The position numbers and the translations under genes were made by a program. DNA of 41,106 nt. It comes from Microcystis aeruginosa LEGE 91341. Lineage in GTDB: Bacteria; Cyanobacteriota; Cyanobacteriia; Cyanobacteriales; Microcystaceae. The first letter of the stretch is position 1. Each line of letters opens with the position of its first letter. Below the pieces are notes generated by a model. That model ran no database searches. It was given only the letters and a program-made list of their open reading frames with translations, and had not been told where the DNA came from. The stretch is from NCBI RefSeq assembly GCF_015206885.1, contig NZ_JADEXY010000018.1:1-41106 (forward strand), read 5' to 3'. Of this stretch, positions 1 through 41,106 are shown piece by piece.

Positions 1-92
1 GGGTAGAACCCCCCAAAGGCTTGGATTGAGTAATAAAATCGGAAGTAATGCCCGATTTTAGCCGAGAGTGTCCCCGTAAAAATCCCAACTTG

Positions 93-174
93 GTAGATTT
101 GCAAAAATGAGATGCACCCCTCCTTACTCCTCACCTAACGGAAGATTTTTGATTTTTGCAAGAGGTCTATTTTT
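93..174. mobile_element. possible short MITE of the AGACCTCTTG-ended family
   Basis: The right end at 162-174 reads TGCAAGAGGTCTA, matching the end of the clearer element at 27222-27429. A weak partner, TAGATTTGCAAAAATGA, lies at 93-109. The left boundary is uncertain and the element could begin before it. The rest of 1-235 holds no gene I can support; it is the downstream flank of the flavodiiron gene, which reads leftward. Confidence 0.3.
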
Positions 175-235
175 AGACCAATCAGGGTGAGTTATCCTGC
201 CTGAAAACACCCCCTGAAATGATCATAACGACAAA

Positions 236-1966
236 TTAATAATAACTGCCGGATTTGCGATGATGGATGGCGGTTAAACCCTGGTGTAAAACCTTGCCTT
301 TTTCTGCGATCGCATAAAGCAGCCAATGATCACCGCACTCCATTCGTTGTTCCACCCGACATTCCAGATAAGCGAGCGCTTCGGCCAGAATCGGCCCACC
401 GTTCTCAGCTTTAGTGGTTTCGATATTAGCGAAACGATCTTCTCCTGGAGTAAAAGGTTTAAGAAAATGCTTCATTAAAGCCAAATGTTGACCTTCTTGG
501 AGGATATTAAGGACAAAAGGCGTACCGGTATAAAGCAGAGACTCGATCGCTCGTTCTTTCGCCACGGCAATAGTCAATCCGGGGGGTGTGAACGTCGCTT
601 GTGACACCCAAGAGGCTAACATGGCGCCGCGCAATTCTCCCAATTCGCAGGTGACGATACAGAGAGAACCCACCAAACGGCCCAGAGCCTGCGATCGCCG
701 ATCGCTTTGGGATTGGTTAACATTAGTTTTCGGTTGTCTGCTTTTGCGAGCTTTTTTGACTGCTTGAGCGAAATCGGTTCCCGCTTCCTCACAGGTCTTT
801 AAAATTGCCTCCGTGGGTTTAAATTTAACCCGAATTGGCTCAAAACCGAAGCGATAACCACCATCCCGGAATTTACCTTCTAAAATATCGACCGCTTCCC
901 CACTCCAACCGTAGGAGCCAAAAACTCCCACCAGCTTGCTTTTATCGCCATTTGCTAGGGTAATCCCCAAGGCAGTTTGGATGGGAGTCGGTGCGTGTCC
1001 TCCCAAAGTGGGGGAACCAAAGATAAAACCGACACTTTTTTCGATCGCCGTTTTGATCTCGTCCGGTTCAGCGGACTCGGCATTAATCGCCGTCACTGCT
1101 ACTCCCGCTTTCGTGATCCCCATGGCGATCGCTTGAGCGAGGGTGGCGGTGTTGCCGTAGGCACTAGCATAAATCAGGGCGATTGTCAACTCTTGGGACT
1201 TTTGTACTGCTAACCATTGTTGATAGGAAAGGGTCAATTCGTGCATCGCGTAACGCACCAGAGGACCGTGACCAACAGCATAAAATAAGGGCGATTTAGC
1301 GGCTAATTTCTCCAAAGCGTTGCTAATTTGGCTGGCATAGGGAGCCATGAGACAATCAAAATAATAACGCCGATCTTCGTTATAAACGCTCCAACCCTCA
1401 TCAAAAATTTGGTCGCCACAAACGTGCGCTCCGAACAATTTATCGGTGTAGAGAATATCGGTTTTACTGTCGTAGGTACAGAGTTGATCGGGAAATCTGG
1501 GGTTAGGAGTGGGGATAAATTCTAATTGATGGTTTGCTCCTAAATTTAATATTTCTTCCCCCTTGACAACCAACAGATTTAATGCTTCGGTTTCGAGAAT
1601 TTTTTTCAGGGAAATTGCCCCCGGATTGGAACAAACAAAAGTGACTTGAGGCGCGATTTCTAAAAGTGCCTTGAGGGTGACGGCACGATTGGGGTTAACG
1701 TGACCGAGAATAATATAATCAATAGTTTTCGGATCGATTCTTTTAGTTAAAGCCTCTAAAAATATGGACGAAAATGATTCCCCTGGCGGATCAAAAAGAG
1801 CGACCTTTTCACCTTTAATCAGATAACTATTGGCCGTAGTTCCCTTTTGTAATCCGTATTCGATCTCGAATTTTAACCGGTCCCAAGTGCGGGAACGAAA
1901 GACAAAAGTATCCACGGCAATCGGTGCTACTTGTACATCTCTCGGTTTGACAATTGCATTATTCAT
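236..1966 (-). CDS. flv1: diflavin flavodiiron protein, Flv1-type
   Basis: A 576-residue soluble protein with three modules in the order of cyanobacterial class C flavodiiron proteins: a metallo-beta-lactamase-like domain (about 1-250), a flavodoxin FMN domain (about 260-405) and a C-terminal flavin reductase domain (about 430-576). In the family, Flv1 works with Flv3 in NAD(P)H- and photosystem-I-driven reduction of O2 to water. The di-iron ligands are not canonical: the H-x-E-x-D-H motif is HVNPNR at 89-94, the next His is replaced near Asn155-Pro-Arg157, and the Asp position near 175-176 reads DK; His233 is kept. Such substitution is typical of Flv1 and Flv4 rather than Flv3 and Flv2. No Flv3 partner is in the window. 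The ATG start gives a full-length N-terminus. Flv4 is the main alternative. Confidence 0.85.
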   Translation of the reverse strand: MNNAIVKPRDVQVAPIAVDTFVFRSRTWDRLKFEIEYGLQKGTTANSYLIKGEKVALFDPPGESFSSIFLEALTKRIDPKTIDYIILGHVNPNRAVTLKALLEIAPQVTFVCSNPGAISLKKILETEALNLLVVKGEEILNLGANHQLEFIPTPNPRFPDQLCTYDSKTDILYTDKLFGAHVCGDQIFDEGWSVYNEDRRYYFDCLMAPYASQISNALEKLAAKSPLFYAVGHGPLVRYAMHELTLSYQQWLAVQKSQELTIALIYASAYGNTATLAQAIAMGITKAGVAVTAINAESAEPDEIKTAIEKSVGFIFGSPTLGGHAPTPIQTALGITLANGDKSKLVGVFGSYGWSGEAVDILEGKFRDGGYRFGFEPIRVKFKPTEAILKTCEEAGTDFAQAVKKARKSRQPKTNVNQSQSDRRSQALGRLVGSLCIVTCELGELRGAMLASWVSQATFTPPGLTIAVAKERAIESLLYTGTPFVLNILQEGQHLALMKHFLKPFTPGEDRFANIETTKAENGGPILAEALAYLECRVEQRMECGDHWLLYAIAEKGKVLHQGLTAIHHRKSGSYY

Positions 1967-2206
1967 AATCTTAGTTACCAGTTATCAGTTAAGTAGTAAA
2001 TTAGTTAAGCGGCAACTTGAGGCTGTCATCATTTTTTACTAGGCAAGTTTGGCATCAAAGTCAACACTTGATTTTTGACTAAATACAGCCTTTTATCGCT
2101 GGGGACGAGTGGGAAAATTTACAGGTTATCTTGCCAGCCAGAAGGACATCAATATCTAAAGTACACCATCTCCGGGAAGAAACCTAGCTTCTAGCAATTT
2201 GTTCGC

Positions 2207-2304
2207 GGGTAAGGATACCCCTCTGGGGGGATTTGCCAGTCTATTGAGAAATTCTAAAGGGAAGGTGATCCCCAGAAGGGAAGTGCTAGTCTGAGGGAAA
2301 CCCT
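2207..2304 (+). promoter_or_regulatory. structured leader upstream of the small gene at 2332
   Basis: The 365-base gap between flv1 and the next gene holds closely spaced potential hairpins: GGGTA-AGGA-TACCC (2207-2220), CCCC-TCT-GGGG (2218-2228) and AGGG-AAA-CCCT (2294-2304). The first two share the C run and exclude each other, and the first carries AGGA in its loop. This could be a 5' leader or a small RNA. No known riboswitch class is recognised. Confidence 0.3.
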
Positions 2305-2331
2305 GCTCTTTCCCTATCAGGCAAAGTTTTT

Positions 2332-2625
2332 ATGAGCCATCAGCACTCGTCTTTTGACTGCACTAGCGCCAATTTTGAGAAAGCCGCTTTGAGTCATTTT
2401 CGCACTCTTGTGGCTTTTTTACCGGACAATTGCCGTGTTTACCGACAAACTTGGGAATTTTCTACGGTTCTCTGTCTCGATTTTCTAGCCTGTTTGCAGG
2501 GACTAGCAATCACTCATCAAAATTTCGCCCATCTAGTTAATGTGACACAAGAACTGGGTTTAGGTCAAGCAATTATTTTGAAAGTAGGCAATAAAATCGT
2601 TGAGTGGCATCGTTTAACAGTCTAG
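2332..2625 (+). CDS. small hypothetical protein, 97 aa
   Basis: I do not recognise the family. The product is a small, soluble-looking protein with no signal peptide or membrane segment, starting MSHQHSSFDC and ending VEWHRLTV. Codon usage and the clean ATG look like a real gene rather than a shadow, since there is no competing frame on either strand. It stands alone between flv1 and hypF, both of which read the other way, so it has its own promoter, probably in the structured leader just before it. No clear ribosome binding site precedes the ATG. It may be a lineage-restricted cyanobacterial protein. Confidence 0.55.
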   Translation: MSHQHSSFDCTSANFEKAALSHFRTLVAFLPDNCRVYRQTWEFSTVLCLDFLACLQGLAITHQNFAHLVNVTQELGLGQAIILKVGNKIVEWHRLTV

Positions 2626-2713
2626 AAAAAAATCGTCTCTCTCTGTTATTTCTGTCTCTGTGGTTTATAACTACCTCTTGCCTATCCTAACCAAGAAGTT
2701 AATTTTATCCTAT

Positions 2714-4978
2714 CTAAAACTGTTTAAGTTTAGAAAAAGCTCCGATAATTTGACCGAGGCTAATACCACCATCATTAGTGGGAACAGTTTGCTGCCAGTA
2801 GGGTTGAAATCCCGAAGCTTGTAGGCGATTAATTGTTCTTTCCGTCAGATAACGATTTTGAAAACAGCCTCCCGTCAGCAGAATTTTTTCTCTACCTATT
2901 TTCTGAGCAATTTCTACAATAATCTCACATAAACTATTATGAAATTTAGCGGCAATTATGCCGATTTGTCCTTGTTTTTCTAAATCCTCAACAACTCCTA
3001 AAATTATCTGATTCCAATCAATAACTATGGGGGAGTCGGCGGACAAAGAAAAATGATAATATTCCTCCGTTTTAATGCTCTCAAGGGCAAATTCTAGCTG
3101 CATTGCTGCCTGTCCCTCAAAACTTAATTGATAACATAAACCTAGAATCGCCGCCACACCATCAAACAAACGCCCGACACTAGAAGTTAAAGGACAATTA
3201 ATTTTTTTTGTTAACATTTGCCTAAAAATAGACCATTCCTGTTCACTAAAAGCTGATTTTATCCTATCGGTATTTTCCATAACTTCTAGTAATCCTAAAG
3301 CCACTCGTCTGGGTTCTTTAACCGCTTTTTCTCCTCCGGGTAATGGCCAGGGTTTAAAATGGGCGACTCGCTGCCAAGAATCGGCAGTGATATGGATAAA
3401 TTCTCCCCCCCAAATTGTGCCGTCTAAACCGTATCCTGTTCCATCCCAAGCAACCCCTAAAACTGGAGGTTGTAGCTGATGTTCTGCCATGCAGGATAAA
3501 ACGTGAGCGTAATGGTGTTGAATGGGAATAACGGGTAAATTTAAGCTATAAGCATACTTCGTCGCTAGATATTCAGGATGAGCATCACAGGCAATAATTT
3601 CGGGTGCAAAATCGTATAATTTTTTTAAACTATCGAGGATATTTTCAAAATGATTAACAGCATTAACTGTATCTAAATCGCCGATATGTTGACTGATAAA
3701 AACTTGATTTTTTTGGTAGATAGCCACGGTATTTTTAAAATAACTTCCCACGGCCAAAATCGGGGGAAAATCTCCCTCATTAACTTTAACGGGAAAGGGA
3801 GCATATCCCCGCGCTCGCCGCAAAATCATCGCTTTTCCTGCCATTTCCCTGATAATAGAGTCATCCACTGGTCGAACTATGGGACGATTGTGAACTAGAA
3901 ATAAATCGGCGATGGTTCCTAATTTTTCTAAAGCTTCTTTTTCCTCAATACAGATAGGTTCATCGGCTAGATTACCACTGGTTGCTACAATAGGAAAGCC
4001 TAATTCTGCTAATAAAAGATGGTGTAGGGGAGTATAGGGTAACATGACTCCTAGATAGGGATTACCCGGAGAAACCGAAGGAGAAAGATAATTTTTTCTT
4101 TGTTTAATCAGGACAATTGCCGATGCAGGAGACTGCAATAATTGCGATTCTAAAGAAGATACATAACCATGTTTTTTCACTAACTCAAGATTAGGATACA
4201 TCACGGCAAAAGGTTTATCCAGTCGCTGTTTACGTTGTCGCAATTTTTGCACTGCTTCCGTATTTCTTGCATCGACAACTAGGTGAAATCCTCCTAACCC
4301 TTTGATCGCTATAATTTTTCCCTGTTTAATTGCTCTAGCAGTGGCGATTAAAGCTTGATATTTTTCCGCTAATACAGTTCCTTGACTGTCTAAAAGACTG
4401 ATTTGGGGTCCGCAACGAGGACAGGCATTCGGTTGGGCATGAAAACGGCGATCTAGAGGGTTTTCGTATTCCCTTTGACATTCGGGACACTGATTAAAAC
4501 CCCTCATAGTTGTGGCACTGCGATCATAGGGTAAACTCTCGATAATACTGTAGCGAGGGCCGCAGTTAGTGCAGTTAGTAAAAGGATAGCGATAACGACG
4601 ATTATTCGGGTCAAAAATATCGGCTAAACAATCGGGACAAGTGGCTAAATCCGGCAGAACAATTGTATTTTTTTCACCGCCGATGCTCTGGCGTATGCTA
4701 AAGTTTTGATAACCGACAGGATTTAACCATTGAGTCTCAATATTTTCAATTAGCGATCGAGGGGGTTTTTCTAAAGATAATCGAGTCAAAAAAGTTTCTA
4801 GTTTTTCTTGATCGCCCTCGACTTCAATAAAAACTCCGGCTGCTGTATTATTCACCCAACCAGTTAGGTTTAATTCCGTTGCTAATCGATAAACAAAAGG
4901 ACGAAAACCGACCCCTTGTACTGCTCCGCGCACAATTAAAGCTAATCGCTGATCGGATTGACTGTTCTGATTATTCAT
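2714..4978 (-). CDS. hypF: carbamoyltransferase HypF (hydrogenase maturation)
   Basis: At 754 residues this is the usual full length of HypF. In order: an N-terminal acylphosphatase-like domain (about 10-100, with the VQGVGFRPFVYRLA signature), two HypF zinc fingers (about 113-190, CPDC, CTNC, CPEC and CPRC pairs), a YrdC-like domain (about 200-390, KPFAVMYPN and SGNLADEPI), and a C-terminal Kae1-like domain (HHYAHVLSC, WDGTGYGLDG and LTGGCFQN motifs). HypF turns carbamoyl phosphate and ATP into a carbamoyl adenylate and passes it to HypE, supplying the CN ligands of the NiFe hydrogenase active site. No other hyp or hox genes are visible nearby, so it is physically isolated from its pathway here. 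It ends about 90 bases from the oppositely oriented small gene. Confidence 0.95.
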   Translation of the reverse strand: MNNQNSQSDQRLALIVRGAVQGVGFRPFVYRLATELNLTGWVNNTAAGVFIEVEGDQEKLETFLTRLSLEKPPRSLIENIETQWLNPVGYQNFSIRQSIGGEKNTIVLPDLATCPDCLADIFDPNNRRYRYPFTNCTNCGPRYSIIESLPYDRSATTMRGFNQCPECQREYENPLDRRFHAQPNACPRCGPQISLLDSQGTVLAEKYQALIATARAIKQGKIIAIKGLGGFHLVVDARNTEAVQKLRQRKQRLDKPFAVMYPNLELVKKHGYVSSLESQLLQSPASAIVLIKQRKNYLSPSVSPGNPYLGVMLPYTPLHHLLLAELGFPIVATSGNLADEPICIEEKEALEKLGTIADLFLVHNRPIVRPVDDSIIREMAGKAMILRRARGYAPFPVKVNEGDFPPILAVGSYFKNTVAIYQKNQVFISQHIGDLDTVNAVNHFENILDSLKKLYDFAPEIIACDAHPEYLATKYAYSLNLPVIPIQHHYAHVLSCMAEHQLQPPVLGVAWDGTGYGLDGTIWGGEFIHITADSWQRVAHFKPWPLPGGEKAVKEPRRVALGLLEVMENTDRIKSAFSEQEWSIFRQMLTKKINCPLTSSVGRLFDGVAAILGLCYQLSFEGQAAMQLEFALESIKTEEYYHFSLSADSPIVIDWNQIILGVVEDLEKQGQIGIIAAKFHNSLCEIIVEIAQKIGREKILLTGGCFQNRYLTERTINRLQASGFQPYWQQTVPTNDGGISLGQIIGAFSKLKQF

Positions 4979-5028
4979 AAATAATTTAACGGAGAAATCA
5001 TCAAATCTATCCCTGATTACTTTTCCCG

Positions 5029-5703
5029 TTATACTAAACTTTCACTAATCACCTGACAGCATTCTTCCACACTTGCCCTTTTTTCCATAGCTATCACTAA
5101 AGCTTGATAGGCAGTCTGTTGTTTTTCTAAAAGAGTTTTTGCCTGTAATAAACTCCAGCGCTCTTTTTGAGCATAATTATTCTCAGGAACCCCCGCTAAT
5201 TTTAAGGCCGATTGCAGATAAAATCGATCACTTTCTCCCCCTGTCGCTTTACCATAAACTAAGGTTTCGGCAGCAATTCCCGCCATCCACACCGTAGAAA
5301 TTCGCTCTAAAAAAGCGGGAAAATCGGTAAAGTTCTTGACTTTTTGCTCTAAATCTGCTAGGTCAAATTGAACACCGCCGACTCCCTCCTGGCCTTGACG
5401 AAAGGCTTCCCAAGCGGTCAAACTATAACTGGCGATCGGAATACCCAAAATATAAGCGGTGAGAAAATGTCCAGCTTCGTGGTAGATAACTCTTTGACGG
5501 TGTTTACTGGGAGAAAGAGCATCCAGTAGTAAAGTCACGCCCCGGTTATTAAAGGTGAGAGTATCGACGGTAACTAATCCCAAGAGGCTAAAAGTAGCCA
5601 AAGCGGGGACAAAAGGCGAAATAGACAGCAAAGGAGTGACAAATACGGAAAGAGTGATCGAAAAAACGGTAATCGCGATCAGATTTAAGGCTGTCTGTTC
5701 CAT
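5029..5703 (-). CDS. FtsH-like M41-type membrane zinc metalloprotease without AAA domain
   Basis: A 224-residue protein. Two hydrophobic segments lie near 7-28 and 32-48, followed by a metalloprotease helix HEAGH (His75, Glu76, His79) as in family M41. There is no Walker A or B motif, so unlike FtsH it lacks the AAA ATPase. The downstream helices, with WMAGIAAETLVYG, resemble the FtsH protease domain, where a third metal ligand is expected. It probably sits in the cytoplasmic or thylakoid membrane. It lies 50 bases downstream of nothing on its strand and upstream of hypF by a similar gap, so co-transcription with hypF is possible. The substrate is unknown. Confidence 0.75.
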   Translation of the reverse strand: MEQTALNLIAITVFSITLSVFVTPLLSISPFVPALATFSLLGLVTVDTLTFNNRGVTLLLDALSPSKHRQRVIYHEAGHFLTAYILGIPIASYSLTAWEAFRQGQEGVGGVQFDLADLEQKVKNFTDFPAFLERISTVWMAGIAAETLVYGKATGGESDRFYLQSALKLAGVPENNYAQKERWSLLQAKTLLEKQQTAYQALVIAMEKRASVEECCQVISESLV

Positions 5704-5755
5704 AAAAATTAATAAAAATATACAAATGCTTAATACTATGTTACATGGACTAGTT

Positions 5756-6250
5756 TTATTTTCCCCGAATCAACCAACCAATTACCCCACCCACAAAAGC
5801 AGTCACAATCGATATACCGATCTGTTTCCAGTTTTTTACTTCCCCAATTTTTTCGGCTAAATCGGGAATTTTTCCCACGGATGCCTCTATGAGTTGCACT
5901 CTTTCATTTAAACCCGTGATTTTTGCGTCTAAAGTCCTGATTTCTCCCTTGATTTCCGTCTGTCCTATCTCTAGGACTTGAATTTCTCTTTTGATCTCTC
6001 CGATGCTATTCTCGATCGCTTTTTGTCCACTCTCCAGAGAGGTTAAACGAGTTTCGATCGCTTTTTGTCCACTCTCCAGAGAGGTTAAACGAGTTTCGAT
6101 CGCTTTTTGTCCACTCTCCAAAGAGGTTAAACGAGTTTCGATCGCTTTTTGTCCACTCTCCAAAGAGGTTAAACGAGTTTCGATCGCTTTTTGTCCATTG
6201 ATAATCAAATCTTCTAACCTTTTTAGGTCATTTTCCGTAAAAGCCGTCAT
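5756..6250 (-). CDS. coiled-coil membrane-anchored protein with 14-residue repeats
   Basis: A 164-residue protein. Residues about 20-80 hold four near-identical copies of GQKAIETRLTSLES, then a fifth that diverges (GQKAIENSIGEIK). Fourteen residues is two heptads, so this predicts a long parallel coiled coil. The coiled-coil pattern continues to about 130, and the C-terminus is one transmembrane helix (ISIVTAFVGGVIGWLI) ending in RGK. It looks like a tail-anchored membrane protein projecting a helical rod into the cytoplasm. Many cyanobacterial genomes have such short coiled-coil proteins of unknown function. The DNA repeat is almost perfect, which points to recent expansion. Confidence 0.75.
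   Translation of the reverse strand: MTAFTENDLKRLEDLIINGQKAIETRLTSLESGQKAIETRLTSLESGQKAIETRLTSLESGQKAIETRLTSLESGQKAIENSIGEIKREIQVLEIGQTEIKGEIRTLDAKITGLNERVQLIEASVGKIPDLAEKIGEVKNWKQIGISIVTAFVGGVIGWLIRGK
6014..6181. repeat. four 42-bp in-frame tandem repeats
   Basis: Units lie at 6014-6055, 6056-6097, 6098-6139 and 6140-6181, with a partial unit after them. The only visible difference is CCAGAG in two neighbouring units and CCAAAG in the other two, which suggests duplication in pairs. Each unit opens with GATCGC. The period keeps the reading frame of the coiled-coil gene. Confidence 0.9.
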
Positions 6251-6365
6251 CAGCTAAACTCCTAATAGATTAATTTTTTCTCGTCTTGAGATTAAATCGA
6301 TCGTTGACTAACTTAATTATGGAGTCAAAATCAAGCTGTTACCCATTGATAGTTCTAGGTTCGAC

Positions 6366-6760
6366 ACAGCAATAGGGATTTAGGGTGATCGGGAAATTTC
6401 CGCTAAATCCCCCACTTCCCCACTTCCCCACTTCCCCTTTAACATAAATAAATATTATCGTTTTCCTGTATGGATAACTTTTATTGATGAATATTGATCG
6501 CACTATCCAAGAGGCAATAGGGATTTAGGGTAATAGACAAATTTCCCCCACTTCCCCCATCTCCCCACTGATAATTCATAATTCATAATTTATAATTCAT
6601 AATTCCCCATCTCCCCTTTACCATAAATAAATATTATTGTTTTCCTCTATGGATAACTTTTATTGATGAATATTGATCGCACTATCCAAGAGGCAATAGG
6701 GATTTAGGGTGATCGGGAAATTTCCGCTAAATCCCCCACTTCCCCACTTCCCTACTCCTG
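6366..6760. repeat. tandem array carrying two copies of the downstream gene's 5' end
   Basis: Two long units (about 146 and 181 bases) and a partial third fill most of the 555-base gap. Each starts GGCAATAGGGATTTAGGG, runs through CCCCACTT-type repeats, then TAAATAAATATTAT and TATGGATAACTTTTATTG, and ends with ATGAATATTGATCGCACTAT. That last segment nearly equals the start of the gene at 6806. Each copy therefore encodes a 13-residue mini-ORF, MNIDRTIQEAIGI (6487-6528 and 6666-6707). The second unit also contains an ATAATTC heptad run (6573-6605). Confidence 0.85.
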
Positions 6761-6805
6761 TCTCCTGTCTCCTGTCTTCTAAATTCTGCTGTATTGTTTC
6801 TGCTC

Positions 6806-7612
6806 ATGAATATCGATCGCACTATCCAACTAGCTCATCAATTAGCGGACGCTTCTGGAGAGATTATCCGGCGCTATTTTCGGCAGCCTCATCTAGAAAC
6901 CGAAACCAAACTCGATCAAGTTTCCTCAATAGTAACAATCGCCGATCAAGAAGCTGAGGAGGCGATGGTGGCGATTATTCGGCGAGAATTGCCTGAAGAT
7001 GGCGTTATTAGGGAAGAAGGAGCCAATATTCCCTCCGAAAGTGGTCGTTATTGGGTATTGGATCCGATCGATGGCACATCCTCTTTTGTCAAGGGATTAC
7101 CGATTTTTGGGACTTTAATCGGCCTAGTGGCAGAAAATCAACCGATTTTAGGAATTGTCGATCAACCGATTTTAGGCGATCGCTGGTTAGGAGTGAAGGG
7201 AAAAGCGAGTCTTTATAATAACCAGATGATTGTTAATCCCTACTGTCAAGATCGAGAACTTGCCTTAAAAAATGCCTGTTTAGCCTCCACCACTCCCTTA
7301 ATGTTTATCACAGAACGACAGCAAGCGATCGCTCGTCAGATGCAAAGCGTCTGTAAACGCACCGCTTTTGGGGGTGATTGTTATAACTATATGATGTTAG
7401 CCACTGGCTGCACTGCCATGCCGATGGTAATCCTGGAATCAGACCTGAAATACTACGATTTTTGCGCTTTAATCCCGATTATTGAAGGTGCGGGCGGAAT
7501 AATTAGCGATTGGTCGGGTAATCCCCTACAAACTGATTCTAGCGAAGTTTTAGCCGTCTCTAATTCGGGTTTATGGGAGCAGGTTTTAGAACAAATCAGC
7601 AGAGTGGGTTAG
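6806..7612 (+). CDS. hisN: inositol-monophosphatase-family phosphatase, probable histidinol-phosphatase
   Basis: A 268-residue Mg-dependent phosphatase. The metal-binding motifs are visible: Glu70-Glu71 in IREEGAN, the DPIDGT loop (Asp86, Asp89) and the C-terminal GGDCYNYM and SDLKYYDFCALIPIIEGAGG segment. The length and the latter motif fit the HisN branch, which removes phosphate from histidinol phosphate in histidine synthesis; inositol-1-phosphatase is the alternative. I start it at the ATG at 6806 because the duplicated upstream copies preserve exactly this ATG context. An in-frame TTG at 6794 is possible but has no better ribosome site. The region before it is repeat DNA, so its native promoter may be duplicated or displaced. 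Confidence 0.8.
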   Translation: MNIDRTIQLAHQLADASGEIIRRYFRQPHLETETKLDQVSSIVTIADQEAEEAMVAIIRRELPEDGVIREEGANIPSESGRYWVLDPIDGTSSFVKGLPIFGTLIGLVAENQPILGIVDQPILGDRWLGVKGKASLYNNQMIVNPYCQDRELALKNACLASTTPLMFITERQQAIARQMQSVCKRTAFGGDCYNYMMLATGCTAMPMVILESDLKYYDFCALIPIIEGAGGIISDWSGNPLQTDSSEVLAVSNSGLWEQVLEQISRVG

Positions 7613-7649
7613 TGCCAATACTAAGATAATTAATCAACAGCTAACCCAC
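7604..7649. terminator. possible bidirectional terminator between hisN and rpe
   Basis: A perfect 9-bp stem, GTGGGTTAG at 7604-7612 and CTAACCCAC at 7641-7649, spans the short gap between convergent genes. The left arm includes the hisN stop codon. The loop is long (28 bases) and there is no strong T run, so efficiency is uncertain. Confidence 0.4.
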
Positions 7650-7660
7650 CCCTGCGACAA

Positions 7661-8368
7661 TTAAACGGTGGCTAATTGAGGTTGGGGACGTTTGCTGTTA
7701 CGGATACCTTCGATCGCCGCTGCGTAATCAGGGGCATTAAATACCGCCGAACCTGCTACGATCGCATTAGCACCCGCTTCGAGAACTTGCCAAGTATTAG
7801 CCGGTTTTAAGCCGCCATCCACTTCAATCCAGGGATCCAAGCCTTTTTCATCGCAGATTTGACGTAATTGACGGATTTTGGGGACAACTTCCGGGATAAA
7901 ACTCTGGCCACCAAAACCGGGGTTAACGCTCATAATTAGGACTAAATCGCACAAATGCAGCACATATTCGATTAAATCTAAGGGAGTGGAGGGATTTAAT
8001 ACCACACCCGCTTGTTTACCGAGTTCGCGAATTTGGCAAAGAGTACGATGGAGGTGGGGAGAAGCATTATGTTCAGCGTGAACAGAAATAATGTCAGCAC
8101 CCGCTTTCGCAAAGTCAGCCACATATTTTTCCGGTTCCACGATCATTAAATGCACATCTAAAGGTTTTTTCGTATAGGGACGAATAGCGGAGACAATCAG
8201 GGGTCCAATGGTGATATTCGGGACAAAACGACCATCCATCACATCAACGTGAATCCAATCGGCTCCTGCCTTATCCACAGCCTCGATATCGGCTCCTAAT
8301 TTACTAAAATCCGCCGATAGGATCGAGGGAGAGACAATGATCGACTTCGAGCTTCCGTTTTGGGTCAT
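7661..8368 (-). CDS. rpe: ribulose-phosphate 3-epimerase
   Basis: A 235-residue TIM-barrel enzyme converting ribulose 5-phosphate and xylulose 5-phosphate in the Calvin and pentose phosphate cycles. All signatures are present: [13 protein letters not shown] at the N-terminus, [12 protein letters not shown] with the catalytic Asp and metal His, [16 protein letters not shown] (phosphate binding) and EVDGGL plus AGSAVF near the C-terminus. The length matches cyanobacterial Rpe. The ATG start leaves a usual short N-terminal tail. It is convergent with hisN and has its promoter in the repeat-rich gap at 8369-8650. Confidence 0.97.
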
Positions 8369-8418
8369 GGCTAACTATAGAATTTCGTGTTTATATTTTC
8401 GTAACAATCTTATCAGCA

Positions 8419-8548
8419 ATCAGTGATCAGTGATCAGTAATCAGTGATCAGTAATCAGGAGTCAGGAGACTCCGAGACAGGAGACAGCTTTTTTCTTCTA
8501 TCTCCCCAATTCATAATTCATAATTCATAATTTATAATTCATAATTCC
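8419..8548. repeat. heptanucleotide repeat clusters
   Basis: Three kinds of 7-bp unit follow one another: CAGTGAT/CAGTAAT (8419-8456), CAGGAGT/CAGGAGA (8457-8485) and ATAATTC/ATAATTT (8511-8548). The same units recur at 6573, 20764, 39135 and 40895 in the window. They are dispersed STRR-like repeats rather than one locus-specific array. Confidence 0.8.
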
Positions 8549-8714
8549 CACTCCCCCCCTCCGCATCCGGCATAGAAGCATAGGTATATGTAATTGTCAA
8601 TCTAGATTTACGAACTTTTTTGTCGAAACTGGATCATAAACTTTAAAAATAGGCATGATGGGAATAGTTGAGATCGAGGGGGTGGAAAGATGGATAAACT
8701 GGTGGCTTTGTGGT

Positions 8715-8815
8715 TATATAGCGTTTCTGATTCACAAGAGGTACATTCCCGATCCTGAACAGCTTAATCAGCAAAGGTTTAAGTGTGCCGCACAGGTGCG
8801 AGAACCGCTATATAT
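8715..8815. mobile_element. small palindromic element, TATAGCG family, copy a
   Basis: The ends read TATATAGCGTTTCTGA and, in inverse, TATATAGCGGTTCTCG, about 100 bases apart, with an internal GAGGTAC after the left end. Related elements are at 14815-15170 and 20422-20518. No transposase is encoded. Apart from this element and the heptad repeats, I see no supportable gene between rpe and 8981. Confidence 0.6.
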
Positions 8816-8980
8816 ACTTGGCTATCTCAGGAATTCACGCTACCCTAGGTTTCGGGTTCTTTACATTTTGTTACTTACCATCCGTAAGAAAACTTAGTTC
8901 GCTTACCTTATTTTCTCAAAAAAGAATCTTAAAAAAGTGTTAAGGTTTTATAATTGGGGAGTGTTATCAGGAGGAAAATT

Positions 8981-9346
8981 GTGTTTAAACGACTTGCAGA
9001 ACAGCATCGCCAACTGGTCAAAGACTTAGTCATGGATTTACAGGCTTTAGCGATCGCACTAGAAAATCAAGGTTATCTAGCATCCTGCTACACCTGTGGC
9101 GGTCAACTGAATAGCGCATCTTTTATGGTGGGATTGGGTGAAACCCATCTAATTCGGTTTCTCGTGTCCGATTACGGCATCACCTGGACAGAAATGCGCG
9201 ATGATCGAGAGTTAATGAAACTCGAAGGCGCGGAAGCCATCAGCCAACTACAAGAATTAGCCAATCTGATTAAATATCAAATTCCGCCGGCGGAATTTGT
9301 TGACAAAAAACCCTCCTCAGTGCTGCAACGGTTAGAGACGGTTTAA
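8981..9346 (+). CDS. DUF1815 family cyanobacterial protein
   Basis: A 121-residue soluble protein when started at the GTG at 8981, which sits behind a strong CAGGAGGA ribosome site at 8969-8976; an upstream in-frame start at 8954 has none. The sequence (FKRLAEQHRQLVKDL, YLASCYTCG, FMVGLGETHLIRFLVSDYGITW, LMKLEGAEAI) matches my memory of the conserved DUF1815 family, found mainly in cyanobacteria. Its function is unknown. It carries a conserved-looking CYTC pair. It is a single-gene unit, convergent with the glycosyltransferase gene downstream, and separated from it by a hairpin. Confidence 0.8.
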   Translation: MFKRLAEQHRQLVKDLVMDLQALAIALENQGYLASCYTCGGQLNSASFMVGLGETHLIRFLVSDYGITWTEMRDDRELMKLEGAEAISQLQELANLIKYQIPPAEFVDKKPSSVLQRLETV

Positions 9347-9372
9347 CCAGAGATGTGACCTAAACTTGTATG

Positions 9373-9395
9373 TTTAGGGAACTTTTTTCCCTAAA
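9373..9395. terminator. bidirectional hairpin terminator
   Basis: A perfect 9-bp stem TTTAGGGAA / TTCCCTAAA with a CTTTT loop lies between convergent genes. On the minus strand it overlaps the stop codon of the glycosyltransferase gene. It has flanking T-rich sequence on the plus side. Confidence 0.6.
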
Positions 9396-10356
9396 CTTTC
9401 AGCCAACTGTTAGCTAGATAGGCCATTCGTTTCATCTCTTTTCGTCCCCGGGAGACGGAATCGAGGATCATGCCAGAGGTCAAACTTAAAAAGGCTAAAA
9501 GCATGATCGAGGCCGATAAAATAGCGGTGGGAAAACGTGGTACTAAGCCAGTTTCGAGGTATTCAAATAGGACGGGAATCGCTAAGAGGAGGGAAATAAC
9601 CGCCAAAATTAGCGAGACAAGGCTAAAAAAGAGAAAAGGACGAATTTCTTTAAAAAGTAGGATAGCGGTTCCCAATACCCGCCAGCCATCTTGAAAGGTT
9701 TTTAACTTACTTTGGGAACCCTCGGGACGTTCCCCGTAGAGGGTTGGTTCTTCAGCGAAGGGAATTTTTAATTCTAAAGCGTGGATAGTTAACTCGGTTT
9801 CAATCTCGAAACCATTGGACAAAGCGGGAAAAGATTTGACGAAACGACGAGAAAAGACACGATAACCGGAGAGCATATCGATTAAACGCGCTCCAAACAG
9901 AAATTTAACGAATCCCGTTAAAAATAGATTACCGGCGCGATGACCCGGACGATAAGCCTGGGAGGATTTTACCGCTTCCCGACGCGCACCGACAACCATA
10001 TCTAACTGTTCCTGCAGCATTCGTTCAATTAAGCGACGTACTGCCGCAATTTCGTAGGTATCATCACCATCGATGAGAATATAGATATCCGCTTCGATAT
10101 CGGCAAACATCCGCCGGACAACATTGCCTTTTCCCGGTTGGGTTTCCTGACGCACGATCGCCCCCGCTTTCAGGGCCTCGGTCACGGTATCATCGCTAGA
10201 GCGGTTGTTATAGACATAAATTGCCGCTTCTGGTAAAAAAGTTTGGAATTGGGAGACAACTTTAGCGATCGTTAGTTCTTCGTTGTGACAGGGAATAATC
10301 GCAGCGATACGGTAGTTTTGCAAGGAAATCGGCGGAATAGCGGTCATTTCGATCAT
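9391..10356 (-). CDS. GT2 family glycosyltransferase, DPM1/GtrB-like, with C-terminal membrane segments
   Basis: A 321-residue protein from the ATG at 10356. An N-terminal GT2 domain (about 12-230) shows IIPCHNEE, the DGDDT sugar-nucleotide and metal motif, GARRE and LSGYRVFSRRF, as in dolichol-phosphate mannosyltransferases and GtrB. Two hydrophobic helices follow (about 236-262 and 275-300). Such enzymes charge a polyprenyl phosphate carrier with a sugar on the cytoplasmic face. The preceding gene's stop codon is only 2 bases before this ATG, so the two are translationally linked; that gene is a GT-C-like transferase that could use the lipid-linked sugar. The exact sugar is not deducible. 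An in-frame TTG at 10368 is an alternative start. Confidence 0.85.
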   Translation of the reverse strand: MIEMTAIPPISLQNYRIAAIIPCHNEELTIAKVVSQFQTFLPEAAIYVYNNRSSDDTVTEALKAGAIVRQETQPGKGNVVRRMFADIEADIYILIDGDDTYEIAAVRRLIERMLQEQLDMVVGARREAVKSSQAYRPGHRAGNLFLTGFVKFLFGARLIDMLSGYRVFSRRFVKSFPALSNGFEIETELTIHALELKIPFAEEPTLYGERPEGSQSKLKTFQDGWRVLGTAILLFKEIRPFLFFSLVSLILAVISLLLAIPVLFEYLETGLVPRFPTAILSASIMLLAFLSLTSGMILDSVSRGRKEMKRMAYLANSWLKV

Positions 10357-10358
10357 GG

Positions 10359-12029
10359 CTAACGACAACGTTTAATGATGGTTAGGGGGGTGTCCTGGCG
10401 TTGGACGGCGTGAACAATGGGACAATGGGGGAAAGCTTGGAAATAATCGTATCGGGATAAACCCATGTAATAATCGGGGTCGGGAGCTTTTCCCCAAGCA
10501 AAGTCATCTCGATAGATCATCGTAAAGTTTCGTTGGTGATTCTCTACCATTTCCGCCGCAAACATCGGACCGGCAACGACAATGGTAGAGTTAGCGCCGG
10601 CATTTTGATTAAGCCATTCCATCCCCTCCTTGAGACTTAATCCCCAGTAATCGGTTTCCTGTTGACCTTGGACCACTTTTAAGCCTCCGTAGGCGCGATT
10701 ATAGTAGGTGTATTCGTAGGGATGCAGGCTAATCATGTCATAGACAATGACGCTAAAGTTGAGGATTAGCAGGGTCGTTAGAAAGATTTTTATTGACTTT
10801 CGCTTGAGTTTATGATATGTCCAAATAATGGCCGTAGATGCGATCGCTGCTAGGGCGGGAATGACAAATAAAAAGTGACGGATGCCGTCGTAGAGAGTGG
10901 ATTGACGCAGTATAGCAACGGTAGGCAGTAAAAACGCTTGCATTAGGGTGATTATGGCGCAAGCACGCTGGCTTGGCGTTAATTTGGTCATTTTTGTCAA
11001 AATCCAAATTACACCGACGATTGTGGCGATTTGCAGGAGGACGGGGGTAGTGAGGGAAAATAGCCGGGGTAGATAGTACCAAGGCAGGGAACGACCGGGG
11101 ATATTTTGACCGTTAAAGAGAACCGTATTATCCCAGATGTTATACTTTGACATGAGGGTTATCGCTTCGATAAACCAAGTAATCGGGTTTCTCCAAGCGG
11201 CGGGATGGACAATATAGGTGGTTATTGCCCAAAAAAGTATAATAACTGCGTATAGGGGCAGAAAACGCCAGACGGTTTTGGGAAGGGTTTTGATATCCCA
11301 ACGGGCCACTAGATGAGCGAAGATGAGATAAAAGAGGATAAAAAAGCCACCGATGCGAATTCCGGTGATTAAACCAGCAAGAATCCCGTAGAGGCAAGAA
11401 TAAACGGTTAAACGGTTAAATCCTAGTTTAATAGCCTGATTTTCGGACTGAAAATATTTATCCAGCAATAGGGAACCAGCGAAGGTTCCGAGGGTGAACA
11501 TGGCTGCAAAGGGGATATCTTTGGGATTAAAGAAGCTATGACCCCAAAAAGCGGGAAATAGGGCTAAAATTAGCGCACCTAACCAAGCGGATTCGATTCC
11601 TGCTAGGATAGCGACGATTCCCACCACCGATAGATAGGTAATCAGGGAAAAAAGAAAGGTGACGACGTGCTTAACCCGGGTTATTTGCCAGATCCTCGAT
11701 AGCCATTTATCCTTATCAGTGGGATTGGGGGGAAGATTGGGGGTAGCAGGGAAAGATTTTTCTTTGGTTTCGTAGATGAGTTGGGAGATATAGTTAAAAT
11801 AAAAGCCGTAATGACGGGACATTTCTGATATGGGCTTGTTTTCTCGGATATATTCGAGATTATGATTGACCATATCCACTTCGATCGGTTCGTCCCAAGT
11901 GATACCATAGTTTCCGACTACCGATAAACCAATTATCGCCAGAACTAGGATGACCGATAGAATTTTTAGATAAGCTTGCTTGACTGAGATTAACCCTTTT
12001 CTAGACTTCATTGGCGATCGAGTCAGCAT
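10359..12029 (-). CDS. polytopic GT-C-like membrane glycosyltransferase (ArnT/PMT-like)
   Basis: About 556 residues with roughly ten to twelve transmembrane helices. The first extracytoplasmic loop has GITWDEP, the acidic pair typical of GT-C enzymes that use polyprenyl-linked sugars. The C-terminal portion after about residue 450 is a soluble domain outside the membrane. It forms a two-gene operon with the GT2 gene downstream (2-base gap). The acceptor could be a surface glycan or protein. Starts at 12047 (GTG), 12029 (ATG) and 12011 (ATG) are all possible; I chose the first ATG. It is divergent from the gene at 12252, with both promoters in the 200-base gap between them. Confidence 0.75.
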   Translation of the reverse strand: MLTRSPMKSRKGLISVKQAYLKILSVILVLAIIGLSVVGNYGITWDEPIEVDMVNHNLEYIRENKPISEMSRHYGFYFNYISQLIYETKEKSFPATPNLPPNPTDKDKWLSRIWQITRVKHVVTFLFSLITYLSVVGIVAILAGIESAWLGALILALFPAFWGHSFFNPKDIPFAAMFTLGTFAGSLLLDKYFQSENQAIKLGFNRLTVYSCLYGILAGLITGIRIGGFFILFYLIFAHLVARWDIKTLPKTVWRFLPLYAVIILFWAITTYIVHPAAWRNPITWFIEAITLMSKYNIWDNTVLFNGQNIPGRSLPWYYLPRLFSLTTPVLLQIATIVGVIWILTKMTKLTPSQRACAIITLMQAFLLPTVAILRQSTLYDGIRHFLFVIPALAAIASTAIIWTYHKLKRKSIKIFLTTLLILNFSVIVYDMISLHPYEYTYYNRAYGGLKVVQGQQETDYWGLSLKEGMEWLNQNAGANSTIVVAGPMFAAEMVENHQRNFTMIYRDDFAWGKAPDPDYYMGLSRYDYFQAFPHCPIVHAVQRQDTPLTIIKRCR

Positions 12030-12251
12030 GGTGGGCAATTTTATCACCTTAGTATATCAAAATTTGGTCAACTTGCCGAAAGACGTTTTTGGGAGTTAAA
12101 AGTTTCTGTTTGTATTTGTTACTCAAACATGGTATATCAAGTAAAAAGCTATCAGCTAAAAGGCCGACTCGTCCCAGAGCTACTAATTAGTCTAATGGCA
12201 CAAAAACTGGTTATTTTTCTCGTCAAATTCACCAGAATTATTGATTAAATT

Positions 12252-13856
12252 ATGGCATTATTAAAACGGTTCAACCTGACTCATCCCCTCCTCTGGGCAG
12301 TAGTTTATTTTATCGCACTAGGAATTATCTCAGTTATCTTAGGTCAAGATGTTAGCTGGGATTTACGCAATTATCATTTTTATAATCCCTATATGTTGTT
12401 AACGGGACGTTTTAAGTATGATGTCCTCCCAGCACAGATACAAACTTTCTTTAATCCTTTGATGGATGTTCCTTTTTTCGTTGCTATCCATTACCTAAAA
12501 CTACCTCCTGTGGTGGTCGGTTTTTTCTTGGGAGGTTTCCATGGATTAAATCAGTGGTTAGTTCATTTAATCACTTATCACTCCTTCGATAAAGTTTCCG
12601 AAAGATACAAGATAACTTTAAGCGTAGCAGCAGCAATTACCAGTATTTTTGGGGCAGCATTTCTATCAGAGTTGGGAACCAGTATCGGTGATAGTACCAG
12701 CAGTGTTTTTGTTTTGGCAGGATTATTTTTAATTATTGCTTGTCTTGGTCGTAATCAACCAGTTAAGCTTAAAACTATAATTTTCGCAGGATTGCTTTTA
12801 GGACTAGCAACAGGACTAAAATTGACCACGGCACTGTATAGTATCAGTTTAATCGTGGCGATTAGTTTTTTAACCAATACCATCAGGGAAAAGCTGCGTA
12901 ATCTTCTGACCTTGATTCTATCTATGGCTGTGGGATTTTCCCTGACGATGGGTTATTGGATAATCCTGATGTGGACTAATTTTGCTAATCCCCTTTTTCC
13001 CTTTTTTAACAAAATTTTTCAATCTCCCTACATCGAAACGGATTTTAACCTGCAAGATGCACGCTTTTTACCGAAAGATGTTTGGCAATTTTTATTTTAT
13101 CCCTTTTATTTTGTGCAGGAACAAACCCTAGTGGCTGAGGTAAAATTTAAAGAGACTCGTTTTTCTATTGCCTATGTTTTAATTGTTATTCTTCTGGGAG
13201 TGATTATTTATCAGTACACCTCTCGCCGTTCTCTAGAGCAAAAAAATAATTTAGTCCATTTGCCCATTCTCGGATTTTTATTACCTTTTTATTGCAGTGC
13301 CTATCTGATCTGGTTAAAGGGTTTTTCTATCTATCGTTACTTGATGGTTTTAGAGTTAATCACACCAGTTTTAATTATCCTGATTATTGCCTATATTTAT
13401 CCTCATAAAAGGACAGTTTTTATAATCTCTATCGCTATTTTTACCTTAATTGCTGCTACAGTAAAACCCTTAGACTGGTGGAGAATGGGATGGTCAGATA
13501 ATTATTTTGGTATCGATAGTCAAGCATTAAAACCCTACGAAAATTCCACGATTGTTATGTGGGGAGATGAAGGAACGGGTTATCTAGTTCCCCATTTTCC
13601 CGCTTCGACTCGTTTTGTGCGATTGCGAGGAAATATGGGAGTCAGTGAGGGAACTTTAATGCGAAAAAATGCCGAGACATTTATTGCTAATACTCCCCCA
13701 GAATCTCTCTACATTCTTCAGACAGACTTTAATAAAAAATCCCCTGATATAGTGGAGGATTTAGCCAAGGAAAATCTCGTTATTGACTTCCAAAGTTGTC
13801 AACCCTTTCCCAGTAAAATTGAAAAGTATCATCTCTGTCGTCTTCAGAAGAAGTAA
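12252..13856 (+). CDS. polytopic membrane protein, GT87/GT-C-like
   Basis: A 534-residue protein with about ten to eleven membrane helices starting near residue 13. An early loop reads DVSWDLRNYHFYNPY, a plausible acidic active-site loop of a GT-C-fold transferase. The final 100 residues (after about 430) are soluble. It resembles uncharacterised cyanobacterial membrane glycosyltransferase-like proteins; substrate and acceptor are unknown. It is followed after 64 bases by a second glycosyltransferase on the same strand, and mirrors the divergent pair on the other side, so the four genes look like one glycan-building locus. Confidence 0.65.
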   Translation: MALLKRFNLTHPLLWAVVYFIALGIISVILGQDVSWDLRNYHFYNPYMLLTGRFKYDVLPAQIQTFFNPLMDVPFFVAIHYLKLPPVVVGFFLGGFHGLNQWLVHLITYHSFDKVSERYKITLSVAAAITSIFGAAFLSELGTSIGDSTSSVFVLAGLFLIIACLGRNQPVKLKTIIFAGLLLGLATGLKLTTALYSISLIVAISFLTNTIREKLRNLLTLILSMAVGFSLTMGYWIILMWTNFANPLFPFFNKIFQSPYIETDFNLQDARFLPKDVWQFLFYPFYFVQEQTLVAEVKFKETRFSIAYVLIVILLGVIIYQYTSRRSLEQKNNLVHLPILGFLLPFYCSAYLIWLKGFSIYRYLMVLELITPVLIILIIAYIYPHKRTVFIISIAIFTLIAATVKPLDWWRMGWSDNYFGIDSQALKPYENSTIVMWGDEGTGYLVPHFPASTRFVRLRGNMGVSEGTLMRKNAETFIANTPPESLYILQTDFNKKSPDIVEDLAKENLVIDFQSCQPFPSKIEKYHLCRLQKK

Positions 13857-13920
13857 TTCTCACGGGAAAGTTATTCTCTAACAATTATTAATTACCAGTG
13901 ACTCCTACCTTTCATCTGTA

Positions 13921-14778
13921 ATGATTTATCTATTGACGGTTAACTACAATTGCGCGGAATTAATTAAGCGTTTAATCGCTTCCCTCAACGATAACTTATC
14001 TGCTACTCTTATCATTGTTAACAATTCCACTGAAGATAAAAATATCCAATCTTTAGCAGCGGAAAGAGTCAATATTATTGAAGCGGGGGAAAATTTAGGA
14101 TTTGGGAAAGGATGTAATCTAGGACTTAATTGGATTTATCAACAAGACAGAGAAGCTATCGCTTGGTTAGTTAATCCCGACGCTTACTTATTACCAGACT
14201 CTCTGGAGAAAGCAAGCAAATTTTTTCAGCAATATCCCGAAGTTGCCATCGCTGGTACAGAAATTTACGAACCGGATGGTAAAATCTGGTTTGGTTGGGG
14301 AAAATTTAATGCTAAAATCGGCACAATTAACGTGGTAGAGGAATCCTTAGACTATGGAGATAAACCCTATCTTATTCCTGACTGGGTGACGGGATGCAGT
14401 TTATTAATTAACTTCTCTAATTTTTCCACTTGTCCCCATTTTGATCCCGATTACTTTCTCTACTACGAAGACTTTGATTTTTCCCGAAGATACGCAAATC
14501 AAGGCTATTTAGTTGTTGTTACCAATCAGATTAAAATCATTCATGAACCATCTTCTATTACCCGTCGCTATGGTTATCTAAGACTAACCCATAATATCTA
14601 TGGTTATCTTCTCAGTCTCGAAAAACATACGACTTTAACTCTCCTTGTTTATCGCTTGCTGCGGATGAGTTTTATGTCTTTACTGATCCTTCCCATTAAA
14701 CCAAAATTCTCCCTAGCTAAGTTAGAAGGAATTCAACTCTATTGTCAAAGAATTATCACTAAACTGCGTCTAGGTTAA
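13921..14778 (+). CDS. GT2 family glycosyltransferase, rhamnosyltransferase-like
   Basis: A 285-residue GT-A fold enzyme. It shows VNYNCAELI at the N-terminus, IIVNNSTED, NLGFGKGCN, a LVNPDAYL motif in the DxD position, DWVTGCSLL and a YYEDFDFSRR acceptor motif, as in rhamnosyltransferases of the WbbL type. The C-terminus is basic and partly hydrophobic (about 230-265), suggesting membrane contact. In family members it adds a sugar to a lipid-linked glycan in the cytoplasm. It likely shares an operon with the membrane protein 64 bases upstream. No clear ribosome site precedes the ATG. Confidence 0.82.
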   Translation: MIYLLTVNYNCAELIKRLIASLNDNLSATLIIVNNSTEDKNIQSLAAERVNIIEAGENLGFGKGCNLGLNWIYQQDREAIAWLVNPDAYLLPDSLEKASKFFQQYPEVAIAGTEIYEPDGKIWFGWGKFNAKIGTINVVEESLDYGDKPYLIPDWVTGCSLLINFSNFSTCPHFDPDYFLYYEDFDFSRRYANQGYLVVVTNQIKIIHEPSSITRRYGYLRLTHNIYGYLLSLEKHTTLTLLVYRLLRMSFMSLLILPIKPKFSLAKLEGIQLYCQRIITKLRLG

Positions 14779-14814
14779 AACCCTTATTTTTGCCGCTTCA
14801 GGCAGTATTCATAC

Positions 14815-15170
14815 TATAGCGTTTTTCAGTCTGCTGAGGTACAAAAGTTAAGTATCTAAGCACAATTAATTAGGGTTTGCGACAAAAAGTTTTTCGTGGG
14901 GGCAGGGTGTGGGGGGAGTGGGAATTATGAATTATGAATTGGGGAGACCACTTCGTGCGCGACGTTCGGCGACGCTCAGTCGAGCCGTTGCGGGGAGAAG
15001 TGGGGAAATTGAACTAAAACCCCAAAACCCCAAAACCCCAACCCGCAAAACCTGTCTCCTGTCTCGACTAGGAAATTAATTTTGCTTCGGTACTTATGGG
15101 TTTTAGGCAAAGAGCAAAAGGAAAAAGAGAAGAAAAATAGGCGTACCTCACTAGCTTAGGAAACGCTATA
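14815..15170. mobile_element. TATAGCG-family element, copy b (356 bp)
   Basis: The left end TATAGCGTTTTTCAG and the inverse of the right end (TATAGCGTTTCCTAAG) match, and a second inner pair, TGAGGTAC at 14838 and GTACCTCA at 15143, is also inverted. The interior holds dispersed repeat fragments (AATTATG, CCAAAAC, CTGTCTC units) and a GC-rich patch near 14950-14998, with no coding frame. It fills most of the 636-base gap before cysK. Confidence 0.7.
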
Positions 15171-15289
15171 AATTCTGTTTAAAAGCTATGGGAAAGGGGG
15201 GAGTGGCTTATCTCCAATTCCCCCTCTCCTATCCCTTGATTCTTCAGCCACAGCGGCCGACCCCGCTTGATTGTAAAGATTTGTTTAGC

Positions 15290-15375
15290 TTGACCAGAGG
15301 TTGATAGTGCATAGGTTAGGATGAATCTTAAATGGATTCAAAATGAATTTTAAATGAATTCAAGATGAGCCAATC
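15290..15375 (+). promoter_or_regulatory. candidate promoter and helically phased operator of the encapsulin operon
   Basis: Four near-identical 11-bp units, ATGAATCTTAA, ATGGATTCAAA, ATGAATTTTAA and ATGAATTCAAG, run head to tail at 15321-15364; a fifth weaker one follows. A period of 11 puts each unit on the same DNA face. A possible -35 (TTGACC, 15290) and -10 (TAGGTT, 15312) lie just before them, which would place the repeats around the transcription start, as for a repressor. The repeats are seen directly; the promoter and regulator are inference. Confidence 0.45.
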
Positions 15376-15414
15376 TGGTGAACTGTCGTATTTTAATCAT
15401 GGAGTTGCCATTTT

Positions 15415-16395
15415 GTGAGTAAGAAATGGTTCGCGGATAACAGTTTGTCGATCGGGCGGACTCCTCTAGTGCGCCTTAATCGAATCGTTGGCAACAATCA
15501 CGCCACGGTTCTGGCCAAGATTGAAGGTCGTAATCCAGCCTATTCGGTCAAATGTCGTATTGGTGCGGCCATGATCTGGGATGCGGAACAACGGGGACTA
15601 TTGGGGCCGGGCAAAGAACTGGTGGAACCCACCAGTGGCAATACAGGCATCGCCCTGGCCTTTGTAGCCGCCGCTAAGGGGATTCCCCTGACCCTGACCA
15701 TGCCTGAAACCATGAGCTTAGAGCGGCGCAAACTGTTGCTCGCCTATGGAGCCAATTTGGTGTTAACAGAAGGGACTAAAGGCATGACCGGAGCGGTGGC
15801 AAAGGCAGAAGAAATTGCCGCATCTAATCCCGATCGCTATGTGTTGTTGCAACAGTTCCGCAATGCTGCCAATCCCCGCATCCATGAGGAAACCACCGGC
15901 CCCGAAATTTGGCAGGACACAGATGGGGCGATCGATATTCTCGTGTCGGGTGTGGGAACGGGCGGAACCATTACGGGAGTTTCGCGCTACATCAAAAAAA
16001 CCCAAGGAAAACCGATTTTATCGATAGCGGTGGAGCCAGAAGCCAGCCCGATACTATCCCAAGCTAGGGCAGGTCAGCCCCTAAAGTCCGGCCCTCACAA
16101 AATTCAGGGCATTGGGGCGGGGTTTATTCCCGAAGTTCTGGATTTATCCCTCGTGGATGGGATTGAAACCGTTTCCAACGAAGAGGCCATTCTTTATGCC
16201 CAAAGATTGGCTAAGGAAGAAGGGATTATCTCCGGCATTTCCTGCGGTGCCGCCGCTGCCGTCGCCGCTCGTTTGGGACAACAACCCGAACACCAAGGCA
16301 AAACCATTGTCGTGATTTTGCCAGATTCCGGAGAACGGTACTTGAGTTCCATCCTGTTCCAAGGGGTATTTAATGAGCAAGGGTTAGTGGCTTGA
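15415..16395 (+). CDS. cysK: cysteine synthase A (SrpG-like, first gene of the encapsulin operon)
   Basis: A 326-residue PLP enzyme making L-cysteine from O-acetylserine and sulfide. The PLP lysine is Lys46 in [11 protein letters not shown]; the PTSGNTGI substrate loop, TMPETMS and [10 protein letters not shown] phosphate loop are intact. SVKCRIG and the overall sequence resemble enterobacterial CysK more than typical cyanobacterial paralogues, as does SrpG from Synechococcus plasmids. A GTG start is used, with GGAG 10 bases upstream. GC content is clearly higher than in neighbouring core genes (one 60-base line counts 38 G+C). The stop codon TGA falls exactly in the TTGA end of an IS605-type remnant, so the last codons may differ from the ancestral gene. 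It supplies cysteine to the desulfurase encoded downstream. Confidence 0.95.
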
Positions 16396-16742
16396 CATCC
16401 TCGCCGCCCTAAAAGTGCGGCGATTCCTAAACCTCACGATTTAAGTTTCTGCTTCCACCACCGTCGCATACCACAGTTAAAAAACCATGTACTGTCTTAC
16501 ACAGAGTCCACAGACTTTCGCCCCATTTCAGAAGCCCGATTCCGTGTGTCCCACGGTACGTTGACCGCCTATAGCTTCTTGTACTTGTTGCGCGCGACTT
16601 TTTACCCGGCCAAGCTTTTCTGGTCGGAACCCCCTAAGCCGAGTTTTCAAGGTGCTGCGCCGTCCACTTGGTTTTCGAGACTGGCCTTTTAATTCTAACG
16701 TAAAGCCGCCGTTCTACGGCGGGGTTTCAGACCCAAAATTTC
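16392..16742 (-). mobile_element. decayed IS200/IS605-type (tnpB) element between cysK and srpH
   Basis: Both ends match the intact tnpB element at 37795-39605 in the same orientation: TTGACATCCTCGCCGC plus hairpin on one side, and a CCGCCG/CGGCGG hairpin then GGGTTTCAGACCCAAAATTT on the other. On the minus strand at about 16528-16557 and 16441-16465 a TnpB-tail-like peptide is readable but broken by stops (TVGHTESGF, later VVEAET). Most of tnpB is gone. It fills the whole cysK-srpH gap. Confidence 0.8.
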
Positions 16743-16744
16743 CC

Positions 16745-17704
16745 ATGACGAGCAAGTATCCGAGCAGTTCCAGCGCTCTCTCCCAACCGACCCTGTCCTT
16801 GGATCTCGATGAGATTATCGCTCAATTGTCCAAACCTCGTGGCGAGTCGTTCCACAGTTGGTATCAATCACGAAACCATTTCCCCTTGCCCTCCCGTGAG
16901 GCCTTATTTCGGATTGTTGATCGACTGCGTGCCGTTCTTTTTCCCTATCACTTTGGCAATCCCGATTTAGGCGAAACATCCAGCCGCTATTTTATCGGTC
17001 ATACCCTCAATGAAGTCTTGCAACTGCTGCATCATCAGGTTTGTCGCGAACAGTGGTTGCTGGGGTCACAGTTGCACTTAGAGGCAGACCAGATTGAGAC
17101 ACACGCCCAAGGGACGGTACAAGCCTTTGCCACTCAATTACCCCATCTGAAAGCTCTACTGGAAACCGATATCACGGCGGCCTATCGAGGTGATCCGGCG
17201 GCCAGAAATTTAGATGAAGTGTTGTTTTGTTATCCCGGAGTAACGGCCATCACTTATCACCGCATTGCCCATGCCCTGTATCGGTTGGAATCGCCCCTGT
17301 TGGCGCGGATTATCAGTGAAATTGGTCATTCCTTAACGGGGATTGACATTCACCCCGGCGCCTCGATTGGCAATAGTTTCTTTATCGATCATGGGACGGG
17401 GGTGGTGATTGGGGCCACCACGGTGATTGGCGACCGCGTGCGCCTTTACCAAGCGGTCACGCTCGGGGCGAAAAGTTTTCCCCGGGACGAATCGGGCAGT
17501 TTAATCAAAGGTCAAGCCCGTCATCCGATTATTGAAGATGATGTGGTGATTTACTCAGGTGCAACGATTCTCGGTCGGGTAACTATCGGTCGGGGTGCCA
17601 CCATCGGTGGAAATGTTTGGTTAACCCGCAGTGTGCCGCCGGGGGGTTTTATCTCCCAGGCGCAACTACGACAGGAAATGTTTGATGACGGCTCTGGAAT
17701 TTGA
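16745..17704 (+). CDS. srpH: serine O-acetyltransferase (SrpH/EpsC-like)
   Basis: A 319-residue enzyme making O-acetylserine from serine and acetyl-CoA, the substrate of the cysteine synthase upstream. The N-terminal helical domain (about 20-190) is followed by a left-handed beta helix of hexapeptide repeats (about 200-300) with HPGASIG, FIDHGTGVVIG (catalytic His) and YQAVTLGA. The length and N-terminal domain fit the longer EpsC/SrpH type associated with SrpI. I use the ATG at 16745; the frame is open further upstream only because it runs into transposon DNA. There is no ribosome site: the IS605 remnant ends 2 bases before the ATG, so insertion probably removed or replaced the native one. 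Translation may depend on read-through from cysK or an element-borne site. Confidence 0.93.
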   Translation: MTSKYPSSSSALSQPTLSLDLDEIIAQLSKPRGESFHSWYQSRNHFPLPSREALFRIVDRLRAVLFPYHFGNPDLGETSSRYFIGHTLNEVLQLLHHQVCREQWLLGSQLHLEADQIETHAQGTVQAFATQLPHLKALLETDITAAYRGDPAARNLDEVLFCYPGVTAITYHRIAHALYRLESPLLARIISEIGHSLTGIDIHPGASIGNSFFIDHGTGVVIGATTVIGDRVRLYQAVTLGAKSFPRDESGSLIKGQARHPIIEDDVVIYSGATILGRVTIGRGATIGGNVWLTRSVPPGGFISQAQLRQEMFDDGSGI

Positions 17705-17780
17705 GGGGCTGTCCGGGCTGTAAATGTTCGGCCATGACAGTCGCTTTGTTACTTTTTCTTAAATTGGAGGATTTAACTCG

Positions 17781-18713
17781 ATGACGTATAGCCAAGATCA
17801 TGAATTGCAACTGGCTTTGGGAGATGCTGCCGCTCGGCAGTTAGCCAATGCCACGAAGACCGTTCCTCAGTTATTGACCATTTCACCCCGGTGGTTCGTT
17901 CGCCTCTTGCATTGGCTACCCGTTGAGGCGGGGATTTATCGTCTCAATAAAGTCAGGGATGCTTCCCGGGTTGAGGTGGCCTGCTCTGAACGAGACGAGC
18001 GGGAGCTGCCCGAAACCTTTGTGGATTACGAAGAGACCCCCCGGGAGTATTTCTTGAGTGCGGTGAATACGGTACTGGATGTTCACACTCGCGTGTCCGA
18101 TCTCTACAGCAGTCCCCACGATCAGATCCATGAACAATTGCGGCTGACGATCGAAACCCTGAAGGAACGTCAAGAAAATGAGTTGATCAACAACCATGAG
18201 TATGGATTGCTGAACAATATTGTTGATTCCCAGAAAGTACAACCTCGCAATGGTGCGCCCACGCCGGACGATTTGGATGAGTTGCTGGTCAAGGTGTGGA
18301 AGGAACCGGCATTTTTCCTCGCCCATCCTAAAGCGATCGCCGCCTTTGGCCGAGAAGCAACCCGACGGGGTGTACCCCCTGCTACGGTGTCATTATTCGG
18401 GTCTCAGTTTATTACTTGGCGGGGCGTGCCTTTGATTCCTTCCGATAAGTTGGCCGTGAATGAGCAAGGCAAAACCAATATTTTGTTATTGCGGGTAGGA
18501 GAAAGCCGTCAAGGGGTAGTCGGTCTTTATCAGCCCAATTTACCCGGTCAACAGGGAGTTGGCTTGTCGGTGCGATTTATGGGGATTAGTCGCAAGGCGA
18601 TCTCCTCTTACCTGGTCTCCCTCTACTGTTCGTTGGCAGTGTTGACCGACGACGCGGCGGCCGTACTGGAGAACGTTGATGTCAACCAATACCACATCTA
18701 CGACTATGACTAA
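17781..18713 (+). CDS. srpI: SrpI family 2A encapsulin shell protein
   Basis: A 310-residue HK97-fold shell protein, the usual length for SrpI. Recognisable segments are the N-terminal arm (LALGDAAARQLANATKTVPQL), WLPVEAGIYRLNKV, the HLxxHE-like helix around SSPHDQIHEQLRLTIETL, the NNHEYGLLNN E-loop region, FGREATRRGVPPATVSLFGSQF, SDKLAV, LLLRVGESRQGVVGLYQP and the C-terminal YLVSLYCSLAVLTDDA. In the Synechococcus relative, SrpI forms a 60-subunit shell that packs a cysteine desulfurase. No cyclic-nucleotide-binding insertion is present, which makes it family 2A, not 2B. A strong GGAGG lies 10 bases before the ATG, unlike srpH and the cargo gene, consistent with a high-copy shell. It is 76 bases after srpH and just before the cargo gene. 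Confidence 0.95.
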   Translation: MTYSQDHELQLALGDAAARQLANATKTVPQLLTISPRWFVRLLHWLPVEAGIYRLNKVRDASRVEVACSERDERELPETFVDYEETPREYFLSAVNTVLDVHTRVSDLYSSPHDQIHEQLRLTIETLKERQENELINNHEYGLLNNIVDSQKVQPRNGAPTPDDLDELLVKVWKEPAFFLAHPKAIAAFGREATRRGVPPATVSLFGSQFITWRGVPLIPSDKLAVNEQGKTNILLLRVGESRQGVVGLYQPNLPGQQGVGLSVRFMGISRKAISSYLVSLYCSLAVLTDDAAAVLENVDVNQYHIYDYD

Positions 18714-18735
18714 CCCTGAACTGATCCGGTGAAAA

Positions 18736-18756
18736 GGCGGGGGGGAATTCCCCGCC
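18736..18756 (+). terminator. GC-rich hairpin between shell and cargo genes
   Basis: A perfect 7-bp stem, GGCGGGG / CCCCGCC, with a 7-base loop starts 23 bases after the srpI stop. No T run follows, so it is more likely a partial attenuator or an RNA end-stabiliser that sets more shell than cargo than a full terminator. Confidence 0.5.
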
Positions 18757-18889
18757 CACCACTGCCCTAACTGAGGTCGAGAACATTTCTCTTAAACCCT
18801 TATTCCAACCTGATCTTCTTGAGCATCTCGCCCAGACGATAATTCAAGAACTACAACGGCACGACCTTGGAGCGTCGCGGGCCAAGGGG

Positions 18890-20374
18890 TTGAGTACAGA
18901 CCGGGATGATCTGGTGCCATCCACGGCAGCCACCTCCCCGGCTGCTGTGGGCGAACGGCCTACAGTTCCCTTCGACGTAGCTCAGGGTAAACCCTTTACT
19001 GTACCCTTAGCCACCCCCTCTTTCTACTTCATCGAAGAGTTAGAAACAAAAATCCCCGACCTTCCGGCGGTAGTGGCCAAACCGGGCCAGCTTGTTCAAG
19101 TCCCAGCGATCGATCCCCTTTTTGTCCCCCAGGCAAGCGGGCGAAGCGTTCAACGACCTAGCTTCTTTGATGTTGATACCATTCGCCTGGATTTTCCCAT
19201 CCTGCAAGAACGGGTGAATGGCAAACCCTTGATCTGGTTCGACAATGCCGCAACAACTCAAAAGCCCCAAGCAGTCATCGATCGCCTCGTTCATTTCTAC
19301 AGCCATGAAAATTCCAATGTGCATCGTGCCGCCCATGAATTAGCGGCTCGCGACCCGGATGCTTACGAAGCGGCCAGAGAAACGGTACGCCGTTTTCTCA
19401 ATGCCTCCTCTGTCAACGAAATCATTTTCGTGCGGGGAACAACGGAAGGCATTAATCTGGTGGCAAAAAGCTGGGGACAACAAACCCTACAAGCGGGGGA
19501 TGAGATTGTCCTCACCCATCTAGAACACCATGCCAATATTGTGCCTTGGCAGCAACTAGCCGCCCAAACGGGAGCAAAATTGCGGGTTGTCCCCGTCGAT
19601 GACCACGGGCAGATTTTACTGGCAGAGTACCAACAATTACTCAACTCCCGCACAAAACTGGTGGCTTTTTCCCATGTTTCCAATGCCTTGGGAACCATTA
19701 CCCCGGCTAAACAAATCATTGACTTAGCCCATCGGGTCGGGGCCAAAGTCTTGTTAGATGGCGCTCAATCGGTTTCCCACATTCCGATCGATGTTCAACA
19801 ATTAGGGTGTGATTGGTTCGTCTTTTCCGGACATAAAGTCTTTGGTCCCACAGGGATCGGGGTACTTTATGGTCAAGAAGACCTGTTGAATGCCACGGTT
19901 CCCTGGCAAAGCGGCGGCAACATGATCGTGGATGTGACGTTTGAGCGCACCGTGTATCAGGCGGCTCCCACTCGTTTTGAGGCCGGAACGGGCAATATTG
20001 CCGATGCCGTTGGCTTAGGGACGGCCTTGGATTATGTTCAGCAGATTGGTTTGACCACCATTGCCAATTACGAGCATGAACTTCTGGAGTACGCCACTGC
20101 GGGACTGACAACCATCCCGGGCTTGCGTTTGATTGGGACGGCAGCCGATAAGGCTGCCGTGCTTTCCTTTGTGCTGGAGGGATTTGATGTGGAAGTGATT
20201 GGACAGGCCCTGAATCGGGAAGGGATTGCCGTGCGGGCAGGCCATCACTGCGCTCAACCCATTCTGCGACGCTTTGGTCTAGAGGCAACGGTGCGCCCTT
20301 CCTTGGCTTTCTACAATACTAAGGCCGAAGTGGATGCGCTGGTGGCCGCGTTGGAACGTCTGCAACACCAATAA
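18890..20374 (+). CDS. cysteine desulfurase, SufS-like, predicted encapsulin cargo
   Basis: Type II PLP desulfurase core from about residue 95: DNAATTQKP, HRAAHELA, HLEHHANIVPW, SGHKVFG with PLP Lys316, FEAGTGN and RAGHHCAQP with catalytic Cys454 (numbered from the TTG at 18890). Ahead of it is a Pro/Ala-rich, low-complexity extension with LATPSFYFIEEL at about 40-51, as in SrpI-associated desulfurases whose extension targets them into the shell. The reaction is cysteine to alanine plus persulfide sulfur. The TTG is a conservative start: the frame stays open upstream to 18725, with an amphipathic LKPLFQPDLLEHLAQTII stretch and an ATT at 18785 behind GAGG, which would add 35 residues. No scaffold (SufU, SufBCD) gene is nearby, fitting sulfur storage rather than FeS assembly. 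Confidence 0.93.
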   Translation: MSTDRDDLVPSTAATSPAAVGERPTVPFDVAQGKPFTVPLATPSFYFIEELETKIPDLPAVVAKPGQLVQVPAIDPLFVPQASGRSVQRPSFFDVDTIRLDFPILQERVNGKPLIWFDNAATTQKPQAVIDRLVHFYSHENSNVHRAAHELAARDPDAYEAARETVRRFLNASSVNEIIFVRGTTEGINLVAKSWGQQTLQAGDEIVLTHLEHHANIVPWQQLAAQTGAKLRVVPVDDHGQILLAEYQQLLNSRTKLVAFSHVSNALGTITPAKQIIDLAHRVGAKVLLDGAQSVSHIPIDVQQLGCDWFVFSGHKVFGPTGIGVLYGQEDLLNATVPWQSGGNMIVDVTFERTVYQAAPTRFEAGTGNIADAVGLGTALDYVQQIGLTTIANYEHELLEYATAGLTTIPGLRLIGTAADKAAVLSFVLEGFDVEVIGQALNREGIAVRAGHHCAQPILRRFGLEATVRPSLAFYNTKAEVDALVAALERLQHQ

Positions 20375-20421
20375 ACTGACGGTCATGGGTGGGGCAGCTT
20401 GTACACCTATTCCAGTTCCCC

Positions 20422-20518
20422 TATAGCGGTAAGCGCTTGAGTGAGATACAAACCAAGCTTTGCCTAGCATGGTTTATAGCTCGTGACACTGTACCTCATA
20501 CGACTGCACACCGCTATA
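20422..20518. mobile_element. TATAGCG-family element, copy c (97 bp)
   Basis: Ends TATAGCGGTAAGCGC and, in inverse, TATAGCGGTGTGCAGTC, with inner TGAGATAC and GTACCTCA also inverted. It lies 47 bases after the desulfurase stop. With copy b at 14815-15170 it brackets the encapsulin operon. Confidence 0.65.
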
Positions 20519-20583
20519 AACTGCCACCTATTTAAAATGTATAGGAGGGTGGAGAGCGGGTTTTTCAAGTTGGATTGGGAGTT

Positions 20584-20833
<250 letters not shown>

Positions 20834-20901
20834 ATCTTATTAAAAACGGATTTGTCTGACTTTCCTAGGAAGGCTGATAAATACTCAACTACAATCTGGC
20901 A

Positions 20902-21711
20902 CTAATAATTTTTGATCATTAATTCTCTACCAGATGCTGCCGCTCCTTGTTTATAATTATTCATGCCATACTGAAGATTCCACTCGATAATATGGGCAAA
21001 ATTAAAGAGTTTTCGTATCTCTGGACAATCATCGTAGGTAATTAACCATTTAGCCTGACATTGACGCATATTATCGGCAAAACGTTGATGATCGAAGCTG
21101 GTATGTAAATTACCTCTTACACCGTACAAACGGGATTTTGTGGCAGTATAGTAGGGGGGATCGAGAAAGATAAAAACTTCTTTTCCCTCAGCAAATAATA
21201 ATTCTTCGTAGTCTTGATTAGTAATTTTTACCGATGCTAATAACGGCGCAATTTGAGTTAATCTAGCCATTGATGAATCAGTAAATCTACTGGTAAAAGC
21301 CGCTTGAGAATACCCCCCCGAATCGACTGTTCCCGAAAAAGTAATCCGATTTAAGATAAAAAAACGCACTGCTTTCTCAAAGTCGGTTAACTTTAAATCT
21401 TCCCTTGTCAAATCTTGAAATAATTCTCGTCCGCTATCATATTTCTGTTTAATTTCTGTTATTTTTGCTACCAATAACTCAATATTTTCTTGAGCGCATT
21501 GCCAGAAACAATACAAATCATAATTTAAGTCATTAATCCAATAGGTTTTTATTTGTTGCTCAAAGAGTTGTTTAACAGCAAAAAACACTGAACCACCACC
21601 AAAAAAAGGTTCTCGATATTCCCTAATATTCACAGGAATTTGCGGCAGAATTTGCTTAATCGCCCGGGATTTCCCCCCCGGATAACGCAAGGGACTTTTA
21701 ATTTTTGACAT
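20902..21711 (-). CDS. D12-class (Dam-like) N6-adenine DNA methyltransferase
   Basis: A 269-residue enzyme. The N-terminal RYPGGKSR and FFGGGSVFF (36-44, AdoMet loop) and the catalytic DPPY (Asp184-Tyr187) are in alpha-class order, as in Dam, DpnM and EcoRV methylases; the inserted region between them would be the target recognition domain. It methylates adenine in an unknown short site; GATC is a fair guess from family membership but not shown. No matching restriction gene is adjacent; downstream on the same strand is no gene, upstream a Uma2 protein. It could be an orphan methylase or a leftover of a restriction system. Confidence 0.88.
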   Translation of the reverse strand: MSKIKSPLRYPGGKSRAIKQILPQIPVNIREYREPFFGGGSVFFAVKQLFEQQIKTYWINDLNYDLYCFWQCAQENIELLVAKITEIKQKYDSGRELFQDLTREDLKLTDFEKAVRFFILNRITFSGTVDSGGYSQAAFTSRFTDSSMARLTQIAPLLASVKITNQDYEELLFAEGKEVFIFLDPPYYTATKSRLYGVRGNLHTSFDHQRFADNMRQCQAKWLITYDDCPEIRKLFNFAHIIEWNLQYGMNNYKQGAAASGRELMIKNY

Positions 21712-21783
21712 TTTATACTAAATCCGTTTGTTATTGAATTTCTTCTAACGACCAAGTTAGTCCTCGTGTTTCTCCCCAGACTT

Positions 21784-22359
21784 CTACTTACTTTGTCTAG
21801 CTTGACTAACTTTTAACCAGGCAAAGATTTGTTGTGGAGTCAGTGTCAACTGAACCCCTGCAATTACCTTAAGCTGGTGATCCCCTCTGCAAACTTCCGG
21901 CTCTTGTTGGGGAGTAAACATTAAAACAGAATAATCATCTGGATCAAGCATCCATCCTAATTTACTGCCATGTTTTAAACAGTGTAGAATGTTGTCAATT
22001 ACACGGTTTACCTTTTGATCCGGTGAAAGAATTTCGATAGTCCAATCAGGTGCTTCCCTAAAGTCGTCCTCTGGTTCACCTGCTTGATTGAGGTTAATTC
22101 GATTCCATGCAATTACCGCCACATCAGGAACGATCGAACGCTCGCCGAAGGTACATCGCAACTCAGGTAAGGCTGTATAATCAACAGTGTGGCTGTCAAC
22201 CGCAGCTAAAAGACGTTTTTGCAGGATAGAGTGTCGAGTCTTAGGCATGGGTTTCTGAATTGCGACTCCATGCAAGTATTCCCATGCTGGAGAATCCTCC
22301 AAATATGGCAATTTGAGGAAATCTTCAAGGGTGAGACTCTCAGTCAAGGAAGTCGTCAT
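21784..22359 (-). CDS. Uma2 (DUF820) family nuclease-fold protein
   Basis: A 191-residue protein of the PD-(D/E)xK-fold Uma2 family, very numerous in cyanobacteria and often carried in accessory DNA. Seen here are the N-terminal SLTLEDFLKLP, AWEYLHGV, the ERSIVPDVAVI strand and DWTIEILSPDQ, which carry the predicted acidic metal ligands. Function is unproven in the family. I start at the ATG at 22359 because the longer TTG start at 22371 has no better ribosome site. It lies 72 bases upstream of the adenine methyltransferase on the same strand, so the two may be co-transcribed. Confidence 0.85.
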   Translation of the reverse strand: MTTSLTESLTLEDFLKLPYLEDSPAWEYLHGVAIQKPMPKTRHSILQKRLLAAVDSHTVDYTALPELRCTFGERSIVPDVAVIAWNRINLNQAGEPEDDFREAPDWTIEILSPDQKVNRVIDNILHCLKHGSKLGWMLDPDDYSVLMFTPQQEPEVCRGDHQLKVIAGVQLTLTPQQIFAWLKVSQARQSK

Positions 22360-22489
22360 CGGTTCAAGCAAAGGTTTTTTTTGTGACTTTATTATAAATG
22401 AACTTTATCTGGGTTGCTTACCGACGATTCAGGTATATTTGAGGAGAATTGGCCATCTCAATCAAATGGGTCGATTTCTTAACTATTCT

Positions 22490-22676
22490 GGCTCTTCGTT
22501 ACTTGTTATGGTTCGATAGGGGGGCATAAATTGACTAAATCCTTCTCTGGCAAGAGACTTAATTGATGAGTTCGCTCTAGATTAAAAACAATTGACAAAA
22601 ATCGCCAAATGCCTTTCTAAATAAGGGTTACATCTCTTATAACCCCAGTCCATTGCATAACACAAACCGAAGAACC
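22490..22676 (+). mobile_element. ISL3-ended MITE, copy 1 (187 bp) with 8-bp target duplication
   Basis: The ends are GGCTCTTCGTTACTTGTTAT and, inverse, GGTTCTTCGGTTTGTGTTAT. Directly outside on both sides is ACTATTCT (22482-22489 and 22677-22684), an exact 8-bp duplication, as made by ISL3-family transposases. The interior has no gene. A second copy lies at 39272-39458 in the opposite orientation. The element accounts for most of the gap 22360-22767. Confidence 0.9.
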
Positions 22677-22767
22677 ACTATTCTGACTGACTGGTATCAC
22701 TGGAAATACCCACAGAGATCACAAAATTGGCCAATTGTCAATAGCTTTTCAGATGCTCTCACCTTGG

Positions 22768-23214
22768 TTATGGCGCTTCCCACTCTTTCTTTTCTAGTTC
22801 TTTAGCAAAGTGATTAAATATTAACCCAACTTCTTCCAATCCTAACCCTTCTTCTCGACTTATTTCTTCGATACTAGAATTTTTTACTCTCTCATAAATC
22901 ATCGATTCATAGCGGATTGTATGATGCTGTCTTAATCTCATAAAACTCAATCTTTCGCCAATATACTTTTGGCACTTTTGACAATGAAACTGGCGGCGTG
23001 GCACTTCTAAATATACCGGATTGCCTAATATTGATAAATCTCTGACTAGATTATACTCTGTCTGATTGATTCTGTCCAAGATTTGATGGCAATTCGGACA
23101 TTCAATTGTTTCATTTAAAAGAGCAAGCTTTAGGAAAATTGTCTGATCAATTTTTTGATAATTGACCACTGTTACATTTGGTAAATCGAGGAGTTGATCA
23201 AAATTTATCCACAT
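22768..23214 (-). pseudogene. truncated ISL3-family transposase (N-terminal 148 residues)
   Basis: The reading frame carries the ISL3 N-terminus: a zinc-finger pair (CPNCHQ and CQKC), the MRLRQHHTIRYESM linker and a helix-turn-helix-like segment (SIEEISREEGLGLEEV). It stops at KEWEAP, where full-length members continue for over 200 residues with the DDE catalytic domain. The cut is abrupt and unrelated sequence follows, so this is a deletion remnant without catalytic residues. A MITE with ISL3-like ends sits 91 bases away, although I cannot show that this protein mobilised it. Confidence 0.85.
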
Positions 23215-23307
23215 AACTCACCTCCGGTTCTGTATTGCCATTATACCATGCTCACATAGAACCTACTAATTAGTTGGGACGAAATGCAACAAAACAGGTT
23301 ATTTATT

Positions 23308-24261
23308 TTATGTCCCATAATACTTGCTGCTAAATCCTACAGATAGTGGTGCGCCATCATACTGACAAGATACACTGATCTTTAACTTTCTCTTGTGGTC
23401 GTAATAAGTGTGGAAGTGTGTTTGTGTACGAGCTAGTTCTAGCTCAGATGGGTTAATACTAAGTATTCCTAAAATCACCTCAGAATCGAACGGTCGGATC
23501 TGACTCCAAGGTGCAGTTTTTTTTAGTTCAATATCTACATAATTAATAAAATTTCCTTCTGCCTCTAACAGCATATTAGCTTGCTCGGAGTCAATGATAA
23601 TGTTGCCTACTTTATTGGGTTTACCGCCAACTGCCCTTGCCGCATCTGCGATAGACATCCCCATATACTGAAAAGGGCGATGGAAGGGTGAACTCAGCAC
23701 ATATAAGCCATAATCAATAGCTGCTCTATTTATGGCATCTCCAAGTGTCAATGTTCCGAGATAATCACCGTTTTTAGAAGCAACAGTGGCGTGTGAATTA
23801 ACTATTGAAACAATTTGGCTAGGTAATATGTTTATAGCTTTCTCAAACTGATTTTGGATAGGAACTGGAATTGAGACTGTTTGTTGTTCCTGCCAATTTT
23901 TATTATGTGAACGGAGAAAATCCTGCGGAAAAGACCAATAGAAACAACTGTTTTGACAATCAACGACAATCAGGAATGTTGGATTTGGTTGAAGTAACCA
24001 ATAATTGAGGGTTGCAACTTTAATGGGAACTGTAATTAAATTACTTTCTAATTTGGCTTCTTCTTTCCCTTTACATTGAATATTAAACAACTTTCCAGTT
24101 GGGTGTCCCCCCTGCATAATTTCACAAATGAAGTCGATACCTAAATCTCTCTCTTGAGGGACAGGAATAACGTTGCAGAATTCAACAAAAAAAGAACTGA
24201 GTAGATCGGCAGCAGTGACACCGATCTTTTGAGAATTAGTACGTTTAGGTAACCTGGTCAT
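23308..24261 (-). CDS. DUF4365 nuclease-fold protein with an extra C-terminal domain
   Basis: A 317-residue soluble protein. The N-terminal 150 residues fit DUF4365, a predicted PD-(D/E)xK nuclease-like domain: ERDLGIDFICE with the Asp, then FNIQCKGK with the Gln-x-Lys pair, then FLIVVD. The remaining half (about 165-317) is not recognised; it holds a YMGMSIADAARAVGG helix segment and a strand-rich tail. DUF4365 proteins are often seen in defence-related or mobile contexts, and this one is next to a broken transposase, a Uma2 protein and an adenine methyltransferase. Actual activity is unknown. Confidence 0.72.
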   Translation of the reverse strand: MTRLPKRTNSQKIGVTAADLLSSFFVEFCNVIPVPQERDLGIDFICEIMQGGHPTGKLFNIQCKGKEEAKLESNLITVPIKVATLNYWLLQPNPTFLIVVDCQNSCFYWSFPQDFLRSHNKNWQEQQTVSIPVPIQNQFEKAINILPSQIVSIVNSHATVASKNGDYLGTLTLGDAINRAAIDYGLYVLSSPFHRPFQYMGMSIADAARAVGGKPNKVGNIIIDSEQANMLLEAEGNFINYVDIELKKTAPWSQIRPFDSEVILGILSINPSELELARTQTHFHTYYDHKRKLKISVSCQYDGAPLSVGFSSKYYGT

Positions 24262-24503
24262 TGTGGCACTTGAGATTTTCCTACAATTTTAACTCAGCTT
24301 CAATTGAGAGGGACGGCAGGTAATGAACATCAATGCTGATTTAGCAGCCTAACTATTTATTAGACTGACAGTTTCCGTCTAAAATCACGATTTAGGGTGA
24401 TTGGACTGACAACTTCATTGTACTTCCAATGGCGATCAACGACTAACAAAGTTCATACTATTTCACGAAAATGTTCGCCAGCATAACCAATTAGATTAAC
24501 CAT

Positions 24504-26435
24504 CTACTTAACCGTTGGTTTGCGGAATTTGGAGGGAGAGGGAAAATATTCTACCCGTTCATTCTTCAGCGCTTGTGCCATGAAATCGCGCCAAATGGGA
24601 GCGGCAAAACCACCACCGGTGATACCTTTACCTAAAGTGCGGTTTCGGTCATCTCCAATCCACACTGCGGTGGCTAATTGGGGAACATAACCGACAAACC
24701 AGACATTTTTCTCGTTATCGGTAGTACCGGTTTTTCCCGCTGCCGGACGACCGATTTGGGCCGAAGTAGCTGTTCCCCCCTGAATAACTCCCTGTAGGAC
24801 AGAATTGAGGGAAGCGGTAGCCCAGGGGTCTAAAACTAGCTTCGGTTTGGGTGTATTATCGAGCATGACGTTACCCCGGCTATCAGTAACACGCATGATA
24901 AAGGTAGGCTCGGAATGCCAGCCATTACTGGCAAAAGTAGCGTAGGCCCCCGCCATTTCCAGAGGGGTCACATCTACGGATCCCAAAGGTAAAGAGGTGA
25001 CGGCAATTAAAGGACTCTCGAAACCCAGCAGACGACAGACTTCAATGACTTTATTCAACCCGACACGACGACCAAGAATAACCGCGGGAATATTCAGAGA
25101 CTGCATCAGAGCGCTACGCAGGGAAACCGGACCAGAAAAGCCGCCACCGTAGTTTTTTGGGCTATAGAAGCCGCCGGCCTCGCGAAAACGGACGGGAGCA
25201 TCATTAACCACCGTTTCGGGGGTAAAACGACCACTAGCGAAGGCAGTATAATAAACGAAAGGTTTAAAAGCTGACCCCGGTTGACGACGGGATTGAATGG
25301 CCCGGTTTAATTGACTTTTATTGTAATCAACGCCACCAACGAGCGCCTTGACGAAATGGGTGCGCGGATCCACCGCAACTAGAGAAATTTGTAGGTCTTT
25401 GGTGCGAATACCGCGACCACGCAAGCTATTATAGGCCTTTTGAATGGTGGACTCGGCCATGTTTTGAAAGTCGAGATCGATTGTGGTTTGAATCCGCATT
25501 CCCCCTTTAGTTAGGGTTTCTTTGCCAAATTTTTGCCGCAATTCTGCCACCACTGCATCGGTAACGTAGGGTAATTTACTTTCTTGCCAAGCGGTGGGTT
25601 TACCCAGTTTCAGCGGTTCCTTTAAAGCGGCCTCCTCCTGTGCGGGGGTAATCCAACCTAAGCTACGCATCCGACTGAGAACCAGTGCCTGTCTTTCCTT
25701 GGCGGTTTTATAATTATTAAAAGGACTATAAACTTCCGGCGCTTGGATTAATCCGGCCATCATCGCCGATTCTGCTAAATTTAACTCGGAGGCGGGTTTA
25801 TTAAAATAACTTTTAGCGGCGGTTTGGACTCCATAATTATTATGACCCCAATAGATATTATTGAGGTACATTTCCAGAATGTCATTTTTGCTAAAAACCT
25901 GTTCTACTCGTACTGCTAGGACTGCTTCGGCTAATTTACGGCTAACGGTGCGAGCATGGGAAAGAAAGATATTTTTGACTAACTGCATGGTGATGGTAGA
26001 TGCACCTTCCACCACACCGCCACTTTTCCAGTTAGCGACTACTGCCCGACCGATACTATTAGGATTAATACCACGATGGTGATAAAAATGGCTATCTTCG
26101 ATCGCCATCACTGCGCGTTTTAGATTGGGAGAGATTTGATCGAGTTCCACCACTTCCCGATTCGCTTCCCCGTGTAAGCCGGTCAGGGGTCTGCCTTTAA
26201 CATCGTAGATATAACTGGTTTCTGTGGGAACGTAACCGCGTAAAATCCTCACATCGGGTAGATTGCGGTAACTAATCGCTAATCCTACCACAGCCCCCGT
26301 CACCACGGCCGTGGATACCATCAAAAGGCCGAGAGCGGTTCCCCCTGCGACTCTGGAGACTCCTTGGAAAAAGCTATCGGGGGAACTACTGGACTGCTGC
26401 TCTTTATCTTGATTGCCGAGGGTACTGGTGGACAC
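24504..26435 (-). CDS. class A penicillin-binding protein (PBP1A-type)
   Basis: A 643-residue bifunctional peptidoglycan synthase. After a short cytoplasmic tail there is one membrane helix (about 30-53), then the GT51 glycosyltransferase domain (AIEDSHFYHHRGI with the catalytic Glu near 112, EGASTITMQLVKN, LNNIYWGHNNYG), then the transpeptidase domain (GSAFKPF with the active-site Ser near 388, SLN, KTGTT near 567). It polymerises glycan and cross-links peptides in the periplasm. The start is GTG. Cyanobacteria usually carry several paralogues, so I give no gene number. Single-gene unit; nothing notable is visible in the 240 bases downstream. Confidence 0.95.
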   Translation of the reverse strand: MSTSTLGNQDKEQQSSSSPDSFFQGVSRVAGGTALGLLMVSTAVVTGAVVGLAISYRNLPDVRILRGYVPTETSYIYDVKGRPLTGLHGEANREVVELDQISPNLKRAVMAIEDSHFYHHRGINPNSIGRAVVANWKSGGVVEGASTITMQLVKNIFLSHARTVSRKLAEAVLAVRVEQVFSKNDILEMYLNNIYWGHNNYGVQTAAKSYFNKPASELNLAESAMMAGLIQAPEVYSPFNNYKTAKERQALVLSRMRSLGWITPAQEEAALKEPLKLGKPTAWQESKLPYVTDAVVAELRQKFGKETLTKGGMRIQTTIDLDFQNMAESTIQKAYNSLRGRGIRTKDLQISLVAVDPRTHFVKALVGGVDYNKSQLNRAIQSRRQPGSAFKPFVYYTAFASGRFTPETVVNDAPVRFREAGGFYSPKNYGGGFSGPVSLRSALMQSLNIPAVILGRRVGLNKVIEVCRLLGFESPLIAVTSLPLGSVDVTPLEMAGAYATFASNGWHSEPTFIMRVTDSRGNVMLDNTPKPKLVLDPWATASLNSVLQGVIQGGTATSAQIGRPAAGKTGTTDNEKNVWFVGYVPQLATAVWIGDDRNRTLGKGITGGGFAAPIWRDFMAQALKNERVEYFPSPSKFRKPTVK

Positions 26436-26541
26436 GATGGTTACAATTTCCTTTTTCCAAGAGGGTACTGATCGATCGAACTGGCTTGAAAGTCTATTCT
26501 AAAGGTTTTGTTAAAAAATCGAATACTAGCTTACAGCAATT

Positions 26542-26574
26542 ATGGCCGATCTGGCTCTAGTTTCGATCGGCCAT
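26542..26574 (-). terminator. hairpin downstream of the pentapeptide gene
   Basis: A perfect 10-bp stem, ATGGCCGATC / GATCGGCCAT, with a 13-base loop, follows the stop of the minus-strand gene at 26607. There is no T run, so it may be a Rho-type or RNA-stabilising structure. Confidence 0.5.
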
Positions 26575-26606
26575 GGCAGGGGGATTAGGAGCAGCATAGT
26601 TACATA

Positions 26607-27092
26607 TCAGGGACAAAACAGGGTATCGCGGGTATTTCTGCCAGTTATGGGGTTAGTTCCTGTGGCTATCTCACAAAGATATTTTTCCACATCAGAGCGA
26701 ATAATTGCATCGGTAAAATCGGCCCCGTCGATAATTGCACCTTTGATTAAAATGTTAGTGGCAAAAGCTCCTTCGAGAACGGCATTGGTAAAGTTGGCTC
26801 TGGTTAAACGGGCCGATTCTAAATCCACGTTTCTCATATTGGCATCGCTAAAGTCGGCCCCCTCCAAGTTGGCAGAAAAAAAGCGCACTCCTTCCAGATT
26901 GGCATGACTGAAGTTACTACCGCGCAGATTAGAGTGATCGAAGGTGGAATCGCGCAAATCCTGCCCCGCAAAGTCGTTATCGGTCAAATTACGGTTATTA
27001 TAACTTAGCGCTTGGGCTGGAGCCAAGAAAGATAATAATACTAATATACTAGCAAACAAGGTTAGTAGAGTTTTGCGAGAAAATTGCGCCAT
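26607..27092 (-). CDS. secreted or lumenal pentapeptide-repeat protein
   Basis: A 161-residue protein with an N-terminal signal peptide (about 1-28, hydrophobic core [17 protein letters not shown], likely cut after AQA). Then come about fifteen A(D/N)LxX pentapeptide units forming a right-handed quadrilateral beta helix (DLRDS, NLRGS, NLEGV, NLEGA, RLTRA). The C-terminus has two cysteines (YLCEIA and TLFCP) that could form a disulfide outside the cytoplasm. The architecture resembles thylakoid-lumen pentapeptide proteins of cyanobacteria and plants. The molecular role is unknown. An AGGTGG ribosome site precedes the ATG. Confidence 0.87.
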
Positions 27093-27221
27093 ATTGCCAC
27101 CTGATCAATCAACCTTTTCTATAATAAGCTGTACTGGATTTAAACCGCATATCGGGAATTTTAGTACAAATGCTCGAACTGGCCGCCCCCCTATAGTTTC
27201 TGCACAGGATTTATTATCATT

Positions 27222-27429
27222 AGACCTCTTGCATAATTAATTTTTGATGGTTCAAAAACGGCAAAAATAAGAATTAAACTGCCTAAAATCTGTAAATAGA
27301 CCATTTATTTAATTATTATTCATTCTTAATTCTCCTGACGACCGGCTCCTGACGACCGGCTCCTGGCTACTGGCTACTGGCTACTGACTCCTAACCCTAA
27401 CAACAATTTTTAGTTTTCACAAGAGGTCT
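27222..27429. mobile_element. MITE with AGACCTCTTG ends (208 bp)
   Basis: Perfect 10-bp inverted ends, AGACCTCTTG (27222-27231) and CAAGAGGTCT (27420-27429), continue imperfectly inward (ATTAATTTTTGA against ACTAAAAATTG). ATT flanks both ends and may be a 3-bp duplication. The interior contains repeats of CTCCTGACGACCGG and TGGCTAC. This fills half of the 425-base gap before yebC; the remainder shows nothing clear. Confidence 0.75.
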
Positions 27430-27517
27430 ATTACCCGGCACTCGTTGACAATTATCCCCGGATTTACCAAGAGCGATCGATCTGCTAGATTTTTGATGTT
27501 GGATATCTTAGATAGAT

Positions 27518-28282
27518 ATGGCTGGTCATAGTAAATGGGCAAATATTAAACGACAAAAAGCCCGGGTTGATGCCAAAAAAGGGCAAACTTTCACCCAGTT
27601 ATCCCGGGCCATTATCGTGGCTACGCGTAACGGTGTTCCCGATCCGGCGGGCAATTTTCAGCTACGCACGGCGATCGAAAAAGCCAAGGCGGCCGGTATT
27701 CCTAATGACAATATCGAAAGAGCGATCGCTAAAGGGGCGGGAACTTGGGAAAATGACTCAGCTTTTGAGGAAATTCGCTACGAGGGTTATGGTCCCGGGG
27801 GTGTGGCGATCCTGATCGAAGCACTGACCGATAATCGCAATCGCACGGCGGCGGATCTGCGGGCGGCTTTTAGCAAAAATGGCGGTAATTTAGGTGAAAC
27901 GGGCTGTGTGGGCTGGATGTTTGACCATAAGGGGGTAATTCGCCTTGAGGGAACTATTGATGAGGATCAGCTTTTAGAAGCTTCCCTAGAGGGCCAGGCC
28001 CAATCCTACGAGTTTTTTGACAGCGAGGAGGAAGGTCAAGGAGCAGAAGTTTTTACTGAGGTGTCTAACCTGGAGAGATTGAATAAGGTTCTGCAAGCAG
28101 CGGGATTTAAGGTCAAAGAAGCAGAATTACGCTGGATTCCCACTAATACCCTAGAAGTAAGCGATCGAGACCAGGCCCGTTTTTTATTCAAGTTAATCGA
28201 CACCCTAGAATCCCTTGATGATGTGCAATCGGTAACGGCTAATTTTGATTTAGTCGAGGAATTGATGTTAGGGGATCTGTGA
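27518..28282 (+). CDS. yebC: YebC/PmpR family protein
   Basis: A 254-residue member of the universal YebC family, with the N-terminal [20 protein letters not shown] signature, NIERAIAKG, the [15 protein letters not shown] segment and the [11 protein letters not shown] loop. The family was long called a transcriptional regulator; more recent work ties members to translation of difficult proline-rich stretches. All three domains are complete. The gene is a single unit starting at an ATG, preceded by a MITE about 90 bases upstream, so its promoter must lie in or after the element end. Confidence 0.95.
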
Positions 28283-28371
28283 TCCTAAATTCCTAGGCAG
28301 TGATCACTGATCAGATTTGAGTTTTCAGTGAGGGTTATGAAGTGAGAGTAAGTAGTTGGACAATCTTGATT

Positions 28372-28506
28372 AGGGACTTGCGCTTTGATAATGTACCTTT
28401 TGGGCGAACGCAGTTCGCCCCTACATTGTGAACAAAATCCGTTACTGTAGGGGCGCAAAGCTTGCGCCCTCCGATCGATTGGGATATTATTCCCACGCAA
28501 GTCCCT
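28372..28506. mobile_element. MITE with AGGGACTTGCG ends carrying two GC-rich hairpins (135 bp)
   Basis: Perfect 11-bp inverted ends, AGGGACTTGCG and CGCAAGTCCCT. Inside are two REP-like hairpins, GGGCGAACGCAGTTCGCCC (28402-28420) and GGGCGCAAAGCTTGCGCCC (28451-28469), that are themselves in inverted CTAC/GTAG context. CAGTGATCACTGATCA and CTGATCACTGATTACTGATT heptads sit outside. No gene. Confidence 0.8.
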
Positions 28507-28538
28507 TACTGATCACTGATTACTGATTCTGGGCCTGA

Positions 28539-29150
28539 TCAAGAGATAATCTGTCCCCAAAATCCCGTAAAAATTCGGGTTCCGTCTTTGAGAATATGAA
28601 TTTCTACTTGATCCGATGCCCAATTAATCTGATCTTCCAGAGCGGGATTGAGGAGGTGAATCCGTTGATTGCTAGAAGAAACGGGAGAATCGGAGGAATG
28701 AATAGCGAGGGATTCCATATAGGCCCCATCCACCAAAATATCTAACTGGGCCAATAATTCTTGAGAGTGGGGCGGTGCTTGGGTTGAGCGCAATTGTTCG
28801 ATCGTAAATCCCGTGAAGGACATCACATTTAAGCCTTTTTCCTTAACATATTTAGCTAATTCTGTCAAGGCTTTTGCTTGCCAAAAAGGTTCACCCCCGG
28901 AGAAAGTTAGGCCGCTATTGCGGGGATTAGCCAAAATTTTGGCAGCTAGAGACTCAACAGTAATTAATTGATTGATCTCGAAGGACCAGGAAGCTTGATT
29001 AAAACAACCCCGACACTCGCGAGAACAACCCTGTACCCAGACCACGGCCCGACAACCGGGACCGTTAACAGCGGATTCATCCACATAGCCCATGATATTG
29101 AGATGATGGGCGGGAATTTGTGCTAATTCGGCAGCAATAGTCAGACTCAT
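28539..29150 (-). CDS. radical SAM activating-enzyme-like protein (NrdG-like)
   Basis: A 203-residue protein of the short radical SAM type. The CSRECRGC segment (C-x3-C-x2-C) binds the 4Fe-4S cluster, preceded by VWVQGC; LTFSGGEPF is the SAM-contact GGE motif. Size and layout match NrdG-like anaerobic ribonucleotide reductase activases and related single-cluster proteins. There is no nrdD nearby, so another glycyl-radical or peptide substrate is possible. It lies 80 bases downstream of rtcB on the same strand in the other direction of reading (rtcB follows it), so they may be expressed together. Confidence 0.8.
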   Translation of the reverse strand: MSLTIAAELAQIPAHHLNIMGYVDESAVNGPGCRAVVWVQGCSRECRGCFNQASWSFEINQLITVESLAAKILANPRNSGLTFSGGEPFWQAKALTELAKYVKEKGLNVMSFTGFTIEQLRSTQAPPHSQELLAQLDILVDGAYMESLAIHSSDSPVSSSNQRIHLLNPALEDQINWASDQVEIHILKDGTRIFTGFWGQIIS

Positions 29151-29230
29151 CGCTTATAATCCTCGATCGATTCCTATCTTTTTCATGCTAGAGAAAAAAC
29201 GACAAAAATCGATCGCTCTGGCCATGATTT

Positions 29231-30412
29231 TTAACCTTTGACACACATCACCTGCTTGAGAGTGGCGACAATTTCCACTAGATCCGCCTGTTGATTCATC
29301 ACCTGTTGGATCGGTTTATAGGCCCCCGGAATCTCATCAATAACCCCCTCATCTTTGCGGCATTCAACCCCTTGGGTTTGGGCGATTAAATCATCAAGAG
29401 TAAAGGTTTTTTTAGCCAGATTTCTCGACATCAAGCGCCCAGCCCCGTGGGAACAGGAACAGAAGCTATTATGTTCTCCTTTGCCTTTAACAATATAAGA
29501 TTGCGCTCCCATGGAACCGGGGATAATACCATAATCGGTTTCTCTGGCGCGGACGGCTCCTTTGCGGGTGACATAAACCTCCTCCCCAAAATGAATTTCC
29601 TTTTCGGCATAATTGTGATGACAATTAACTACTAAGACGGGTTTAGTTGGTTTGCCTCCCGCTAGATGTTTTTCAACAATGCGTTTAAATCTAGCCATCA
29701 TAATTTCCCGATTATAACGGGCATATTCCTGGGCCCATTGTAAGTCATGCCAGTAGGCGGTAAATTCTTCTGTACCGGCGACAAAGTAGGCCAGATCGAG
29801 GTCGGGTAATTTACATTCTGCTAGTTTGGCTAACTCTTTGGCGGTATTAATATGACATTGGGCCAGTTGATTACCAATACCTCTAGAACCGGAATGGAGC
29901 ATTAACCAAACTTGATTTTCTGTATCTAAACAAATTTCGATAAAGTGATTACCACCCCCCAGAGAACCCATTTGTTTAAGGGCTTTTTTCTCTAGGTTTT
30001 GTACCCCTCGATGAATCTGTTTAAATTCCGCCCATTTTGGCCATTTGGTCACTTCCCGATCTACTTCTTTATTTTCAGCAAAACCGACGGGAATATTTTC
30101 TTCCACATCGAGGCGAATTTTTTTGAGTTTTCCCTGCAATTGTTCACCAGTGAAAGGCATTTTTAGGGCAGCCATGCCGCAACCGATATCGACTCCGACA
30201 GCGGCAGGAATTACGGCATCTTTGGTGGCAATCACCGAACCGACTAAGGCACCTTTACCCAAATGAACATCTGGCATTAAAGAAATGTGTTTATAAACAA
30301 AAGGTAGGGAAGCGACATTTTTGGCCATTTGGGTTTCTTGTGGTCCCAATTCATGGCCAGCCCAAGATAAAATCGGTGTCGGGGTGGAAAGTTCCAGAGT
30401 TTCGTAAGTCAT
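29231..30412 (-). CDS. rtcB: RtcB family RNA ligase
   Basis: A 393-residue protein from the ATG at 30412; a longer start at 30463 adds an unlikely hydrophobic tail. RtcB joins RNA 3'-phosphate or 2',3'-cyclic phosphate ends to 5'-OH ends using GTP and Mn, in tRNA and rRNA repair. Metal-binding and GMP motifs are visible: GVDIGCGMAA (Asp, Cys), LHSGSRGIGNQ, VNCHHNYAEKE (His), GSMGAQSYIVKGKG and SCSHGAGRLMSR (guanylated His). It is slightly shorter than E. coli RtcB, as in many cyanobacteria. No archease gene is adjacent. Confidence 0.93.
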   Translation of the reverse strand: MTYETLELSTPTPILSWAGHELGPQETQMAKNVASLPFVYKHISLMPDVHLGKGALVGSVIATKDAVIPAAVGVDIGCGMAALKMPFTGEQLQGKLKKIRLDVEENIPVGFAENKEVDREVTKWPKWAEFKQIHRGVQNLEKKALKQMGSLGGGNHFIEICLDTENQVWLMLHSGSRGIGNQLAQCHINTAKELAKLAECKLPDLDLAYFVAGTEEFTAYWHDLQWAQEYARYNREIMMARFKRIVEKHLAGGKPTKPVLVVNCHHNYAEKEIHFGEEVYVTRKGAVRARETDYGIIPGSMGAQSYIVKGKGEHNSFCSCSHGAGRLMSRNLAKKTFTLDDLIAQTQGVECRKDEGVIDEIPGAYKPIQQVMNQQADLVEIVATLKQVMCVKG

Positions 30413-30772
30413 ATTTTTTATGAAATAATCAAATAAAAAGCCGATACAACCAAAATAACGCAATTGAGATTCTGCGATAAATTTAGATAAATTGTTATCG
30501 GCGATCGTGTTTTAGCACCAGAGGATAAGCTGTTGACTATCTAAATTACTCGCTCTGACTGCCCCCCGGGAGAATTTTTCACTTTCACCGCAGGTTTACC
30601 GACTACTGCAATACTACCAAAAAGGTTCGGATACCTACACTATCGAGAAAGCGGGGTTATTTTGCACTATAGAGATAACGAAGGAACTGATAGGGGTGGG
30701 TATCGCCTAAAAACCGAGTACAGTTCCGATTCTAGAAGTCACTATAAGTTGTATCGGAGCAGCACAAAGATT
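30413..30772. other. divergent upstream region of rtcB and dnaK
   Basis: About 360 bases with no supportable gene. No CIRCE element (TTAGCACTC inverted repeat) is visible before dnaK. The frame of dnaK stays open upstream to 30662 but that part has no DnaK similarity. Confidence 0.5.
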
Positions 30773-32677
30773 ATGGGAAAAGTAGTTGGAATTGACTTAG
30801 GGACGACTAACTCCTGCGTCGCGGTTATGGAAGGGGGTAAACCCACCGTTATCGCCAACGCCGAAGGGTTTAGAACCACGCCCTCAGTCGTCGCCTACGC
30901 CAAAAGTGGCGATCGCTTAGTAGGACAAATCGCCAAACGTCAAGCGGTAATGAACCCGCAAAATACCTTTTATTCCGTCAAACGCTTCATCGGCCGGAAA
31001 TTCAACGAAGTCACCAACGAAGCCACAGAAGTATCCTACAAAACTCTCCAGGACGGCAACGGCAACGTTAAATTAGACTGTCCCGCCCAGGGCAAACAAT
31101 TCGCCCCCGAAGAAATTTCCGCCCAGGTACTGCGGAAACTGGTGGAAGATGCCAGTAAATACCTCGGCGAAACCGTTACCCAAGCAGTCATCACCGTACC
31201 CGCTTATTTTAATGACTCCCAACGTCAAGCCACCAAAGATGCCGGGAGAATTGCTGGGGTTGAAGTTCTCCGCATTATCAACGAACCCACCGCCGCTTCT
31301 CTTGCCTACGGATTAGACAAAAAAGCTAACGAAACCATTCTCGTTTTTGACTTGGGTGGGGGAACCTTTGACGTATCGGTTCTAGAAGTGGGTGATGGTG
31401 TTTTTGAAGTTCTCGCCACCTCTGGAGATACTCATCTCGGTGGTGATGACTTCGATAAAAAAATCGTTGATTATCTAGCCGGAGAATTCAAAAAAGTTGA
31501 AGGAATAGATCTCCGTCAAGATAAACAAGCCCTGCAACGTCTCACAGAAGCGGCAGAAAAAGCCAAAATTGAACTTTCTAGCGTTACCCAAGCGGAAATT
31601 AACCTGCCCTTCATCACCGCTACCGCCGAAGGACCAAAACACCTAGATACCACTTTAACTAGAGCTAAATTTGAGGAAATTTGCGCCGATTTAATCGATC
31701 GCTGTCGGATTCCCGTCGAAAATGCCATCCGTGATGCCAAAATCGATAAATCTGCCCTCGATGAAGTGGTTCTCGTCGGTGGTTCAACCCGGATTCCCGC
31801 CGTCCAGGAATTAGTTAAAAAAGTTCTGGGCAAAGATCCTAACCAAAGCGTTAACCCCGATGAAGTGGTAGCCGTCGGTGCTGCCATTCAAGGTGGTGTT
31901 CTCGCCGGTGAAGTCAAAGATATTCTTCTGCTTGATGTTTCGCCCCTGTCTTTGGGTGTGGAAACCCTCGGCGGTGTGATGACGCGGATTATTACCCGCA
32001 ACACCACTATTCCCACCAAAAAATCGGAAGTTTTCTCCACAGCAGTGGATGGACAAACTAACGTGGAAATCCACGTCCTGCAAGGGGAACGGGAAATGGC
32101 CAAAGATAACAAGAGTTTGGGAACTTTCCGACTCGATGGCATCCCTCCCGCTCCTCGTGGTGTGCCTCAAATCGAAGTGGTTTTCGACATCGATGCTAAC
32201 GGTATTCTCAATGTCACCGCTAAGGATAAAGGTACAGGAAAAGAACAATCGATCAGCATCACCGGCGCTTCTACCTTGCCCCAAAATGAAGTGGAACGCA
32301 TGGTAAATGAGGCAGAATCGAACGCCTCGGTGGATAAGGAACGTCGCGAACGTATTGAACGCAAAAATCAAGCTGATTCCTTGGTTTATCAAGCTGAGAA
32401 GCAGTTGGAAGAGTTAGGCGATAAGGTTCCTCCATCTGAGAAAAATAAAGCCCAAGGGTTGATTAAAGACCTGAAAGAAGCGATCGCTCAAGACGATGAT
32501 GGTAAGATCAAAACCATCCTACCGGAATTACAACAAGCCCTCTACGCGATCGGCAGCAGTGTGTATCAGCAAGGAGCCTCTAGCAATCCCCCCGGTGGCA
32601 ATGATGACAATGGCCCCTCTGGTGGTGCTGGTGGTGGCGATGATGTCATCGATGCGGAATTCTCCGACGCTAAATAA
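30773..32677 (+). CDS. dnaK: chaperone protein DnaK (Hsp70)
   Basis: A 634-residue Hsp70. The start is the ATG at 30773, where [20 protein letters not shown] begins the ATPase domain; an upstream in-frame start would add 37 unrelated residues. The signature motifs ([32 protein letters not shown]-type loop, [10 protein letters not shown]) precede the substrate-binding domain (VTPLSLG-like [14 protein letters not shown]) and a helical lid. The tail is Gly/Asn/Asp-rich and ends [11 protein letters not shown], close to the EEVKD-type end of cyanobacterial DnaK2. It folds proteins with DnaJ and GrpE, neither of which is present here. A strong terminator follows. Confidence 0.97.
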
Positions 32678-32700
32678 AAATTAAGTTCTTAGCTTCGGGA

Positions 32701-32730
32701 AGGACACAAGGTAACTTGTGTCCTTTTTTT
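32701..32730 (+). terminator. intrinsic terminator of dnaK
   Basis: The stem GGACACAAG / CTTGTGTCC with GTAA loop (32702-32723) is followed by seven T residues, 24 bases after the stop codon. The same hairpin occurs reversed at 39751-39772. Confidence 0.9.
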
Positions 32731-32815
32731 GTTGCAGCTTTCTTAAAGATAAGTCTGTCACCGAAAATTAGGACTAAACTTAAGTGAACCATCTTGGAGG
32801 ACTAAGATTAAGAAA

Positions 32816-34024
32816 ATGGAAATTTACCAATTTAGCGAACGCCAGACAATTATTATTGCTATTCTAGTCCTCTATCTCGGTAAGTATTTAACCAAAAATA
32901 TCAAATTTCTACAATACCATAACATTCCTGATGCCGTTGCTGGTGGTGTCTTGGCTTCCTTATTTTTCGGTCTATTTTTTGCTGTTTTTAAATGGCAAAT
33001 TGAATTTACCCTTAATGTTCGGGATGCCCTGTTAATCGTTTTTTTTACTACTATCGGTCTGTCCTCAAAACTAAAAACCCTGCTGCAAGGGGGGAAACCC
33101 TTGCTAATTTTATTGATAACTGCCGTGGTTTATCTCATTCTACAAAATTTAGCCGGTCTAGGAGTGGCAAAAGTGATGGGATTGGATTTACCCATCGGTT
33201 TGATTGCTGGTTCCGTTTCTTTGAGTGGGGGTCACGGGACTGCCATTGCTTGGGCTCCTATTTTTCGTGATAATTATGACATCGTCAAAGCAGCAGAAAT
33301 CGGTGTAGCTAGTGCTACTTTTGGGCTAGTTTTAGGGGGAATTATCGGCGGACCGGTGGCTCGATGGTTAATTACGAAAAATCGACTGCGAGCCAATAAT
33401 CAAGATCAAGATTTAACAGTGGGAATTAAACAAAGCCAGAGAAATGTCAATATCGATTACAATACAATGCTCCATTCAATCTTGGTGATTAGTTTAACTA
33501 TCGGTTTGGGTATTCAGATTAACTACTGGGTAACTACCCTCGGTTTAAAATTACCAGATTTTGTCAGCTGTTTATTGGCAGGAATTATCCTGACTAATAC
33601 CGTACCTTTGCTATTGAAACGCTTTCGTTGGCCTGCTAATACGCCCTCTTTAGCCTTAATTTCTGATGTTAGTCTCGGTTTGTTCCTATCTATGTCCTTG
33701 ATGAGTTTACAATTATGGACATTGATTGATTTGGCCGGACCGATTGCTATCCTGTTATTAGTGCAGTTCTCACTCAGTATTATTTATACTGTTTTACTGG
33801 TCTTTCCCTTAATGGGAAAAAACTATCATGCCTCAGTAGTTTGCGCCGGTTATTTGGGTTTAACTCTAGGGGCAACTCCCACAGCGATCGCCAATATGAC
33901 GGCGGTGACGGAACATTTTGGGGCTTCTCCCCAGGCATTTATTATTGTTCCTTTGGTGGGGGCATTTTTTATTGATTTGTTTAATGCTTTTATCATCCAG
34001 CAATTTTTGAATTTTCTTACTTAA
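32816..34024 (+). CDS. gltS: sodium/glutamate symporter GltS
   Basis: A 402-residue inner-membrane transporter with about ten hydrophobic helices. The family hallmark LPIGLIAGSVSLSGGHGTAIAW (re-entrant loop with the SGGHG motif) lies near 125-146, and the second half repeats the fold (GYLGLTLGATPTAIANM near 345). It imports glutamate with sodium. GGAGG lies 15 bases before the ATG, rather far. Single-gene unit, downstream of the dnaK terminator. An imperfect TTCGCCAA / TTGGCGAA hairpin at about 34028-34090 may end it. Confidence 0.92.
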   Translation: MEIYQFSERQTIIIAILVLYLGKYLTKNIKFLQYHNIPDAVAGGVLASLFFGLFFAVFKWQIEFTLNVRDALLIVFFTTIGLSSKLKTLLQGGKPLLILLITAVVYLILQNLAGLGVAKVMGLDLPIGLIAGSVSLSGGHGTAIAWAPIFRDNYDIVKAAEIGVASATFGLVLGGIIGGPVARWLITKNRLRANNQDQDLTVGIKQSQRNVNIDYNTMLHSILVISLTIGLGIQINYWVTTLGLKLPDFVSCLLAGIILTNTVPLLLKRFRWPANTPSLALISDVSLGLFLSMSLMSLQLWTLIDLAGPIAILLLVQFSLSIIYTVLLVFPLMGKNYHASVVCAGYLGLTLGATPTAIANMTAVTEHFGASPQAFIIVPLVGAFFIDLFNAFIIQQFLNFLT

Positions 34025-34138
34025 AAATTTTCGCCAAATCAAGTAATTATTGAGGAAAGTTGACTAATCTTTTTCGACAAGATTGGCGAAAGCTTGCAGT
34101 CAAATCGGAATAATACAGCCAGGGTAAGAGCATTTCAA

Positions 34139-34282
34139 TTAGGCTTGACAAAAGGCTTTCAGCACAGCTATCATATTGTTATTATCCATGGCCGCCCGTT
34201 TACTTTTTTGTGCCAGACTACGTCGGTAACTCGATTCTTGGTTAAGAGCGTTAAGTGCTAGTCGTCTCAAGAATGCTCCCAT
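34139..34282 (-). pseudogene. ISAs1-family transposase C-terminal remnant
   Basis: A 47-residue open stretch beginning MGAFLRRLALNALNQESSYR and ending VLKAFCQA. The LRRLALN ... KRAAMDNNNMIAVL pattern is that of the extreme C-terminus of ISAs1-type transposases. Everything upstream is missing. CAGGGTAAGAGCATTTCAAT at 34117-34139 looks like the element's terminal repeat. The rest of 34025-34325 shows no gene. Confidence 0.65.
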
Positions 34283-34325
34283 AAGGGAACGGGGTTAACA
34301 TTAGCGAGGTTGTATTTTTATTGGT

Positions 34326-34733
34326 TTATGGTACACAAATAATTCCTAATCCTGCCATTTGACGAATATGATCATCAAAAGCGAATACCTCGAATATTTG
34401 CAAGCGATGAGCCATAACTAAAATAGAACAATCTGTGTAACTCCATTTTTTATCATTGTATTTACAGAAAGCCTCCCATGTTGCCAGATCGTCACTATCT
34501 GATAGATTAATATAATGATGATCTTCTCTTAGTATTTGACCTACTTGAATTGAGGCTTTACTGGAAACCTTACTCTGGATCTAAGTAACCGTTTCATCAA
34601 ATACTGATTCTAGAATAATCCAACCATTATGAGGATTTTCTAGGCAATAATTTTGAGCGGTTTCGTGATAAGTTTCAGATTTAATAAAAAAAGCAATTAA
34701 AGCAGAAGTATCGACAAAAATTTCTTTAGTCAC
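34326..34733 (-). pseudogene. PIN-domain (VapC-like) toxin gene broken by one stop codon
   Basis: Reading from a GTG at 34733 gives 135 codons ending at 34326, typical for VapC. The N-terminus EIFVDTSALIAFF has the first PIN Asp; DETVT is followed by a TAG at 34581-34583 (codon 51), after which the frame continues without shift through DCSILVMAHRL and FAFDDHIRQM to the natural end. A single change, most simply TGG to TAG, inactivates it. It follows its antitoxin gene by 5 bases. The antitoxin frame is intact. Stop read-through or restart is conceivable but the 50-residue product would lack most of the active site. Confidence 0.88.
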
Positions 34734-34738
34734 AAATT

Positions 34739-34999
34739 TTAATAGAGAGTTTCATCAATGTTTTCAGCGTAGTTAGTAACAACTTGACCATGATTATCTT
34801 GTCCGATAATATATTTAGGTTCAGGTTGGTTAATTTCTAAACTTCCGCAAAGTTCCCAAGTGCGAGTTTTAGTAATATCTGGTAATTTAGTTTGAAGATA
34901 ATTTTCCAAGGCTTTGATGACAATCTCTTGAACCGAGGATTTTTGTTCTTGTAAACGAGATATTAATTCATCAGGAATTTCGAGCAATATTTGAGTCAT
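34739..34999 (-). CDS. VapB-like antitoxin
   Basis: An 86-residue protein whose N-terminus, TQILLEIPDELISRLQEQ, looks like a ribbon-helix-helix DNA-binding domain; the acidic, proline-containing tail (INQPEPKYIIGQDNHGQVV and NIDETLY) would wrap the toxin. It is the first gene of a two-gene toxin-antitoxin operon whose toxin is now a pseudogene, so it has lost its partner here. It may still repress its own promoter or neutralise a related toxin elsewhere. ATG start. Confidence 0.75.
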   Translation of the reverse strand: MTQILLEIPDELISRLQEQKSSVQEIVIKALENYLQTKLPDITKTRTWELCGSLEINQPEPKYIIGQDNHGQVVTNYAENIDETLY

Positions 35000-35171
35000 T
35001 GATAAACCTTAGAGATTAACGTTGTCTTACTAAAATTCTAGCCTGCCTTTGAATTATAACACAAAGACGTAAAATCCGTCGCTTACGTCCCAAATTCATC
35101 CTCAATCAAAGTTTACCGATTCAATAACCGAGAAATCACCCGTTTAAAGCCATATCCTCCTGCGAGGAAAA

Positions 35172-36047
35172 CTAGCCCGACTTCCGCGCTTTTTTAACCG
35201 CATTGCCTAGCATTAAACCACTAAGAGTGATAAAACCAATAAGGTTACTAGGTTCGGGAACAGAAATCGGTGGCGGGAGTGGTGGGGGAGGGGAGACGTT
35301 AATAGCATAAAAAGCTACTCGCGTTGCTTGATAATATGGGTTTCCGTTGTAGAATACATATTGTTCATTAAGGGTACCTGCATTGGGATCCCAGAATACC
35401 GAGTGTGTACAATAACATCCAATTTGAGTAAAGAAGCGAAAACCTGAAGTTTGAGGATGTGAGGACTGAAGTTTATATTGTCCTGAGTAGTCAAGAGAAG
35501 TTATATTGCGTGCGAATCCATCATAAACACTTCCAGTTATGCCAGTGATGAGGTATACGCCATTAAAGTCACCATCATCCGTCGTAAAAGTTCCAGAGCC
35601 CCCCGCGTAAATGTTTCCCTGAATCCTTCCATAAAAATACCAATTCCATAACTGGGAAGCCGAAGCAGGATTAGAATTAACAAGAAGCATTCCAGCAGTT
35701 GCAAGGGTAACTCCAGAAATCAAGCCTAAAACGTTACTGATTTTCTTACACAGTTTCATCAATTTATTGAAAACCGCGCCACCACTACCTCGGTTAGCAT
35801 AATTTCGACTAAAAACCGAATCAACAGCAGTTTCTGTTCCGGCAAATCCCCCATAAATCCCGACATTATTTTTTAGGGTGAAAGTTGCATTCCTGTCAGT
35901 CCCCGTCGTCGGTTTATAAGTACCCGCAGACACCCAAATCTCATCGCCAGCAAGTGCCGCAGTTAGCGCACTTGCTAAACTGCCATAAGCATTATTCCAA
36001 GCGGAACCATTACCAGTCGCACCAGATTTAACGTAGATGATAGCCAT
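35172..36047 (-). CDS. chimeric PEP-CTERM protein with a grafted beta-helix N-terminus
   Basis: A 291-residue frame from the ATG at 36047, which has GAGG just upstream. Residues 1-95 (MAIIYVKSGATGNGSAWNNA ... GTYKP ... GGFAGTETAVDSVFSRNY) match the start of large parallel-beta-helix surface proteins. At about residue 97 the sequence changes to a complete small exported protein: MKLCKKIS with a signal peptide (VLGLISGVTLATAGM, cut near ASA), a beta-rich domain, a Pro-rich spacer, and a PEP-CTERM tail (VPEPSNLIGF, hydrophobic helix, KKARKSG). An internal ATG at 35759 is the native start of that second protein. The signal peptide is now internal, so export of the fused product is doubtful. The join looks like a deletion between two genes. 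Confidence 0.75.
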   Translation of the reverse strand: MAIIYVKSGATGNGSAWNNAYGSLASALTAALAGDEIWVSAGTYKPTTGTDRNATFTLKNNVGIYGGFAGTETAVDSVFSRNYANRGSGGAVFNKLMKLCKKISNVLGLISGVTLATAGMLLVNSNPASASQLWNWYFYGRIQGNIYAGGSGTFTTDDGDFNGVYLITGITGSVYDGFARNITSLDYSGQYKLQSSHPQTSGFRFFTQIGCYCTHSVFWDPNAGTLNEQYVFYNGNPYYQATRVAFYAINVSPPPPLPPPISVPEPSNLIGFITLSGLMLGNAVKKARKSG

Positions 36048-36439
36048 GATATACCTCGTGTGAAAAAGATGGTACAGAGTCAATAGGGAATCCACCCGAA
36101 ACTTAGTTCGAGTTAGATAAAGTTGATAAGTAAGCGAATAGTCGAGAAAACTGCCTCTAAAGACACCAAAACTATTAATCAAGCTTGGATGTCAGAAAAT
36201 TTAGCACTGGTTAGGGATAATGCTTAGATTGTAGAGGCGAATAATCATAAGTCCCGTTTTTTTTTTTTTTTTTCATTCATCAGCAGAGCTTATTAAATAA
36301 ATCGAGCAGAGAGACAATATCTGGTATAATGCCACTCCTGCAAGGATTTACCCAGGAATAAGCCGATTTATGTTGCTAAGGCTATATTTTGATAAACTTT
36401 TGTCAAGTTAGCCAGATAATCAAGTTATTTTGTGATCAG

Positions 36440-36605
36440 TTAGGTTAGAGAGATGACTACAGCCTTGTCATCGGAGTCAGCCATGGCAATTTGGCCGCTA
36501 TTATTGATGGTAAAGGCGGAGATACCGTCGCCATCGAGGTTAGGATTACCTGCGGTGATATTGTAGGGTTAAGGGGTTATTATCGGCATCGGTCGCGGTA
36601 AATAA
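36440..36605 (-). pseudogene. fragment of a cadherin/VCBS-type repeat adhesin
   Basis: On the minus strand, TATDADNNPLT in one frame continues after a shift as YNITAGNPNLDGDGISAFTI and NNSGQIAMADSDDKAVVISL, then a stop. This is typical of cadherin-like repeats in big surface proteins. It lies upstream, on the same strand, of the grafted beta-helix segment and probably comes from the same kind of large gene. The gap 36183-36645 otherwise holds a 17-T homopolymer at 36257-36273. Confidence 0.65.
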
Positions 36606-36645
36606 GTGTTATAAATAATTATAGGCTACTCAAAATAAATCTTAA

Positions 36646-36927
36646 ATGACGACAACAGAAATTAAATTCACTCTAACTTTACCTAAAGTTCCAGAAATTC
36701 ATCATCTGGAAGCTGAGAAAAAAGCTAAAGAAGCCTATGTTATGACTTTACTTCGTCATGGTGATATTAGTGCGGGACGTGTCGCAGAATTATTAGAGAT
36801 AGATCGCCATAAACTTTCTGATTTAATGGATCACTATAATATTTGTTCATTCCCTATGCAAACCCAAGAAGAATTACAACAAGAAGTGGCTGAGACTCTC
36901 CAAATTTTAGAGAGATATAAAAAGTAA
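36646..36927 (+). CDS. UPF0175 family antitoxin
   Basis: A 93-residue protein. The central segment AKEAYVMTLLRHGDISAGRV and AELLEIDRHKLSDLMDHY is the helix-turn-helix-like UPF0175 core, normally found paired with a DUF3368 PIN toxin, exactly as here. The N-terminal strand (TEIKFTLTLPKVPE) may dimerise; the basic, coiled tail would bind the toxin. The stop codon is one base before the toxin's GTG, which implies translational coupling. The proposed role is neutralising the toxin and repressing the operon. Confidence 0.85.
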   Translation: MTTTEIKFTLTLPKVPEIHHLEAEKKAKEAYVMTLLRHGDISAGRVAELLEIDRHKLSDLMDHYNICSFPMQTQEELQQEVAETLQILERYKK

Positions 36928-36928
36928 C

Positions 36929-37417
36929 GTGATTATTGTCTCTGATACTACCCCTTTAAGTGAATTAGCAAAAGTTGGAAAACTTAATTTACTTCATGAT
37001 ATTTACGGGAAAATTATTATTCCTCAAGAAGTTTACCATGAGGTAACAACAGGAACTCATCCAGCAGTTAATTTAGTTCAATTAGCAGACTGGATAGAGA
37101 GACGAACAATTAGCAGTTCAGAAAAAGTCTCTACTTTGAAAACGATAACTAATTTAGGTTGGGGTGAATGTGCTGCTATGATTTTAGCTGAAGAATTAGA
37201 AGCCGATCAATTATTGATTGATGATTTAGAAGCTAGGCGAGTTGCTTTATCTCGAAATCTAAAAATTACTGGTACATTAGGTATCTTATTAGTCGCCAAA
37301 CAACTAGGATTAATTACTAGCGTTCAGGAAGTTTTAGAGGCGTTAATTACTCAGGGTAAACGTATTAATCCAAGACTATATCAAGAGGTTTTATCTACCG
37401 CACAAGAATCATTGTAA
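36929..37417 (+). CDS. DUF3368 PIN-domain toxin
   Basis: A 162-residue PIN-fold protein starting at GTG. It shows VSDTTPLSELAKVG (first acidic residue), IIPQEVYHEV, LGWGECAAMILAEEL (Glu) and LLIDDLEARRVA (paired Asp), which together form the metal-dependent ribonuclease site of the family. All four acidic positions appear intact, unlike the VapC pseudogene 2.2 kb away. It forms a two-gene operon with the UPF0175 antitoxin (1-base gap). It presumably cleaves RNA when free of antitoxin. Confidence 0.87.
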   Translation: MIIVSDTTPLSELAKVGKLNLLHDIYGKIIIPQEVYHEVTTGTHPAVNLVQLADWIERRTISSSEKVSTLKTITNLGWGECAAMILAEELEADQLLIDDLEARRVALSRNLKITGTLGILLVAKQLGLITSVQEVLEALITQGKRINPRLYQEVLSTAQESL

Positions 37418-37498
37418 TTATTCAATAATTGCTGATAAAGGGACGTAAACATCATCACTCATGTACCCTAAAAACATTAATTAAAGGAGAAGTTTTTA

Positions 37499-37693
37499 AT
37501 GGAATATCTTATTAGACCAGACCAACCGACCCAATGGAAAATTAACCCAGTAGATTTTATTGAAAATCTCGAAAAATCTTGGCATGATACCACTTTGTTT
37601 GCCCAGCAGATGCACAATTAGCCCTAAAAATCTGATAGCTCTGATACCAAATTATTGAGAGAAACTCTCATTAAGCTGGCGATCGCTGAATAG
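37499..37693 (+). pseudogene. decayed small gene of unknown family
   Basis: An ATG at 37499 behind AAAGGAGAAG opens MEYLIRPDQPTQWKINPVDF and runs 40 codons to a stop. Reading on with two small frame changes gives DAQLALK and then SDSSDTKLLRETLIKLAIAE before a TAG at 37691, a sensible C-terminus. I therefore read it as an indel-damaged gene of about 60 residues. Alternatively the 40-residue ORF could be real. The rest of 37418-37794 shows nothing. Confidence 0.4.
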
Positions 37694-37774
37694 AGTGTGA
37701 CACTTCATAATTCTTAGTAATCGCTAAAAGCCTTACTATACAAGGGCTAGAGCAACTTTTGATTTCAACGACTA

Positions 37775-37930
37775 GGGTGCGGAATGTGGGTTGGTTGACA
37801 TCCTCACCGCCGGGGCCGGACGGTGATTCCCGGCAGATCAAACAAACTTAATTGAACGACCGACCGCTGGGTTGACGCTTCACGGGATGATGCTTCTTTA
37901 ACAGAAGTCTTACACTTTCCTCCACGTCCG
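37775..37930 (-). ncRNA. predicted omega RNA (reRNA) at the tnpB element right end
   Basis: The tnpB 3' end and element end read GGAATCACCG ... CGGTGAGGATGTCAA on the minus strand, the same shape as the known guide-RNA scaffold end of the Deinococcus TnpB element (GAATCAC hairpin, GTGAGG, TCAA). The guide would be the flank beginning CCAACCCACATTCCGC (37794 downward). The 5' limit is a guess. Confidence 0.45.
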
Positions 37931-39048
37931 TTTTTTGAGGTCTCCGATTGCCCACCGGCGACCTTGATATTAATTGCGGCGTTCACGTCTCGATCATGGA
38001 AAGTCCCACAGAAAAGACATTCCCACTCACGGATATTTAATGCTTTCTTACCGCCGATATTCCCACAACAGGAACATCGCTGAGACGTTGGCTCCCATCG
38101 AGAAATTATCAGAAAATTACGCCCATATTTATCAGATTTTGCCGATAGCATATCTCGGAAAGAACGCCATCCTAAATCTGATATAGCACGGGATAACTTG
38201 CGATTTTTAACCATTCCCGATGTGTTTAAATCCTCTAAAATTATCGTTTGATTTTCACGAACAACTCTAGTAGATAGTTTATGCAAGAAATCAGTGCGAG
38301 CGTCTTTAATCTTTGCGTGGATTTTAGCTACTCGTTTCCTAGTTTTTTCCCGTCGTTTACTTCCTTTCTGTTTTCTAGAAAGGTTTTTCTGTGCCTTTCT
38401 TAGCCGTTTTAATTGTTTCTTTAACGGTTTCGGTGCGTCTATCTTTTCCCCTGTTGAGAGAGTCGCAAAAGTAGCAATCCCTAGATCGATTCCCACGGAC
38501 TCCCCTTTATTAGGAAGTATTTCGGACTGAATCTCGACAACAAAGCTGAGAAAATAGCGATCTGCTGCATCTTTAATCACGGTGACACTAGAAGGCTTAG
38601 AAGGTAATGGACGACTCCAAACTATTCTTAGATCGCCGATTTTCGCTAAAGTAACGCAGTGCTGGTTAACGGTAAAACCATTGTCAGTAAATCTTGCTGA
38701 TTGCTTAGATTTACGCTTCTTAAATTTAGGAGGTTTGACTTTTCTTCCTTTTCTCTCTCCCTTGCAAGATGCAAAGAAGTTAGAGTAAGCAGTCTCTAAG
38801 TCTCTCAAAGACTGCTGTAAAGGGATAGAAGAAACCTCAGTTAACCACCGTCTTTCTTCTGTTTTTTTGACTTGAGTTAGTCTTTTAGATAACTCAGTAT
38901 ATTTTGGCTTTTTCTCCCCTTGTCGATAGAGTTCTTGACAGTGAGCCAAGGTATCGTTCCAGACAACGCGCACACACCCGAACAACTGAGACAAAAGCCT
39001 CTTTTGTTGGTCTGTTGGGTAAATACGGTATTGATACCTCGCTTTCAT
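37804..39048 (-). CDS. tnpB: TnpB RNA-guided endonuclease, IS200/IS605 family
   Basis: A 414-residue protein. It has an N-terminal helix-turn-helix-like start (YRIYPTDQQKRLLSQLFG), a beta-barrel and helical recognition region, and a RuvC nuclease with all catalytic motifs: Asp188 in GIDLGIATFA, Glu272 in IILEDLNTSGM and the DRDVNAAINI segment (Asp352 and Asp354). The zinc finger CSCCG ... CLFCG (about 325-347) lies in between. TnpB cuts DNA beside a transposon-specific motif using a guide RNA from the element's right end, which helps retain the transposon. The gene appears intact and potentially active. A 40-residue tail beyond the RuvC motif (GGQSETSKN to VRPRR) overlaps the RNA scaffold. 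Confidence 0.93.
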   Translation of the reverse strand: MKARYQYRIYPTDQQKRLLSQLFGCVRVVWNDTLAHCQELYRQGEKKPKYTELSKRLTQVKKTEERRWLTEVSSIPLQQSLRDLETAYSNFFASCKGERKGRKVKPPKFKKRKSKQSARFTDNGFTVNQHCVTLAKIGDLRIVWSRPLPSKPSSVTVIKDAADRYFLSFVVEIQSEILPNKGESVGIDLGIATFATLSTGEKIDAPKPLKKQLKRLRKAQKNLSRKQKGSKRREKTRKRVAKIHAKIKDARTDFLHKLSTRVVRENQTIILEDLNTSGMVKNRKLSRAISDLGWRSFRDMLSAKSDKYGRNFLIISRWEPTSQRCSCCGNIGGKKALNIREWECLFCGTFHDRDVNAAINIKVAGGQSETSKNGRGGKCKTSVKEASSREASTQRSVVQLSLFDLPGITVRPRR

Positions 39049-39134
39049 TGGGTTAAAATATGTGCGTCTGCATTCTATTGTAACTAGGTCTGCTAATTAT
39101 ATCAAGTCATCTACGAAAAGAAAGACACTCTACA

Positions 39135-39270
39135 ATCAGTGATCAGTAATCAGTGATCAGTAATCAGTGATCAGTAAACAGTAAAAAGACAGTAGGAAAA
39201 TTCTATTTAATACTGCACACTTAAAAAATCACATCTGATAACTGATAACTTACCCACTGATAACTGATAA
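39135..39270. repeat. heptad repeats inside the tnpB element (CAGTGAT/CAGTAAT and GATAACT)
   Basis: CAGTGAT and CAGTAAT units alternate from 39135 to 39175, and GATAACT units run at 39235-39271, continuing after the nested MITE at 39459-39520. No gene is present in 39049-39560. Confidence 0.8.
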
Positions 39271-39271
39271 C

Positions 39272-39458
39272 GGCTCTTCGGTTTGTGTTATGCAATGGAC
39301 GGGGGTTATAAGGGATGTAACCCTTATATAGAAAGGCATTTAGCGATTTTTGTCAATTGTTTTTGCTCTAGAGCGAACTAATCAATTAAGTCTTTTGCCA
39401 GATAAGGATTTAGTCGATTTATGCTCCCCTATCGAACCATACCAAATAACGAAGAACC
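39272..39458 (-). mobile_element. ISL3-ended MITE, copy 2 (187 bp) with 8-bp target duplication
   Basis: The ends are GGCTCTTCGGTTTGTGTTAT and, inverse, GGTTCTTCGTTATTTGGTAT. CTGATAAC flanks both sides (39264-39271 and 39459-39466); the flanking GATAACT repeats make this less decisive than at copy 1. The same length as copy 1, opposite orientation, and nested inside the tnpB element. Confidence 0.85.
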
Positions 39459-39750
39459 CTGATAACTCACATCTGATAACTGATAACTTACCCACTGATA
39501 ACTGATAACTGATAACTGAGAGGTGCGCCACTGGAAGTTCTTAAGTGCTACATCAAAAATCAGGAAAAGCCGTCGTAAAACGACGGGGTTTTAACCCAAA
39601 TTTTCGATAAGCCGCACCTGCATTAAAAGCTTGCAGTCAAATCGGAATAATAACAAATCGGTTTTTAGTAGTATCATTAACTGCCAATCAAACTTTAAAA
39701 ACCCAGTTATGGACTGTTTCTCCCTGTCCCAGCGCTCCCCGTTTCCACAA

Positions 39751-39777
39751 GGACACAAGTTACCTTGTGTCCCTTTT
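39751..39777. terminator. hairpin terminator downstream of por
   Basis: GGACACAAG-TTAC-CTTGTGTCC, then CTTTTT on the plus strand. It is the exact reverse complement of the dnaK terminator stem-loop. It sits 19 bases past the por stop on the minus strand, where no T run follows; it could also stop plus-strand transcription leaving the repeat region. Confidence 0.6.
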
Positions 39778-39795
39778 TAATCTCAAAATCAGAAA

Positions 39796-40788
<993 letters not shown>

Positions 40789-40894
40789 CTAGGGAATATC
40801 CAAGGGATTCCGACTATAAATTTTATCGGTTGTCTTACCTGACCCCAGGCTTCCCTTTACATAACTTCAAATTTTAGTGAGTGTTCACTTATCA

Positions 40895-41053
<159 letters not shown>

Positions 41054-41106
41054 TTATTTTTATTTATTCTTCCCACTCCCCACTTCCCCACTCCCCACTT
41101 TCCCAC

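Follow-up and report, generated by a model that had tools for sequence, protein, structure and literature searches.

The stretch of DNA analysed here (the window), 41,106 nucleotides from Microcystis aeruginosa LEGE 91341, carries a cassette that encodes a desulfurase encapsulin of family 2A and is of the type found on plasmid pANL of Synechococcus elongatus. In our judgment (probability about 0.68) it was anciently acquired and is now eroding, with the start of the cargo gene broken in this strain. The cassette reads as old and eroding because a frameshift severs from its start the part of the cargo gene that is expected to steer the enzyme to the shell. Annotating it as a complete system would mislead.

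Genes of the cassette and the shell protein

Four window ORFs, cysK, serine acetyltransferase, srpI and desulfurase, follow each other on one strand between positions 15415 and 20374 (Table 1), and profile models confirmed the families and the order that had been proposed for them from the sequence alone. In profile scans, CysK scored 447 bits against TIGR01139 (cut-off, 351), and the acetyltransferase, read from the GTG at 16652, passed the EpsC model NF041874 with 163 bits (cut-off, 150) and remained below the cysE cut-off of TIGR01172 (168 bits versus 211). Congener reading frames of this gene begin at the ATG at 16745, and the longer ORF from GTG 16652 is evidently a read-out from an inserted repeat that separates cysK from the acetyltransferase gene. 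The repeat was present at this site in the window and in one congener (G009) only, being lacking in five of the six congener cassettes, and further copies were found elsewhere in the genus. Short similarities link its two ends to the sequences that flank the TnpB gene of the window, and by eye it is a putative IS200/605 element. The desulfurase, read from the TTG at 18890, scored 858 bits against NF041166 (cut-off, 800) with a match that began only at profile position 217 of 623; it is thus a SufS-type desulfurase that adjoins the shell gene and fits the cargo model. Elsewhere in the same genome there were three further cysK-like frames (two at 60 to 61% and one at 35%) and one further acetyltransferase (at 47%), which bears out the view that the cassette's cysteine-synthesis enzymes are extra ones.

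Table 1. Positions of the cassette and of features within it, numbered from the first nucleotide of the window
Feature	Position	Strand	Basis or remark
Whole cassette, common to congeners	15236..20421	+	Sequence comparison; flanks differ in most congeners
Cysteine synthase A gene cysK, 326 aa, starting at GTG	15415..16395	+	TIGR01139; 84% to pANL CysK
Dispersed repeat, MITE-like, at former cysK/acetyltransferase overlap	16392..16748		Congener comparison
Serine O-acetyltransferase (EpsC/CysE type), native ATG 16745	16745..17704	+	NF041874, 163 bits
Family 2A encapsulin shell gene srpI, 310 aa	17781..18713	+	NF041162; PF19307; PDB 6x8m, E 1e-166
Conserved cargo start ATG overlapping srpI stop; TGA after 8 codons	18706..18732	+	Congener comparison
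Orphaned N-terminal coding stretch with first-motif-like segment PDLLEHLAQTIIQEL	18725..18889	+	No in-frame ATG, GTG or TTG
+1 frameshift site relative to congeners	18728..18729	+	Congener alignment
Cysteine desulfurase CyD as still startable (TTG), 494 aa	18890..20374	+	NF041166; PF00266
24-bp in-frame repeat insertion, cargo N-terminal region	18968..18991	+	Variable among congeners

The stretch shared within Microcystis ends about 50 bp past the desulfurase stop and is about 100 bp longer on the right side between some congener pairs; neither an inverted repeat nor a duplication was found by eye at its ends. The promoter scan gave one match, on the minus strand (shuffle mean, 4.5), and terminator-like sites numbered nine (shuffle mean, 6.4).

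The assignment of the shell to family 2A was upheld. It scored 533.7 bits against the 2A model NF041162 (cut-off, 380) and less against the 2B model NF041163, whose cut-off it also exceeded (428.7 versus 400); the cNMP-binding domain that marks 2B against 2A was absent, PF19307 being the sole Pfam match in the 310 residues. Its near-full-length match to 6x8m predicts an HK97 fold. It is identical to SrpI of S. elongatus PCC 7942 at 249 of 310 residues, among them the pore residues R192, G194 and P196 and the cargo-site residues F262 and Y273, while the pore residue R304 is replaced by D (for the roles of these residues, see PMC8049743). The Major membrane protein I shells (PDB 8t6r, 9ksl, 8wol and 8won) also matched nearly the whole length of the window shell but scored below S. 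elongatus SrpI, and are thus more distant.

The broken start of the desulfurase gene

The operon had been called complete from the sequence alone, a description that fails at the cargo start. In all five congeners with full-length genes, the desulfurase frame is open from an ATG that overlaps the srpI stop, and both loading motifs, identified by eye, are joined to that start codon. In the window the frame from this ATG meets a TGA after 8 codons, and the N-terminal domain with both motifs is no longer joined to a start. The frame shifts where the window has GG and the congeners have C, and a 12-bp in-frame deletion relative to the congeners follows 18748, beside the frameshift site. Upstream of 18890 the desulfurase frame holds no ATG, GTG or TTG, so that the next usable start is the TTG at that position, which lies downstream of the first motif (located by eye). 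The ORF that begins there encodes the second-motif segment SFYFIEEL and the SufS-type domain. The long N-terminal extension claimed for the desulfurase therefore stands insofar as about 92 residues of it are present in the TTG-initiated ORF, but these residues do not include the first loading motif.

The frameshift is known from one draft assembly of 280 contigs, the one genome of its species that was compared, and a run of seven G residues and a GC-rich inverted repeat lie beside it. An assembly or sequencing error, which would mean that the operon is undamaged and works as it does in the five congeners, is consistent with these circumstances and with the low dN/dS of the desulfurase domain (0.097 here versus 0.047 among congeners). 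We consider such an error unlikely, though to be taken seriously, since the difference from the congeners is a substitution of GG for C rather than a change in homopolymer length and is accompanied by the 12-bp deletion, and since eight of eight other window genes showed no frame break in the stretches compared with congeners (some of the matches being partial). Private changes in the catalytic part of the window desulfurase, such as S64D and T65P, also argue against it: the second position of this pair was T in 79 of 84 other sequences, the motif not being located in 2 of the 84. The private D-P pair itself was set aside as proof of decay because such a pair could cap a helix. Selection still constrains the desulfurase domain, so that the break, if real, either happened recently or leaves the enzyme in production.

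Continued production could in principle involve a +1 slippage at CGG-UGA or a noncanonical start, either of which would yield a little loadable cargo next to a shorter form that is not loaded. A +1 step at the UGA reaches the downstream frame, which is open over 549 codons with no stop, and a shift in this direction at UGA occurs in the RF2 gene. We nevertheless hold either route to be very improbable, because the slip site is not conserved, the congeners being in frame without one, and because no internal Shine-Dalgarno sequence was seen by eye at the site.

Distribution and history of the cassette

The GC contents of the four cassette genes were 0.521 to 0.535, compared to 0.439 for 17 other window coding sequences that we chose for the comparison, none of which exceeded 0.491. 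Both GC and GC3 of the cassette lay beyond the range of these 17 genes. The block is thus GC-richer than its neighbours, as first described, and has the foreign composition expected of a transferred island. The sequence-only reading had concluded that the transfer was recent, and an arrival in the window strain from a GC-richer donor would fit both this composition and the finding that none of 38 other genomes from the family matched the cassette. The distribution within the genus, however, makes a recent transfer extremely unlikely. Of 12 genomes representing Microcystis species, 7 had the cassette, the window included; it was full-length in five, among them M. wesenbergii FACHB-1317 and M. 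viridis FACHB-1342, and broken in two (one of them the window), and the five genomes without a match are mostly drafts. The five full-length congener copies had DNA identities of 94.7 to 96.3%, and identity across six genomes was 0.965 to 0.981 for the four concatenated cassette gene stretches and 0.963 to 0.981 for one 751-bp core stretch. A recent island should be absent from relatives or far less diverged in them than the core, and the cassette was neither. These results point instead to an old acquisition, in which the Microcystis lineage would have gained the cassette ahead of the divergence of its sampled species; in some members of the genus it would since have been moved, lost or disrupted.

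The two broken cassettes were damaged at different places: in G011, the shell gene has a frameshift and a stop, and the desulfurase lacks its catalytic domain. Several different surroundings were occupied across the genus, and movement of the cassette between Microcystis species is possible. At the site used in G010 and G011, the right flank was found without the cassette in all seven stretches compared (G001, G002, G003, G005, G006, G007 and G009). A clean empty site was considered there and rejected, as the left flank was not found joined to the right flank in any of the seven; in G005, both flanks lay within one 11-kb span with their relative orientation changed. Neither a target duplication nor an insertion mechanism was readable from the flanks of this site. 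An improbable extension of this history is that the cassette, with no transposase of its own, has been repeatedly re-sited and disarmed, and that the shell is kept here uncoupled from its enzyme, either empty or with a second cargo.

The order cysK-acetyltransferase-srpI-desulfurase is the same on pANL of S. elongatus PCC 7942, which has in addition a downstream rhodanese gene that the Microcystis cassette lacks. Both loading-motif segments of the S. elongatus cargo were recognizable by eye in the Microcystis congeners, but the cargo N-terminal region of the latter is shorter (149 to 161 residues versus 225 in S. elongatus; PMC8049743), has one copy of the first motif rather than the two seen by eye in S. 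elongatus, and, unlike that of S. elongatus, has a start that overlaps srpI, the feature that is frameshifted in the window. In Cyanobium/Synechococcus cassettes (L019, L020, L098, L100 and L106) the shell gene also adjoins the desulfurase gene, with a cysK-like gene nearby in L098, L100 and L106 and, by eye, an acetyltransferase-like frame beside the shell gene in L019 and L020; these cassettes form a separate SrpI branch that grouped with Methylococcus. Trees of SrpI and the desulfurase had been proposed as a check of the transfer claim. In quick trees the Microcystis copies occupied a long branch and had the S. elongatus type as their sister (SH-aLRT, 95 and 98), which again does not suggest a recent event, but a single cyanobacterial clade was not rejected for either SrpI (p-AU 0.197; 12 rows) or the desulfurase (p-AU 0.37; 11 rows, with the S. 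elongatus row absent). Because one clade was not rejected, vertical descent with losses is a possible history and may be compatible with these trees.

Cargo loading and the proposed working of the cassette

The SrpI system of S. elongatus is induced by sulfate starvation. Intact congener cassettes would be expected to operate like that system: cysteine would be made by the acetyltransferase and CysK, SrpI would assemble into a 60-subunit shell, and the desulfurase, docked inside by its disordered N-terminal region, would strip sulfur from cysteine entering through the shell pores. The sulfur could then be either stored or handed over; storage as elemental sulfur has reportedly been described by Benisch in 2024. 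In the window strain, the frameshift at the junction of srpI and the cargo gene would cut the conserved cargo start off from the rest, leaving the desulfurase either absent or produced from a weak start farther downstream. Since the desulfurase would then be missing or would lack the first loading motif, the shell probably holds no cargo or is loaded only poorly. We infer impaired loading by analogy with deletion data from S. elongatus, in which a reporter is loaded by the first 100 residues of the desulfurase N-terminal domain but not by the second-motif peptide (155-183) on its own, and loading of a desulfurase without the N-terminal domain is not measurable (PMC8049743).

Among the papers listed for srpI or encapsulins together with Microcystis, none was by its title about srpI in that genus; in the passages of PMC7356878 considered, which report Fe-S genes of M. 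aeruginosa under copper, srpI is not mentioned. The varied cassette states of the 12 Microcystis species genomes form a natural test set for why this encapsulin is kept. Comparing natural cassette loss with lake sulfate is one route to its role, and is worth taking because S. elongatus knock-outs grew unimpaired in both replete and sulfur-starved medium (PMC8049743).

Families of the four cassette genes

The sequence-only reading had proposed four plus-strand genes here, and profile models confirmed the family of each at the coordinates proposed. The kind of system had also been rightly recognized and is a known one, the nearest of the solved structures to the window shell being that of S. elongatus SrpI. 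The shell likewise passed the 2B encapsulin model (429 against a cut-off of 400), and the acetyltransferase scored 168 bits with TIGR01172 (cysE), under its cut-off of 211. Because the same genome holds further cysK-like frames (two at 60 to 61% and one at 35%), one more acetyltransferase (47%), and a SufS-like frame (47%) plus weaker desulfurase relatives, the cassette enzymes are extra copies.

Features of the cassette and its surroundings in the window
Feature	Position	Strand	Evidence or remark
cysK	15415-16395	+	TIGR01139, 447 bits (cut-off 351)
Dispersed MITE-like repeat	16392-16748		~350 bp, cysK/acetyltransferase junction
Serine O-acetyltransferase	native ATG 16745	+	NF041874 EpsC, 163 bits (cut-off 150)
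srpI shell	17781-18713	+	NF041162, 534 bits (cut-off 380)
Desulfurase frame	end at 20374	+	NF041166, 858 bits (cut-off 800)
Dam-type adenine methyltransferase (D12)	20902-21711		adjoins cassette
Uma2-family ORF	21784-22371
Truncated ISL3-family transposase	22768-23214		148 aa vs 370-position model
DUF4365 protein	23308-24261
TnpB, IS200/605 type	37804-39048		OrfB, Cas12f1-like TNB domain

Damage at two gene junctions

The operon had been described as complete, but it is eroded. Five congeners (G001, G006, G007, G009, and G010) have full-length genes, and in each of them the desulfurase frame runs open from an ATG that overlaps the srpI stop; their cargo N-terminal region, by our own cut, is 149 to 161 residues long. 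The equivalent ATG in the window (18706) is followed by a TGA after 8 codons. When aligned with four of these congeners (the fifth, G001, came from a separate comparison), the window was found to have one extra base (CCGGTG vs CCCTG) and, 19 bp beyond it, to carry a 12-bp in-frame deletion. The frameshift site adjoins a run of seven G residues in a draft assembly. We nevertheless consider an artefact unlikely, since the base change is not a plain homopolymer slip and eight other genes of the contig showed no frame break in the stretches compared with congeners; several of those matches are partial, and one, to DnaK, carries a single-residue gap.

No ATG, GTG, or TTG occurs in the downstream desulfurase frame of the window before TTG 18890. 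Because the frame is shifted after ATG 18706 and the next start comes only there, the intervening stretch is orphaned. It contains PDLLEHLAQTIIQEL, matched by eye to the first conserved cargo motif, which is SLEQLTQTVLQDL in S. elongatus and is given as LARLANEFFS (PMC8049743). The second motif is still present (SFYFIEEL for AASPYYFLDG). In S. elongatus, a reporter is loaded by the first 100 residues of the cargo, but more poorly than by the full 225; a peptide with the second motif does not load it by itself, and the desulfurase without its N-terminal domain shows no measurable loading (PMC8049743). These deletion data, together with the separation of the first motif from the start, suggest that cargo loading is impaired in the window strain. 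The same N-terminal region carries a 24-bp in-frame repeat (18968-18991, translated FDVAQGKP) that is shared with G009, has a longer form in G011, and is missing from four congeners.

The cysK/acetyltransferase junction is also damaged. These genes overlap by ATGA in the three congeners whose junction sequence was examined, and coordinates are consistent with this overlap in all six congeners except G009. The MITE-like repeat lies at this point in both the window and G009, and in the window the acetyltransferase ORF is lengthened upstream through it by chance. Among the matches listed, near-full-length copies of the repeat occur at 96 to 99% in G000 (the host genome), G001, G002, G005, G006, G009, and G010 and at 91 to 92% in G004 and G011, with partial copies in G003 and G008 and a weak best match in G007. 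Both repeat ends show short similarities flanking the TnpB gene, one on each side (E values of 3e-4 and 0.14, the latter weak), and the element that gave rise to the repeat may be related to this TnpB. Decay is further seen in G011: its shell gene is broken by a frameshift, a stop, and inserted repeats, and no catalytic domain of the desulfurase was found.

Distribution, composition, and age

A search of 50 genomes of the family found SrpI in 7 of the 12 from Microcystis and in none of the other 38. The 2A shell model had matches in 22 of 386 cyanobacterial genomes, 9 of them over the cut-off; two of those (G237 and G268) look like holders of 2B shells, judging by long frames with split matches. 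The block is GC-richer than its neighbors, as had been noted (0.521 to 0.535 for the four genes vs 0.439 for 17 other window coding sequences), but the recent transfer proposed from this was not supported, and the cassette is most likely old. Across the six genomes with full-length genes, pairwise identity was 0.965 to 0.981 over four concatenated cassette stretches (without the desulfurase N-terminal region, and with the decayed G011 left out) and 0.963 to 0.981 over one 751-bp core stretch. Since the two divergences match, we read the foreign composition as an old signature.

Quick trees placed Microcystis sister to the S. elongatus type, with SH-aLRT values of 95 for SrpI (86 rows) and 98 for the desulfurase (84 rows, two truncated rows dropped and PCC 7942 added); most rows came from a scan that kept 80 of 558 confirmed relatives. 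A single clade of all cyanobacterial copies was not rejected for either protein (the desulfurase test being run without the S. elongatus row). The patchy distribution is better explained by an old transfer, but the trees fall short of proof.

The two ends of the shared stretch nearly coincide among the full-length copies (window coordinates 15207 to 15238 on the left and 20421 to 20423 on the right). G010 and G011 have both flanks in common and the window and G007 the right flank; the others mostly differ. The window's left neighbor was found in all 12 genus genomes, at ~2.6 Mb from the cassette in G001, 1.8 Mb in G009, and 0.35 Mb in G011, each time with both on one large contig. DNA related to the D12 methyltransferase region lies on both sides of the cassette in G001 (locus L011) and on the right side in G007. 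By eye, an insertion of ~100 bp (20422-20521, with ends TATAGCGG...CCGCTATA) follows the desulfurase stop and breaks the shared cassette tail.
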